Shown piece by piece: positions 1 through 49,745 of a stretch of 49,745 nt of DNA. A program made the position numbers and the translations under genes. Source of the DNA: a virus. The notes beneath the pieces are model-generated. The model saw nothing but the letters and a program-made list of their open reading frames with translations. It ran no database searches and was not told where the DNA came from. The number at the start of each line of letters is the position of its first letter. Positions within the stretch are counted from its first letter, which is position 1. Location: positions 1 through 49,745 of the IMG/VR virus record IMGVR_UViG_3300000101_000026; one strand, given 5' to 3'.

Positions 1-2619
1 TATCAAGTACACACGCTTGATGTCTGTCTCATACCTACCCACCAAACGAATCTTAGGGTCTAGTTCGGGGATAACTAAATTGTCTAGCCCGTTATCATTC
101 TGTTTGCGTAGGTCGTCAGTGCTCTTGATCTTTAGAATGCTACCCCAGTTCTCGTGGATATAATCATTCAGTGTATCTGTTACAGAACTGTTCATATCAT
201 TTACTCCGTTCTTATTTTCTTTAAGTAGTCTGACAACATAGGCCATCAGTTTTTTGGTATCGTAATCAATCAGTCCTAACTTGTTAGCTATAATAACTCC
301 AGTAACTGTAGCCGCCGCCCCTGCTGACCAGAATCGGTTCTCTGCGGTTAGCCCTGCGGCAGTGTCAATACGTTGCTGTACGTTAGCTAGTAGCGCCTTA
401 ACCTGATCAACGTTCCTCATTATGTAACGTATGTATATAGGGCCGGCATGTCCGTACACTGTGGTAGCTCTCTTCGCGTGCTCGTCCGTCAGTGCCTTAG
501 AGTCAGAATCAGTAAACAGCTTGACCGCTTTAGTCTCCATCATGCGTTGGGCTTCCGCTTTCGGCATGTTCTTTACCATGCTTACCCGCTCAATGATACT
601 AGTGTTGCCTGTACTAACCGCCAGTAGACTCCATGGCTTACCACGTGCGCGCTCTGCGTTACTGCCTCCCGACATACGATTACGTTGCTTACCACTAGAG
701 ATTTGGTAGATGAGGTTAGACAGGTCTTCCCCCTTAGCATTGGTCATCTCATCGAGGTATAGAGGTAGGTTATGGTACACCTCGCCACGGTTCATACGTG
801 ACGCTTGTGAGTCATTCTCTGACAGCACCATACCTTCTGGCTCTGCCCATACTGATGCCCCCACGAACATAGCTGTAGTCTTACCCACACCAGAGTCCTT
901 ACTGTGGATGTGGAACCCTGCACAAGCGATGGGGGAGAACTCCATGAGAGGAGACCCAAACGCTGTACCTACTATGTACTGGTGCATCTCAAAGCCATCT
1001 TTGTTATAGAAGTTAGCCATGCTCTTCCACTCATCTAACGTCCCCTTTGGCTCGAACAGGTGCATCAGTCCGACAGTGGTCGTAGAGGGAGGGTTGAACT
1101 TAGTCTCTGTTGCGGTCAGTTCTTGGTTGCCTAGTACAAACGCATCGTAGTTATCGTCTGTCCAACCAAACTGTCTACGGGCGGCATCGGCTGTACTGTT
1201 AGCCTGTAGCTCATTAACCCATGTGGTAGTGTAATTCATAAGGTCATCCATCTTAGTTACAGCTACACCTTGCATTGCCATCTGCTTACGGAACTCTTCA
1301 CGAGATGTAACTGAGGTTAGGGGTACAGTGAACTCACGTACACCATCACGAGGGAGGTGTAAACGCATTACCACAGCCTCTCCTATCTCCTCATCTAGGA
1401 TACGTTTCACTACGTACAAGTCGTTGTGGTATATAGGGGTCTCGTCCATATCCCCATCTTCATTACGACTGCGTATATACACACCACCGTTCTGTCCTCG
1501 GAAGTATGGCTTAGGGTATTCAGGTATGGTGTACGTACTGGTTGGGCTGTTAGGTAAGTGTAGAGCCGGAGCTTCTACCACGTTATCCGATGGCGCGGCG
1601 CGGAGTACTTTGTTACCTAGTGTGATAGGGGATTTAACTTTCCCCCAGTTTGGGCAGTCGCCACATACATCAGGGTTGAACTCATCAAAAGACGTACATA
1701 GGTATGGCCCTTTAATACCATCCATCTTAGCCGCAGTGTCTTCTGGGTTATACCCTTCGTGATTCTTGGATATGTTACGTGCCGCTGATTCTGAATCCGA
1801 ACAGAACTTGGCTATGGATAACCCTGCACGCCACATAGGTTCGCTACAGTTCTCTTGGTCTTTCCATATAGTCTTTAACTGCTCACACCCTCTACCTTCC
1901 ATAGTCTTAACTATGATGTCTTTAAAGGAGGATTCGGTGTTACCCATAAGGGTCTGCATCACTGCGTTAGCTCCGCCACTAGCACGTGTTGGTGCGAGTA
2001 TCACAGGGCCACCAACTAACTCAGAGAACTTATCGAAGTCTATGGGGTCAGGAGTACTAGCCGCAAAGTAATCTACAGGGCAGGGTGGGTTCGTCTTATG
2101 GTTACGCGTTTTAGGTACACGTAGTACCCGTGCCGCATCTGCTGTAACCGAGGGGTCTGCAAGTAGCCCGTGTACAACACACTGCTTCTTGAGGCGCTCT
2201 GCTACCGGCAACCATTCGTCTAGAGTTACTTCGTCAGTCAGGAACCAATAAGCGTGTACGCCTCGGCCTGAGTTGACTAGCATGGGTCTTGGTAGCTTCT
2301 GAGCTACACAAAAATTGTTTAGTGCGTCGAGTGCCTCTGCTTGGTCTGGGTATTCTTTCCCTTCACCACAATCTAAATCGAGGAAGAACGACTTCAGGTG
2401 TTTCACATTATCTACTTTCCGCGAGTTTGATTCTTTAAATGTACTTAATGCAAAATAAGAATCGAAACCATCTTTGTCATACTTACGCGCCGCGTCAGCT
2501 AGATGCCCTATAGAATCATAGAACTTCTGTATCCGGCGGCTATCTGTAGTGCGACTTGCGAATAAGCAGTAATTTCCTTCGTTCCCCAACGTCTTTCTAA
2601 GAAATACTTCTACATTCAT
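1..2619 (-). CDS. Primase-helicase (AEP primase fused to DUF927-like ATPase), 3' part cut off
   Basis: Probably makes primers and unwinds DNA at the phage fork. 873 codons lie in the window and the frame is still open at the left edge. The N-terminus has archaeo-eukaryotic primase motifs: DLD at residues 81-83 (metal-binding aspartates), SGRGVH at 117-122 (SxH-type motif) and TADAARVLRVP around 159-169. A Walker A (SGVGKT, Lys about 580) and an acidic YLDEM stretch (about 621-625) mark a C-terminal ATPase of DUF927/superfamily 3 helicase style. The ATG at 2619 is the first in frame. It is the last gene of the leftward replication operon visible here, after the ssDNA-binding protein. The primase motifs are clear; the exact helicase family is inferred. 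Confidence 0.82.
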   Translation of the reverse strand, partial: MNVEVFLRKTLGNEGNYCLFASRTTDSRRIQKFYDSIGHLADAARKYDKDGFDSYFALSTFKESNSRKVDNVKHLKSFFLDLDCGEGKEYPDQAEALDALNNFCVAQKLPRPMLVNSGRGVHAYWFLTDEVTLDEWLPVAERLKKQCVVHGLLADPSVTADAARVLRVPKTRNHKTNPPCPVDYFAASTPDPIDFDKFSELVGGPVILAPTRASGGANAVMQTLMGNTESSFKDIIVKTMEGRGCEQLKTIWKDQENCSEPMWRAGLSIAKFCSDSESAARNISKNHEGYNPEDTAAKMDGIKGPYLCTSFDEFNPDVCGDCPNWGKVKSPITLGNKVLRAAPSDNVVEAPALHLPNSPTSTYTIPEYPKPYFRGQNGGVYIRSRNEDGDMDETPIYHNDLYVVKRILDEEIGEAVVMRLHLPRDGVREFTVPLTSVTSREEFRKQMAMQGVAVTKMDDLMNYTTTWVNELQANSTADAARRQFGWTDDNYDAFVLGNQELTATETKFNPPSTTTVGLMHLFEPKGTLDEWKSMANFYNKDGFEMHQYIVGTAFGSPLMEFSPIACAGFHIHSKDSGVGKTTAMFVGASVWAEPEGMVLSENDSQASRMNRGEVYHNLPLYLDEMTNAKGEDLSNLIYQISSGKQRNRMSGGSNAERARGKPWSLLAVSTGNTSIIERVSMVKNMPKAEAQRMMETKAVKLFTDSDSKALTDEHAKRATTVYGHAGPIYIRYIMRNVDQVKALLANVQQRIDTAAGLTAENRFWSAGAAATVTGVIIANKLGLIDYDTKKLMAYVVRLLKENKNGVNDMNSSVTDTLNDYIHENWGSILKIKSTDDLRKQNDNGLDNLVIPELDPKIRLVGRYETDIKRVYLI

Positions 2620-2653
2620 AACCTTTACCTAATTCCGAGAGTCGCCACAGCAG

Positions 2654-2673
2654 GGGCACCGAAGTGCCCTTTT
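2654..2673. terminator. UUCG/CGAA-loop hairpin between ssb and primase genes
   Basis: A perfect 6-bp stem, GGGCAC / GTGCCC, closes a CGAA loop on the plus strand and is followed by TTTT. Read leftward, in the direction of the genes, it is a C(UUCG)G-capped hairpin without a U tract. It could be a weak terminator for plus-strand transcripts, or a processing or attenuation hairpin between two minus-strand genes. The other two clear terminators in the window also carry UUCG loops. Confidence 0.5.
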
Positions 2674-2717
2674 CAGAATATATCCTAGCTGTGGGATTAG
2701 TTTACTAAGAGACTAAC

Positions 2718-3419
2718 TTAGTCGTCCCATTCATCGACGATTGATGCAAGGTCAGCATCATCTTTTGGTGCGGGAGCCGATTTCTTTACTACCTTCTTAG
2801 GCTCAGAGACTTTCTTTGGTTCGTCCTCAAAGATGTCATCACTTACTGCTTCTTGTGGAGCAGCTTTGGGAGTTTGCACTTCAAATGGGTTTTCGTCAAC
2901 CTCTAATTCAAAGCCGTCAACAACATCGAACGGTGAAGCCGCAGATTGTGGCTCTTGGTACTTGATAACCTGTACTGCTTTAAGGCGTAGTGATACACCA
3001 TTGTCACGCATGTTGTAAGGTACAAACACAACTGCGATGTTACCAACACTACCAGTGGTGAGCTTAAAGTCCTCAGGAAGTTCTTTGCTCTTGGCATCGT
3101 ACTGCTTAGGTTTGGCGGTAGCATCTTTACCATACGCACCTTTAAGTACAGCTTTACCTACGTACTTACCATCATCATCTTTCTTGAATGGCATCTCTAA
3201 CTTCTCAGGCCACGTCTTCTCTTTACGTTCTGCGTACGCAGTAGCCATAGCTTTGTACAGTGCCTTGGCTTGGTCTTTATCCATACGGAACTGTGTCTCA
3301 TACTTCGCGCCATCTTCAAACGCATCACATGGAACGCTCTTGTTCTCAGCGTTATCGAATCGGTAGCACTGGTTTACACGTGGGTAAAGGATTTCTACGT
3401 TGCTTACTAAATGTGTCAT
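2718..3419 (-). CDS. Single-stranded DNA-binding protein, T7 gp2.5-like / DUF2815
   Basis: A 233-residue protein with a central OB-fold-like region (SVGNIAVVFVPYNMRDNGVS) and a charged, disordered C-terminal third ending in the acidic tail DEWDD. Acidic tails of this kind recruit replication partners in phage and bacterial SSBs. The sequence resembles the DUF2815 family. Residues near 160-175 hold SPFDVVDGFE, which recurs at the C-terminus of the next upstream gene. It lies between that gene and the primase-helicase, as expected for a fork component. No enzyme motif is visible. Family assignment is from recognition, not from a search. Confidence 0.72.
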   Translation of the reverse strand: MTHLVSNVEILYPRVNQCYRFDNAENKSVPCDAFEDGAKYETQFRMDKDQAKALYKAMATAYAERKEKTWPEKLEMPFKKDDDGKYVGKAVLKGAYGKDATAKPKQYDAKSKELPEDFKLTTGSVGNIAVVFVPYNMRDNGVSLRLKAVQVIKYQEPQSAASPFDVVDGFELEVDENPFEVQTPKAAPQEAVSDDIFEDEPKKVSEPKKVVKKSAPAPKDDADLASIVDEWDD

Positions 3420-3436
3420 ATCAATTTTCCTATAAT

Positions 3437-4099
3437 TTAATTTGCGTCAAATTCAAATCCATCTACTTCATCAAAAGGGGAAGTTACTTGAGCTACGGTA
3501 TACTCGTCTGTCTGTATAGCCGCAACTGTGTCGGAGTGTGAGATCATCTGATCTGCTACGTCCAACTCTTCCTCGTTCAATGAACGGATGGGTTTGAAAA
3601 AGAGTTTAGGTACTGCACTTTCTTCATCAAGATATACTCTGGTAACAATGCCTGTAGTGTTCGAGCCACGTGCGGATAGAAACTTCACGTACTCTTGCAG
3701 TGGCATGTTGCCATTACTCCCTCTACCGTATATCGAAGTAGCGGGTATTTGTAGTCTATAAACTACACTTGGGTCTTCTGTAAGTGTCACAGCAAGTCTC
3801 TGTGAGAACCTACACGCTCTACCACCAAACGAACCTGAACCTCTAACATTCTGAGGGCAGTCCATACATCTGGAGGATTGCTTCTGATCATCAGGTATGT
3901 CCGGTGAAGGACGCTGTGTATCTCCTGACCAACAGATTGGAGCCTTTGCTACATTGGGATCGAATGACTCCGAGTAATAATACCTAGCTACAGGCGCGGC
4001 ATTTACAATAACTACATCTATTGAGTCCTTAGCCTGTGATGCTACGTCACCGTCGATGGTTCTTATCTCTCCACCACGTAGGGCGATTCGGCGTCTCAT
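3437..4099 (-). CDS. Cys-rich replication-module protein, possible partner of the ssDNA-binding protein
   Basis: 220 residues of unknown function. A central cluster CMDCPQN...CRF with an upstream ICW gives cysteines that could bind metal. The protein ends in SPFDEVDGFEFDAN, closely matching the SPFDVVDGFE peptide of the ssDNA-binding protein 18 bp downstream. The start overlaps the upstream helix-turn-helix gene by one base (TAATG), implying translational coupling. I infer a DNA-binding or SSB-associated role from the shared acidic peptide and the position. It may be a diverged paralogue or simply carry the same docking peptide. Confidence 0.55.
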   Translation of the reverse strand: MRRRIALRGGEIRTIDGDVASQAKDSIDVVIVNAAPVARYYYSESFDPNVAKAPICWSGDTQRPSPDIPDDQKQSSRCMDCPQNVRGSGSFGGRACRFSQRLAVTLTEDPSVVYRLQIPATSIYGRGSNGNMPLQEYVKFLSARGSNTTGIVTRVYLDEESAVPKLFFKPIRSLNEEELDVADQMISHSDTVAAIQTDEYTVAQVTSPFDEVDGFEFDAN

Positions 4100-4338
4100 T
4101 ACACATCATCCGATGGATCAGATGACCAACCCAAAGCACTATCATCTACTGCCATTACATCTTCTGGGGTGCCAGTCAAAGCCGCGTCTAATGCGTCTAG
4201 GTTAAAGCGGTATGTGCTACCTACCTTTATATAAGTACTGGCAGGGATCTCTCCCTTACGAATCCAAGATCGGGCGGTTGATATTGAAATACTGAAGTAC
4301 TTGGCAACCCCCTCGATTGATACATATTTCTTTTCCAT
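4099..4338 (-). CDS. Small helix-turn-helix (excisionase/MerR-type) DNA-binding protein
   Basis: 79 residues. Residues 5-55 match the helix-turn-helix_17/excisionase pattern: VSIEGVAKYFSISISTARSWIRKGEIPA, with the second helix at STARSW and then a short wing (VGSTYRFNLDALD). It probably binds DNA as a regulator or architectural factor; no integrase is seen, so an excisionase role is not supported. The start overlaps the stop of the upstream gene (TAATG), and its own stop overlaps the next start. Confidence 0.72.
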   Translation of the reverse strand: MEKKYVSIEGVAKYFSISISTARSWIRKGEIPASTYIKVGSTYRFNLDALDAALTGTPEDVMAVDDSALGWSSDPSDDV

Positions 4339-4724
4339 TATTTCTTCCTTACTGATATTACGTATTCTGAATTTACATTAAGACCTTTAGGTAGTAGGTC
4401 AGGATTCTCTTCCAGAAACTGCTTTACGTGTGTCTGGTTCAGTCGTTTATCGAACAGCTCTAACGCCTCGTGTTCTAAAACAAACTTATACATAGAGTCC
4501 CAATCGTTAGTCCAGTACCTAGTCTTGGCAGATCGGTAGAACAAACCTGCTCCGGTCTTAACACTATCTACACCGTGTTCCTTACAGTATTCGAGCAAAG
4601 CCTTCTTGACTTTATCCATCTGCTCTACCAACTTCCCGTCTTCTTCTTTGAACTTAGCTGATAATTCCGAACGTCTATCTTTTATCTTTAAATACACCTC
4701 CGTCAGCTTCTCTGCGTTGCTCAT
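4338..4724 (-). CDS. Conserved phage protein with N-terminal coiled coil, function unknown
   Basis: 128 residues from the chosen start. A GGAGG at 4730-4734 lies 5 bases ahead of the ATG at 4724, so the longer reading from 4754 is unlikely. Residues ~5-45 are charged and helical (KIKDRRSELSAKFKEED), then comes a compact domain with TRYWTNDWDSMYKFVLEH and NPDLLPKGLNVNSEYVISVR. I recognise this pattern as common in replication regions of podophages, without an assigned function. It follows the SNF2 helicase. Confidence 0.6.
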   Translation of the reverse strand: MSNAEKLTEVYLKIKDRRSELSAKFKEEDGKLVEQMDKVKKALLEYCKEHGVDSVKTGAGLFYRSAKTRYWTNDWDSMYKFVLEHEALELFDKRLNQTHVKQFLEENPDLLPKGLNVNSEYVISVRKK

Positions 4725-4773
4725 CATAACCTCCGTTCGTGGTGAGTCGTACACTTTATTAGCTATCCATTAG

Positions 4774-6309
4774 CTAGTCAAGTATTTCTTTGTATAAATC
4801 AATCATCTTTGTGTGAACGTCTATTCTGTTATCTAATAGAGCGTAAACGCGTCTCTCTGCGTGGCTACCCGCTAACTGTACGATCGTACACTTCTGATCC
4901 TGTCCTGATCTATGCACACGTGCGTTGGCTTGCGCGTAGGTTTCTAGTGAGCTTGTTGGCCCCCACCACACAACTGTATTCGCCGCAGTTAGGGTCACAC
5001 CGTGTGCCGCAGACTGAGGTTGAATGACTAGTACCTGAGGGTCGTCGCTCTCTTGGAATCTTTTAAATATCTCGGTGCGCTTGGATGCAGGTACGTCACC
5101 ACGTATTACCTCGGTGGTTATCTTGTCCTTACGTAGTTTCTCTGTCAGCATGTCGATGGTGTGCTTGAACGGTACGAACACTAATACCTTCTTACTAGAC
5201 TCATCAATTACCTCACGTAGTACCTTGTATCTGTGCTTGATGTCGAACTCTAACGAATCTCCTAGGTCGGTATACACAGCACCCGCAGATATTTGTAGTA
5301 GCTTATTCATGTTGACTGCCGCGTTAGCCGCAGTGATCTGTTCCCCCGCCGCCTCCATGACCATCTTACTCTTCAACTCTTTGTAGTACTTCTTCTGCTG
5401 CCGAGTAAGTTCTACCTCACGCCGTACGTATACCATGTCTGGCAGGTCTAGACACTCATCCTTCGTGAAACGTATCGCAGGTTGTAGTACGTTATACACT
5501 GTGTCCGTAGCATCCTCCTTAGGCACCCACTTAAAGTTAGTTACCTTACGCATCACTTGGTCTCGGAAAGAACCAAAGAACCTTGGCACTGCCGTTGGGT
5601 TTACTAACTTGGCGATGCCATACGCATCGGTGGGGCTCTGTGCGGCGGGCGTGCCAGTCATCATCCATAGCCACGTACTAGGTTTGAGTATCCTGTTTAA
5701 GGTCTTCCACCTAGTAGTCTGTGGATTCTTATAGTGGGTAGCCTCATCAATAATGATTAGGTCAAACCCTCCATCAGCAATAGCCTCCTCTACAATAGCT
5801 ACACCATCGTAGTTGATGATAACGAACTCAGCGTCCCCTTGGATTATCGCTTTACGTTTATCCTTCGCGCCGTACGCCACCTCAACCGACCGGTGCATAG
5901 CAAAGCTAAACAAGTCGTTACGCCATGCCGCGTCCATAATAGATAGAGGACATATAACCAGAACACGTTTGACTAAGCCCATGTTCATTAAGTAATCAGC
6001 CGCCCAGATAGAGCTTGCTGTCTTGCCAGTACCCTGCTCGTTGAAGCAGAATGCTTTCTTATTTAGTGTCAGGAAAGCCGCTGTAGCTTTCTGGTGATCG
6101 AAGGGGTGATACTTACCTGTCCAATCGTAGGTAGATAGTATAGGCGAGGGCACGTTTATATTTAGGTTACGTAGTACCTGTGTTTCTTCTAACCCCCAAC
6201 TAACTAGCACCTTGTTGTTGCCTAGGTCTTTACTCTTGGGTATTACCGTTGTCACTTGCGAAGGGTTACGTAGTTTAAGTAGTAACGCCTTATTATCAAT
6301 TATCTGCAT
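4774..6309 (-). CDS. SNF2-family DEAD/DEAH helicase-like ATPase
   Basis: A 511-residue superfamily 2 ATPase that likely translocates on duplex DNA to remodel bound proteins or branched DNA. Visible motifs: Walker A EQGTGKT (91-97), motif II DEAT (188-191), motif III TGTP (~218-221), and motif VI with ARVHRSGQ (463-470), which is characteristic of the SNF2/Rad54 branch. A Shine-Dalgarno GGAG lies 7-8 bases before the ATG. It sits among nuclease genes, fitting recombination or replication restart. Length matches compact phage SNF2 proteins; no extra targeting domain is seen. Confidence 0.88.
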   Translation of the reverse strand: MQIIDNKALLLKLRNPSQVTTVIPKSKDLGNNKVLVSWGLEETQVLRNLNINVPSPILSTYDWTGKYHPFDHQKATAAFLTLNKKAFCFNEQGTGKTASSIWAADYLMNMGLVKRVLVICPLSIMDAAWRNDLFSFAMHRSVEVAYGAKDKRKAIIQGDAEFVIINYDGVAIVEEAIADGGFDLIIIDEATHYKNPQTTRWKTLNRILKPSTWLWMMTGTPAAQSPTDAYGIAKLVNPTAVPRFFGSFRDQVMRKVTNFKWVPKEDATDTVYNVLQPAIRFTKDECLDLPDMVYVRREVELTRQQKKYYKELKSKMVMEAAGEQITAANAAVNMNKLLQISAGAVYTDLGDSLEFDIKHRYKVLREVIDESSKKVLVFVPFKHTIDMLTEKLRKDKITTEVIRGDVPASKRTEIFKRFQESDDPQVLVIQPQSAAHGVTLTAANTVVWWGPTSSLETYAQANARVHRSGQDQKCTIVQLAGSHAERRVYALLDNRIDVHTKMIDLYKEILD

Positions 6310-6542
6310 TTAGTCGCTCCGATACGAAATAGCACGAAGTGGGTGTCCACAACGCGCTTTGAATTTGGTGGCCCCCTTCGCTCCGGTGGGGCTAACTCCG
6401 ACATATGCAAGGTATCAACTAAACCTTAGGTGAGCTAATGCGATTTTTACGGTTGGTGTCGCCACCGGCCCCAGAGGATACAAAGGCATACCGCTTTGTT
6501 TAATGACGCATCACACCAAGCGTCCACCACATCGACCTACAC
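6310..6542. other. Intergenic gap inside the replication arm
   Basis: 233 bp without a convincing gene in an arm where neighbours otherwise overlap. It contains a GCCCC...GGGGC inverted pair (6371-6375 / 6388-6392) without a T tract and the ribosome-binding site of the helicase gene. Only 10- and 24-codon frames open on the minus strand, with no ribosome-binding site. It could be a degraded gene, a promoter region or a structured leader. Confidence 0.4.
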
Positions 6543-6794
6543 TTATTTCTTCTTGGTCTTACCGTTACGTGCGCGGTTCTTACTTGAACACTCCACGTAG
6601 TACCCATCCTTATTAGAGCCACCTTTTGCTAACGCCTTCTTGTGACTCAGGTCTTTACCCTTACGCTTCGCGTAGCCGTTAGCCTTATCGAACGCTCGTC
6701 TTGCACGCTGTCTTTCCATACGTGCTTCATGCGCCGGACTACCGCAAGGGGGGTTGGTCTGTTTCTTACGATCAGCTTTATTCTTGTATGGCAT
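6543..6794 (-). CDS. Small basic HNH-like protein
   Basis: 83 residues, very basic (Lys/Arg at both ends). The central stretch DLSHKKALAKGGSNKDGYYVECSSKNRARNG resembles the second half of an HNH fold (His, then KGGxN..., then N-R). The canonical zinc cysteines and the first HH pair are absent, so nuclease activity is doubtful; a DNA-binding remnant is possible. It starts on the last base of the Cas4-like nuclease stop codon. Confidence 0.5.
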   Translation of the reverse strand: MPYKNKADRKKQTNPPCGSPAHEARMERQRARRAFDKANGYAKRKGKDLSHKKALAKGGSNKDGYYVECSSKNRARNGKTKKK

Positions 6795-7468
6795 TAGTTT
6801 CTACCGTTATGTACACATTCAGTTACGATACAGTGCCTACGACATAACCCACTTTGATTGGCATTCCATACATCGTTCTCGAATGCTTTCTCCATACGCT
6901 TGTAGTCACCTAACCACTTTGCCCATAGCTTCGGAGCATCTTCTTTCTTATACTCATCCTTTATAAGCTCTTCACACACTACGAACAACAGGCCACCCTT
7001 AACGGTTTCTACTTCTGGGAAGTGTTTAAAGGTAGCTAATGCCATCAATTCTAACTGACCTTTGTCTGCGTATCTAGTGTTCTTACTTGTTTTGTAGTCA
7101 ATAACGTACGCGGTCTTCTCTTCCTTATTAAGTATAACCAAGTCAGCGATACCTCTGTACCACACATCATCTGCCTTGAACCCGCACGCTTCTAGGTCTT
7201 CGGTAAGTCCCATTTCATACTCACATAGGAACTCACCCTTGAACTTCATCAAACTATCTAACACGGGTTTCACATAGCCAAACTTGGCGGGGATGGGGGT
7301 ACCATCACGTATGTATTCTTCTGCCGCCAAGTGTACGGCAGTGCCGTACAACATAGCTTCGGTCTCCGGTTCTTTGAAGTCCTTGGATACCTTCAGGTGG
7401 TAGAACTTCTTGGGGCACTGCTCAAAAGATTTGATCCTTGAGAATGACCATGGGGATACCTTACTCAT
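6794..7468 (-). CDS. Cas4/RecB-like PD-(D/E)XK exonuclease with probable Fe-S cluster
   Basis: 224 residues. Nuclease motifs are in order: His46 (GTAVHLAAEEY), Asp in GIADLVI (~107), the VIDYK core (~121-125) and KGQLELM. Cys18 (FEQCPKKFYH) with Cys209, Cys213 and Cys218 near the end reproduces the 1+3 cysteine arrangement that holds a 4Fe-4S cluster in Cas4 and AddB nucleases. It is a likely 5'-3' DNA end-processing enzyme in phage recombination; no cas genes are nearby. It overlaps the upstream micro-gene by four bases (ATGA). Confidence 0.85.
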   Translation of the reverse strand: MSKVSPWSFSRIKSFEQCPKKFYHLKVSKDFKEPETEAMLYGTAVHLAAEEYIRDGTPIPAKFGYVKPVLDSLMKFKGEFLCEYEMGLTEDLEACGFKADDVWYRGIADLVILNKEEKTAYVIDYKTSKNTRYADKGQLELMALATFKHFPEVETVKGGLLFVVCEELIKDEYKKEDAPKLWAKWLGDYKRMEKAFENDVWNANQSGLCRRHCIVTECVHNGRN

Positions 7469-7578
7469 AGTAACTCCATCACAAGTTTTTGTAGTGCGAT
7501 AAACACTGCTACTAAAACGCTACCGACTATAAAGCCCCCACCGAATACGCATACCAACTCCACTACTCTATTTGACAT
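7465..7578 (-). CDS. 37-residue single-span membrane protein
   Basis: Not a shadow of the neighbouring frame. It starts at the ATG at 7578, about ten bases after GGAGGAG, overlaps the upstream gene's end by 11 bases and overlaps the nuclease start by four (ATGA). Residues ~8-30 (LVCVFGGGFIVGSVLVAVFIAL) form one hydrophobic helix with small-residue packing glycines. Function unknown; early phage membrane peptides often act on host envelope or defence. The position inside a coupled operon supports real expression. Confidence 0.6.
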   Translation of the reverse strand: MSNRVVELVCVFGGGFIVGSVLVAVFIALQKLVMELL

Positions 7579-7867
7579 CAGTCGAAAGCTCCTCCATTTT
7601 CTCCGCACACAATTTAAGTTGCTCCATAACCTCCAACAGTTCATCGTAGTCCAAAGCCACACCACCGATAGAGTTCTCCTCGTCGCCTTCATCATAACCT
7701 TGCTCCACTAATGTTAGTAACTCATCGCCCCTACCTACCAGTATCACCTTAGTCCAACCAACACGAGTGTCTACGGCTTGGGTAACACGTTTGGGAGTAA
7801 CTCCGGCCTCCAAGTCTCTCTCGGTCTGCCGAAAGTCATCCATTGAAATAACTTTATCATCACTCAT
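7568..7867 (-). CDS. Small acidic protein, unknown function
   Basis: 99 residues, acidic, with a helical C-terminus (DELLEVMEQLKLCAEKMEEL). No domain recognised. It overlaps the DNA polymerase stop by four bases (ATGA), so it is coupled to polymerase translation, and it feeds into the 37-residue membrane protein. An accessory role at the fork is conceivable but is only inference from position. Confidence 0.6.
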   Translation of the reverse strand: MSDDKVISMDDFRQTERDLEAGVTPKRVTQAVDTRVGWTKVILVGRGDELLTLVEQGYDEGDEENSIGGVALDYDELLEVMEQLKLCAEKMEELSTDVK

Positions 7868-9111
7868 CCTGCTTCTCCGTATGATTTACCAATACCCGAT
7901 TCACAAGTGATGGGTAGCCCATCAGCCCATGCGGGGGTCGTATTCATACACGCTTCAATGTACTCACGTGCCTCATCTACTTCGCTTTCCTTTACACAGC
8001 ATACCACGGAATCGTGTACTGTCAGTGCGATCTTGTACTTTCTAGCGATGTCTAACATCTGCTCACCCATAATACATCTGGCAATAGCTTGGCATATGTT
8101 CTCCACCACCTTACCACCGTATATACGTGTGCGCCCACGCCTAGTCATGTAGCTAAACTCTGGCCCACGTTCACCTTGCTCGTAGTCTAGGTCGGCGTAC
8201 TTCATCCACAACCCTGACGGCAACTTGATACCCGCTGTTTTCCTGTGTGACTTACACTGTACTATGTTGTTAGCCCCATACGTAAAGTCGTCTCCACGCG
8301 ACATGCTAACCAACATGTGCTGTGACGAACGCCAGAGCTGTGCGATCTTCCAGTTAGCATCGCGGTAGATTTGTACTACCCTTTTAGCTTCGGCGGGTTC
8401 CATAGTAGTGCCAAAGGTCTTCAACTGTTCAGCGAATCGCACCGCACCCATGCCGTACCCTGCACCTAGGATGGTAGTCTTGCCTACGAACCTCTGCTCG
8501 GCAGTCACCTCCCCCTCGGGTATGTTATAGATACGTGCCGCCATCTTTATATACACGTCTTCCTGATTGGCAAACGCTTGTACTAGGTCGTCCTGCCCTG
8601 CCAACCATGCGAGTACACGTGCTTCGATCTGAGACGAGTCACAGTCAATCAACACGTACCCCTCCGGTGCGACGATACTCTTCTTCAATACCTTACCATT
8701 CACACCACGACTCGGTAGGTTTTGAATGTTAATCTTATCATCGCCTCCCCACCTACCAGTGTGCGCGGCGTAGTACCTAACAGGTACCGGCAGTAATCCC
8801 CGCTTGGCTATACCTATAAACCTCTCCGTACGTGTCTCTTCGAGGGAGCTTTTCGTGCCTAATCTTGATGTCACTAGTGCTTGCACGCGTGGGTTCTCGT
8901 GGTCTTGTAGTGCCTTGAACGCCTCGTCAGACTTGGCAAACGCGTACGTCTGCTTACCTGTAGTAAGGCTAGTCTTCATCGGAGGCTCAACACCCTCAGC
9001 TTCTAGTAACTTGGCGAACTTAGGGTTACTCATAAGGTCTGTCTTGGTAACGCCAGATGATTCTATAAGGTCTAACTTTCTCTGCTTCACGTTACCCAGA
9101 TGCGTTTCCAA
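7864..9111 (-). CDS. DNA polymerase I (family A), polymerase domain, frame-separated from its exonuclease
   Basis: Family A polymerase palm and fingers: motif A LIDCDSSQIEARVLAWLAG, motif B QRFVGKTTILGAGYG, motif C LTVHDSVVC. The residue equivalent to E. coli Pol I Phe762 is Leu (KTTIL), and motif C reads HDS rather than HDE. In this frame homology continues upstream of the nominal TTG start (FELDLPLLETHLGN, from about 9132) and would join the exonuclease frame after IDP. No Shine-Dalgarno is seen for the TTG. Hence it is a +1 frameshift product, a natural split, or an indel in the sequence. Confidence 0.88.
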   Translation of the reverse strand: METHLGNVKQRKLDLIESSGVTKTDLMSNPKFAKLLEAEGVEPPMKTSLTTGKQTYAFAKSDEAFKALQDHENPRVQALVTSRLGTKSSLEETRTERFIGIAKRGLLPVPVRYYAAHTGRWGGDDKINIQNLPSRGVNGKVLKKSIVAPEGYVLIDCDSSQIEARVLAWLAGQDDLVQAFANQEDVYIKMAARIYNIPEGEVTAEQRFVGKTTILGAGYGMGAVRFAEQLKTFGTTMEPAEAKRVVQIYRDANWKIAQLWRSSQHMLVSMSRGDDFTYGANNIVQCKSHRKTAGIKLPSGLWMKYADLDYEQGERGPEFSYMTRRGRTRIYGGKVVENICQAIARCIMGEQMLDIARKYKIALTVHDSVVCCVKESEVDEAREYIEACMNTTPAWADGLPITCESGIGKSYGEAG

Positions 9112-9127
9112 TAGTGGTAGGTCTAGC

Positions 9128-9694
9128 TCAAACGGGGTCGATAAACATACGTAACGTCATGTCTATGATGCGCATCTCCTTTTTAGGAAACCCCTTACCC
9201 ATCTTGGAAAATAACATATATGTTAGTTCCACATCGTTGATGCAGTAATCGCCGTAGCTGTCTAACTGTTCGTCAGAGAAGTCTAATCTTCTAAGTCCCA
9301 TTGCGTCGAGGACTTCAGTTCCTTTCTTGCCGATACCGTATCGTTCAGCCAACACCGCAAGACTGCCACCCACTTCAACACCGTGTAAAGCACGAGCGAT
9401 ACACAAAGTATCAGCCCAGATACGAGGACGGATATTGAAAAGCCAACTGAGTATAGCACCGTCAAACATAGTATTGTGAGCCAGTACCATGCTGTTCTTC
9501 CAATCGAAAGTATGTAAGTAATCATGTAACTCCTCGTGTGTACCCGATGCCCACTCTGTATCCCCATTGTTTACCTTGATACCTACACCCACTATCTCAA
9601 AGCGAGGGTCGCGGATGTAGTTCTCAAGAGTTATCTTACGTAGCGAGAAGTCTTTGTCATAGTACGTCTCGAAGTCCAACGTAATTAAGTCCAT
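9128..9694 (-). CDS. DNA polymerase I proofreading (3'-5' exonuclease) domain
   Basis: 188 residues, DnaQ-like: Exo I LDFET (Asp7, Glu9), Exo II LAHNTMFDGA, Exo III YGDYCINDVELT. GGAGGA lies four bases before the ATG at 9694, so the GTG at 9706 is not the start. The frame stops with IDPV-UGA exactly where the polymerase domain would begin in a normal family A enzyme; the next domain continues in the +1 frame. It overlaps the upstream DUF3310 gene by one base. As annotated, the exonuclease would be a free subunit. Confidence 0.87.
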   Translation of the reverse strand: MDLITLDFETYYDKDFSLRKITLENYIRDPRFEIVGVGIKVNNGDTEWASGTHEELHDYLHTFDWKNSMVLAHNTMFDGAILSWLFNIRPRIWADTLCIARALHGVEVGGSLAVLAERYGIGKKGTEVLDAMGLRRLDFSDEQLDSYGDYCINDVELTYMLFSKMGKGFPKKEMRIIDMTLRMFIDPV

Positions 9695-10050
9695 TACTCC
9701 TCCCACTCTACCTCAGCAATAAGCTTGTTCAGGTACCACTGCGCTTTACGCAGATCCTCCACCCCATTCTTATCTTCATACCTCCAAACGTATTTCTGTA
9801 CGTTACCCTTCAGGTAGCCCGTGTATGATTCGGTAGACATAGATGCTTTGATAGCTTCTATACACTCAATACCTCCGGCGTTGTAGTGCGGAGGATTCTC
9901 TACCATGCACTGGTACTGAAGCAGATTGGCTAGATTCTCTTCATCTATCGTGCGCTCTTCTAGGTACTTCTCATACTTGTCCAATAATTCTGAACCGTGC
10001 TTCTTACGTAACGCGTCCCACTGTTCGGGGGTAGTGTCGTTTATGCCCAT
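9694..10050 (-). CDS. DUF3310 protein
   Basis: 118 residues. The C-terminal ~70 residues are a clear DUF3310 domain: PPHYNAGGIECIEAI, then GNVQKYVWRYEDKNGVEDLRKA and WYLNKL. This domain is frequent next to phage nucleotide-metabolism and replication genes; its activity is not established. The N-terminal 45 residues are helical and charged. The stop codon overlaps the exonuclease start. Confidence 0.85.
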   Translation of the reverse strand: MGINDTTPEQWDALRKKHGSELLDKYEKYLEERTIDEENLANLLQYQCMVENPPHYNAGGIECIEAIKASMSTESYTGYLKGNVQKYVWRYEDKNGVEDLRKAQWYLNKLIAEVEWEE

Positions 10051-10060
10051 AACTATTCCT

Positions 10061-10252
10061 CTATAAGTTTGTTACCCACTGCGTGATACCACGTGCGCGT
10101 TCAGATCGCATGTAGTCAAGCATGTAGGTGTTTGGTTTTTCATCGGTGTCGAACTCGATGTCTTGTAGCCGAGCTTGTTCCCTGCGGATAGTAACCTCGA
10201 TAGGTTCAAGCTCCACTTCCATTACAGGCTTTGATGGTATTAGGAACCCCAT
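10061..10252 (-). CDS. Small protein of unknown function
   Basis: 63 residues without a recognised domain. The C-terminal part (YMLDYMRSERARGITQWVTNL) is probably helical. It begins on the last base of the VRR-NUC stop codon and lies ten bases before the DUF3310 gene, so it fits the coupled operon. Confidence 0.5.
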   Translation of the reverse strand: MGFLIPSKPVMEVELEPIEVTIRREQARLQDIEFDTDEKPNTYMLDYMRSERARGITQWVTNL

Positions 10253-10572
10253 CAGAACATTTCCATTTGGTCGGGGTCTATATATGTACCAGTGAGAATC
10301 TGTGCTACGTACTCCACATTCTTCTCATTGATTACCAGAGATATACCACCACTGTTTGCTATCTCTTTGAGATTCATCTCCTGTAAAGCTGTTGGTGTAT
10401 TCTTACCCGCCTTACATTCGATACCAAAGAAGTTACCGTCATAGCACCCAACCACGTCAGGTACTCCAGACTTACCATACCCACCAGTGGCGGGGAAAAA
10501 GTAGTATGCGTTAAGAGCTTTTAGTTGCTCCACCACTTTCTTTTTTACTTTTGCTTCCGGTGTCATCGCCAT
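10252..10572 (-). CDS. VRR-NUC domain endonuclease
   Basis: 106 residues from the ATG at 10572, which has GAGGA eight to ten bases upstream; a longer reading from 10683 runs through the neighbouring gene in another frame and is rejected. The PD-(D/E)XK core of VRR-NUC nucleases is visible: GVPDVVG with Asp39, IECK with Glu52 and Lys54, and Gln64. These enzymes cut branched or Holliday-type DNA and are common in phage recombination modules. Overlap with the upstream small gene is 62 bases, out of frame. Confidence 0.85.
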   Translation of the reverse strand: MAMTPEAKVKKKVVEQLKALNAYYFFPATGGYGKSGVPDVVGCYDGNFFGIECKAGKNTPTALQEMNLKEIANSGGISLVINEKNVEYVAQILTGTYIDPDQMEMF

Positions 10573-10699
10573 GCTTGCCGTCCTCTTTGATACCAGTGAC
10601 CGACTTCTTACCGAAGATACGGTCGAAGTTGTCGTTGAATTTCTCAGTGTCGGTGGGTCGGGCATTGCTACCCTTCCCACCATGCGTACGTCCTCTCAC
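10511..10699 (-). CDS. Small charged protein overlapping the VRR-NUC gene
   Basis: 62 residues beginning with GTG, which overlaps the upstream stop by one base (TAGTG), with GAGGTG upstream. The segment TEKFNDNFDRIFGKK followed by a Lys/Ser/Gly-rich disordered tail is typical of small phage proteins. The last ~60 bases are read in two frames because the nuclease starts inside it. Function unknown. Confidence 0.5.
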   Translation of the reverse strand: MRGRTHGGKGSNARPTDTEKFNDNFDRIFGKKSVTGIKEDGKHGDDTGSKSKKESGGATKSS

Positions 10700-11199
10700 T
10701 AGTTACACCTCGTTGTTCCCCATGCGTCAGCCTTACACACAGTACCATCGCTGTATCGTGTGTTGCCCCATGCGTCAGTTTTAGATGTAGTACCATCGTT
10801 GAAACGTGTAGTACCCCATGAGTCAGTCTTCCAACTCGTACCATCAGAGCCACGTGTAGTGCCCCATGCGTCAGTCTTGTACGTTGTACCCGTACGGCTG
10901 TCACGTGTAGTACCCCATGAGTCCGTAGTCATAGTGCCGTTAGTTCCTGCGCAGTTGTATCGGGTGTTGCCGTACGAGTCAGTCTTATAGCTACAGGCGG
11001 CACTTGAGAAGGGCGACCAGAATGCTAACAACAACACAACCACTACAGCCAACGCGTGCCAACGTGTTACTACACCAACAGATTCGCCCATGTAATACTT
11101 CACGCTACTCCATTTAGAACTAAGCTCAGCCTGCGTCAGTAGTCTATCAGCAGTAGCGTGCGCGTCTTCGATCTTATCTTTAATTTCTTGCTTATTCAT
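10699..11199 (-). CDS. Membrane-anchored tandem-repeat protein (TD-[SA]-[WY]-G-[NT]-TR repeats)
   Basis: 166 residues. Residues 1-45 are charged and helical, 48-62 (HALAVVVVLLLAFW) form one membrane span, and 68-166 are six repeats whose core TDSWGTTR or variant starts at 73, 92, 109, 125, 141 and 157, settling to a strict 16-residue (48-bp) period. Cysteines occur only in the first and last repeats. I expect the repeat part to face the periplasm, by the charge of the N-terminal half. A beta-rich repeat fold is likely. It is unusual among replication genes; function unknown, possibly envelope modification or superinfection exclusion. Confidence 0.6.
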   Translation of the reverse strand: MNKQEIKDKIEDAHATADRLLTQAELSSKWSSVKYYMGESVGVVTRWHALAVVVVLLLAFWSPFSSAACSYKTDSYGNTRYNCAGTNGTMTTDSWGTTRDSRTGTTYKTDAWGTTRGSDGTSWKTDSWGTTRFNDGTTSKTDAWGNTRYSDGTVCKADAWGTTRCN

Positions 11200-11374
11200 C
11201 TATCTCGTCCTCAAATATAAATACTTCATAAATAGCGTTCCAAATCTCACGCTCTATCTCCCCCTCTAACTGCGCACGGTTGGGGGTGTCCGTATGTTTA
11301 TGCGCCCTCATGTACCCGAAGTGTATGCCTGCCTCTATCGCAGACTCCAACACTTTATGTACCTTTATCTTCAC
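11192..11374 (-). CDS. Small phage protein, unknown function
   Basis: 60 residues (VLESAIEAGIHFGYMRAHKH... EIEREIWNAIYEVFIFEDEIDE). An N-terminal helix is followed by an acidic helix; I recognise this as a common small phage protein type of unknown role. It overlaps both neighbours. Confidence 0.55.
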   Translation of the reverse strand: MKIKVHKVLESAIEAGIHFGYMRAHKHTDTPNRAQLEGEIEREIWNAIYEVFIFEDEIDE

Positions 11375-11510
11375 GCTTAGCCCTCCGTTGCAGTATACGC
11401 CTACGATTCCATGCGCGTGTCTCTTCCATCTTATACATCACTGCGTGTACCACTAAGAAGGTTATAAAAAACAGAATCAACGCGAGGATAAAACCATCTA
11501 ATGCACTCAT
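11355..11510 (-). CDS. 51-residue membrane protein
   Basis: Starts at the ATG at 11510 with GGAG six bases upstream, and stops at 11355 inside the next gene. Residues 6-26 (GFILALILFFITFLVVHAVMY) are a strongly hydrophobic helix, followed by an Arg/Lys-rich tail (RAWNRRRILQRRAKRE), so the N-terminus would face out and the basic tail the cytoplasm. Second membrane micro-protein in this operon. Function unknown. Confidence 0.6.
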   Translation of the reverse strand: MSALDGFILALILFFITFLVVHAVMYKMEETRAWNRRRILQRRAKREDKGT

Positions 11511-11519
11511 ACTATTCTC

Positions 11520-11768
11520 CTATTTATATATCCAAAATATATTGTCGTCGATACGCCTACCAAACCCATCTAGGGTGGTGCCGTTGTATACCCGCAGTAC
11601 AGCTAGCTTTTCTTGCACGCCCTGCGGTAAGTCTTCCAGATCATACACACCCTGTAGGGAGTCGTCAATTCCAAACGTACCTAAAGTTATCACCTCGTAT
11701 TGCCCAGTATCACCGCGTAGTGAAACGCGATAGAGTACGTGGGCTTCGAGTTCCTCAGTCAGCGACAT
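11520..11768 (-). CDS. Small protein, unknown function
   Basis: 82 residues from the ATG at 11768 (MSLTEELEAHVLYRVSLRGD); the longer reading from 11822 would overlap the upstream gene by 68 bases. Beta-rich N-terminal half and a hydrophobic aromatic end (DDNIFWIYK). No domain recognised. Confidence 0.5.
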   Translation of the reverse strand: MSLTEELEAHVLYRVSLRGDTGQYEVITLGTFGIDDSLQGVYDLEDLPQGVQEKLAVLRVYNGTTLDGFGRRIDDNIFWIYK

Positions 11769-12657
11769 AGAATACCCTGTTGCTTGGGTCTTTGTACCCA
11801 ATAGACGGCTGATAGTCTCCACCTTGCAGTATCGCCAACACGTCTATCTTATTCTTCACGTCTTGGGGTACACACTCAGTGGCAAACTCCTGTATGACAT
11901 CATCGACGTACACGCCATATGAAGTACAGTTGGTTCGGCTGTACCACTTATGCTCACTGTGCCTGTACCAAAACGTAGTCTTCTGTTCTTCGATAGCTCT
12001 GAACTTATCATGCTCCTCAGTAATCTCCGTTAAGGCAGCTTCCACATCTGGACTAAGAGTTACCCCTTGATCTCTCAACATCATTAGTTGGCTGTAGCAA
12101 GGGTTATCTACTAGTGCGGCTTTATTGTTAGCTACCCTCCTCAATCCTAATTTAACTATAGCGCGATCCCTCGCGCCTTCAGTCTTATTGCGAACATCAC
12201 CCTTGGTGTCATTTGCCTCCTCCACTGTAGCTACCATTACCTCATTAGCACACAAAGGTATCAGGTACTTCTTCGCATTGCGTATGGCTACTGCGGGATT
12301 GGTAGACTTCTTCCTGTAATAGTCTCTACTACCCTGCGTGTACTGTCCGTTCGCTATGAGCCTAGAATCTATAGTGTAGTACATTCTAGTCACCCCCTTG
12401 TGGGTCACTTCGCCAACAGTTACCGAACCCATGGCGAATATATCATTAGGGTGATACATATAAAGCCTGTCACTGTACTTTTTGAAGCCTACCTCACATC
12501 GTAGGGCTTTACATACATCAGCGACAAACTGCCCCGTGCCCACTGGAATCCCTCCCTCTACTTCACCTTCGTGGGCAAGGTCGGGCGTGCGTAGATCACA
12601 TACCCTTGCCACGTTTCTGTAAGGTCTTGGGGATAGTGAGTTTCTTATTGCGTTCAT
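11755..12657 (-). CDS. Conserved hypothetical phage protein (300 residues)
   Basis: No catalytic motif recognised. Soluble and mixed alpha/beta; the N-terminal half contains LYMYHPNDIFAMGSVTVGEV and the second half is mainly helical with KTTFWYRHSEHKWYSRTNC. ATG overlaps the preceding stop by four bases (ATGA). It belongs with the two upstream genes as an uncharacterised three-gene block that follows the MoxR/VWA module. Confidence 0.6.
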   Translation of the reverse strand: MNAIRNSLSPRPYRNVARVCDLRTPDLAHEGEVEGGIPVGTGQFVADVCKALRCEVGFKKYSDRLYMYHPNDIFAMGSVTVGEVTHKGVTRMYYTIDSRLIANGQYTQGSRDYYRKKSTNPAVAIRNAKKYLIPLCANEVMVATVEEANDTKGDVRNKTEGARDRAIVKLGLRRVANNKAALVDNPCYSQLMMLRDQGVTLSPDVEAALTEITEEHDKFRAIEEQKTTFWYRHSEHKWYSRTNCTSYGVYVDDVIQEFATECVPQDVKNKIDVLAILQGGDYQPSIGYKDPSNRVFYVAD

Positions 12658-12992
12658 AGTATAACCTCTTTCAGTACGTTAGCCCCGTCGACTGCTACCC
12701 GACGTAATGTTTTGACATCCATCTTGGTTGTCTCTTTGAGTGGGTGTATCTGATCCACCATCTGCTGAACGATGCGTGAATCATAGGGCTTGGCGGTATC
12801 GTTCTGATACCAGACCCCCTTCTCGAATACAAAGATAGGCCAGTGCGTACCGAAGGCGTACACCACATAGCGGTAGTCACTACCTACCTTCTTACGTACC
12901 GCAAACAAGTTAGTACCCTCGAAGGCGGTTCGGCGTTGCACATGCTTACGCGCGTCTGAGTTAGGGGTCTTGGGTATTTTAATCTTCTTCAT
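12654..12992 (-). CDS. Hypothetical protein (112 residues)
   Basis: Starts at the ATG at 12992, preceded by GGAGG six bases upstream; the longer frame from 13028 lacks such a site. Very basic N-terminus (KKIKIPKTPNSDARKHVQRR), then a beta-rich aromatic segment (DYRYVVYAFGTHWPIFVFE) and a helical C-terminus. No domain recognised. Confidence 0.58.
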   Translation of the reverse strand: MKKIKIPKTPNSDARKHVQRRTAFEGTNLFAVRKKVGSDYRYVVYAFGTHWPIFVFEKGVWYQNDTAKPYDSRIVQQMVDQIHPLKETTKMDVKTLRRVAVDGANVLKEVIL

Positions 12993-12993
12993 G

Positions 12994-13956
12994 TTACGCC
13001 TCCACTTCTTGTAGCTTTGAGAACCCACACAGGTGGTTCACCTGTCGGTTGAATGATGCCTTGAATCGTGCGGGGTTATCCACAATCTGTATGGCTTTGT
13101 CGTTACCCCACCCGTTGACGTACCCCCCTGAAAGGTTGAAGTACACGTTACCCAGTATGTGTGTAGCAAGTGTAGATCGCATTGGGTGATCGGGGTCAGC
13201 TATAATCTCACGTATGTCATTAGCACTCCGCGCCTCAAGAGCATACTTCGCATCGCTACATGTCTTCCATGTCAACGTGTTCTGTAGCACCATAGCCAAT
13301 GACCACATCCAGTCACGTGTCTGCTCGATGCCCTGCTTGTGCTGTGCCTTCAGCTCCTTGTTCACTCTAGGGCGAGGTTTGAAGTGTCGCTTACTTGTCA
13401 GTGTCCACGCATGGGAGCCAATGGTGCGCGTAAACGTAACGTCCGTACCATCGTATGCTGAGAACGAATCGTCAGGCATGTAGTCATCGTAGCCTGTACT
13501 AGTGGGCTGTCGATCTCGTGTGTGCATTACATTCTTAGGTAGATAGTAATCCTCATCCCCAGTACGTATGGCGTAGTGCCCAGAACCCTTAGTAACAACC
13601 GTAAGGGAGCGAGGTTGAAAGTGGTATAGGAAGTCGACTCTACACAACGCGTTCATACCCACACCAGTGTTACGTATACGGACAGACTCAGTGTTATTCT
13701 TAGGGTCACGCGTCCACAGTACTGCGGCTTGCCCATGCTCAGCCCACTTCTCTCGGTGTTCTCTCCACCACCAGAACGTTTCATCGTACAGTGCATAGCA
13801 GTTGTCGTTGACCTTGACCATCTCCTCGTGGGGGCGAGTACGACACCCGATGGGTACTTTACCTGCGTTCTTGCCCTTACCACGTATGGGTTTGGTGTTG
13901 TCGTAGTTACGTTCTACTTCTCGGAATGTTTCCATATTGTATATATATTTAGTCAT
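12994..13956 (-). CDS. Hypothetical protein (320 residues)
   Basis: Basic, tryptophan-rich soluble protein of unknown function (TFWWWREHREKWAEHGQAAV, DWMWSLAMVLQNTLTWKT). No known motif. Its ATG is preceded by GAGGATAT, and immediately upstream lies one copy of the 20-bp dyad that fills the gap to the preceding gene, so its expression may respond to whatever recognises that element. Confidence 0.58.
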   Translation of the reverse strand: MTKYIYNMETFREVERNYDNTKPIRGKGKNAGKVPIGCRTRPHEEMVKVNDNCYALYDETFWWWREHREKWAEHGQAAVLWTRDPKNNTESVRIRNTGVGMNALCRVDFLYHFQPRSLTVVTKGSGHYAIRTGDEDYYLPKNVMHTRDRQPTSTGYDDYMPDDSFSAYDGTDVTFTRTIGSHAWTLTSKRHFKPRPRVNKELKAQHKQGIEQTRDWMWSLAMVLQNTLTWKTCSDAKYALEARSANDIREIIADPDHPMRSTLATHILGNVYFNLSGGYVNGWGNDKAIQIVDNPARFKASFNRQVNHLCGFSKLQEVEA

Positions 13957-13974
13957 GATAATATCCTCGTTGTT

Positions 13975-13994
13975 CGATTAGAGGGGTCTAATCG
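13975..13994 (-). repeat. Dyad element copy 1 (CGATTAGA-4-TCTAATCG)
   Basis: Perfect 8-bp arms around GGGG (plus strand). On the minus-strand transcript it is an 8-bp hairpin with a CCCC loop, placed directly after the stop codon of the upstream gene and 19 bases before the next ATG, just ahead of the ribosome-binding site GAGGATAT. Candidate operator, or RNA hairpin for processing or control. Confidence 0.8.
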
Positions 13995-13995
13995 G

Positions 13996-14214
13996 TTAGC
14001 CTTGTTTGATTCGTGCCCATGCACGCTGTACTGCTTCGTAGTCCTGCCTGTCTATCTCAGACGTGGTAGGGTACTCCTTCATATAGTCACCATAGAAACC
14101 TACTAGGTCGTCAATGGTGTTGACCGCATCTTTCCAATCCATACGTAGTTCTTCGCTTGATTGAAAGTCAGCGGGGTCTTCTAGCATTGGGTGTCGCCCG
14201 TAGTTATTAGTCAT
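13996..14214 (-). CDS. Small acidic protein, unknown function
   Basis: 72 residues from the ATG at 14214, which shares its A with the stop of the VWA gene and has GGGAG about eight bases upstream; the longer frame from 14310 is a shadow inside that gene. Acidic helices (SEELRMDWKDAVNTIDDLVGF). No domain recognised; coupled to the MoxR/VWA module. Confidence 0.55.
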   Translation of the reverse strand: MTNNYGRHPMLEDPADFQSSEELRMDWKDAVNTIDDLVGFYGDYMKEYPTTSEIDRQDYEAVQRAWARIKQG

Positions 14215-15425
14215 TATCTTAACTCCCTTGAGTTGATGTGTAGGCATTTGCCGGTAGTGGGTACAGCGCGCTCGTTGTCGAGTATCACCCAGAGTACAGG
14301 GCACGACCACTCACCCCAACCGTTGTATAGGTGACCGTCAGTCAGAACAATAACAGCTTGGGGCTTGATGGAATGCTCGGTCATATACTCAGTGACACAG
14401 TTCACATCAGTGCCACCACCGCCAACAGGCTTGGTAGTCTTGAGCATGTCGTCGAGTTCGTGCATCTCATACGACTCATCACGCACCACACTACTACCCC
14501 AGTACAATTGGCGTAGCTTCTCAGGCTTGACTGTATCGCAGATAGCCTTGACCTCAGACATAAACGCGTTTAGCTCACACTGTCCGATAGAACCAGACGT
14601 GTCGATAGCGTCGATCAGCTCACCCACCTGCTCACTCACACCACTAGGCATGATAATACCCTGCGACATCAGGCGGCGATTGGGTCGGGCATACGTAGCG
14701 TAGTCATTGCCTGCACACGTGTTCTGGATAAACTCACGTAGTACCTCACGCCAGTCAACCTGTGGCTTGAGTAGGTCGTCGAACCCACGTGCTTCACCGC
14801 CAGACATCTTACCTGCCGCCATAGCACCCTGTCGAATCGCCTCGTCTACATCACGTTCGAGTTGATCTTGCTCGTCTTGGGACATTTCCTTAGCCCCTTC
14901 CCAGTCGTGGCTGTCCATCGGGATACCAGTCCCCTCGCCATCGTCACCATCATCATCTGGATCAGAGGGGTCTGATCGGTCTTTCTCCTCATACAGTAAG
15001 TTGAACACCTGCGCCTCGTCCATGCCTCGGTACTTCTCGTCGAGTAACCCACACTCAGGGAGCTTGGCAAAACCATCGCGTGCATTGTCATCGTATATCT
15101 TGATGTTGATAACGTAGTCACACGCGATGTTGGCAACCTCAGGGTCTTTCTCATACATCCATCGCCACGTGGTAAGGTGTCTGTATAGCTTGTGACCTTC
15201 CTCCTCGTGCAGTATCAACCCACGCAATTCGGCATCGGTCAGTGAGTCAACAAAGGCGCGACCAAACATTACATCACGCCCATTGGTACACGCTGTTGGT
15301 ATGTCGTCATGCACAGTCTTGTCACCGATCATCAACACACCTGCTAGTGCCATGTAGCGAGGGTGCTCCATAATAGCAACCACCGCTTTCTCAATGCGTT
15401 GCTCGGCTGTTAGTTGATTGAACAT
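14214..15425 (-). CDS. VWA-domain protein with N-terminal metallopeptidase-like region (DUF2201 type)
   Basis: 403 residues. The N-terminal domain has LHEEEGHKLYRH (His73, Glu74, His78, His83) where DUF2201 proteins carry a zinc HExxH; here an extra residue separates the two histidines (HEEEGH). An acidic linker (151-165) follows. The C-terminal von Willebrand A-like domain has a MIDAS site: DTSGS (275-279), GGGGTD (335-340) and LTDG (361-364). Directly downstream of the MoxR ATPase gene, it fits the MoxR-VWA pairs known to remodel or load metal into protein complexes. Target unknown. Confidence 0.8.
   Translation of the reverse strand: MFNQLTAEQRIEKAVVAIMEHPRYMALAGVLMIGDKTVHDDIPTACTNGRDVMFGRAFVDSLTDAELRGLILHEEEGHKLYRHLTTWRWMYEKDPEVANIACDYVINIKIYDDNARDGFAKLPECGLLDEKYRGMDEAQVFNLLYEEKDRSDPSDPDDDGDDGEGTGIPMDSHDWEGAKEMSQDEQDQLERDVDEAIRQGAMAAGKMSGGEARGFDDLLKPQVDWREVLREFIQNTCAGNDYATYARPNRRLMSQGIIMPSGVSEQVGELIDAIDTSGSIGQCELNAFMSEVKAICDTVKPEKLRQLYWGSSVVRDESYEMHELDDMLKTTKPVGGGGTDVNCVTEYMTEHSIKPQAVIVLTDGHLYNGWGEWSCPVLWVILDNERAVPTTGKCLHINSRELR
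14960..14977 (-). repeat. Dyad element variant inside the VWA gene (GATCAGA-4-TCTGATC)
   Basis: Same layout and GGGG spacer as the other copies, but both arms carry the matching substitution, T to C in one and A to G in the other, so the dyad stays perfect over 7 bp. It is read in the same frame as the copy at 18098, encoding RSDPSDP compared with RLDPSNR. Confidence 0.55.
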
Positions 15426-15434
15426 AGTAATCTC

Positions 15435-16508
15435 CTATACCTTGTCGGCGGCAAACATGTAGCCGTTCTCAGTACACCACTTAGTGAAACGTGCATTGGT
15501 AACAAGTACGTTCTTCTTGTCTTGGTCGTACTTGGCACTACGCACAGTATTGTTGACAAAGAACCCCTGCCAGCGTTTGTCGAGGCGCATCATGTATCGC
15601 AACCACGCATCAACCCAGTCCTTGTCGATCAGAGATACAGCGCGATACACCACCATACCTACAGCAGATGCAGACGTAGGTATCTTGGCGGTGTAAGGGT
15701 CTTGCTTGATAGATTCGAGTGATGGTAGTTGGTCAGCGAGCTTCACAAACGACATCAGGTCAGCGGCGGCGCGTTGTCCAATACACCCAGTCAGTGCGGC
15801 TTGCGTTGTTACATCGTCGAGAGAGTCGCGCATCTTCAACGTATCACTGGCTATGTGTAACGTACGTGGGGTGACAAAGGCGGCACGTTGTTGTTTGGGG
15901 TGGAAGATGTACGGATTGGACTCGGGGTCAGGCACTTCTTGGTATGACTGTAGTATCTCGGGAAATTGCTTGATGAATCCTAGTACGCCTAAGTCCCAAC
16001 CGGCATTGACACCATACTCTAGCATAGCCTCAGCGGTAGGCTTGGCGATCTCAACAGTGATGATACGGTTGCGTGCATGTGGTGGTAACAAGTCACCCAC
16101 ACCCTCACCTGCTAGGTTGGTAGTCGCGTACACAATACTACCTTCAGGGAATCGGTTGCGCTCTAGCATGTCACGCAGTAACGCGTTCTTGACAGCGGGG
16201 TTAGCCTTGCCGAACTCATCGACCATCAGTATCACAGGCTTGCCTAGGTGTAGCCCGAACTCCTCGTTGGGTAGGTACTTGACGTAGCCCTCGTCTGTAT
16301 TGAGTGAGGGAATACTAATGTCGCCCAGATCCTTGGTGGTACAGTCAAAGTATACAGGGTGGTGGTCAGGGAACATCGAAGCCAGTGTCTCAAGTGTAGA
16401 CGACTTACCACAGCCCATGTGACCTTGTAGTAATACAGTGCGTTGGGTGCCAACAGTAGCTACTAGGTTGACGGCTTGGTCTAGCGATAATGCATATAAG
16501 TTTTTCAT
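15435..16508 (-). CDS. MoxR-like AAA+ ATPase
   Basis: 357 residues. Walker A GHMGCGKS (29-36), Walker B ILMVDE (93-98), sensor-1 YATTN (127-131) and an arginine region (HARNR, 144-148) define a MoxR/RavA-type AAA+ chaperone ATPase. These work with VWA-domain partners, here encoded ten bases downstream, and with the DUF3150-like protein upstream. Cytoplasmic. A GAGGATAC ribosome-binding site and a dyad-element variant precede the ATG. Substrate unknown. Confidence 0.86.
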   Translation of the reverse strand: MKNLYALSLDQAVNLVATVGTQRTVLLQGHMGCGKSSTLETLASMFPDHHPVYFDCTTKDLGDISIPSLNTDEGYVKYLPNEEFGLHLGKPVILMVDEFGKANPAVKNALLRDMLERNRFPEGSIVYATTNLAGEGVGDLLPPHARNRIITVEIAKPTAEAMLEYGVNAGWDLGVLGFIKQFPEILQSYQEVPDPESNPYIFHPKQQRAAFVTPRTLHIASDTLKMRDSLDDVTTQAALTGCIGQRAAADLMSFVKLADQLPSLESIKQDPYTAKIPTSASAVGMVVYRAVSLIDKDWVDAWLRYMMRLDKRWQGFFVNNTVRSAKYDQDKKNVLVTNARFTKWCTENGYMFAADKV

Positions 16509-16527
16509 GTGTGTATCCTCAAATGTG

Positions 16528-16546
16528 GATTAGACGGGTCTAATCG
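16528..16546 (-). repeat. Dyad element copy with CGGG spacer
   Basis: GATTAGA-CGGG-TCTAATC: 7-bp arms kept, spacer changed and the outermost pair lost. It lies 20 bases upstream of the MoxR ATG, next to GAGGATAC. The remaining ~120 bp up to the DUF3150-like gene holds no recognisable gene. Confidence 0.72.
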
Positions 16547-16669
16547 GGTTTATGTAATAAATTGATGTGTATTCTACGCGGGCAATACGACCGCGCTCGG
16601 TTCTTCGGGTCTTACTATGGCATCGGGTACGCTTGAAGTTGCGCACCCTTACAACCACTTGGCTACCCA

Positions 16670-17581
16670 CTAGAAATCCAGTGTAGGTAGGTTGGCTAGA
16701 ATATCGTCAGCCGCTTTCTTAGTACTGGCACGTTGGGCATGGTTGTGCGACAGTGACTCATACGTTACACCACGCAGTGCATCTTCGAGTCTGGTACGCA
16801 TAGCCTCGATCTTACTGTCACCAGTGATATTACACTTGGACATGATCGGTAGCAAATCGAGAGCATTCGTTACTAGACTTGACTTAAACGACTTGAACCC
16901 TCGCTTGTTTACGTAGTCATCTCCCGTAGGTTCGGACAGTCTGTCGGATATGGCAGACACCACAGTGTGAACGCGTTTGTACACGTCATTAGCTATACCC
17001 TCAACTTGGTCGGCGTAGAACTTCTGGTAGTGTTGCTTGACAGCATCGAACTGATCAGCGGGTAGGTCAACACGTAGGTCACCTGCTTCCGGTACACCGA
17101 TATAGTTGATGCGTAGCGCGAACTTGTCTGCGACCTGCTCGGCGGTCGGGTAGTCAGACTCACACCACAGGTCGCCCATGCGTGCTTGCTCGCCTACACG
17201 TATCCACTCGTACTTGGTGGTAAACGCTTCAACCAGTTTGTCGAACTCTTGTTGCAGTCCGGTCATGTCCTTGTTGTACTCAAAGTAGTTAGCGGTAGAC
17301 AACAGACGTAGCCCGGAATCAGACCAAGGTACTGTGCTACTGTAATGCGTTTGGCGTACAGCGGCGGTAAACTTCTTGATGGCTGTCAGCTCCTCACAAT
17401 CACACAGCGACTTGTTCACAGTTGCCGCGCGCTTGGCGGCGTTCTTGTTGTAGGTCAGCTCTTTCGACGCGGCGTTGTCTTTCTTGCGCGCAGTCCACTG
17501 ACTGATCTTCAATTCAACTAGCATAGCGCATGATGCTAGGCTTGGTACTTCAACGTTTGGTGCTTGGTTTAGATTGTTCAT
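16670..17581 (-). CDS. DUF3150-like protein of the MoxR/VWA module
   Basis: 303 residues, mostly helical. N-terminal half has the DUF3150 look: a helical lead, a central LLSTANYFEYNKDMTGLQQEFDKLVEAF segment and the strand-turn INYIGVPEAGDLRVDLP; the C-terminal half is predicted helical. I recall DUF3150 genes next to MoxR and VWA genes in phages, as here; the role is unknown. ATG preceded by GAGGATAT and by a dyad element. Confidence 0.58.
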   Translation of the reverse strand: MNNLNQAPNVEVPSLASCAMLVELKISQWTARKKDNAASKELTYNKNAAKRAATVNKSLCDCEELTAIKKFTAAVRQTHYSSTVPWSDSGLRLLSTANYFEYNKDMTGLQQEFDKLVEAFTTKYEWIRVGEQARMGDLWCESDYPTAEQVADKFALRINYIGVPEAGDLRVDLPADQFDAVKQHYQKFYADQVEGIANDVYKRVHTVVSAISDRLSEPTGDDYVNKRGFKSFKSSLVTNALDLLPIMSKCNITGDSKIEAMRTRLEDALRGVTYESLSHNHAQRASTKKAADDILANLPTLDF

Positions 17582-17600
17582 ATGTATATCCTCAGGTTGT

Positions 17601-17620
17601 CGATTAGATGGGTCTAATCG
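17601..17620 (-). repeat. Dyad element copy with TGGG spacer
   Basis: Perfect 8-bp arms CGATTAGA / TCTAATCG with TGGG between. It occupies the intergenic gap, 20 bases upstream of the DUF3150-like ATG and just ahead of its GAGGATAT site. Confidence 0.8.
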
Positions 17621-17627
17621 GTTTTGG

Positions 17628-17825
17628 TTAAATTAACTCGTTTAGTGAGCCACGTTCTAGCTCGGTTGATGTCAGTTCCTCAGCCTCTACCTCGGCGATA
17701 CACTGGCGCATCTGTCGTATCTTGGATAGCAGTCGGCCATCAAAGTAAGGCGCTTGCGCTTCACTCTGCTTCTGCCAACTAGCTAGTAGGTCACGCATTT
17801 CGGCAAGGCTCAAAGTATCGCTCAT
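17628..17825 (-). CDS. Small helical protein, unknown function
   Basis: 65 residues, helical and acidic (LAEMRDLLASWQKQSEAQAP; IRQMRQCIAEVEAEEL). The ATG shares its A with the upstream stop (TAATG) and follows GGAGATAT. No domain recognised. Confidence 0.55.
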   Translation of the reverse strand: MSDTLSLAEMRDLLASWQKQSEAQAPYFDGRLLSKIRQMRQCIAEVEAEELTSTELERGSLNELI

Positions 17826-17980
17826 TACATATCTCCTTCTTCTAAGTACTTATATAAGGTGGGTGACTGGATAAACGACAACAGCTCATAAACTGCGGTC
17901 AGGTCACCACTCTCAATATCAGCAAGTATCTGCTCAACTACCTCAGCTACTAGCTTTTCACGTTGGGTTGGATAGCTCAT
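17825..17980 (-). CDS. 51-residue acidic protein, unknown function
   Basis: Reads MSYPTQREKLVAEVVEQI then DIESGDLTAVYELL and ends LYKYLEEGDM. It is two-helix and acidic, a type of small conserved phage protein I have seen without function. It begins on the last base of the upstream stop and ends one base into the next start, so three tiny genes are coupled here. Confidence 0.6.
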   Translation of the reverse strand: MSYPTQREKLVAEVVEQILADIESGDLTAVYELLSFIQSPTLYKYLEEGDM

Positions 17981-18216
17981 TACAGGTCACTCCCTCGGTT
18001 GGCACGTGCACGTGCGCGGTGTAGGTTTGATGCATACTTGCCCATGCGGTCGTACTGTTTCTGCACACTGTTTCTACCACTGTTTCTACCACTGTCTCGA
18101 TTAGAGGGGTCTAATCGCTTTTCGGTTCGTGCTCTAAGTCGTGCTTCCTGCTCATCAAACAGGTCACGGTGAATGGCAAACATATCGCGCAATTGCGCAT
18201 CTAGATCGTCGATCAT
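17980..18216 (-). CDS. Small charged protein containing an in-frame dyad element
   Basis: 78 residues from the ATG at 18216, with GAGGATAT upstream. N-terminal acidic helix (MIDDLDAQLRDMFAIHRDLF), then Arg-rich sequence in which the repeated dyad encodes RLDPSNR, directly followed by a tandem GRNSGRNS. The element therefore appears inserted into, and read through by, this gene. First gene of the leftward operon after the non-coding block. Confidence 0.55.
   Translation of the reverse strand: MIDDLDAQLRDMFAIHRDLFDEQEARLRARTEKRLDPSNRDSGRNSGRNSVQKQYDRMGKYASNLHRARARANRGSDL
18098..18117 (-). repeat. Dyad element copy inside a coding sequence
   Basis: Perfect copy (8-bp arms, GGGG) encoding RLDPSNR in the 78-residue protein. 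It is adjacent to a 12-bp tandem duplication encoding GRNS twice. Confidence 0.8.
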
Positions 18217-18250
18217 GTGTATATCCTCAATGTAATAAATCAAAGTGTTT

Positions 18251-18270
18251 CGATTAGAGGGGTCTAATCG
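18251..18270 (-). repeat. Dyad element copy upstream of the leftward operon
   Basis: Perfect copy 35 bases upstream of the ATG at 18216, ahead of its GAGGATAT ribosome-binding site. Confidence 0.8.
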
Positions 18271-18451
18271 GCTATTCAAAACGCGTTTCTGTGTCTTGAG
18301 TTGGTATTATAGCAAAGATTGGCTTGCTTGTCAAATTGTGGGGAGACGTATCTAAAGGTGGTATTCTCTTTACCCGTGGGTGAGTAATATTGTAAGGCGT
18401 GGTGATCGGTGGTGTGTGGTGGCTAAAGGTGTAATGTCTTGTATTGTACTG

Positions 18452-18843
18452 TAATGTTCTCACATGGTGGTGTGTAAGTCCTTGATATATAAGGAATGTT
18501 CTAATGTTCTTTTTTTAGCGAAAAAGTAGGTCGATATTATTTTGGAATGAGGAAAATGGAACATTGGGTAGGTAAGCCCCACAGGGTATACACTTTTTTC
18601 AAAACGGAACATTACAATACTATATTTATAAATAGATATAATTAGATACATTTAGATAGTTTGACCATGTAACGTCTGCCGACTCCCCGCCACGTTTAGC
18701 CACGTTTAGCCACAAAACTATAATGTTCCCCCGCGCTAAAAAAAAGGGAACATTACCCCCCTTTTCTGGAACATTACCCCTGCAAAAATGGAACAATGTA
18801 GAGCCTATGCGGGTTACAGGCGAGAACATTAGATGGAACATTA
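18452..18843. repeat. Iteron-like cluster of GGAACATTA 9-mers
   Basis: Eleven copies or close variants in ~390 non-coding bases. TAATGTTCY orientation: 18452, 18494, 18502, 18721. GGAACATTA orientation: 18558, 18606, 18747, 18768, 18790 (GGAACAATG), 18823 and 18835. The last five are spaced 21, 22, 33 and 12 bp, close to whole helical turns. An AT-rich stretch (18600-18660) and a tandem 10-mer CACGTTTAGC (18691-18710) lie among them. Likely multi-site binding region of an initiator or repressor; no long gene is credible here. Confidence 0.62.
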
Positions 18844-18848
18844 CAAAC

Positions 18849-18868
18849 CGATTAGAGGGGTCTAATCG
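18849..18868. repeat. Dyad element copy beside the iteron-like cluster
   Basis: Perfect copy starting six bases after the last GGAACATTA 9-mer. No ribosome-binding site or gene start follows it, unlike the operon copies. Confidence 0.8.
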
Positions 18869-18923
18869 AAAAAGGCGCAAAACCACGACACGCACCGCTT
18901 CGCAGGGAACTGGTCTTAGGTCT

Positions 18924-18977
18924 GTAACGCGTCATACAACGCCCCGCCGAAACGCGTTACGTTATGCTCGCCATAAC
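18924..18977. other. Stacked inverted repeats in the non-coding block
   Basis: GTAACGCGT (18924-18932) pairs with ACGCGTTAC (18952-18960) across 19 bases, and is followed at once by GTTATG-5-CATAAC (18961-18977). The 9-mer GGGAACTGG flanks the pair on both sides (near 18905 and 18993). Together with the 9-mer cluster this makes the 18.28-19.04 kb block look like a replication origin or control region. No gene seen. Confidence 0.5.
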
Positions 18978-19038
18978 ACGCTGTGCTACGAAGGGAACTG
19001 GCCTCATATGGGGTTGGGGATTGACTTTTTTCAGGACG

Positions 19039-19062
19039 AAAAAAAGCCCGCCGAAGCGGGCT
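19039..19062 (-). terminator. Intrinsic terminator (UUCG-loop hairpin, T7 tail)
   Basis: On the minus strand, AGCCCGC-TTCG-GCGGGCT followed by seven T. It ends the short leftward transcript carrying the 203-residue protein and the 32-residue membrane peptide, and separates it from the main replication operon, which must therefore have its own promoter in the non-coding block. Confidence 0.88.
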
Positions 19063-19076
19063 AAAAGTTAGGGGAG

Positions 19077-19175
19077 TTAAAAAGCTGAGGCACCTGATTC
19101 GATGCGTATAAGTACAACGCCGATTGCACATAGGGATAAAGCGACGATCAATAAGGCAGTAATTAAATTGTCCAT
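19077..19175 (-). CDS. 32-residue membrane peptide
   Basis: MDNLITALLIVALSLCAIGV then VLIRIESGASAF: almost entirely one membrane helix with a short polar tail. GGAG lies eight bases before the ATG at 19175, and the terminator follows 15 bases after the stop, so it is the last gene of the first leftward transcript. Likely expressed very early; possible small effector of the host membrane. Function unknown. Confidence 0.6.
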   Translation of the reverse strand: MDNLITALLIVALSLCAIGVVLIRIESGASAF

Positions 19176-19219
19176 TTGTATTGCTCCGATTGGTTAGGCC
19201 GTCCATGGCCGTTGATTGA

Positions 19220-19831
19220 TTAAGAGTTGTAGAATGCTACAAGTGTCTTGTAAGCCGCGTTCACTTGCGAGTATTCATCTTCGGACAATTTGTCCTTAGC
19301 CTGCTTAGCACTAGCTGTAAGTGCTTTCAGTTGCTTGGCTTTAAAGTTATTGTCTAATTTATCGTCAAGCTCCTTTGCCGCGTTGGGATCATTCTTTGCC
19401 GCTTCTTTCAGCTCCGAATTGTAGGCTTTATCGCAGTAATTGGCGTACTTCTTTCGGAATGTACTCTGCTTACTGGTAACTCGAGCGGCTATCTGCGCTA
19501 GCGCTTTCAACTCGTTTTTAGTCATATCGCCTTTATCTTCTTTGGTCAATGCCCTATAAGCTATTATGGTATCGCGATCCTTGTGATGGTGTAAGAAGTC
19601 AGCCGCTACCGCCTCAGCCTGTTCCTTTGTCGCGGTGCATTCCTCATTCCGTACGTTATTGGCGCCGCCCTTCTTAAAATAGGTAGCAAAGTAAGAAGGC
19701 GGAATGCCCGCATCCCTAAGCGATTTATAGTGTGCATCTAATACTTCTTGCGCATTGGTCGCTATATTAAAAGCGCTGATTGAGTTAGATAGTAGTTCGG
19801 TTTTAGCTTTAACAGTGATTGATTTATTCAT
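19220..19831 (-). CDS. Early orphan protein (203 residues)
   Basis: First gene leftward from the divergent junction. Highly charged and helical, Lys/Ala/Glu-rich (KELDDKLDNNFKAKQLKALT), soluble, no domain recognised. The centre HHHKDRDTIIAYRALTKEDKGDMTKN... may be a short DNA- or protein-binding part. Preceded by GAGAATAT and, 57 bases up, by a perfect TATAAT (minus strand 19893-19888). Position suggests an early host-takeover gene; no function can be assigned. Confidence 0.6.
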   Translation of the reverse strand: MNKSITVKAKTELLSNSISAFNIATNAQEVLDAHYKSLRDAGIPPSYFATYFKKGGANNVRNEECTATKEQAEAVAADFLHHHKDRDTIIAYRALTKEDKGDMTKNELKALAQIAARVTSKQSTFRKKYANYCDKAYNSELKEAAKNDPNAAKELDDKLDNNFKAKQLKALTASAKQAKDKLSEDEYSQVNAAYKTLVAFYNS

Positions 19832-20150
19832 GATGTTTATATTCTCTTTAATATGTTCCGCCGCATGATTGCCTTGGATACGTCCCTATTATATAACAGC
19901 AATGCGTTATGTATAGTACCTAAATACACCAAATCCGATTAGAGGGGTCTAATCGACCCTACCGCCCCCCTACCCCGCGTCTGTCACATATCGCGCGCGC
20001 CGGTCTATATATACCAATTTCCACAAATAAATTGGTTTTTCCTCGAAACTTTACTGTTTTCCTGAAAACCGACCCCCACCCCCTCTATATAAGAGACCCC
20101 CCACCCTTATTTAGAATTGCATATGCAAAAAATTTTTTGTACTGTACAGA
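19832..20150. promoter_or_regulatory. Divergent promoter/control region between the two arms
   Basis: No gene seen. Minus side: TATAAT at 19893-19888, with no good -35. A dyad element sits at 19936-19955. Further on are ACCAATTT-8-AAATTGGT (20013-20036) followed by T5, and a run of three adjacent palindromes directly ahead of the first rightward gene: TTGCATATGCAA (20117-20128), AAAAAATTTTTT (20127-20138) and CTGTACAG (20142-20149). These are plausible regulator sites controlling the switch between arms. Confidence 0.5.
19936..19955. repeat. Dyad element copy in the divergent region
   Basis: Perfect copy, ~105 bp upstream of the 203-residue early gene and the rightmost copy in the window. 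Confidence 0.8.
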
Positions 20151-20549
20151 ATGGATTCCAACACAGCAGGACGCGCAGGCGAGTTTTATATCGCTTATGT
20201 GCTAGAAAAGAACGGCATCGAGTGCCACCATGTTGACCTAAAGGGCACAGACCTGTGGTGTCAGTTAGAGAATGGTAAGATGTTTACCGTGCAGGTGAAA
20301 TCGGCGACGACTCCCTTTCGCAATAAAGGTAGATGGATATACAGCTTCTGCCTCACTACCACCAAGAAAGCGGACTTCACTATATACTTGGCACTCGACC
20401 AAGAGCGATTCGTAGTAGAGACCGCAGAGCAGGTAGGAAAAAAGAAGTCTAAACAAATTACACCAAGGGGGTTTACGACCGCCAGACAGGCGGAAGGTAT
20501 CGAGTTACTTAAAGGGTTCTTCCAAGACGATGGCAACGAGGCCAAGTAG
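20151..20549 (+). CDS. PD-(D/E)XK nuclease-like protein
   Basis: 132 residues, first gene of the rightward arm. GRAGEFYIAYVLEKNG (Glu11), GTDLWCQ (Asp34) and TVQVKSA (Gln48-Val-Lys50) match the E...D...(E/Q)xK core of small restriction or resolvase-like nucleases. The Gln in place of Glu is tolerated in some members. It may resolve or trim DNA before packaging, since the terminase genes follow. No strong ribosome-binding site; the ATG sits 1 base after a CTGTACAG palindrome. Confidence 0.68.
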   Translation: MDSNTAGRAGEFYIAYVLEKNGIECHHVDLKGTDLWCQLENGKMFTVQVKSATTPFRNKGRWIYSFCLTTTKKADFTIYLALDQERFVVETAEQVGKKKSKQITPRGFTTARQAEGIELLKGFFQDDGNEAK

Positions 20550-20832
20550 AACGACTGCACAGGCAGACAGGATAAAAACGGTAGGCCAAATGAACACAGG
20601 GTACTCCAGTGGATTATAGTTAAGTGGGGTCAGGCTAAAAATGGAGCGGCATTATACTTCTTCCGCTTTGTATGTGCATTATATTAGTTATCATATATGA
20701 GCGGAAATGATACATATCTATATACTCTATACCATAAATGGTATATATCTATGTTTACCCCCTTGATACCCCTTGACACTACCCTACCAAGCTGCGAGTA
20801 TGCAGTTCCGGTTTAACAACTGCGCATACAAT
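20550..20832 (+). promoter_or_regulatory. AT-rich leader before the terminase genes with an 18-bp palindrome
   Basis: A perfect dyad TATACCAT-AA-ATGGTATA at 20728-20745 lies within an AT-rich tract. A 29-codon frame begins at 20531 (MATRPSRTTAQADRIK) but has no support. TTGACA at 20773 lacks a good -10. Likely promoter/operator for the packaging and head operon, inferred from position and composition. Confidence 0.42.
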
Positions 20833-21447
20833 ATGACTATAAATATCGAACCAGAAGTCGGGGTTCCGCTGAAAGACAACGATCCTGCCATAGATTTAAC
20901 GCTAAAAGTGCAGGCCGCGAGTAAGACGGCTAAGAAGCTGGCGAAAAAGGGCTTAAAAGTTAAGCCAACTAAGGAAGATGAAGACGTAGCGGCTAAATTA
21001 GCGGTTGCGTATGCTGACGACCCGGAAAAGACGTCCAAAAAGGCAACACAAAACAAATTATCTACTCTGACACCGGCCTCTCTGGTGCTTACTAACAACA
21101 TCTTGACTGAATTTGGTCAATCTGTCGTGCAGTCTGCTACCCATGTGCGACATCTGGTGACCAACAAGCTACTTTTAGAGACTGAGAACCCTGACGCTAA
21201 GGTACGACTACGTGCATTAGAGCTACTGGGTAAGATTTCGGACGTAGGACTGTTCGCAGAGAAGACAGAAGTGACAGTTACCCACCAGACTAGCGATGAG
21301 CTGAAGCAAAAACTACGCCAGAAACTCGAAAAGCTCGTAAACCCTGCCGAAACTCCTATCCCAGTGGCAGTAGATGTAGGTTCTATCGACTTAGACGCCG
21401 AATTAGGCGAGTTAGTGGCGGATGATGAGGTGTATGACGATGACTAA
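20833..21447 (+). CDS. Probable terminase small subunit
   Basis: 204 residues from the ATG at 20833 (MTINIEPEVGVPLKDNDPA); an earlier ATG at 20800 or TTG at 20773 is possible, as ribosome-binding sites are weak for all. Lys-rich helical N-terminal half, then LTPASLVLTNNILTEFG and ENPDAKVRLRALELLGKIS, and an acidic C-terminus. The pattern resembles small-subunit-like proteins ahead of phage TerL genes, which recognise packaging sites. Assignment rests mainly on position and recall. Confidence 0.58.
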   Translation: MTINIEPEVGVPLKDNDPAIDLTLKVQAASKTAKKLAKKGLKVKPTKEDEDVAAKLAVAYADDPEKTSKKATQNKLSTLTPASLVLTNNILTEFGQSVVQSATHVRHLVTNKLLLETENPDAKVRLRALELLGKISDVGLFAEKTEVTVTHQTSDELKQKLRQKLEKLVNPAETPIPVAVDVGSIDLDAELGELVADDEVYDDD

Positions 21448-21670
21448 GACATATATTCACGTAAATCAGCATAAAATCCGTGCCAACCTGAAAAATGGGA
21501 CTAATGAGCCGGTAATTACCGTAAAAACAGGTAGAGAGAACCAATATTGTCGGTCTGTCACAATAGACGGGCCGTGTCAAGTGCTACAAAGTACCGATGA
21601 CAAGCCGATTTTGTCGTGTGGAGCGCGTGTAGTGATGGTAACTGAGTCTGGATACACTATAAATGAGTGA
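21440..21670 (+). CDS. Small conserved phage protein preceding TerL
   Basis: 76 residues from the ATG at 21440, overlapping the previous gene by eight bases and the terminase by eight. Beta-rich sequence YIHVNQHKIRANLKNGTNEP then LSCGARVVMVTE; I recognise this as a recurrent small protein ahead of phage terminase genes, function unknown. Confidence 0.62.
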   Translation: MTKTYIHVNQHKIRANLKNGTNEPVITVKTGRENQYCRSVTIDGPCQVLQSTDDKPILSCGARVVMVTESGYTINE

Positions 21671-22664
21671 AACTTTCTCGGAAGGCGAGATCCAGCACAT
21701 GTTGGACAACCTAGACTCGTTTTCTGATGAAGAAGTTGTAGAAATACACAAATTAGTGGACGCAATTGCGGATAAAGCCGACATAAAGGCCGCATATGAC
21801 GATTTAATCGCCTTTTGTAAGCATATGATGTCCGATTTCATTGTTGGTAAGCATCATCGCATACTAGCAGACATGCTAATGGGTATTGAGCGCGGAGATA
21901 AGGATCGTGTGTGCGTAAACATACCTCCGAGACATGGTAAGTCTCAATTAGTGTCTATTTTCTTCCCCGCATGGTATCTAGGCCGTAATCCAGACAAAAA
22001 AGTGATGATGGTGTCGCATACGACCGATCTCGCGGTAGATTTTGGTCGAAAAGTGCGAAATCTGATCTCTGACCCCAAATTCCAAGCTATTTTCCCTACT
22101 GTACAGCTCGCAAAGGACTCTAAGTCTGCCGGACGTTGGAATACCAACCAAGGTGGAGAGTATTATGCGTGTGGTGTAGGTTCTGCACTCGCTGGTCGTG
22201 GTGCTCACCTGTTATTGGTGGATGATCCGCACTCTGAGCAAGATGTGATCAACGGAAACTTCATTGTGTTCGAGAAAGCATACGAATGGTACACATTTGG
22301 TGCTCGTACTCGACTTATGCCCGGTGGTAGTGTCGCTATTATCCAAACTAGGTGGCACATGGACGATTTGACGGGTCGTGTAGTCAAGGATATGAAGAAT
22401 AACGAGCGATCTGACCAATTTGAGGTCGTAGAGTTCCCCGCAATCCTAGAAATAGAGAATGACACGGGGGAAATCACTGAAAAACCCCTGTGGCCTGAGT
22501 TTTTTGACCTTGAGGCACTAGGACGTACCAAAGCGTCGATGCCTACGTATCAGTGGAACGCTCAGTACCAACAACAGCCCACCGCCGAAGAAGCTGCGGT
22601 AGTAAAACGCGAATGGTGGAGAATATGGGAGTCTGAAAGCGCTCCCGCCTGCGAATACATATAA
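21663..22664 (+). CDS. Terminase large subunit, ATPase part
   Basis: 333 residues. Walker A-type PPRHGKSQL (~88-96), Walker B LLLVDDPHSEQD (~177-188) and a coupling-motif region (IIQTRW) give the DNA-packaging motor. The frame stops at CEYI-UAA, exactly before the RNase H-like nuclease domain, which continues in the -1 frame from an ATG sharing the stop's last A. Homology runs through the join (CEYI+IMSLDSA), so this is a one-base frame change, either natural and translationally coupled or an indel. Confidence 0.88.
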   Translation: MSETFSEGEIQHMLDNLDSFSDEEVVEIHKLVDAIADKADIKAAYDDLIAFCKHMMSDFIVGKHHRILADMLMGIERGDKDRVCVNIPPRHGKSQLVSIFFPAWYLGRNPDKKVMMVSHTTDLAVDFGRKVRNLISDPKFQAIFPTVQLAKDSKSAGRWNTNQGGEYYACGVGSALAGRGAHLLLVDDPHSEQDVINGNFIVFEKAYEWYTFGARTRLMPGGSVAIIQTRWHMDDLTGRVVKDMKNNERSDQFEVVEFPAILEIENDTGEITEKPLWPEFFDLEALGRTKASMPTYQWNAQYQQQPTAEEAAVVKREWWRIWESESAPACEYI

Positions 22665-23206
22665 TGAGCCTTGACTCGGCGGCGGAGAAGCATAACCGTG
22701 CCGATTTCACTGCGCTAACCACTTGGGGGGTATTCCTCAACGAGGAAGAGGGCGCGTACAACATTATATTACTAAATAGTATTAAGAAACGCTTAGAATT
22801 TCCTGAATTGAAGGAAATGGCCCTAGAAGAGTACCAAGATTGGGAACCTGACGCGTTTATTGTAGAGAAAAAGAGCTCTGGTACCGCGCTATACCAAGAA
22901 ATGCGCCGTATGGGGCTACCTGTGTCTGAATTTACTCCACATAGAGGCTCAGGTGATAAACTTGCACGTTTAAACTCTGTGTCTGATATTGTACAATCTG
23001 GATTAGTATGGGTACCACAAACGCGTTGGGGAGAGGAAGTGATCGAGGAGATCGCTGGATTCCCGTTTATGTCCAACGATGATTTGGTGGATTCGACCGT
23101 TATGGCACTAATGCGGTTCAGGCAGGGCGGGTTTATAAGGCTACCTTCTGATGAAGAAGATGAGCAAAAATATTTTAAGTCGAACCGTAGGGGCGGCTAT
23201 TACTAA
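22664..23206 (+). CDS. Terminase large subunit, nuclease part
   Basis: 180 residues. RNase H-fold terminase nuclease: first catalytic Asp in MSLDSAAEKHNRADFTAL, second acidic site around DAFIVEKKSSG, last near NDDLVDSTVMALMRF. It cuts the concatemer into genome-length pieces. The start ATG overlaps the ATPase stop (TAATG), which could allow re-initiation and give a separate nuclease polypeptide. Confidence 0.87.
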   Translation: MSLDSAAEKHNRADFTALTTWGVFLNEEEGAYNIILLNSIKKRLEFPELKEMALEEYQDWEPDAFIVEKKSSGTALYQEMRRMGLPVSEFTPHRGSGDKLARLNSVSDIVQSGLVWVPQTRWGEEVIEEIAGFPFMSNDDLVDSTVMALMRFRQGGFIRLPSDEEDEQKYFKSNRRGGYY

Positions 23207-23217
23207 AGGCAAAGACA

Positions 23218-25677
23218 ATGGCTATTGAGAAAGGTATATACGTTGCCCCATCGGGGATCGAAGAAGAAGTAGAAGGCGAAGAGGGCGATCAGGAGCTTGA
23301 GATCGAGATTGTTGACCCCGAAATGGTCACACTCGACGATGGTTCTGTAGAAATCACTATTGTTCCCGGCGAAATGAAGGGTGAAAACGGGTTTGGCGAC
23401 AACCTAGCAGAAGATATGGCCGAGGAAGAGCTACAAGAGCTTTCTGGTGACCTTCTCGGGCTGGTAGACGCTGACGTGCAGAGTCGCAAAGAATGGGCCG
23501 CAGCCTATGTTAAAGGGCTAGATGTACTAGGGTTCAAGACTGAAGAGCGTACCTCTCCTTGGGAAGGCGCCTGTGGTGTGTACTCTACAGTGCTTTCAGA
23601 AGCCGCTATTCGCTTCCAAGCAGAGGCTATGAGCGAGACTTTCCCTGCCGCTGGCCCTGTAAAGATTAAGATTCTAGGTAAAGAGACTAAAGAGAAGGTA
23701 GAGGCTGGTGAACGTGTCCGAGCGGACATGAATTACGAACTTACCGAGAATATGCTTGAGTATCGCCCAGAGCACGAAAGAATGCTATATAGCCTAGGAC
23801 TGGGAGGATCGGCGTTTAAGAAGGTTTACTTCGACCCTAATATGGGACGTCAGTGTTCTCTCTATATCCCGGCAGAAGACGTTATCGTTCCATATGGAGC
23901 GTCTAACATCGAAACCGCCGAACGAGTCACCCATGTAATGCGCAAAAGCGAGAATGACGTCAAGAAGCTACAGGCGGCAGGATTCTACATGGATGTTGAC
24001 CTAGGTGAGCCTGAGCCATACCACTCAGACATTGAAGAGCGTAAGGCAGAAGAAGGCGGTTACTCAATGACCGACGATGACCGTTTCTGTCTATATGAGA
24101 TCCACGCTGATCTGGCTATCGAAGAAGACGACGAAGATGCTATCGCTAAGCCTTATGTAGTTACTATTGAGCGTGGTACTGGAGAAATCCTAGCTATTCG
24201 CCGTAACTGGGACGAGTCAGACGACCTAAATATGAAGAATCAACACTTCGTGCATTACGTATACGTGCCCGGATTTGGCTTCTACGGCCTTGGACTGATC
24301 CACATTATAGGTGGGTACGCTAAAGCCGGAACATCGCTTATACGGCAATTGGTGGACTCTGGTACGCTTTCTAACCTACCGGGCGGCTTAAAGTCTCGTG
24401 GTTTGCGTATTAAAGGTGACGATTCCCCGATTGAACCGGGTGAGTTTAAAGATGTGGACGTACCATCAGGTAGTATCCGTGACAACATCATGCCTCTTCC
24501 TTATAAAGAGCCTAGTCAGACTCTTTTGGCTCTCTTGGATAAGATTACTCAGGAAGGCCGTAGATTAGGCGCTATCGCTGATATGGACATCTCTGATATG
24601 GGCGCCAACGCCCCAGTGGGTACTACACTAGCCTTACTGGAGCGCACACTGAAGCCTATGGCTGCGGTGCAGTCTCGTGTCCACTTCGCTATGAAGCAAG
24701 AGTTTAAACTACTCAAGGCTATCATGGCAGAAGAAGCATCAGAGGACTACGAGTACATCCCTGCACGTGGGGAGAACTCAGCGAAGAGAGAAGACTACTC
24801 TATGGTCGATGTGATCCCTGTTAGCGACCCTAACAGCTCCACAATGGCCCAACGTGTAGTACAGTATCAGGCAGTGTTGCAGATGTCGCAACAGGCACCT
24901 CAGATATATGACCTACCTGTACTCCACCGCGAAATGATCGAAGTTATGGGCATTAAGAACGCTGACAAGATCGTCCCAACTAAGGATGACGTCAAGCCAG
25001 CAGACCCGATCAGTGAGAACATGAACATCCTCAACATGAAGCCGATCAAAGCGTTTATCGAGCAAGACCATGACGCCCACATCGCTGCGCACCAAGCGTT
25101 TATGCAAGACCCAATGGTTATGCAAGCACTAGGTCAGAACCCAAAGGCACAGCAGATGATGGCGTCCCTACAGGCTCACTTGGCTGAACACTTGGCATTT
25201 AAGTACCGTAAAGCAGTGGAAGAGAAGCTCGGTGCTCAGTTACCACCACCAAACGCAGAACTGCCGAAAGAGATCGAAGTCAGTATCTCTCGCCTTGCCT
25301 CGAAAGCAGGACAGCAGCTCATGCAGCAAAACAAGCAGCAGGCCGCACAAGCCCAAGCACAACAGCAGCAACAAGACCCGCTTATTCAGATGCAACAAGC
25401 AGAGCTACAGGTCAAGCAGGCCGAGCAGCAGCGTAAGATGCAGAAGGATCAGACGGACGCACAGCTCAAGCAGCAAGAGCTACAGATTAAGGCCCAAGGG
25501 ACAATGGCTGACATCCAAGCTAAGCAGACAGAACTGGAGCTTGAGAGAGCAGAATTGGAACTCGACATGAAGAAGGCGGGAGAGAAGTTAGACGCTGATT
25601 CGGCGAGAGACAACCTAAAGCTGAACGCAGAACTGCGCAAGGCTACTATTGACTCAGTAAAACAAAACAAAACCTAA
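23218..25677 (+). CDS. Portal protein
   Basis: 819 residues, podovirus-size portal forming the ring through which DNA enters the head. Acidic N-terminus (20-60), then the portal core with SPWEGACGVYSTVLSEAAIRF, YFDPNMGRQCSLYIPAEDVI, PGFGFYGLGLIHIIGGYAKA and ANAPVGTTLALLERTLKP. Residues ~695-800 are a Gln/Ala/Lys-rich coiled coil (QQNKQQAAQAQAQQQQQ), probably the barrel extending into the capsid. Follows terminase, as expected. Confidence 0.86.
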   Translation: MAIEKGIYVAPSGIEEEVEGEEGDQELEIEIVDPEMVTLDDGSVEITIVPGEMKGENGFGDNLAEDMAEEELQELSGDLLGLVDADVQSRKEWAAAYVKGLDVLGFKTEERTSPWEGACGVYSTVLSEAAIRFQAEAMSETFPAAGPVKIKILGKETKEKVEAGERVRADMNYELTENMLEYRPEHERMLYSLGLGGSAFKKVYFDPNMGRQCSLYIPAEDVIVPYGASNIETAERVTHVMRKSENDVKKLQAAGFYMDVDLGEPEPYHSDIEERKAEEGGYSMTDDDRFCLYEIHADLAIEEDDEDAIAKPYVVTIERGTGEILAIRRNWDESDDLNMKNQHFVHYVYVPGFGFYGLGLIHIIGGYAKAGTSLIRQLVDSGTLSNLPGGLKSRGLRIKGDDSPIEPGEFKDVDVPSGSIRDNIMPLPYKEPSQTLLALLDKITQEGRRLGAIADMDISDMGANAPVGTTLALLERTLKPMAAVQSRVHFAMKQEFKLLKAIMAEEASEDYEYIPARGENSAKREDYSMVDVIPVSDPNSSTMAQRVVQYQAVLQMSQQAPQIYDLPVLHREMIEVMGIKNADKIVPTKDDVKPADPISENMNILNMKPIKAFIEQDHDAHIAAHQAFMQDPMVMQALGQNPKAQQMMASLQAHLAEHLAFKYRKAVEEKLGAQLPPPNAELPKEIEVSISRLASKAGQQLMQQNKQQAAQAQAQQQQQDPLIQMQQAELQVKQAEQQRKMQKDQTDAQLKQQELQIKAQGTMADIQAKQTELELERAELELDMKKAGEKLDADSARDNLKLNAELRKATIDSVKQNKT

Positions 25678-25686
25678 GGAGTAACC

Positions 25687-25884
25687 ATGGGTACTACCGT
25701 CTTTGACGTGCTAAATAAACAAATCGCGGAGCAGATCTCCGCAGCAGAAGAACATCTTGGTGGGGGCGCAGTGAAAGACTACGCCGATTACCGGGAAGTA
25801 GTTGGCTTGATCCGAGGTCTAAAGTCCAGCTTGTCTTACGTAAACGACCTTTCGCGTAATTTTTTGGAAGAAGATGATGAGTGA
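25687..25884 (+). CDS. Small helical head-operon protein
   Basis: 65 residues; AAGGAG precedes the ATG. Two helices (FDVLNKQIAEQISAAEEHL; REVVGLIRGLKSSLSYVNDL) and an acidic end. Common between portal and scaffold genes of related phages; function unknown. Confidence 0.6.
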   Translation: MGTTVFDVLNKQIAEQISAAEEHLGGGAVKDYADYREVVGLIRGLKSSLSYVNDLSRNFLEEDDE

Positions 25885-26245
25885 TTTGAGTGATGTAGAG
25901 AGTGAGTTGCTTGAAAAGTTGCCCAAACCAGTGGGCTATAGAGTCTTAATTGCCATACCTGAGGTAGATGAAACCTACGGTAGCAGTGGCATTATTAAGT
26001 CTACGAAAGACCAAAACCATGAACACATCCTGTCTGTTATGGGTAGAGTTATGGCGTTAGGCGAAGGTGCCTATGCTGACAAAGACCGCTTCCCCTCTGG
26101 CGCTTGGTGTGAGACTGGCGATTATGTAATGTTCCGTACTAATACTGGTACGCGATTTAAAGTTGATGGCCTAGAGTATCGTCTAATGAATGATGATTCT
26201 ATTGAAGCCGTCGTTGCTGACCCCCGTGAAATAACACGAGCGTAA
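25877..26245 (+). CDS. GroES-like co-chaperonin
   Basis: 122 residues from the ATG at 25877 (GGAAG six bases upstream). Cpn10 fold features: PVGYRVLIAIPEVDETYGSSGI at the N-terminal strand, a mobile-loop-like IKSTKDQNHEHILS, then GRVMALGEGAYADKDRFPSG and GDYVMFRTNTGTRF before DDSIEAVV. Probably partners host GroEL to fold the capsid or other structural protein, like T4 gp31. Sits between portal and scaffold genes. Confidence 0.75.
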   Translation: MSDLSDVESELLEKLPKPVGYRVLIAIPEVDETYGSSGIIKSTKDQNHEHILSVMGRVMALGEGAYADKDRFPSGAWCETGDYVMFRTNTGTRFKVDGLEYRLMNDDSIEAVVADPREITRA

Positions 26246-26255
26246 GGAGTAAGTT

Positions 26256-27269
26256 ATGACCATGCAAAAAGTAGAGTTTGAGTTTCCTGAGGGAGACGAA
26301 GAAACTAAAATTGAGGTAGAAGGTTCCAGCGCTAAAACGCTGGGAGAGGAAGAAGTTGAGGTAGAGGCTAAGGAAGAGAAGCCTAAAAAAGAGAAAGAGG
26401 TAGAGATTGAAGTAGTCGACGATACGCCGAAAGCAGATCGTGGGCGTAAAGCCTCTAAACCCCCTGAAGACGTTACTGATGATGAGTTGGAAGACTACTC
26501 TGAGAAAGTACGTAAAAGAATTCAACACTTTAGTAAGGGTTACCATGACGAACGCCGCGCGAAAGAAGAAGCTATGCGTGAGCGTAAGGAACTGGAGAGC
26601 CTTGCTAAGAAGCTCTTAGAAGAAAACGAAGGGCTACAAGATAGAGCGTTTAATAGTAAGAAGTCGGCTATCGAGAACGCCAAGAGAAGTACTGCTTCCG
26701 AGCTAGAAATGGCTAAGAAAGCGTACAAGACCGCGTATGAGGGTGGTGACGCAGAAGAGGTTCTAGCTGCACAAGAACGACTAACCACTGCTAACATTCG
26801 TGCCGATAAGATAGCTAACTATGACACTGAGTCTTTACAAAGAGAAAGAAGTAGTGTACAAATACCACAAAGTACCGTTGACGTACCAACCGCTGACCCT
26901 AGAGCCGCAGAATGGGCCTCAGAGAACACGTGGTTTGGTGATGATGACGAGATGACGGCTTACGCCATGGGTGTACACCAGAAGCTAGTTAAGCAAGGTG
27001 TAGATACAGGCAGTGATGAATACTACGCGGCTATAGACGCCCGTATGCAAAAGGTCTTCCCCGAAGAACTCGGGATAGAGGCCGAAGAAGAAGTTTCAGT
27101 AAGCACTGAGGCATCGAAGCGAAGAAGTAATGTGGTTGCCCCCGCGTCGCGGAGCACAGCACCCAAAAAGGTGCGCCTAACGCAAACACAAGTAGCTATC
27201 GCTAAGAAACTCGGAGTTCCACTGGAGCTATACGCCAAAAAGGTTGCTGAAGAGATGAGGAAAGTATAA
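26256..27269 (+). CDS. Probable head scaffolding protein
   Basis: 337 residues; AAGGAG precedes the ATG. Very acidic N-terminus (residues 1-55), long coiled-coil centre (HDERRAKEEAMRERKELESLAKK), and a basic C-terminal helix-turn-helix-like end (VRLTQTQVAIAKKLGVPLEL), the usual place where scaffolds hold the capsid protein. Location between portal and capsid genes supports the role. Sequence motifs alone do not prove it. Confidence 0.66.
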   Translation: MTMQKVEFEFPEGDEETKIEVEGSSAKTLGEEEVEVEAKEEKPKKEKEVEIEVVDDTPKADRGRKASKPPEDVTDDELEDYSEKVRKRIQHFSKGYHDERRAKEEAMRERKELESLAKKLLEENEGLQDRAFNSKKSAIENAKRSTASELEMAKKAYKTAYEGGDAEEVLAAQERLTTANIRADKIANYDTESLQRERSSVQIPQSTVDVPTADPRAAEWASENTWFGDDDEMTAYAMGVHQKLVKQGVDTGSDEYYAAIDARMQKVFPEELGIEAEEEVSVSTEASKRRSNVVAPASRSTAPKKVRLTQTQVAIAKKLGVPLELYAKKVAEEMRKV

Positions 27270-27718
27270 TGGCTGAGAATAGAATTAACCGTGAAGTAAC
27301 AACTCGTGAGAAAACAATCCGTCCAACTGCGTGGAAAAGACCAGAAGTTCTGCCTTCTCCGATACCGCAAGATGGATATAAATTTCGTTGGGTACGAGTT
27401 AGCTCTCAAGGTACTACGGACGCTACAAACGTCTCATCTAAGATTCGTGAAGGTTGGGAGCCGGTAAAGGCTACAGATCACCCAGAGATAACACTTGTCG
27501 CTATTGAAAACGAAAGGTTCAAAGACAACGTGGTAATCGGTGGACTGATCCTCTGTAAGGCACCGCAGGAAATGATTGACGAGCGAAATGACTACTATAG
27601 ACAACAGTCATCGGCTCAGATTCAGTCTGTGGACAATAACCTGATGCGAGAAAATGATCCGAGAATGCCTATCTTCAATGATAGGAAATCGAAAGTTACC
27701 TTTGGTAAAGGTAGCTAA
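27269..27718 (+). CDS. Head-operon protein, unknown function
   Basis: 149 residues; ATG overlaps the scaffold stop by one base (TAATG). Central part KFRWVRVSSQGTTDATNVSS and REGWEPV is beta-rich; the C-terminus is helical and polar. Conserved-looking structural accessory; no function recognised. Confidence 0.58.
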   Translation: MAENRINREVTTREKTIRPTAWKRPEVLPSPIPQDGYKFRWVRVSSQGTTDATNVSSKIREGWEPVKATDHPEITLVAIENERFKDNVVIGGLILCKAPQEMIDERNDYYRQQSSAQIQSVDNNLMRENDPRMPIFNDRKSKVTFGKGS

Positions 27719-27744
27719 ACTAAAATTTTATAAGGTATATAATT

Positions 27745-28359
27745 ATGGCTTCTACAGCTTCCCCATACGGGTTTGTTCCCGTACGAAAGGCTGACGGTAC
27801 TCCCTATACGGGCGCCCGTGACGCTTTTCTAATTACACCGGCAGGCGTAGCCAATAACATTGGTTATGGCTCTATTGTCGAACTTGCCGCAGGCTACGTA
27901 CAGCTTGCTTCTGGTACTGGCGCTGACGCTACTACTAACAACCTCGGCGGCAACGGTATTGGTGCTCTGGGTGTATTTGTTGGTTGTGAATACGTCAACA
28001 CTGAAGGTCAGTTGATCTTCTCTCAGTACTACCCTTCAGGCACTGCTAACGCTACTGCGTACGTAGTTACTGATCCCGGTGTTACTTTCCAAGTACAGGC
28101 TGACGCTGCTGTTGCTCAAACTGCTCTTGGTCACAACGCACCACTTAGTGCCGCACAAAATGCTACTACTTCTGTGAACACCACTACTGGTAAGTCTAAC
28201 GTATCTCTCGATGCTACGACTGCCACTGCTACTAAGGCGTTTAAGGTTGTTGGTTTCAGCACTAAAACTGGGTCTGCTATCGGCGATACTGCCACAGACG
28301 TACTCGTTAAATTTAACCTTCCGTACCACCAGTTTGGTACCGGCATTGTAGGAGAATAA
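27745..28359 (+). CDS. Probable capsid decoration or minor head protein
   Basis: 204 residues, Gly/Ala/Thr-rich and beta-sheet-like with few charges (YGFVPVRKADGTPYTGA; GALGVFVGCEYVNTEG; VLVKFNLPYHQFGTGI). The composition and the place four bases before the capsid gene fit an outer capsid or head-stabilising protein. No enzyme motif. Confidence 0.58.
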   Translation: MASTASPYGFVPVRKADGTPYTGARDAFLITPAGVANNIGYGSIVELAAGYVQLASGTGADATTNNLGGNGIGALGVFVGCEYVNTEGQLIFSQYYPSGTANATAYVVTDPGVTFQVQADAAVAQTALGHNAPLSAAQNATTSVNTTTGKSNVSLDATTATATKAFKVVGFSTKTGSAIGDTATDVLVKFNLPYHQFGTGIVGE

Positions 28360-28362
28360 CTA

Positions 28363-29268
28363 ATGGCTATTTCAAGAAGTCAATTACTCAAGGAATTGCT
28401 GCCCGGTCTGAACGCACTGTTTGGTTTGGAGTACGCAAAATATGGCGAAGAGCATAAAGAGATTTTCGAGACTGAAACCTCTGATCGTTCTTTTGAAGAA
28501 GAAACTAAACTGTCTGGTTTTGGCTCTGCCCCAACTAAGCAGGAAGGTGCAGCAATCGAGTATGATAACGCGCAAGAAGCATTCACTGCTCGTTACACTC
28601 ACGAAACCATCGCTATGGGTTTCGCTATCACTGAAGAAGCAGTAGAAGATAACCTGTATGACTCACTGTCTGCTCGTTATACTAAAGCTCTTGCTCGTGC
28701 GATGGCTTACACTAAGCAGGTTAAAGGCGCAGACATTCTGAACAACGCTTTTGCTGGTACTACCTACGGCGACGGTAAAGTGCTTTGTGCTACTGATCAC
28801 CCGCTGGTTGGCGGTGGTGAAAACTCTAATACTCCAGCCGTTGCTGCTGATCTTAACGAAACTTCTTTGGAAGCTGCTGTTATTCAGATCGCTGGCTGGA
28901 CTGACGAGCGTGGTCTTCTTATCGCTGCTAAGCCTAAGAAGCTGATCATTCCACCAAACCTGCAATTCGTTGCTACCCGTTTGTTGGAAACTGAAGGTCG
29001 TGTAGGCACTGCTGACAACGACATCAACGCCATTAAGAGCAACGGTGTTGTGCCACAGGGTTACACTGTTAATAACTACTTGACTGACACAGACAACTGG
29101 TTCTTAACTACTGACGTACCTAACGGTCTGAAGCACTTCGTTCGTAGCCCAATGGCTACTTCTATGGACGGTGATTTCGACACTGGCAACAGCCGTTACA
29201 AGGCTCGTGAGCGCTATTCATTCGGCGTTTCTGATCCACTGGGCATCTTCGGATCTCCGGGCGCTTAA
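28363..29268 (+). CDS. Major capsid protein
   Basis: 301 residues, of Mu-type/HK97-like capsid style: N-terminal arm (SQLLKELLPGLNALFGLEYA), E-loop-like region (DNAQEAFTARYTHETIAMGF), central helices (ARYTKALARAMAYTKQVKGAD), ATDHPLVGGG, and C-terminal A-domain sequence ending FGVSDPLGIFGSPGA. GGAG precedes the ATG. A strong terminator immediately follows, typical for the most abundant virion protein. Codons favour GCT/CGT/CTG, unlike many neighbours, fitting high expression. Confidence 0.86.
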   Translation: MAISRSQLLKELLPGLNALFGLEYAKYGEEHKEIFETETSDRSFEEETKLSGFGSAPTKQEGAAIEYDNAQEAFTARYTHETIAMGFAITEEAVEDNLYDSLSARYTKALARAMAYTKQVKGADILNNAFAGTTYGDGKVLCATDHPLVGGGENSNTPAVAADLNETSLEAAVIQIAGWTDERGLLIAAKPKKLIIPPNLQFVATRLLETEGRVGTADNDINAIKSNGVVPQGYTVNNYLTDTDNWFLTTDVPNGLKHFVRSPMATSMDGDFDTGNSRYKARERYSFGVSDPLGIFGSPGA

Positions 29269-29291
29269 TCGCGTAGTAATAAGTTGTACTA

Positions 29292-29314
29292 GGGGGCTTC
29301 GGCCCCCTTTTTTT
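29292..29314 (+). terminator. Intrinsic terminator after the capsid gene
   Basis: GGGGGC-TTCG-GCCCCC hairpin followed by seven T, 24 bases after the capsid stop codon. It ends the head transcript. Confidence 0.92.
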
Positions 29315-29318
29315 ATGG

Positions 29319-29348
29319 TTGACGTAAAGTAACGCGTTGTGGTATGTT
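29319..29348 (+). promoter_or_regulatory. Candidate sigma70-type promoter for the tail/accessory operon
   Basis: TTGACG, 18 bases, TATGTT, immediately after the terminator. Reasonable but imperfect match to the bacterial consensus; it would restart transcription for the downstream structural genes. Confidence 0.42.
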
Positions 29349-29370
29349 GGTAGCTCGGGAAAAAATTTTC

Positions 29371-29431
29371 GGCATATCTGACAGACCCGACTGACGACAT
29401 GTAGACAGATATGCCTTAACTCACATGTGAG
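29371..29431 (+). other. Leader with long inverted repeat and adjoining palindrome
   Basis: GGCATATCTG (29371-29380) and CAGATATGCC (29406-29415) form a perfect 10-bp stem across 25 bases. CTCACATGTGAG (29420-29431) is a perfect 12-bp palindrome ending eight bases before the next ATG and covering its probable ribosome-binding region (GTGAGAA). Could be a 5'-UTR structure or regulator sites downstream of the candidate promoter. Confidence 0.6.
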
Positions 29432-29438
29432 AACTATT

Positions 29439-29903
29439 ATGGCTTTAACTACATTTTCTGGCCCAGTAAAATCTACCAACGGTTTTATCAGCCCAAGCGC
29501 AGTATCCCTTACTGCGGACACAACTCTGACAGTAAATGATCATTCTGGTCGTGTACTAGTTACAAATGACGCAGACGGCAAGTTCACTCTGCCTACTATT
29601 ACCGCTGACAACGTCGGCTGTACTTATACTTTCATCGTAGACACTGCCGCTACTGATATGGACATCCTGACCGACGGCACTGACAAGTTCGTTGGCACTG
29701 CATTCGTCCACTCGGGCAGCGGCGCTAACAGCAAGGCATTTGTCCCCGGTGCATCTAACGATGTTATGACTATGAATGGCTCTACCCAAGGTGGCGTTGC
29801 AGGTACTAAAGTTATCATCGTTGCGATGGCTATTGCTAAGTACCACGTTTTAGGGAATCTTTCTGGTTCAGGCACTGTTGCTACTCCATTCGCAGACGCA
29901 TAA
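29439..29903 (+). CDS. Beta-rich structural protein, unknown
   Basis: 154 residues from the ATG at 29439; the GTG at 29427 lies within a palindrome and is unlikely. Beta-rich, Thr/Gly/Ala-rich (SLTADTTLTVNDHSGRVLVT), low Lys/Arg, resembling head-decoration or fibre-type modules. First gene after the capsid terminator. Confidence 0.58.
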   Translation: MALTTFSGPVKSTNGFISPSAVSLTADTTLTVNDHSGRVLVTNDADGKFTLPTITADNVGCTYTFIVDTAATDMDILTDGTDKFVGTAFVHSGSGANSKAFVPGASNDVMTMNGSTQGGVAGTKVIIVAMAIAKYHVLGNLSGSGTVATPFADA

Positions 29904-29915
29904 TAGGAGTAGGCT

Positions 29916-30197
29916 ATGTCTAGCTCAGATGTATTTGCAGTACGTAAGAACGCAACGGGGTTTGTCTCAAGTGGCATACCCGCACGCGTTCGGCAGGTTG
30001 AGGTGTTTACCTCTAGTAGTGGCACCCCAAGACTTACCTTAACTGATGGTAGTGGCGGCGCCACTTTGCTAGATCTAGACTTTACTAATAGTGATACTCA
30101 CTCGGTAAATATCCCCGCAGATGGTATACGGTTTAAGGACGGCGTGTACGTTTCTGCGTTTACTGCCCTCGAAGCAGTAACATTATTCTTGGCATAG
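29916..30197 (+). CDS. Small beta protein, tandem paralogue A
   Basis: 93 residues; GGAG precedes the ATG. Shares with the next gene the order ARxRQxxV, SGTPRxxLxDGxGG, FTNxDTHSVNIPxxGIRF. A compact beta-sandwich is likely, possibly decorating the virion. Clear product of tandem duplication. Confidence 0.62.
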   Translation: MSSSDVFAVRKNATGFVSSGIPARVRQVEVFTSSSGTPRLTLTDGSGGATLLDLDFTNSDTHSVNIPADGIRFKDGVYVSAFTALEAVTLFLA

Positions 30198-30205
30198 GGG
30201 GGATT

Positions 30206-30487
30206 ATGAGTCAGAAAGTAGATATAACAGCTAAACGTAGGACGTCAGGCGGATCAGTAAGTGGCGGCCCCGCACGTTTACGACAGCTACAGGTTAAGTC
30301 TGCCGATAGTGGTACCCCCAGAATCGTCCTAAAAGATGGTGATGGCGGTACTAGTGTATTGGACATAACCTTCACCAATACGGATACTCACTCAGTAAAT
30401 ATTCCGGGTAATGGTATACGGTTTGAGAACGAAATCTGGGTGCATGCCAAAAGCAATATTACTGCCATGACGTTCTTCTGGAGCTAA
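30206..30487 (+). CDS. Small beta protein, tandem paralogue B
   Basis: 93 residues, same length as its upstream copy, with the same conserved motifs (SGTPRIVLKDGDGG, FTNTDTHSVNIPGNGIRF). It differs mainly at the N-terminus (KVDITAKRRTSGGS) and the last strand (NITAMTFFWS). Eight bases separate the two genes. Confidence 0.62.
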   Translation: MSQKVDITAKRRTSGGSVSGGPARLRQLQVKSADSGTPRIVLKDGDGGTSVLDITFTNTDTHSVNIPGNGIRFENEIWVHAKSNITAMTFFWS

Positions 30488-30491
30488 AGTA

Positions 30492-30800
30492 ATGCGTAGG
30501 TACTATAAAAAAGGTGGGAAGGTCGGCACCGGCATGAAGGGGATGAGCCAGAAGAGCGGCGACAAACGTCCTACTAAATCCGGTGCGGGCATGACCGCTA
30601 AAGGTGTAGCTAAATACCGAAAGAATAACCCCGGCAGTAAATTAAAGACGGCTGTGACGGAAGATAAGCCTACAGGGAAACGCGCATCTAGACGTAAGTC
30701 TTACTGCGCACGTTCCGCAGGGCAGATGAAGAAGTTTCCAAAAGCAGCGAAAGACCCTAATTCACGATTAAGACAAGCGCGTAAGCGCTGGAGATGTTAA
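30492..30800 (+). CDS. Small basic protein with N-terminal MRRYYK tag
   Basis: 102 residues, strongly basic. Begins MRRYYKKGGK and ends KSYCARSAGQMKKFPKAAK...RLRQARKRWRC, a C-terminal domain I recognise from marine and cyanophage structural regions. First of the consecutive small basic proteins here. Possibly DNA-binding and packaged in the head; function unproven. Confidence 0.6.
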   Translation: MRRYYKKGGKVGTGMKGMSQKSGDKRPTKSGAGMTAKGVAKYRKNNPGSKLKTAVTEDKPTGKRASRRKSYCARSAGQMKKFPKAAKDPNSRLRQARKRWRC

Positions 30801-30801
30801 A

Positions 30802-31650
30802 ATGGCACTACCAGCAGTAGGAGCAATCATATCCGCGATAGGCCGAATGGGCGTATCAAAGGCGGTCAAAAAATACGGTAAGGCAGCAGTAGATAAGGCG
30901 AGAGCCGCCGAAAAAGGCGCAGCGTCTAAACTAGGCTCTAAGAAAGGTTTAGAAACTGTAAAAGGTACTTCTACTATGAATCGTGGTCGCGGCTACGGAC
31001 TAAAGCAGAAAGGTACCGGCAAGATGGCTACCAAAGAGCAGCGCGCAAAGAACGTTCGTAGTGGACGTCTACGTGGCTTAACCGCTGCAACAGTAGCCCC
31101 AATGGCAATACCTACGGCGGACAAGCCAGAGTATAAAAGCCCCTCTGCAAAGGAAGGAACAACTGCGGTCAAGCGCACTATCCCTGATATGGGTGGCGCA
31201 GGCGTACGTAAGAAGCAAGCAGGGCCAGACCCACAAGGCGCCCCTACGAAAGCTCAGAGCGATTATGCTAAGCAGCAGACAGCTAAATCAGCAAAGCGTG
31301 CCGCAGACGCACGCGCGAAAAAAGCTGGTTCTTCTAAGTCAGCAAGTACAGGTAGCGCTGCCAGTAGCTCTGCTAAAACAGCTAACAAAGGTGGCGATTG
31401 GAATCAATATAGTACTATCGCACAGGCTAAGAAAGCTGGTTCTTTGTACTACAGTCAGAACGGTAGGAAGATGGCGGCAGTATATAAAGAAGACCTGAAG
31501 CCGGGTGAGAGCTTACGAGACTACATGAACAAGAAGACTGGTAAGACTCGCAAGTTGATGGCTGGCGGTATGGCTAAGAAGTACAGCAAAGGCAAGACTG
31601 TACGAGGCAATGGTATCGCTGCACGCAGCAAATCTTGCAAGATGCGTTAA
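30802..31650 (+). CDS. Lys/Ala-rich protein with C-terminal CKMR tag
   Basis: 282 residues, histone H1-like composition in the centre (KQQTAKSAKRAADARAKKAG). Hydrophobic start (LPAVGAIISAIGRMGVSKAV), a DWNQYSTIAQAKKAGSLYY...VYKEDLKPGESLRDYM domain, and the end KLMAGGMAKKYSKGK...SKSCKMR shared with the next two genes. Likely a virion DNA-associated protein. Confidence 0.6.
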   Translation: MALPAVGAIISAIGRMGVSKAVKKYGKAAVDKARAAEKGAASKLGSKKGLETVKGTSTMNRGRGYGLKQKGTGKMATKEQRAKNVRSGRLRGLTAATVAPMAIPTADKPEYKSPSAKEGTTAVKRTIPDMGGAGVRKKQAGPDPQGAPTKAQSDYAKQQTAKSAKRAADARAKKAGSSKSASTGSAASSSAKTANKGGDWNQYSTIAQAKKAGSLYYSQNGRKMAAVYKEDLKPGESLRDYMNKKTGKTRKLMAGGMAKKYSKGKTVRGNGIAARSKSCKMR

Positions 31651-32063
31651 TGACTATATCACGGTCGCAAATGACCAAGCAGATGGAGAGTCCTATGGAC
31701 AAATTTAAACCAATGAAAGAAGCGGACTATGAGAAGCTAACGCCCGCTCAAAAGAAAGCGTACGACGCCAAGGCGAAGAAAGCCATGATGGGTAACCTCC
31801 CTAATGCGGCAGATAAGGCTCGACAAGACGCACTAAACAAAGAGTTCGGTACGTACAATAGAATGCCTGCTGGTGAAGACTCTAAGGCCAAGAAAGCTAA
31901 CGACAAGGCTAAGGCCAAGAAGATGATGAAAGGTGGTATGGCTGAGAAACCTAAGCGAGGCCAACGTGCGGCTAAGAACAAGATGATGGCTGGCGGTATG
32001 GCTAAGAGTAAGATTCGTGGTTACGGTATGGCACGTGGCGGCAAAGTATGTAAGATGAGATGA
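31650..32063 (+). CDS. Small Lys-rich protein with C-terminal CKMR tag
   Basis: 137 residues from the ATG sharing its A with the previous stop (TAATG). Charged helices (EADYEKLTPAQKKAYDAKAK), two MxGGMA motifs, and the end MMAGGMAKSKIRGYG...GKVCKMR. Composition and tag match its neighbours. Confidence 0.58.
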   Translation: MTISRSQMTKQMESPMDKFKPMKEADYEKLTPAQKKAYDAKAKKAMMGNLPNAADKARQDALNKEFGTYNRMPAGEDSKAKKANDKAKAKKMMKGGMAEKPKRGQRAAKNKMMAGGMAKSKIRGYGMARGGKVCKMR

Positions 32064-32073
32064 GGAAAGTATA

Positions 32074-32517
32074 ATGGCATTACCATTATTAGGCGTTGCA
32101 GCAAGATTTCTTGCATCGAAAGGGGCACGCGAAGCTGTAAAGAAGTATGGGACAAAAGCTGTTGACGAAGCTAAGAAGCAAATAGCAAAGCGTCAAGCAG
32201 CTATTGATAAGGGAGCTAAAAAAACTAACTACGAGAAGGGTTTTAATACTAAAAAACCTAGTAGAGCGGCCCGGGAGTTGCAGCAAGCGAAAAAAACTGA
32301 GTCCGGTAGGGCGGCTAGAACCACTTCTAAACGTAAGGAAAGCGTAGGTTTTGATGTAGGGAAGCAGGGCGCTGCGGCTAACAAGGCTTCAAAGCTACGA
32401 AAAGAAAAAGGCATTAAAAGTCCTGTAACGGGAAAGACTCGCAATTTGATGGCTGGTGGTAAGGTGCGCGGCATTGGTAAAGCTATGAAAGGCGTACGCG
32501 CCTGTAAGATGCGCTAA
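32074..32517 (+). CDS. Small Lys-rich protein with C-terminal CKMR tag
   Basis: 147 residues. The N-terminus (LPLLGVAARFLASKGAREAV then KKYGTKAVDEAKK) parallels the start of the 282-residue protein (VKKYGKAAVDKA), and the end NLMAGGKVRGIGKAM...RACKMR is the shared tag. So it looks like a shortened paralogue lacking the middle domain. Confidence 0.6.
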   Translation: MALPLLGVAARFLASKGAREAVKKYGTKAVDEAKKQIAKRQAAIDKGAKKTNYEKGFNTKKPSRAARELQQAKKTESGRAARTTSKRKESVGFDVGKQGAAANKASKLRKEKGIKSPVTGKTRNLMAGGKVRGIGKAMKGVRACKMR

Positions 32518-32693
32518 TGCGTAGTTACTATAAAACAAGCTCTTGCGGCTGCCCTAAGGACAAGAAGTTTGCTAAAGGCGGTACCGTAAAAGACTCATGC
32601 TATAAGAAGGTGAAGGCCAGCTACAAGGTCTTCCCTTCCGCGTATGCGTCTGGGGCTATTGCTAAATGCCGAAAGAAGAAGGCTGGCAAGTAA
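32517..32693 (+). CDS. 58-residue Cys/Lys-rich protein with MRSYYK tag
   Basis: Begins MRSYYKTSSCGCPKDKK, has four Cys in total (C10, C12, C28, C51) that could bind a metal, and ends AKCRKKKAGK. Both ends overlap neighbours by one base (TAATG), so it is translationally coupled. Confidence 0.6.
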   Translation: MRSYYKTSSCGCPKDKKFAKGGTVKDSCYKKVKASYKVFPSAYASGAIAKCRKKKAGK

Positions 32694-32992
32694 TGCGTAG
32701 ATACTATAAGTTGGGCGGTGGAGTACGTAAAACCGAGAAGGGTGCGTCTCTAAAGCGTTGGTTCAAGGAAGATTGGAAAGACGTAAAGACCGGTAAGGCT
32801 TGTGGTAGAAAGAAAGGCGATGGTAGGGGTACTCCTTACTGCCGTCCTTCTAAGCGTGTTACATCTAAGACTCCAAAGACCTCAGGTGAGATGTCTAGTG
32901 CGGAGAAGAAGAGTAAGATAGCCGAGAAGAAGCGGTTAGGGCAACCAGCAGGCAAGCCACGTAGAGTGTCAGCCGCCAAACGGAGGAAGTAG
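32693..32992 (+). CDS. DUF5872-like basic protein with MRRYYK tag
   Basis: 99 residues from the ATG at 32693. After MRRYYKLGGG it shows a DUF5872-type core: LKRWFKEDWKDVKTGKACGR, TPYCRPSKRVTSKTPKT, EKKRLGQPAG. Found in cyanobacterial, algal and phage genomes; function unknown. The longer frame from 32666 would overlap the previous gene. Confidence 0.68.
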   Translation: MRRYYKLGGGVRKTEKGASLKRWFKEDWKDVKTGKACGRKKGDGRGTPYCRPSKRVTSKTPKTSGEMSSAEKKSKIAEKKRLGQPAGKPRRVSAAKRRK

Positions 32993-32994
32993 AC

Positions 32995-33177
32995 ATGGGT
33001 ATGGGTGTTAAGCACTACAAAAAAGACGGCAAAGAGCATAAGGGCGGCCTACATAAAATGGCTGACGGAACTCTTCACTCAGGTAAAAATCATAGTAAAA
33101 CTAGTGTAAGATTGTTCCATTACGGCGATCTATCTAAGAAAGCTAAAGAAAAAGCTAAGTCAGGATGGGGAAGATAA
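32995..33177 (+). CDS. Small basic phage protein
   Basis: 60 residues: MGMGVKHYKKDGKEHKGGLH then SVRLFHYGDLSKKAKEKAKSG. His/Lys-rich with an amphipathic end; a pattern seen in many marine phage neck regions, unknown function. Last of the basic cluster. Confidence 0.58.
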   Translation: MGMGVKHYKKDGKEHKGGLHKMADGTLHSGKNHSKTSVRLFHYGDLSKKAKEKAKSGWGR

Positions 33178-33863
33178 TGGCTACATCAAATACTACAGCA
33201 TTCGATATGGACTTCACGGATATTGCCGAGGAGGCGTGGGAACGTGCAGGCCGTGAAATGCGTTCTGGATATGACTTACGTACTGCTCGTCGCTCTATGA
33301 ACTTAATGACTATCGAGTGGCAGAACCGTGGCATCAACATGTGGACTATCGAGGAAGGTAGCATTGACCTAGTGAAGGGGCAGACGCAGTACACACTCCC
33401 CGCCGATACCATTGACCTACTAGAGCATCAACTACGAACGGATGCAGGTAACGTATCTACTCAGTCTGACCTTAACCTGTCACGTATTAGTGTTAGTACT
33501 TATGCCACTATCCCAAACAAGTTGACACAAGGTAGACCAATACAAATATTTATTGAACGTCTAAGAGACGCTCCCAAGATCAACGTGTGGCCTGTACCAG
33601 ATAAGGCAGGATACAAGATAAACTACTACCGCCTACGTAGAGTACAAGACGCGGGCACAGGTGTAGAGACTGCGGACATGAACTTCCGTTTCCTCCCTTG
33701 CCTAGTAGCAGGGTTAGCGTATTATATCGCTATGAAGGTACCCGAACTCACAGATCGCGTAAGCATGTTAAAATCTATATACGAAGAGCAGTTTGATTTA
33801 GCGGCGCAGGAAGATAGGGAGAAGGCTCCAGTTAGGTTTGTACCCCGCATAGGACATATGTAA
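33177..33863 (+). CDS. Probable head-tail connector / neck protein
   Basis: 228 residues from the ATG at 33177 (overlaps the preceding stop, GGGGAAG upstream). Helical N-terminus (DIAEEAWERAGREMRSGYDL), INMWTIEEG, QYTLPADTIDLLEHQL, then IERLRDAPKINVWPVP and a helical C-terminus. Resembles adaptor/tail-tube-A-type neck proteins that dock beneath the portal. Role inferred from similarity and position. Confidence 0.6.
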   Translation: MATSNTTAFDMDFTDIAEEAWERAGREMRSGYDLRTARRSMNLMTIEWQNRGINMWTIEEGSIDLVKGQTQYTLPADTIDLLEHQLRTDAGNVSTQSDLNLSRISVSTYATIPNKLTQGRPIQIFIERLRDAPKINVWPVPDKAGYKINYYRLRRVQDAGTGVETADMNFRFLPCLVAGLAYYIAMKVPELTDRVSMLKSIYEEQFDLAAQEDREKAPVRFVPRIGHM

Positions 33864-34222
33864 TGGGGACTAAGTTCGCCTCTGGTAAGAAGGCATTCGG
33901 ATTCTGCGACTTGTGTGGCTTTAGGTACAAACTAAAGCAGCTAAAGAGTTTAGTTAGAAAAGGCGTAGACACAAATATAAAGGCGTGCCCTTCGTGCTGG
34001 AATGGAGACCACCCACAAAACAAATTAGGTGAGTTTCCTGTATATGACCCACAAGCGTTGCGAGACGCGCGCCCTGATAGAAGTCTTGGGGTAGGCGCTA
34101 AGGTTAGCGCACGTGGTATTCAGTGGGGGTACAACCCAGTAGGCGGCCCTTCAGATTCATTAGCAGCCAACGCCCTAGTAGCTACGGGTGAGGTTGGACA
34201 AGTTACGGTAACTATTACATGA
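33863..34222 (+). CDS. Small zinc-ribbon phage protein
   Basis: 119 residues. Paired CxxC motifs (Cys15/Cys18 in FCDLC and Cys42/Cys45 in CPSC) make a zinc ribbon, followed by NKLGEFPVYDPQALRDARPD and a Gly-rich C-terminal part. Recurrent in marine phages at the neck locus; function unknown. Confidence 0.66.
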   Translation: MGTKFASGKKAFGFCDLCGFRYKLKQLKSLVRKGVDTNIKACPSCWNGDHPQNKLGEFPVYDPQALRDARPDRSLGVGAKVSARGIQWGYNPVGGPSDSLAANALVATGEVGQVTVTIT

Positions 34223-34821
34223 ACTACACAGAATTAAAGACAAACATACAAGACATAGTTGAGCAGACATTCACAACTGCCCAGCTCGATATGTTTATTC
34301 AGCAGGCCGAACAAGAGATATACAACACTGTACGGTTACCGGCTTTACGTAAAGCCTTTTCGGGCAACCTGTCGCAGAATACCTCTACTTTTGGTCTACC
34401 CAGCGACTATTTGTACATACACAGTATTGCAGTGGTGGAAGACGATAGTACGTACCACATACTCCTCAACAAGGACGTAAATTTCATTCGTGAGGCTTAC
34501 CCACGTTCAATCATATCCGGGATACCTAAGCACTACGCATTATTGAATCAGACTCAGATGCTGCTTGGGCCCACACCCAGCCAGAACTTCGTAGTGGAGA
34601 TACAGTATGGATACGCTCCAGAGTCTATAGTAACCGCAACTACTACTTGGCTAGGCGAGCACTTCGACGCAGCGTTGTTGAACCGCGCACTTATGGAAGC
34701 TATGCGGTTTATTAAGGGTGAACAAGATATGGTGGCCCTATACGAGAAGCACTACATGCTCGCACTACAAGCGCTAATGGCAGGTTCGGATAAACTAGCT
34801 AACGACTCTTACAGGGCATAA
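34219..34821 (+). CDS. Head-tail adaptor (tail tubular A-like)
   Basis: 200 residues; ATG overlaps the previous stop by four bases. YTELKTNIQDIVEQTFTTAQLD and DMFIQQAEQEIYNTVRLPAL start, STFGLPSDYLYIHSIAV in the middle, helices at the end. Pattern of gp6/gp11-type adaptor proteins joining portal to tail nozzle. Confidence 0.66.
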   Translation: MNYTELKTNIQDIVEQTFTTAQLDMFIQQAEQEIYNTVRLPALRKAFSGNLSQNTSTFGLPSDYLYIHSIAVVEDDSTYHILLNKDVNFIREAYPRSIISGIPKHYALLNQTQMLLGPTPSQNFVVEIQYGYAPESIVTATTTWLGEHFDAALLNRALMEAMRFIKGEQDMVALYEKHYMLALQALMAGSDKLANDSYRA

Positions 34822-34823
34822 TA

Positions 34824-35258
34824 ATGAGCACACTAATCCAGACACAGACAACATCTTTTAAAGTAGACGTGCTTAGTGGAGTCTTTGATTTTAGTTCTGA
34901 TACTACGCAGGCGTTTAAGGTAGCCCTATACGATGGCGACGACATGAACCTAGACGCTAGTACTACTGTTTATACTACCACCGGAGAGATCACAGGTACG
35001 AATTACACTGCTGGGGGCAACGTTGCCACTTTGATACCAGTTACCTCTGATGGAACGACTGCCACCCTCAGCTTTAATACTGTGTCTTGGGCGTCCGCAA
35101 CCTTCTCTGCGAGTGGGGCTTTACTATATAAGTCTGGGGGCGGTAATCAGGCTATAGCAGTACTAGACTTTGGGGGCCGTAAGACAGTAACTAGTAGTAC
35201 CTTCAATGTAACTTTCCCTACTAACAACGCGGCTAGTGCTATTGTACGTATAGCCTAA
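34824..35258 (+). CDS. Beta-rich phage structural protein
   Basis: 144 residues, Thr/Ser-rich beta protein (FKVALYDGDDMNLDASTT; WASATFSASGALLYKSGG). Common between neck and fibre genes in related phages; possibly a tail or fibre adaptor. Function unknown. Confidence 0.58.
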   Translation: MSTLIQTQTTSFKVDVLSGVFDFSSDTTQAFKVALYDGDDMNLDASTTVYTTTGEITGTNYTAGGNVATLIPVTSDGTTATLSFNTVSWASATFSASGALLYKSGGGNQAIAVLDFGGRKTVTSSTFNVTFPTNNAASAIVRIA

Positions 35259-35267
35259 GGAACCCCC

Positions 35268-37808
35268 ATGGCTACTCAGTATACTCCCAACCTAAAGCTG
35301 TCTCTCCCTACCCAAGGAGAGCTTTCCGGCACGTGGGGTAACGAGATAAACAACGGCATAACCTCTATGGTTGAGGATGCCATAGCTGGACAGGTTACAA
35401 TTAACACGTGGACTAACAACTTCCACAACCTAACTACCGCGAACGGCGCCGAATCTGAAGCGCGGAACGCAATACTAAAGTTCACCGACACTAATAGCCA
35501 AATAACGGGCACCCTTGCGACGGTTCAAGTCCCCAGTGTAACTAAAATATACTGCGTAGAGAACGCTACATCTAAGCCTATACTAGTGAAACCCAACGCG
35601 GGCCTAGGGCCAACTATTCCCGCTGGGCAATCTGCCATACTACGTTGTGATGGGAGTAAAGTGGTTTACGCTACACCTCCTATAGTAGATGAAGATACCA
35701 TCCGTAGCATTAAGTCTTTTGGTGCGGTAGGTGATGGCGCTACAAACGACACAGTGGCTGTAAAAGCTGCTATTGATTCCGGTCAACCCATTTATGTACC
35801 TGACGGTGTGTTCTTAGTGTCCTCTTGGCCTTCAGAGGGCGTGGTGACTGCTAGTGCTTTAAAAATTCGAGGCACGGGTACAATTAAAGCAGTAGGCAAC
35901 ACAAAGGTTTTTGTCGATATAAGGAATGATACTGACGTTAAGGATGTGCAGTTTGAAGGGTTTAAGTTTTTGTTTAAGAACGTCTTCAGCGTCAGCGGTG
36001 CTGTCTTAGATAAATTCCACGTAGATAACATTACAGTAAAAAACTGTGGTGGTGGTATTACTTTAGAAAGGCCGGTTAATTCTTTTAAAGTTACTAATTG
36101 TTTGTTTGAAAATATAACAGTAGACAAACCTATTCGTGTAGGACGTAACACTTACGAATCGCAGGATATTTGGAGAAATCTTAGTGTTTCCAATAACACA
36201 TTTAGAAATATCAGCACTGTGTCAGGCACTGACTGTAACGTAATGCTTATCTATGGTAAGCAAGTAACTATTACAGGCAACACATTTGATACTATAGGTG
36301 CGGTAGGTACTTTTGAGTCTTTCAGTGGTAACGGTAGTAACAAGACATTTACTGTAACAGAGAGCGGCCTTAATGAAGGGCAGTGTACTCTTTACCTTAA
36401 TGATGTTGAGCAGATAAATACCGACGACACTACGCTTTGGACTCTTGACGGAACTACACTTACGTTTACTACTGCTCCTCCTGTAGGAACTAATAATATT
36501 AAGTTTTATTACGCAGGGGAATCAGCGGCTGTTTATACTAAAGCTCGTTTTTCTACAATTACTGGCAACAGTATCTCAGGTATGGGTAAGCTACCTGACG
36601 GAACCACTACACTAAATGTGAATCAAATCTATGGTATTAATGTTAAGGGTAGAGGCCGTGGGGATACAGAGAGAAATAACGGATATAACGTAACGGTTAC
36701 TGGCAATACATTAGAAGGTGTAAATGGTTTTGGCTCTGGCATTAGAATCCAGAATGATTGCGTTAATGTAACCGGCAACAACATTGAAAGATTCCGATGG
36801 GGCGTTAACGGTAATACTGCCGTACATGATGATAGTAATATTAGCCATAACAACATATATCACTGCTCCCAGTACGGTATTAACGTTATTCAGAGTGGTA
36901 CGAATTGTGTTGTACAGGGCAACAATATCACAGGCTTAGAGTCTCCTACTCCTTGGCTTGCAGGGGAACTTGTTAGCTTAGGGAATAAGAGGTCAAACGG
37001 TGGGAAGGTCTATAAATGCTCTCAGGCAGGAAGGGCAAGTACAACCGGCAGCGGCCCTTCTGGAACTGGCACTGACATTGTTGACGGAAGTGCTAAGTGG
37101 GACTACTTTAGCGTCTTTATTGCGAACGTATATGAACCCCTCATAGCTATTCGAGTTAGAGCGCATTCTGATACTGAGAACTACAACATCTCCAACAACG
37201 CTATATCTGGGTGCAAGAAAGCCATTCAGGTCAGTAGCGCCACCGGTGCAGGGGCTGAGATAAGTAATGTATTAATTAGCCACAACAACCTGAGCAATGT
37301 TTTTGCACAAGGCATTGAGTTTGCAGATTGTAATACTATTACGGTAGATAACAACCAGTATAAAGGCACGGTTACAAACCAGTTTATTCGCCCTATAAGC
37401 CCCAATCAGAATGTTACAATAAGAGACAGTCGAACCAAGTCTTATAACACAGGAGTGGTAGCTACACTTCAAACTTGGAACACAAGTGTTGTTGACCAAG
37501 CCGTTAGAGTAACAGCCTCTGTCACAGCTAAACAAGGCGATGCTGAGTTTGCGGCCTATAAGATTACAGGGTTGTTTAAGGTATCGCGAGCAACAGTAGA
37601 TGGCGTTGTAGTTGTTACCTTAGCACAAGTGGGTAGTACAGCAACTGAGTACGCCATTACAAGTAGTGGAGCTGCCTCTTGGGGGGGTGTAAGTTTCATA
37701 CCATACGAGGGCGATTTGCTTCTAAGGGTTCAGGGAACTTCAGCTACTTCGGCTACGCAATGGTCAGCTAAAACAGAATATGTGTCTAGTACAGACGCTT
37801 CATTTTAA
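35268..37808 (+). CDS. Tailspike with right-handed beta-helix
   Basis: 846 residues. Residues 1-135 form the virion-anchor domain shared with the fibre two genes on (WGNEINNGITSMVEDAIAGQ). Residues ~145-700 are a pectate-lyase-like beta-helix starting SFGAVGDGATNDTVAVKAAI with repeated N-rich turns (VTGNxxEGV, ISHNNIYHC). Two inserted modules are visible near 350-420 and 560-620 (carbohydrate-binding-like PTPWLAGELVSLGNKRSNGG). Binds and may cleave surface polysaccharide. The DNA is more AT-rich than its neighbours, suggesting acquisition. Confidence 0.82.
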   Translation: MATQYTPNLKLSLPTQGELSGTWGNEINNGITSMVEDAIAGQVTINTWTNNFHNLTTANGAESEARNAILKFTDTNSQITGTLATVQVPSVTKIYCVENATSKPILVKPNAGLGPTIPAGQSAILRCDGSKVVYATPPIVDEDTIRSIKSFGAVGDGATNDTVAVKAAIDSGQPIYVPDGVFLVSSWPSEGVVTASALKIRGTGTIKAVGNTKVFVDIRNDTDVKDVQFEGFKFLFKNVFSVSGAVLDKFHVDNITVKNCGGGITLERPVNSFKVTNCLFENITVDKPIRVGRNTYESQDIWRNLSVSNNTFRNISTVSGTDCNVMLIYGKQVTITGNTFDTIGAVGTFESFSGNGSNKTFTVTESGLNEGQCTLYLNDVEQINTDDTTLWTLDGTTLTFTTAPPVGTNNIKFYYAGESAAVYTKARFSTITGNSISGMGKLPDGTTTLNVNQIYGINVKGRGRGDTERNNGYNVTVTGNTLEGVNGFGSGIRIQNDCVNVTGNNIERFRWGVNGNTAVHDDSNISHNNIYHCSQYGINVIQSGTNCVVQGNNITGLESPTPWLAGELVSLGNKRSNGGKVYKCSQAGRASTTGSGPSGTGTDIVDGSAKWDYFSVFIANVYEPLIAIRVRAHSDTENYNISNNAISGCKKAIQVSSATGAGAEISNVLISHNNLSNVFAQGIEFADCNTITVDNNQYKGTVTNQFIRPISPNQNVTIRDSRTKSYNTGVVATLQTWNTSVVDQAVRVTASVTAKQGDAEFAAYKITGLFKVSRATVDGVVVVTLAQVGSTATEYAITSSGAASWGGVSFIPYEGDLLLRVQGTSATSATQWSAKTEYVSSTDASF

Positions 37809-37862
37809 CTAGTAGACTAGAAACAATAGTGATACACTTGAGAGAACTATAGGATTTAAACG

Positions 37863-38870
37863 ATGGCATCAACATATACAAGCACACTAAAGCTAGAGAA
37901 GCCGGCGCAAGGCGATAAGAGTGGCGTGTGGGGCAACACTATAAACAACAATATTACTGATATTGTAGAGAATGCCATCGCGGGCCTAGTGACCATAAAC
38001 ACGTGGACACAAGCAAACCCCGCTCTTGCTACCCTGACAACTGGTAACGGCACAGTTACTGAGTCTAACGCGGCAATACTGAACCTAACTGACACAGGTA
38101 ACTTAATCCCCGATGGGGCACAAGGTAGAGTTATTGTCCCTGCCAAGAGCAAGATTTACTTCGTTATTAATGGTACGGGGCACGAGGTGCAAGTTAAAGT
38201 ATCCGGCGTTAGCGGAGTCGTTATACCCATCGGGCAAAACATGATTGTTGCCTGCAATGGCACCACTGTCCTAGACCCCCTTACTAGGCTTACCCTTGAC
38301 CAAATTCTTGCTAGTGGCCCTGTTGCTACAGATAGGCAAGTAGGTTTAGCGGGCAACTCAACTCTTACATTCGGTGATGCCGGAAAAGCACAGTTTGGTA
38401 GCAATACCAGCGGGGCGGGAGATTTACAGATATTCCACGATGGCAGCCACAGCTACGTAAAAGACGTTGGTACAGGTGACCTAAGACTCCTAGGTGCGAA
38501 TACCGTACGTATACAGAGCGCTGATGGTTCTAAGGACTTCCTCGTAGCTACTACCAGCGGCACTAACGCTGGGCGGTTGACCATGTTATACGACAATGCG
38601 GAAAAACTACGCACCACTAGTACCGGCACCCAGACCATCGGCGTGGCTAATGTGATAGGGTTTTCTTCGGGCGCTCCTTCTATAACCATGGGCGAAGGCT
38701 CTACTATGGTTACATGGACGAGGGGTACGGGCACTCCAGAAGGCAGCGTAACCGCTAACACGGGTAGTATCTACTCTAGGGTAACTTCTGATGCGGTTCC
38801 TAAACTTTACAGTAAACAGTCTGGTACAGGTAACACAGGGTGGGAGCCCATCGCTTCTACGGGCACATAA
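37863..38870 (+). CDS. Tail fibre sharing the tailspike anchor domain
   Basis: 335 residues. Residues 1-135 are paralogous to the tailspike N-terminus (SGVWGNTINNNITDIVENAI). Residues 136-335 hold fibre repeats (FGSNTSGAGDLQIFHDGSHS; VGTGDLRLLGANTVRIQS), as in cyanophage-type fibres. Probably a second receptor-binding or accessory fibre using the same attachment site. Confidence 0.75.
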   Translation: MASTYTSTLKLEKPAQGDKSGVWGNTINNNITDIVENAIAGLVTINTWTQANPALATLTTGNGTVTESNAAILNLTDTGNLIPDGAQGRVIVPAKSKIYFVINGTGHEVQVKVSGVSGVVIPIGQNMIVACNGTTVLDPLTRLTLDQILASGPVATDRQVGLAGNSTLTFGDAGKAQFGSNTSGAGDLQIFHDGSHSYVKDVGTGDLRLLGANTVRIQSADGSKDFLVATTSGTNAGRLTMLYDNAEKLRTTSTGTQTIGVANVIGFSSGAPSITMGEGSTMVTWTRGTGTPEGSVTANTGSIYSRVTSDAVPKLYSKQSGTGNTGWEPIASTGT

Positions 38871-38887
38871 CTAACTAACTAACTAAC
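38868..38887 (+). repeat. (TAAC)5 microsatellite at the fibre stop codon
   Basis: Five exact TAAC units, the first supplying the fibre stop. Because the period is four, all three frames carry stops. May be a slippage-prone spot or simply an efficient translational barrier before the lysis genes. Confidence 0.85.
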
Positions 38888-38900
38888 GGACATTGCTATT

Positions 38901-39095
38901 ATGTCTAAAGGAAAATCTAAAATGGTCGAAGAGACTAAGGATGCACTAGACGTGGTAGCAGGTTCAACGGCACTATTAACCGTAGCCGCATGGGTTCCAC
39001 CCGTTGCCGGTATATTCAGTATCGCTTGGTTTGGTATCCGTATATGGGAATCAGACACTGTGAGGGAGCTTACTAACCGTGTTAAATCTGACTAG
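38901..39095 (+). CDS. Small membrane protein, possible holin partner
   Basis: 64 residues. Residues ~20-48 (VVAGSTALLTVAAWVPPVAG plus IFSIAWFGIRIW) give one or two membrane spans. The ATG at 38922 has AAAGGA upstream and is an alternative start. Next gene, a holin, begins inside its end. Likely part of the lysis cassette, as holin, antiholin or pinholin. Confidence 0.58.
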   Translation: MSKGKSKMVEETKDALDVVAGSTALLTVAAWVPPVAGIFSIAWFGIRIWESDTVRELTNRVKSD

Positions 39096-39456
39096 TTTAA
39101 TCGGCCCTGTGTCGAACCTCGTTGGGGGGTACTTTAAAAATAAAGCCGAAGAGAAGCAGGCCAAGCATCAAGCCAAGATGGAAGTCATCAAAAACGATGC
39201 AGACTGGGAATCTAAGATGGCTGACGCTTCGGCGTCGAGTTGGAAAGACGAATTTTGGACGGTAGTGTTGTCTATCCCCGTGTTCATGGTGGGATACGCT
39301 ATTATTGCTAATGACGTCACTATTATTGACCGAGTACACCTAGGATTTAACGCATTATCAGAGTTACCAGAATGGTATCAATATCTACTGTTTATCGCTA
39401 TCTCAAGCTCTTTTGGTATAAGAGGGGCAAGCAAAATCATGGGGATGCGCAAGTGA
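39079..39456 (+). CDS. Holin (3-span family type)
   Basis: 125 residues from a GTG that overlaps the preceding gene. Amphipathic N-terminus (LIGPVSNLVGGYFKNKAEEK), conserved-looking SSWKDEFWTVVLSIPVFMVGY, and a last span YLLFIAISSSFGIRGA with a basic end. Typical of the phage holin family with SWKDE before the membrane spans. Permeabilises the inner membrane; the endolysin gene overlaps its stop. Confidence 0.74.
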   Translation: MLNLTSLIGPVSNLVGGYFKNKAEEKQAKHQAKMEVIKNDADWESKMADASASSWKDEFWTVVLSIPVFMVGYAIIANDVTIIDRVHLGFNALSELPEWYQYLLFIAISSSFGIRGASKIMGMRK

Positions 39457-39803
39457 GTCGGTACAAGTATTTTAAGATAGAAGATTTTAACTGCCAAGAG
39501 ACGGGCGAGAACGAGATGGAGCCTGACTTCATCGACCAATTAGATGAGCTACGAGAAGCCTGCGGGTTTCCTTTCATAGTTACATCTGGGTACAGAAGCC
39601 CTCTCCATAGTATTGAGAAGCGTAAAGCGACTCCGGGCACACATGCTCAAGGTATCGCCGCCGACATTGCTGTATCTGGAGGCCAACAGCGCCGCCTAAT
39701 AGTAGAGAAAGCCCTAGAGTTAGGGTTCGGTGGTATAGGCATCGCTAAAGGCTTTGTACACGTAGACATCCGGTGCAGCAAAGAAGTGATGTGGTGTTAT
39801 TAA
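39453..39803 (+). CDS. Endolysin, peptidase M15 family
   Basis: 116 residues from the GTG at 39453, overlapping the holin stop (GTGA) with GGGGAT upstream. Zinc peptidase M15 residues are clear: SGYRSP (Arg48), GTHAQGIAADI (His64, Asp71) and FVHVDIR (His103). Cuts peptide cross-links in peptidoglycan. No signal peptide, so export depends on the holin. Confidence 0.88.
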   Translation: MSRYKYFKIEDFNCQETGENEMEPDFIDQLDELREACGFPFIVTSGYRSPLHSIEKRKATPGTHAQGIAADIAVSGGQQRRLIVEKALELGFGGIGIAKGFVHVDIRCSKEVMWCY

Positions 39804-40444
39804 GAGGCGCCGCACTAGCGCTAGTGATTGTAACCTTGGGGGTTACGGCGGACAGCACTAATAACCAAGACGGTAGTCTAAATACGAACACCGTGGACTC
39901 TACTGTAGATAGTAACAACGTCTCGGCGGACAACTCCACGAGCAATACGTATAACGGTGCGGGAGCCGGTGGTGATATTCCCGTAACTAGCGCAATAGCC
40001 CCAAGCTACATAACAAACGGGCTAGAGTCGTGCCTTAGAGGCGGCGGCGCAGGACTTCAAACTGGGGTATTTGGTATAACCGCAGGGCGATACAAAGACG
40101 ACCACCACTGTAACAGGCGTAGAGATGCTAAGATGCTTATGGAACAAGGCATGAAAGTAGCCGCTATCGCCCGCATGTGTGAAGACAAGAAAGTATGGAG
40201 GGCTATGTTCATATCTGGCACCCCCTGCCCCATACTAAGTAATGGTAAGCTAGTCGCAGGAAAGCGTAGTTACCTAATTATGAAGACACTGCCAGAGCTG
40301 TATATACCGGACTACTCTAAGAAAAACATAGAGTGGTATAACTCAATACTCGGAATTGGTAAAGAAGATGATGAAGAACAAGATAGCGATACTGACCTCT
40401 CTATTAGCGATAGGTTCCGTAGCTCAAGCAAGTCAGCTAGATGA
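39791..40444 (+). CDS. Exported Cys-containing lysis-region protein
   Basis: 217 residues from the probable GTG start at 39791; GTG 39773 or 39794 are alternatives. N-terminal signal or anchor (LLRGAALALVIVTLGVTA), Asn/Ser/Thr-rich linker, then a conserved part: NGAGAGGDIPVTSAIAPSYI, GITAGRYKDDHHCNRRRDAK, MKVAAIARMCEDKKVWRAMF, CPILSNGKLVAGKRSYL. I recognise this family from marine phages next to lysis genes; its function is not known. Four Cys could form disulfides. Confidence 0.62.
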   Translation: MVLLRGAALALVIVTLGVTADSTNNQDGSLNTNTVDSTVDSNNVSADNSTSNTYNGAGAGGDIPVTSAIAPSYITNGLESCLRGGGAGLQTGVFGITAGRYKDDHHCNRRRDAKMLMEQGMKVAAIARMCEDKKVWRAMFISGTPCPILSNGKLVAGKRSYLIMKTLPELYIPDYSKKNIEWYNSILGIGKEDDEEQDSDTDLSISDRFRSSSKSAR

Positions 40445-41204
40445 CCTCATAGCCGCATCTTCTCAGATAGCGGGGCAGGTAGACCGAGGTAATAGACTAG
40501 TAGGCGCTGCGATGCACATGGGATATGACGGTAACATCTCAGATGGAACTCTATCCTCCACCGCCCACATCACCGCACAAGACGTTGAGGCGTATAACTA
40601 TGCGTTAGATAATATCTCTGGGTTTAGTCCTTATGGGGATACACAGACGTATTTGGAGAACGCCGCGAATGCTGAGCTAGACCTCATGCACGATGCTGTA
40701 GAGGTGTTTAGTGGTGCTGTTGTAGAGTTGGTCACAGTAACTGAAGTAGCGGATATGGTGACTAGCGCAGATACTCCTAACGAACAGGCCGCCGTACAGG
40801 ATTACGTACAAGCAAATGTCGAAGCCTTGAAGGTAGACCAGACTACAGTAGATACGTACAACCAGTCTATTGATGACATCGAGACTCACGCTAACAACGC
40901 AGGTGCATACCTCGGCGTAGCCGCCAACAAAGAGGCAGTAGCATTCCTAGAACAAGGCGCCGCCGACAGCAACACCACGGTAGACACTGCTGACATTACC
41001 TACAATGCAAACCAACAGTGGGTGACGATGACTTACAGCACAGGTAACGCTAACGCCGTATTTGTAAACGGTACCGATGCCTTTGGTGTAAATTTATACC
41101 TATCTGAAGCGGACATACTAGACTACGGGGCACAGTCTGATTACTACCTAGCCGGAGCCAATGGCGACAGTTACGACTGCTACTCTCAAGGCGTGTGTCC
41201 ATAA
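40371..41204 (+). CDS. Secreted protein with signal peptide, unknown function
   Basis: 277 residues. MKNKIAILTSLLAIGSVAQAS is a classical Sec signal peptide (cleavage after QA-S or SVAQA). The mature part is acidic and helical with many Asp/Asn/Ala, ending in a Tyr/Cys-containing segment (YDCYSQGVCP). Starts 74 bases inside the previous gene in another frame. Periplasmic product; a role in lysis or infection is inferred from place only. Confidence 0.6.
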   Translation: MKNKIAILTSLLAIGSVAQASQLDDLIAASSQIAGQVDRGNRLVGAAMHMGYDGNISDGTLSSTAHITAQDVEAYNYALDNISGFSPYGDTQTYLENAANAELDLMHDAVEVFSGAVVELVTVTEVADMVTSADTPNEQAAVQDYVQANVEALKVDQTTVDTYNQSIDDIETHANNAGAYLGVAANKEAVAFLEQGAADSNTTVDTADITYNANQQWVTMTYSTGNANAVFVNGTDAFGVNLYLSEADILDYGAQSDYYLAGANGDSYDCYSQGVCP

Positions 41205-41680
41205 TGGCGTTGGAAGATACAGAGCTAAAAATCGGAAATACGTCATTTAAAGGTGTATATATTGCGATTTTATTGAGTTTAGCGACCACTTTAGGTGGTG
41301 GTGTTTGGACTGCTAGTTCACTGTACGGTCGATTGACGGCGGTAGAGGCCGTGCAAATACCAGATATTAAACCGCTGCAAGAAACTATCGCGCTTATGCA
41401 GCAACAGCTTACCGATAATGATGTTAGTCAACTAAAGAGTAAACTTGCCGAGTTAGGCGTAAACCTCAAGACTATCATGGAACAACAGAAGGATTTACTT
41501 GAAATCAAAAAACAAGTAAATGAGCTAGATAAAGGGGTTGAGGGTATAAAAGCCACCGTTGCAGAGTCTAAAATACTTGCCGAAGGCGTGAAAGATATTG
41601 AGGCCCGTGTTAAGGTTATAGCTAAAGAAATAGATGATTTGTGGGAAGGACTAGACTACTTATCCAATCCCCTTAAATAG
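41204..41680 (+). CDS. Membrane-anchored coiled-coil protein, possible inner-membrane spanin
   Basis: 158 residues from the ATG sharing the previous stop's A (TAATG). One membrane span at ~15-37 (GVYIAILLSLATTLGGGVWT), then a long periplasmic coiled coil (LQETIALMQQQL; LLEIKKQVNELDKGVEGIKA), ending LWEGLDYLSNP. The architecture fits an i-spanin; no overlapping lipoprotein gene was found, so the assignment is tentative. Confidence 0.55.
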   Translation: MALEDTELKIGNTSFKGVYIAILLSLATTLGGGVWTASSLYGRLTAVEAVQIPDIKPLQETIALMQQQLTDNDVSQLKSKLAELGVNLKTIMEQQKDLLEIKKQVNELDKGVEGIKATVAESKILAEGVKDIEARVKVIAKEIDDLWEGLDYLSNPLK

Positions 41681-41689
41681 AGACTAGAC

Positions 41690-43558
41690 ATGGCAATACA
41701 AAAAATAGACCTACGCCCCGGAGTAAACCGCGAGAACACTCGCTATACTAATGAGGGCGGTTGGTGGGAAAGTGATAAAGTTCGTTTTCGTCAAGGCAAC
41801 CCCGAGAAGATTGGTGGGTGGCAGCGCCTCACTGCGGATACGTTCCTAGGTGTATGCCGTTCTCTGTTTAACTGGAATGATCTAGGGGGCACGGATCTGC
41901 TTGGTGTGGGTACTAACCTAAAGTTTTACCTGTATACAGGTGGTACGTACAACGACATTACCCCCATAAGAGCAACAACAACTAACGGTATTACCTTTAG
42001 TGCTTCAAATGGTAGTGCTGTTATTACTGCTACCGACAACGCGCATGGAGCTTTTGTAGGGGACTTTGTTACCTTTGCTCAGGCTGTCAGTCTTGGTGGT
42101 AATATAACCGCAGCGGTGCTAAACAAAGAGTACCAGATAACTTCTGTACCTAGCGCAGACACCTTTACCTTCGTTGCTACCGCTACAGCTAGTTCTAGCG
42201 ATACAGGTAACGGGGGTTCCGGGGCGGATGCTGTATACCAGATTAACACTGGGGCTGAAACACAAGCACCTCCCGGTACAGGATGGGGCGCAGGCTACTG
42301 GGGACAAAGCACTTGGGGAGATGGTAGCGGGGTTAGTTTGGACATCCGCCTGTGGAGCCAAGCTAACTTTGGTGAAGACTTACTCTTTGCCCCTATCGCT
42401 GGCCCTATATACATCTCTGACCGTAGTGACTCACTAACAACACGCGGCACCTTGTTATCTGCTGAAAGCGGAGCTTCTAACGTGCCGACAACGCAGCACG
42501 GGCTACTAGTGTCTGATGTAAGTAGGTTCGTATTTTGTTTCGGGTGTAACCCTTTGGGGAGTGCTGTAGCTAACCGCATGTTAGTGCGTTGGTCAGATCA
42601 AGAAGACGCTACTAACTGGACGCCGGCAGCTACTAACCAGTCGGGCGGGATAACACTATCTAAAGGCAGTAAGATCGTTACCGCTATCCAGTCCAGACAA
42701 GAAATACTAGTGTTTACAGATGCAGCAGTGTATGCGATGCAGTATGTAGGTGCGCCCGCAGTGTGGTCTGCTCAGCTTGTAGGCGAAAATACCTCTATCG
42801 CAGGGACTAACGCTGTAGCTTATGCTAATGGTATGGCCTTCTGGATGGGTAGAGATAAGTTCTACGTCTACGATGGGCGAACCCAATCCCTACCATGTGA
42901 CCTACGTAAGTATATATTCGACGACTTTAACTCTGAACAGACCGAGCAAGTTGCGGCGGGTACAAACGAGTCCTACCACGAAATATGGTGGCACTACCCC
43001 TCTAAGAACTCTCTCACTAACGATAAGTACGTCATCTACAACTACCTAGAAAACATATGGTACTACGGTACTATGGCGCGCACTGCATGGCTGGACTCTG
43101 GGATACAGAACCACCCTTTCGCTGCTACGTATAACGGCGTTGTGGTAGAGCATGAGTTAGGTACGGACGACAGCGAACTAGCCACAACTAGCCCTATAAC
43201 TGCATCCATAACTTCTGCACAATTTGACATAGGAGATGGTGATAGGTTCTCTTTTGTAAATAAGATATACCCAGATATATCCTTTGCCGGCTCTGAAGCA
43301 GGTAACGCTACCGTAACCATGTCGCTGTTCCCCAGTAAAAACTCTGGTTCGGGGTACAACAACCCCCTATCTGAGGGTGGGCAGGCAGGGCAAAATGTAG
43401 TGCGTGGGATCACTACCCCCATCGAAGAATTTACTGGGGAGGTAGACGTACGCGTTAGAGGTAGGCAGCTCACGTTAAAAGTAGAGTCTACAGGCGCGGG
43501 AGCCAAGTGGCAGTTAGGTAAGCCTCGTATAGAGATACGTCCTGATGGGAGAAGATAA
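41690..43558 (+). CDS. Tail tubular / nozzle protein (beta-propeller type)
   Basis: 622 residues. Starts IQKIDLRPGVNRENTRYTNE and GGWWESDKVRFRQGNPEKIG, with repeated WxDxxD-like and VYDGRTQSLPCDLRKYI blades and NLENIWYYGT-like turns later. Such proteins form the podovirus tail nozzle or hub under the adaptor ring. Position between lysis genes and the second tailspike fits a tail component. Confidence 0.72.
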   Translation: MAIQKIDLRPGVNRENTRYTNEGGWWESDKVRFRQGNPEKIGGWQRLTADTFLGVCRSLFNWNDLGGTDLLGVGTNLKFYLYTGGTYNDITPIRATTTNGITFSASNGSAVITATDNAHGAFVGDFVTFAQAVSLGGNITAAVLNKEYQITSVPSADTFTFVATATASSSDTGNGGSGADAVYQINTGAETQAPPGTGWGAGYWGQSTWGDGSGVSLDIRLWSQANFGEDLLFAPIAGPIYISDRSDSLTTRGTLLSAESGASNVPTTQHGLLVSDVSRFVFCFGCNPLGSAVANRMLVRWSDQEDATNWTPAATNQSGGITLSKGSKIVTAIQSRQEILVFTDAAVYAMQYVGAPAVWSAQLVGENTSIAGTNAVAYANGMAFWMGRDKFYVYDGRTQSLPCDLRKYIFDDFNSEQTEQVAAGTNESYHEIWWHYPSKNSLTNDKYVIYNYLENIWYYGTMARTAWLDSGIQNHPFAATYNGVVVEHELGTDDSELATTSPITASITSAQFDIGDGDRFSFVNKIYPDISFAGSEAGNATVTMSLFPSKNSGSGYNNPLSEGGQAGQNVVRGITTPIEEFTGEVDVRVRGRQLTLKVESTGAGAKWQLGKPRIEIRPDGRR

Positions 43559-45516
43559 TGCCCGGGGATATTACTAGATATAACGTACCCTTTGTAGCTC
43601 CGGCACTGCCGAACGCCCCAACCGAATACAGCCAGATTGCGGCTAATGAAAATAACCGTGCCTTACGTATATACTTTAACCAGATAGATAAAGCGTTACG
43701 GACACAGACCTCTAGCACTATTACCCCTGCGCAGTTCGGTGCGGGAGGCGATGGCTCAGATGATACCGCAGCTATCCTAGATATGGTTGCTTACGTCAAG
43801 AATAACGGTGGGGGCACGATAGACTTAGAAGATAAGATTTATTCTGTTGGCGCTACTATTGCATTTGGCGTCCCAGTCACATTACTGTGTGGTGCCGGCG
43901 CTGGATTTAGAGCTTTAACTACAGGAACTTATACTTCGATTACAGGCAGGTCTGGAGTAGTTAATAACAACCCTGATAATGGCAATCCTTACACTGTACT
44001 ATTTGACATTGATGGGATGGCTTACTCCGCATTCCACGGCAGATTTATTCTAACCTCAAATGGCCAAGAAAAATTAATGGGCGGGGAAGTAAAGTATCTT
44101 GAAAACGTAGTTGCTATTGCCCAACAGGATGGCTCAGGCCCAGTTCAGGCACTCAACGGATACTTTGAGTCTTTATACATTACCAGATTACACTGCGCAT
44201 TCTTCCAGCCTGAAAAGGTTACAAACTATGGGCCAGTTCTCCCGTACACACGTACTTGGTTTGCTCGACTAGAGATTATTAAGTGCTATCAAGCATGGAA
44301 CTTCCTACATGTTAATGGTTTCGATGACTGCGCTGTGGGTGTTTTGCGAGTCAACAAGTGCGCCGCTGATGCTTACGCTAAGGCGTTTGACTTAGATGCT
44401 TTTGAGGCTTTCTTTGCTGGCGGTAAGGCCACAGCTACAGGTACTTTTACAATACCTCAAGGCGCAAGTGTTAATGCGGGAAGTTTTGTTGACAACACAA
44501 GGTACAGAATAACAACTTTAGGGTCTGGAAATTGGAACGCATACCTTGGTACATCAGGCATAACCTACGCAGTAGGTGACTTCTTTATAGCAACTAACAA
44601 TAACGGTTCAGCTTTGACAGGGGCTGTAGTTACGGCAGGTAACAATACTTTTACAGTGAGCGCAGATGCAGATGTTGCTGTTGGTGACGCAGTAATGGTA
44701 AAAGATGCAGAGATTTATGGTCAAGGTTTTGTAACTAAGATTGCTACACTCAGCGGCACTTCTGGTACATTCGAAGACCCCGGGTTTGTTGCCGTCACCA
44801 ATAAAGGATTTATATTTGCTGCTGGCGGTTTTGACATGGACAGAGCTACATTCGTTTGTGCCAAGCTCTACCTTGAGGGAGTTCATCACAAGCTACTTCA
44901 TTTTACACGTCAGGGCACACTTGATGCTCAGACCTTAAAGTTTTCTACTGGTGAGTTTGCTTGCTATCAGGGAAGGCCAATAGTCTTTGAGCACATTAGC
45001 TCTTTGTGCAATATAGGCAGCATCCCCCAGAGTGAACATGGTGTTAATGGCAACCCCTTGGAAGAAACTGCGTTAGGCAAGTTGATTCAATCTTACGTTT
45101 ACTACGGATTGAGATCATTTATTGATATAGAGATACCGCCAGATAGCGGGAATGAATTTAACTTCTTTCCTGATCATAATTGCACCATTAAGATGATGAT
45201 GACTAGGCAAAACTTTATCACCTTTGGGATAGAGCCTATTGTGGTTGGGCATACTATATACAGTGATGCTGGTAAACCGGGTGGACTCAGGGAGTATTCT
45301 ACAAGTAACAGCCAGTTGTTTGTTGAGTATTCAGATCAGACAGTTAAAGTATCTGGTGACATTGGCGGGACTCCAATGCTAATTAATGACGGCAAATTAA
45401 GAGTTGACAACTCTGCGGCAGCTACTAATCTAGGTTCAGTAGCCAAAAAAATAGAGGTATTTTCTGAAGGCGGTGTTAGCCTTGGGTTTATACCAGTGTA
45501 TTCATCAATAACTTAA
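43558..45516 (+). CDS. Second tailspike, pectate-lyase-like beta-helix
   Basis: 652 residues; ATG shares a base with the previous stop. N-terminus (PFVAPALPNAPTEYSQIAAN) is a different anchor from the other tailspike. Then PAQFGAGGDGSDDTAAILDM opens a beta-helix, GFDDCAVGVLRVNKC marks helix turns, and an inserted beta-module lies at ~290-410 (TGTFTIPQGASVNAGSF). Probable polysaccharide-degrading receptor-binding protein. AT-rich relative to neighbours. Confidence 0.76.
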   Translation: MPGDITRYNVPFVAPALPNAPTEYSQIAANENNRALRIYFNQIDKALRTQTSSTITPAQFGAGGDGSDDTAAILDMVAYVKNNGGGTIDLEDKIYSVGATIAFGVPVTLLCGAGAGFRALTTGTYTSITGRSGVVNNNPDNGNPYTVLFDIDGMAYSAFHGRFILTSNGQEKLMGGEVKYLENVVAIAQQDGSGPVQALNGYFESLYITRLHCAFFQPEKVTNYGPVLPYTRTWFARLEIIKCYQAWNFLHVNGFDDCAVGVLRVNKCAADAYAKAFDLDAFEAFFAGGKATATGTFTIPQGASVNAGSFVDNTRYRITTLGSGNWNAYLGTSGITYAVGDFFIATNNNGSALTGAVVTAGNNTFTVSADADVAVGDAVMVKDAEIYGQGFVTKIATLSGTSGTFEDPGFVAVTNKGFIFAAGGFDMDRATFVCAKLYLEGVHHKLLHFTRQGTLDAQTLKFSTGEFACYQGRPIVFEHISSLCNIGSIPQSEHGVNGNPLEETALGKLIQSYVYYGLRSFIDIEIPPDSGNEFNFFPDHNCTIKMMMTRQNFITFGIEPIVVGHTIYSDAGKPGGLREYSTSNSQLFVEYSDQTVKVSGDIGGTPMLINDGKLRVDNSAAATNLGSVAKKIEVFSEGGVSLGFIPVYSSIT

Positions 45517-45538
45517 CGATTAGAGAGGTTACGCTGTA

Positions 45539-48500
45539 ATGGGTAGAGGCATGGGCGCAATGCAGGCGAACCACATAATGAGTGGTGGTGGTGGTAGAGG
45601 TACTACTCGTGGTTCCCAGAACTTCAGTATCTACCAAAACCCTGACTCCCTACGTCCCCGCTCGACGCACGAGGAGCGCACAAAGACTTCGCAGGGTTAT
45701 GGTAAGCCGCCAGTCTATAACACGCGAGCTGACCATCCGGCCTACTCATATACACCGTCAGATGCGGAAAGGCAGGCTTTCTACGATGCTAATCCCGGCA
45801 CAGACCCCTCGAAAAATACGGGTAATTGGCTTAGGGATGCAGTCAGAGATAATTCCGTTAGAGATACACTAGGTAGTGCGCCCGGCGTAATAGGGACAGG
45901 ACTAGAAAACACTTACGACTACGTTACAGGTATACCCGCAGCGGAAGTAACCTATAGTATTCTTGGGGGCACTCTTTTCAAAGATACCGCTAATATGTTC
46001 GGGAAACTACTGGACGCCCCAAAAGCGATATATGAATGGTGGCACAGCAATGAAAACTACTTACGCCCAGAGAACCTATCTAAAATCTCAGATATTTACG
46101 GGCGCGACCTCACCATAGATCAACAACGGCAAGCCCTCGAATCGTTTACATCTCAAATGCCGGGTGGGGATGATTTACTGAAAAGTATAGACGCTATTCA
46201 GTCAGGGCAGTACGGTGCACCTACGAGCGGGGGTACCCCTACTGGGGGTGATGGTTCAGGCGTGGGGGGCACACTAAGTAACCCTAATTTTGATGCGAGT
46301 GGGCGGGCAACCCGTGTACAAGTGCCCGGGGGCGGCACCGTTGGCGTAACACGTAAGGTTCTAAAGCCCGGCGATTCCGGGTATGTAGACTACGGCGACC
46401 CCCGTAACATGAGCCAGTCACGACAGTATCAGTACTTTCAGCAACTCAAGGGAATGGGCGAAGACATTAACATGTCGGACGAGGAGTGGGAGAACGCTTC
46501 TGACGCTGAACGCCAAGCCAACCTTGAAGATCGACAAGCGTTCCGAGAGCTGCATGGAGAAGACCTTAACACCCTCCAAGGCTACATGCGTTCGTATAAC
46601 CCAACTACTTACGGCACAGACGCAGATGGCGACCCTATATATGCAGAGGGGTCTATTTCTGGGTACAACTTAGATAGTCTTTCCCCCTTTGATGATGATT
46701 TTGGTAGTCCAGAGCGTTTAGCCGATGTTGAAACTAAGTTCCTAAATGGAGAGATTAGTGAGACCCAGCTTAACCGTTATCTAGACGATGTAGAACGTAG
46801 TACCGGCGATACTTTCAACGTGCCGTTGGGGGAGTCTCTAGAAATGCTAGAGAGCGCAGGGTTTACAGATAGGGAGCTACAAGAGTTCTCGGTAGACTAC
46901 ACTACGATTGATCCTAACACGGGGGAATACCGATCAGACGAAGAATACTTTGATTACTTTGAGTCGGTGGTTAATCAGCTAGAATTTGAAGACCCAGAAC
47001 TCGAAGTCGAAGCGTACGATATGTACGACACTAGGCGCACCGAAGATTACGCAAACGCGTTTGACTACCTAGATGCCGTGGCAGGTACTGATACCTTCGG
47101 CGAAGTGTTTTCTACTATGGATGCGGAAAAAGCGAACGCCTACTTAGACTACCTAAAAGATCAGGGGCGGCTCGAAGACTCTGTTTATAGAGAGATGGTA
47201 GCTGCAAACCTATCGACAGATGACCAAAAGTTTTTCTACCTGCAAGATGAAACTACTATTGCCACAAACGCGTCCGGCAGCATATATGATGATTACCGCA
47301 TCGTACAGTTTGATGAGTTAGACACAGAGTACGATAGCCCTAGTAGCATCGAAGGGTTCACTGACGAGCAGAACGAGCGCCGCGCCACGATTGCTATGTT
47401 AGATGCAGGTAATGTGTCTTTCTCTGACGTGCAGAAGGGGGTGGAAAAACCCAAAAAGAAGAAGTGGTACGAAGACCCACTAGAAGTACTTAAAAGTGCG
47501 GGGGAGTCTTGGTTCTTCGGGGGTACTAAAGAACTCGGCCCTGCTATTGAGAACGTCCTCAAGGGAGAAGCCAATAGTCAGGATTGGCTGCAAGTCACCC
47601 CTTTTGCCTTGGAAATGGCAGAGGTTATCACCCCCGGCGTAAGTCGAGATGATGCGCAGGAACTGGGGGAGATTGCAAGAGCTGATGCCCTAGCGAATGG
47701 CGCAACGGCGGCGACTGCGGTGCAGGCGGGAAAAGATGCGTATGACACAGCACGCCTCGGTAAGGGGTTTGTCTTTGGTGACTTATACACCATGGGGTAT
47801 AACGAGAGTAAGGCCGCTATAAACGCCACGCTTACTGGTAACCTAGACGAGTTTGCTAAGCAGCGAGTAACAGCCGTTGCCTTTGAGAAAGGTATGAACG
47901 CCATAGGGGATACTGACCTAGTAAAAAGCATGTCTCCTAAAGTTAGAGAGGCTACGCATAAAACCCTAGTTGACTTAGCAAACGGTAAGAGCCTAGAAGA
48001 CTCCCTCAAAGACCAAGCTAAAGATTACGGAGAAGAAGTATTAGAAGATTGGGCCGAAGAACGTTGGGACGAATGGAAACCTAAGCTAGAACAGATGGGG
48101 CGAGACTTCGACGACAACTACTTGCAGCCGCTAAAAGACATGCTACCCGATGGGGGGCAAGCTAGAAAATTCCTTAGCGACTTTGATGATGAAGTGGTGC
48201 AGAAGTTCACTAAGCCTATAGGCGACCTAGGTTCTGATATAGACGATAACATCATACAGCCTGTACGGGACTTCGTAGAAGATAATGTTATTGACCCTAT
48301 AGACGATGTTATTGATGAGTTTGGTGACGAGCTACCAGACGGGCCTGACTTACCAGACGATGATGACTTCGACTTCCCTGATATGCCAGACTTCGGAAGG
48401 TTCCTAAGTGTCCTAGGGCCACTAGCCGGTATGCCGGGGTATGCTCCTCCAGAAGAAGAGAAAGGTGAAGACGATTTAATGCAGTTTGCAGAGCCCTATG

Positions 48501-48682
48501 ACTTCTCTGGAGATAGCATATTCAGGGATAGAGCACAAGAAAAACGTTTTGGCATTACGCGAGATAGTGATACACTACTAACAGATATTAATGCCAATGT
48601 TAATGACACTAACCTAGACGAATTTGCAGGGCTTGAAGGGCTCGATGGAGTTCCCCAACTTAGCAGGTTTCGTGGGTTTTAG
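45539..48682 (+). CDS. Large acidic virion-type protein, unknown (1047 residues)
   Basis: Gly-rich start (GRGMGAMQANHIMSGGGGRG), disordered Pro/Gly/Thr linker near 235-270, a long acidic helical centre with many Asp/Glu, KKKKWYEDPLEVLKSAGESW at ~645, helical repeats after 690, an Asp/Pro-rich stretch near 935-970 (DELPDGPDLPDDDDFDFPDM) and a conserved-looking end (LDGVPQLSRFRGF). No domain recognised. Size and place suggest an internal virion or ejection protein, by analogy only. Confidence 0.55.
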   Translation: MGRGMGAMQANHIMSGGGGRGTTRGSQNFSIYQNPDSLRPRSTHEERTKTSQGYGKPPVYNTRADHPAYSYTPSDAERQAFYDANPGTDPSKNTGNWLRDAVRDNSVRDTLGSAPGVIGTGLENTYDYVTGIPAAEVTYSILGGTLFKDTANMFGKLLDAPKAIYEWWHSNENYLRPENLSKISDIYGRDLTIDQQRQALESFTSQMPGGDDLLKSIDAIQSGQYGAPTSGGTPTGGDGSGVGGTLSNPNFDASGRATRVQVPGGGTVGVTRKVLKPGDSGYVDYGDPRNMSQSRQYQYFQQLKGMGEDINMSDEEWENASDAERQANLEDRQAFRELHGEDLNTLQGYMRSYNPTTYGTDADGDPIYAEGSISGYNLDSLSPFDDDFGSPERLADVETKFLNGEISETQLNRYLDDVERSTGDTFNVPLGESLEMLESAGFTDRELQEFSVDYTTIDPNTGEYRSDEEYFDYFESVVNQLEFEDPELEVEAYDMYDTRRTEDYANAFDYLDAVAGTDTFGEVFSTMDAEKANAYLDYLKDQGRLEDSVYREMVAANLSTDDQKFFYLQDETTIATNASGSIYDDYRIVQFDELDTEYDSPSSIEGFTDEQNERRATIAMLDAGNVSFSDVQKGVEKPKKKKWYEDPLEVLKSAGESWFFGGTKELGPAIENVLKGEANSQDWLQVTPFALEMAEVITPGVSRDDAQELGEIARADALANGATAATAVQAGKDAYDTARLGKGFVFGDLYTMGYNESKAAINATLTGNLDEFAKQRVTAVAFEKGMNAIGDTDLVKSMSPKVREATHKTLVDLANGKSLEDSLKDQAKDYGEEVLEDWAEERWDEWKPKLEQMGRDFDDNYLQPLKDMLPDGGQARKFLSDFDDEVVQKFTKPIGDLGSDIDDNIIQPVRDFVEDNVIDPIDDVIDEFGDELPDGPDLPDDDDFDFPDMPDFGRFLSVLGPLAGMPGYAPPEEEKGEDDLMQFAEPYDFSGDSIFRDRAQEKRFGITRDSDTLLTDINANVNDTNLDEFAGLEGLDGVPQLSRFRGF

Positions 48683-48699
48683 ATAATCGGAGATAAACA

Positions 48700-49745
48700 A
48701 TGGGCTTTTTAGACCCGGATATTCCTGAGAGCGGATATAAAGGTAGCGTACCTAAGTACACGTCTACTCGTAGGGCGGTAGATAACAGCGCCCAGACAGA
48801 GCGCAGACCGGGCCAAGGTGGACGTCGGTACTTCAGTGATACCATATACTCTAATATGGACGGTGCAGATCAGGGCAACCAGACGACCACTATGATCCCA
48901 AGAGGCACTACTACCTCTGCAATCGCGCAGGCGGAGCGTCAAGCAGACTTCTTAAAAGCTGAGCAGGACGCACGTTTTGCTGAGGGGGATGCACCTTCTT
49001 ATGGTACCCCCGATTATGGAGTCTCTCCTTACGACGACGGAGTTCGTGCTTACGGTGCTCCCCATAAGAACAACAGCGGATACAGTGGGCAACCCGGCTA
49101 CCGTGAAGCAGGAGATGTTACGTCTACCGCCGGATACCGTGGGCAACCCGGCTACCGTGAAGCAGGAGATGTTACGTCTAGCCCCAATATGGGTGCAGGT
49201 AGTGGCTACCGTGAAGAAGGAGATATTACGTCTAGCCCCAATATGGGTGCAGGTAGTGGCTATCGTGGGGGTAGATTCGATGAGCCGTCAATAACAGAAG
49301 ACGAACCATACCGAGCAGGTGGGTACCGCGAAGATGGGGATACTACATCAAGCAACGACCTCCCAGAGACTCCTAGGTACGCCCAAGGCGGTATTGCGCA
49401 GTTTGGCGCAGGTAGTGGTTATCGTGGGGCTAGTAGCCCTATGCCACGCTCTCCTTTCCGTCGCGGACAACCCGCTCCTTCTTATGGCGCAGGTAGCGGT
49501 TATCGTGGTGTACCCGCTCCTTCTTATGGCGCAGGTAGCGGTTATCGTGGTGTACCCGGACGCACTGGACAAGAAGGTATATTCGGCATTACTGACGCAC
49601 TCAGGCGATCCCGAGCTGGTAATCGTTCTCCACAAGTAATAAACGACATTCCACCTATAAGCGGTCAGCGTCCTCCGGGTCAACCCCCAAAATATATTAT
49701 GCCTCCTATAAGTGGGCAGCGTCCTCCGGGCCAGCCCAACCGAAA
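48700..49745 (+). CDS. Repeat-rich, disordered Gly/Tyr/Arg protein, cut by the right edge
   Basis: 348 codons in the window and still open. GGAG precedes the ATG. The first ~125 residues are polar and mixed; from there on the protein is built of short repeats: GYREAGDVTS and SPNMGAGSGYR units with an 18-residue period, PAPSYGAGSGYRGV twice, PPISGQRPPGQP twice. GxGSGYRG is the recurring core. Probably intrinsically disordered and possibly phase-separating or fibre-like; a virion role is guessed from the operon. Confidence 0.6.
   Translation, partial: MGFLDPDIPESGYKGSVPKYTSTRRAVDNSAQTERRPGQGGRRYFSDTIYSNMDGADQGNQTTTMIPRGTTTSAIAQAERQADFLKAEQDARFAEGDAPSYGTPDYGVSPYDDGVRAYGAPHKNNSGYSGQPGYREAGDVTSTAGYRGQPGYREAGDVTSSPNMGAGSGYREEGDITSSPNMGAGSGYRGGRFDEPSITEDEPYRAGGYREDGDTTSSNDLPETPRYAQGGIAQFGAGSGYRGASSPMPRSPFRRGQPAPSYGAGSGYRGVPAPSYGAGSGYRGVPGRTGQEGIFGITDALRRSRAGNRSPQVINDIPPISGQRPPGQPPKYIMPPISGQRPPGQPNR
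49087..49554 (+). repeat. In-frame tandem DNA repeats (54-bp and 42-bp periods)
   Basis: A 39-bp identical block occurs at 49087-49125 and 49141-49179. A second related block repeats from about 49173 and 49227. Both have a 54-bp period. Two identical 42-bp units lie at 49471-49512 and 49513-49554. All periods are multiples of three, so copy-number change keeps the frame. Confidence 0.85.

Follow-up and report, generated by a model that had tools for sequence, protein, structure and literature searches.

The window, meaning the whole stretch of DNA analysed here, is a 49.7-kb virus record in which the head genes follow the order terminase, portal, GroES-like protein, a putative scaffold of 337 aa, major capsid protein (MCP), cement-like protein, two paralogues, a run of small genes and adaptor. 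The names of these neighbours were taken from phage DSL-LC04, whose adaptor homologue carries the annotation 'Pam1 adaptor protein'. No annotated family function was found for the 337-aa protein, which is called a scaffold because of its position ahead of the MCP gene and its acidic composition, and no sequence relative of the window MCP was found in PDB. The small genes lie in a slot bounded by the MCP and adaptor genes, and the features are as follows.

28363..29268, + strand: MCP (gpT-like; PF25209, PF10124, PHROG_371), left edge of the tag slot
30492..30800, + strand: DUF6321 protein, 102 aa, with N-tag MRRYYKKGGKV (PF19846, E 4e-13)
30492..30524, + strand: N-terminal tag MRRYYKKGGKV, matching the consensus and predicted to be disordered (pLDDT ~46)
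30802..31650, + strand: Lys/Ala-rich protein, 282 aa, with C-tag RGNGIAARSKSCKMR
31650..32063, + strand: Lys-rich protein, 137 aa, with C-tag RGYGMARGGKVCKMR
32074..32517, + strand: protein of 147 aa with C-tag RGIGKAMKGVRACKMR
32517..32693, + strand: PSAYA-core protein, 58 aa, with N-tag MRSYYK (core model; PHROG_38880, 727, 3477)
32693..32992, + strand: DUF5872 protein, 99 aa, with N-tag MRRYYKLGGGV, starting at the internal ATG 32693 (PF19197, E 2e-14)
32995..33177, + strand: HYG-type small basic protein, 60 aa, an untagged member of the cassette (HYG model)
33165..33863, + strand: adaptor/head-tail joining protein (DSL-LC04 homologue; tail-protein PHROG), right edge of the tag slot

Elsewhere in the window, the terminase large subunit occupies two ORFs (21663-23206; Terminase_6N and Terminase_6C), a split that is either real or a sequencing error, while the terminase of relatives, e.g. 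that of locus L265, is a single frame of ~500 aa. The minus strand carries DNA polymerase A and a 3'-5' exonuclease in separate genes (7864-9706), as well as three adjacent genes (14214-17581) resembling those of a DUF2201 metallopeptidase/VWA protein, an AAA ATPase (weak) and a DUF3150 protein (weak), which possibly form a MoxR-like module.

All seven proteins of the run are small and basic (58-282 aa; pI 10.0-11.4), in agreement with the original prediction. The MR[RS]YYK start that it described was recovered on three of them, at 30492 (MRRYYK), 32517 (MRSYYK) and 32693 (MRRYYK, from an ATG inside a longer ORF opening at 32666). The shared LMAGG...CKMR ending held as to CKMR, which closes 30802-31650, 31650-32063 and 32074-32517, but the second of these reads MMAGG rather than LMAGG. 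Among all 200 ATG-started window ORFs of at least 35 aa, CKMR occurs three times, always as the final four residues (P of at least three ~6e-12), and RxYYK three times, always at the start (chance ~9e-11). The seventh protein bears neither the N-tag nor the C-tag, and its HYG model matches 42 ORFs, mostly immediately ahead of the adaptor gene.

The interiors had been described as differing or low in complexity and as resembling histone H1. This description needs amendment for two of them, which have a Pfam identity: DUF6321 at 30492 (50.2 bits against a PF19846 cut-off of 28.5) and DUF5872 at 32693 (54.8 bits against a PF19197 cut-off of 27.5), with the matched stretches of both models lying in the core and the end-tags outside. 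The likeness to histone H1 is one of composition only, and Pfam detected no linker-histone domain in the three Lys-rich proteins. The protein at 32517 matches PHROG_38880, 727 and 3477 (3e-11 to 8e-9) and reaches only 15.2 bits, under the cut-off, against Pfam DUF5872; no convincing Pfam or PHROG family was found for the 282-aa protein (30802..31650). DUF6321 is common to Pelagibacter, cyanobacterial and other phages, and the literature searched contained no functional study of DUF6321 or DUF5872. AlphaFold models were weak (pTM 0.39 and 0.31), with no fold match for the model of the DUF6321 protein.

Pattern searches extended the tags to other phages, with at least 120 matches of the N-tag and at least 119 stretches matching the C-tag pattern (RGxGxAxxGxxxCKMx-stop) in IMG/VR. 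A frame-shift control, in which one base was removed from a gap of the C-tag pattern, gave no match in IMG/VR, and the intact pattern gave none in 257 Gb of bacterial and archaeal sequence (one genome per species, 84,980 species). Among ORFs of at least 90 aa, the C-tag is terminal in 251, whereas the motif lies 40 residues upstream in 6. The N-tag consensus, drawn from 177 sequences, is MRxYYK[SK]GGK[VI]. Markers of the phage group, one or more per locus, are present in 213 of 218 non-redundant tagged loci; the two tag patterns make no reference to the capsid gene, and some of the 218 loci came from the capsid search. The group consists mostly of aquatic, short-tailed-type phages, among them relatives of HTVC023P and HTVC027P, which infect Pelagibacter. 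Searches with the tags alone were empty because the tags lack the length or the complexity for them: tblastn of the 30-aa tags against the phage collection gave no match even at E 10, and phmmer gave none against PDB or PHROGs.

The tags behave as exchangeable modules on a set of cores comprising DUF6321, DUF5872 and related small modules. The N-tag MRxYYKxGGxV stands in for one or two residues at the beginning of a core and leaves the rest unchanged, as in the pairs MRAYYKKGGGVKSPAWQRKEGK versus MAKSPAWQRKEGK and MRTYYKSGGKIRKTAKGAALKR versus MAVRKTAKGAALKRW, and it was found on seven core clusters and one singleton (N-tagged DUF6321: 62 relatives). Both DUF6321 and DUF5872 occur N-tagged, C-tagged (EGGYVSTADGVAQRGKTRGKMC in locus L213 and ARGCGEVMEGRRKKTLYV in locus L026, respectively) or bare; the PSAYA core bears a C-tag in locus L017, and gp51 of HTVC023P, with a PSAYA-like core, has the C-terminal end RGGGAAVRGMGFKGVF. 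No single ORF carries both tags among 264 N-tagged and 350 C-tagged ORFs (614). The two tags share a common heart, YKxGGKV, which appears as YYK[SK]GGK[VI] in the N-tag and as KKYKKGGKV ahead of RGxG in the C-tag.

The C-tags fall into dialects, of which VR reads RGxGxAxxGVRxCKMR and GKT reads R[GA]DGxAxxGKT[KR]xKMx. A tag of the GKT type is also borne by a protein of 309 aa in Synechococcus phage MinM2. With these classes defined after inspection of the sequences and their boundaries drawn by us, 42 of the 46 loci with at least two C-tags are pure and 4 are mixed, against 22.7 mixed loci expected and a minimum of 12 in 2000 shuffles. The N-tags divide as well, into MRxYYK in VR genomes and M..RGMGA[IM]xPxK in GKT genomes, the latter start being found on its main core 25 times in GKT and once in VR; RGxG starts were counted 35 times at the N-terminus and twice at the control position. 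A 1047-aa protein of the window (45539-48682) begins MGRGMGAMQ, comparable to the RGMGA start of small proteins of the GKT dialect. When the GKT label is mapped on the tree of MCPs, 6 changes are required, compared with 26 in shuffles. Dialect goes with the lineage, and as such it fits a co-evolving partner, although inheritance alone also yields clustering; since dialect tracks phylogeny, shared ancestry accounts for part of the concordance. Within a genome, identity of the four C-terminal residues is barely above chance (0.119 vs 0.063), while the coarser division into dialects stands out clearly; no gene family splitting perfectly by dialect was found. One family of 82 aa, hydrophobic at its start and coiled-coil-like in its tail (L030:8916-9176 and relatives), occurs in 19 of the 32 loci of the GKT dialect and in none of the 78 of the VR dialect; it was considered as a tag partner and dropped as lineage-linked.

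The tags are also confined to one genomic position. Of 223 tags counted in the 101 tagged loci that have an MCP as well as an adaptor gene, 221 lie inside the slot (N 103/104, VR 66/67, GKT 35/35, TLY (TLYT) 17/17). Loci selected by pattern are biased to tagged cases, and the statistic was therefore repeated on 37 loci, the window included, that were chosen by the capsid protein alone and also contain the adaptor. In these, the MCP-adaptor interval makes up 131 of 568 kb (23% of the sequence) and holds all 20 KMR-/GKT-type C-tags and all 13 N-tags, with at least one such tag in the slot of 20 of the 37 loci. The sole remaining out-of-slot C-tag matches in this set were three variants of a fourth related ending, RGTGAATKGxxARGPMA, all 53 instances of which lie outside the slot, at a constant position past the adaptor; its protein looks like one orthologous family rather than a swapped tag. 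That protein, e.g. L008:8606-8851, is located ahead of the p34219 gene, varies at its start and is conserved at its end; none was found in the window itself.

A link to virions comes from T4-like cyanophages, where the same cores are embedded in long proteins; T4-GC119 is a protein of this DUF6321/PSAYA kind. In S-CREM2, ORF137 contains DUF6321 (Pfam E 3.5e-10) and ORF160 the PSAYA core (E 5.6e-23). In CsCl-purified S-CREM2 virions, 4 unique peptides were reported for ORF137 and 7 for ORF160 (PMC10665884 Table 3), both of which are long proteins that lack these tags and whose virion peptides are given without positions relative to the cores; the ORFs were tied to the proteome table by matching coordinates. 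According to the same paper, non-structural virion-associated proteins may have co-purified (PMC10665884). Moreover, T4-CTS-like starts such as MKTFEQFTEGS, MKTFKAFISEE and MITFKQFLDEK open 5 of 29 long core proteins, compared with 8 of 373 other ORFs (p ~0.001), an enrichment of five cases, one being the search query. In T4, the ten N-terminal residues of the CTS are sufficient and residues 4 and 7 are important (PMC9026906). Similar starts are found on virion-borne cytidylyltransferases, namely MKKFSAFLNEA in S-SM1 (PMC3037559) and MKNFSSFLTEA in S-CREM2 (PMC10665884). By analogy, these features of T4-like phages may carry over to the window; the literature searched yielded no virion proteome for a phage with the tags.

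Several further observations touch on virion proteins. Differing T4-like cyanophage proteins (L085, L086, L306, L312 and L393) have in common an N-terminal segment like TGAAAPEGPTAGYDPV, which is also present on the S-CREM2 virion protein with the PSAYA core and is perhaps another shared virion module. Virion protein 139 of S-SZBM1 was examined as a core carrier and contains none of the cores. A C-tagged protein in another locus (L039:6242-6757) opens with an MPSKSKKQ domain that is present too in phiKZ-like Pseudomonas phages; this core was followed as a virion lead to the phiKZ-like phages, for which no virion evidence was found.

The original prediction read the tags as sorting signals, for example for incorporation into the prohead. 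Module swapping, the single slot by the MCP gene and the use of one dialect per genome support this reading, as does the presence of the cores elsewhere in virion proteins or in proteins with T4-type targeting starts. Against it stands the finding that the tag is not obligatory: loss of tags from relatives that keep the cores, which had been named as counting against the idea, was observed in part, because numerous relatives retain the core without a recognised tag, and DUF6321 in VR-dialect loci is tagged in 39 cases and untagged in 37. Some proteins may be loaded with no recognisable tag, or the patterns may miss variants. On balance, the best reading is that the tags are terminal loading signals for a head-cargo cassette, towards which we lean with slightly more belief than doubt.

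Other explanations differ in how they deal with the same evidence. Because the three N-tags of the window are nearly identical as DNA, the tags might be leftovers of duplication or recombination, or a DNA-level element such as a promoter or translation start, with no function as protein. Across 181 strict N-tags, however, synonymous codons are random (Tyr4: TAT 91, TAC 90; Lys6: AAA 96, AAG 85) and mixed as in the genome at large, which points to selection on the peptide. Within genomes, N-tag codon identity is near the codon-usage expectation, being somewhat higher at 3 of 6 positions. Neither a promoter nor a start-site element nor very recent copying agrees well with these N-tag data, and the C-tags sit at the opposite end of the gene, where a start-site or promoter role would make no sense; this explanation is largely refuted and most improbable. 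The chief rival holds that the tags are nucleic-acid-binding ends for phage DNA or RNA, their presence in the head being a by-product of binding to the packaged genome. The composition of the tags (K/R 25-35%, G ~20%, D/E 0.5-5%), with RG-rich and aromatic-Lys-Gly stretches, suits such a role, as do the very basic cores and the predicted disorder of the N-tag. Plain DNA binding, however, leaves unexplained the fixed position at an end, the mutual exclusion of N- and C-tags, the invariant M-R-x-Y-Y-K and the per-genome dialects, and we regard it as unlikely.

Alternatively, the tags might bind a host factor or be recognised in the infected cell, for example by a chaperone, protease, ribosome or nucleoid, with the slot serving as a tolerant insertion site. 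The variable gene content of the slot and the patchy, often untagged cores are in line with this proposal. Against it, accessory genes could lie anywhere, yet the tags keep to one slot by the head genes, and two of the cores are present in virion proteins of other phages; we consider it decidedly unlikely. What the analysis establishes about the tags is that they exist, are conserved at the peptide level, move among cores and between ends, exclude one another, agree in dialect within a genome and stay within the slot. Late expression, loading by the tag, the partner and the role after loading are inferred.

If the tags are indeed loading signals for head cargo, small, basic and mostly disordered or helical proteins would be made late from the cement-adaptor slot, and each cassette protein would enter the prohead by way of a short basic terminal peptide, an N-terminal MRxYYKxGGxV or a C-terminal KxYKxGGKV-RGxGxAxxGxxxCKMR. 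The two kinds of end would offer versions of a single linear motif (YKxGGKV, frequently with RGxG) to a single phage-made partner, for which an acidic component of the head (scaffold, portal or MCP) or the DNA under packaging is the most plausible candidate. The scaffold, MCP and portal of the window have pI values of 4.7-5.0 and the tags are nearly free of D/E, so that their charges fit, with no single partner picked out. Once loaded, the proteins would serve as internal head proteins, binding or compacting DNA, and might also pass into the host. In its fullest form, this would be a two-ended address system in which one motif, at either terminus and in lineage dialects, loads any small protein of the slot, a proposal that we put forward tentatively and believe somewhat less than we doubt. 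If true, virion cargo could be identified from sequence by reading the tag alone. Such a rule would list testable injected proteins for hundreds of uncultured phages, supply a small, transferable tag for loading engineered particles of a harmless phage and open a way into DUF6321 and DUF5872.

Among known systems, the T4 CTS, with the sequence MKTYQEFIAE, is the closest point of reference, and the N-tag MRxYYKxGGxV departs from it past residue 4. The CTS of IPI, IPII and IPIII (PMC9026906) is, as here, a tag of ~10 aa on otherwise unrelated small basic proteins. Like the N-tag of the window, it has an M-[KR]-x-Tyr start and belongs to genes of head-associated proteins; the trait of a short N-terminal peptide on different proteins is shared by the N-tag and not by the C-tag. 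Unlike the T4 CTS, the tags are basic and have no acidic cleavage site (D/E ~1% in the N-tag), and the C-terminal form and the lineage dialects are further differences. T4 has a gp21-type protease, whereas no prohead protease family was recognised by Pfam among the head genes searched, where a divergent one could escape. By sequence and position, the tags fall outside T4-type CTS membership, and their function may be likened to T4 capsid targeting by analogy. A limited search of open papers found no description of the C-terminal form, the exchange of ends or the dialects. P22, P1, SPN3US and phiKZ-like phages carry internal or ejection proteins inside the head and deliver them together with the DNA, and in this these proteins resemble the head cargo proposed here; their signals are not known to form a swappable N/C-terminal pair. 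In encapsulins, a short terminal peptide recruits varied cargo into an HK97-type shell, a likeness to the tags that holds by general description, the encapsulin being a cellular compartment and not a virus.
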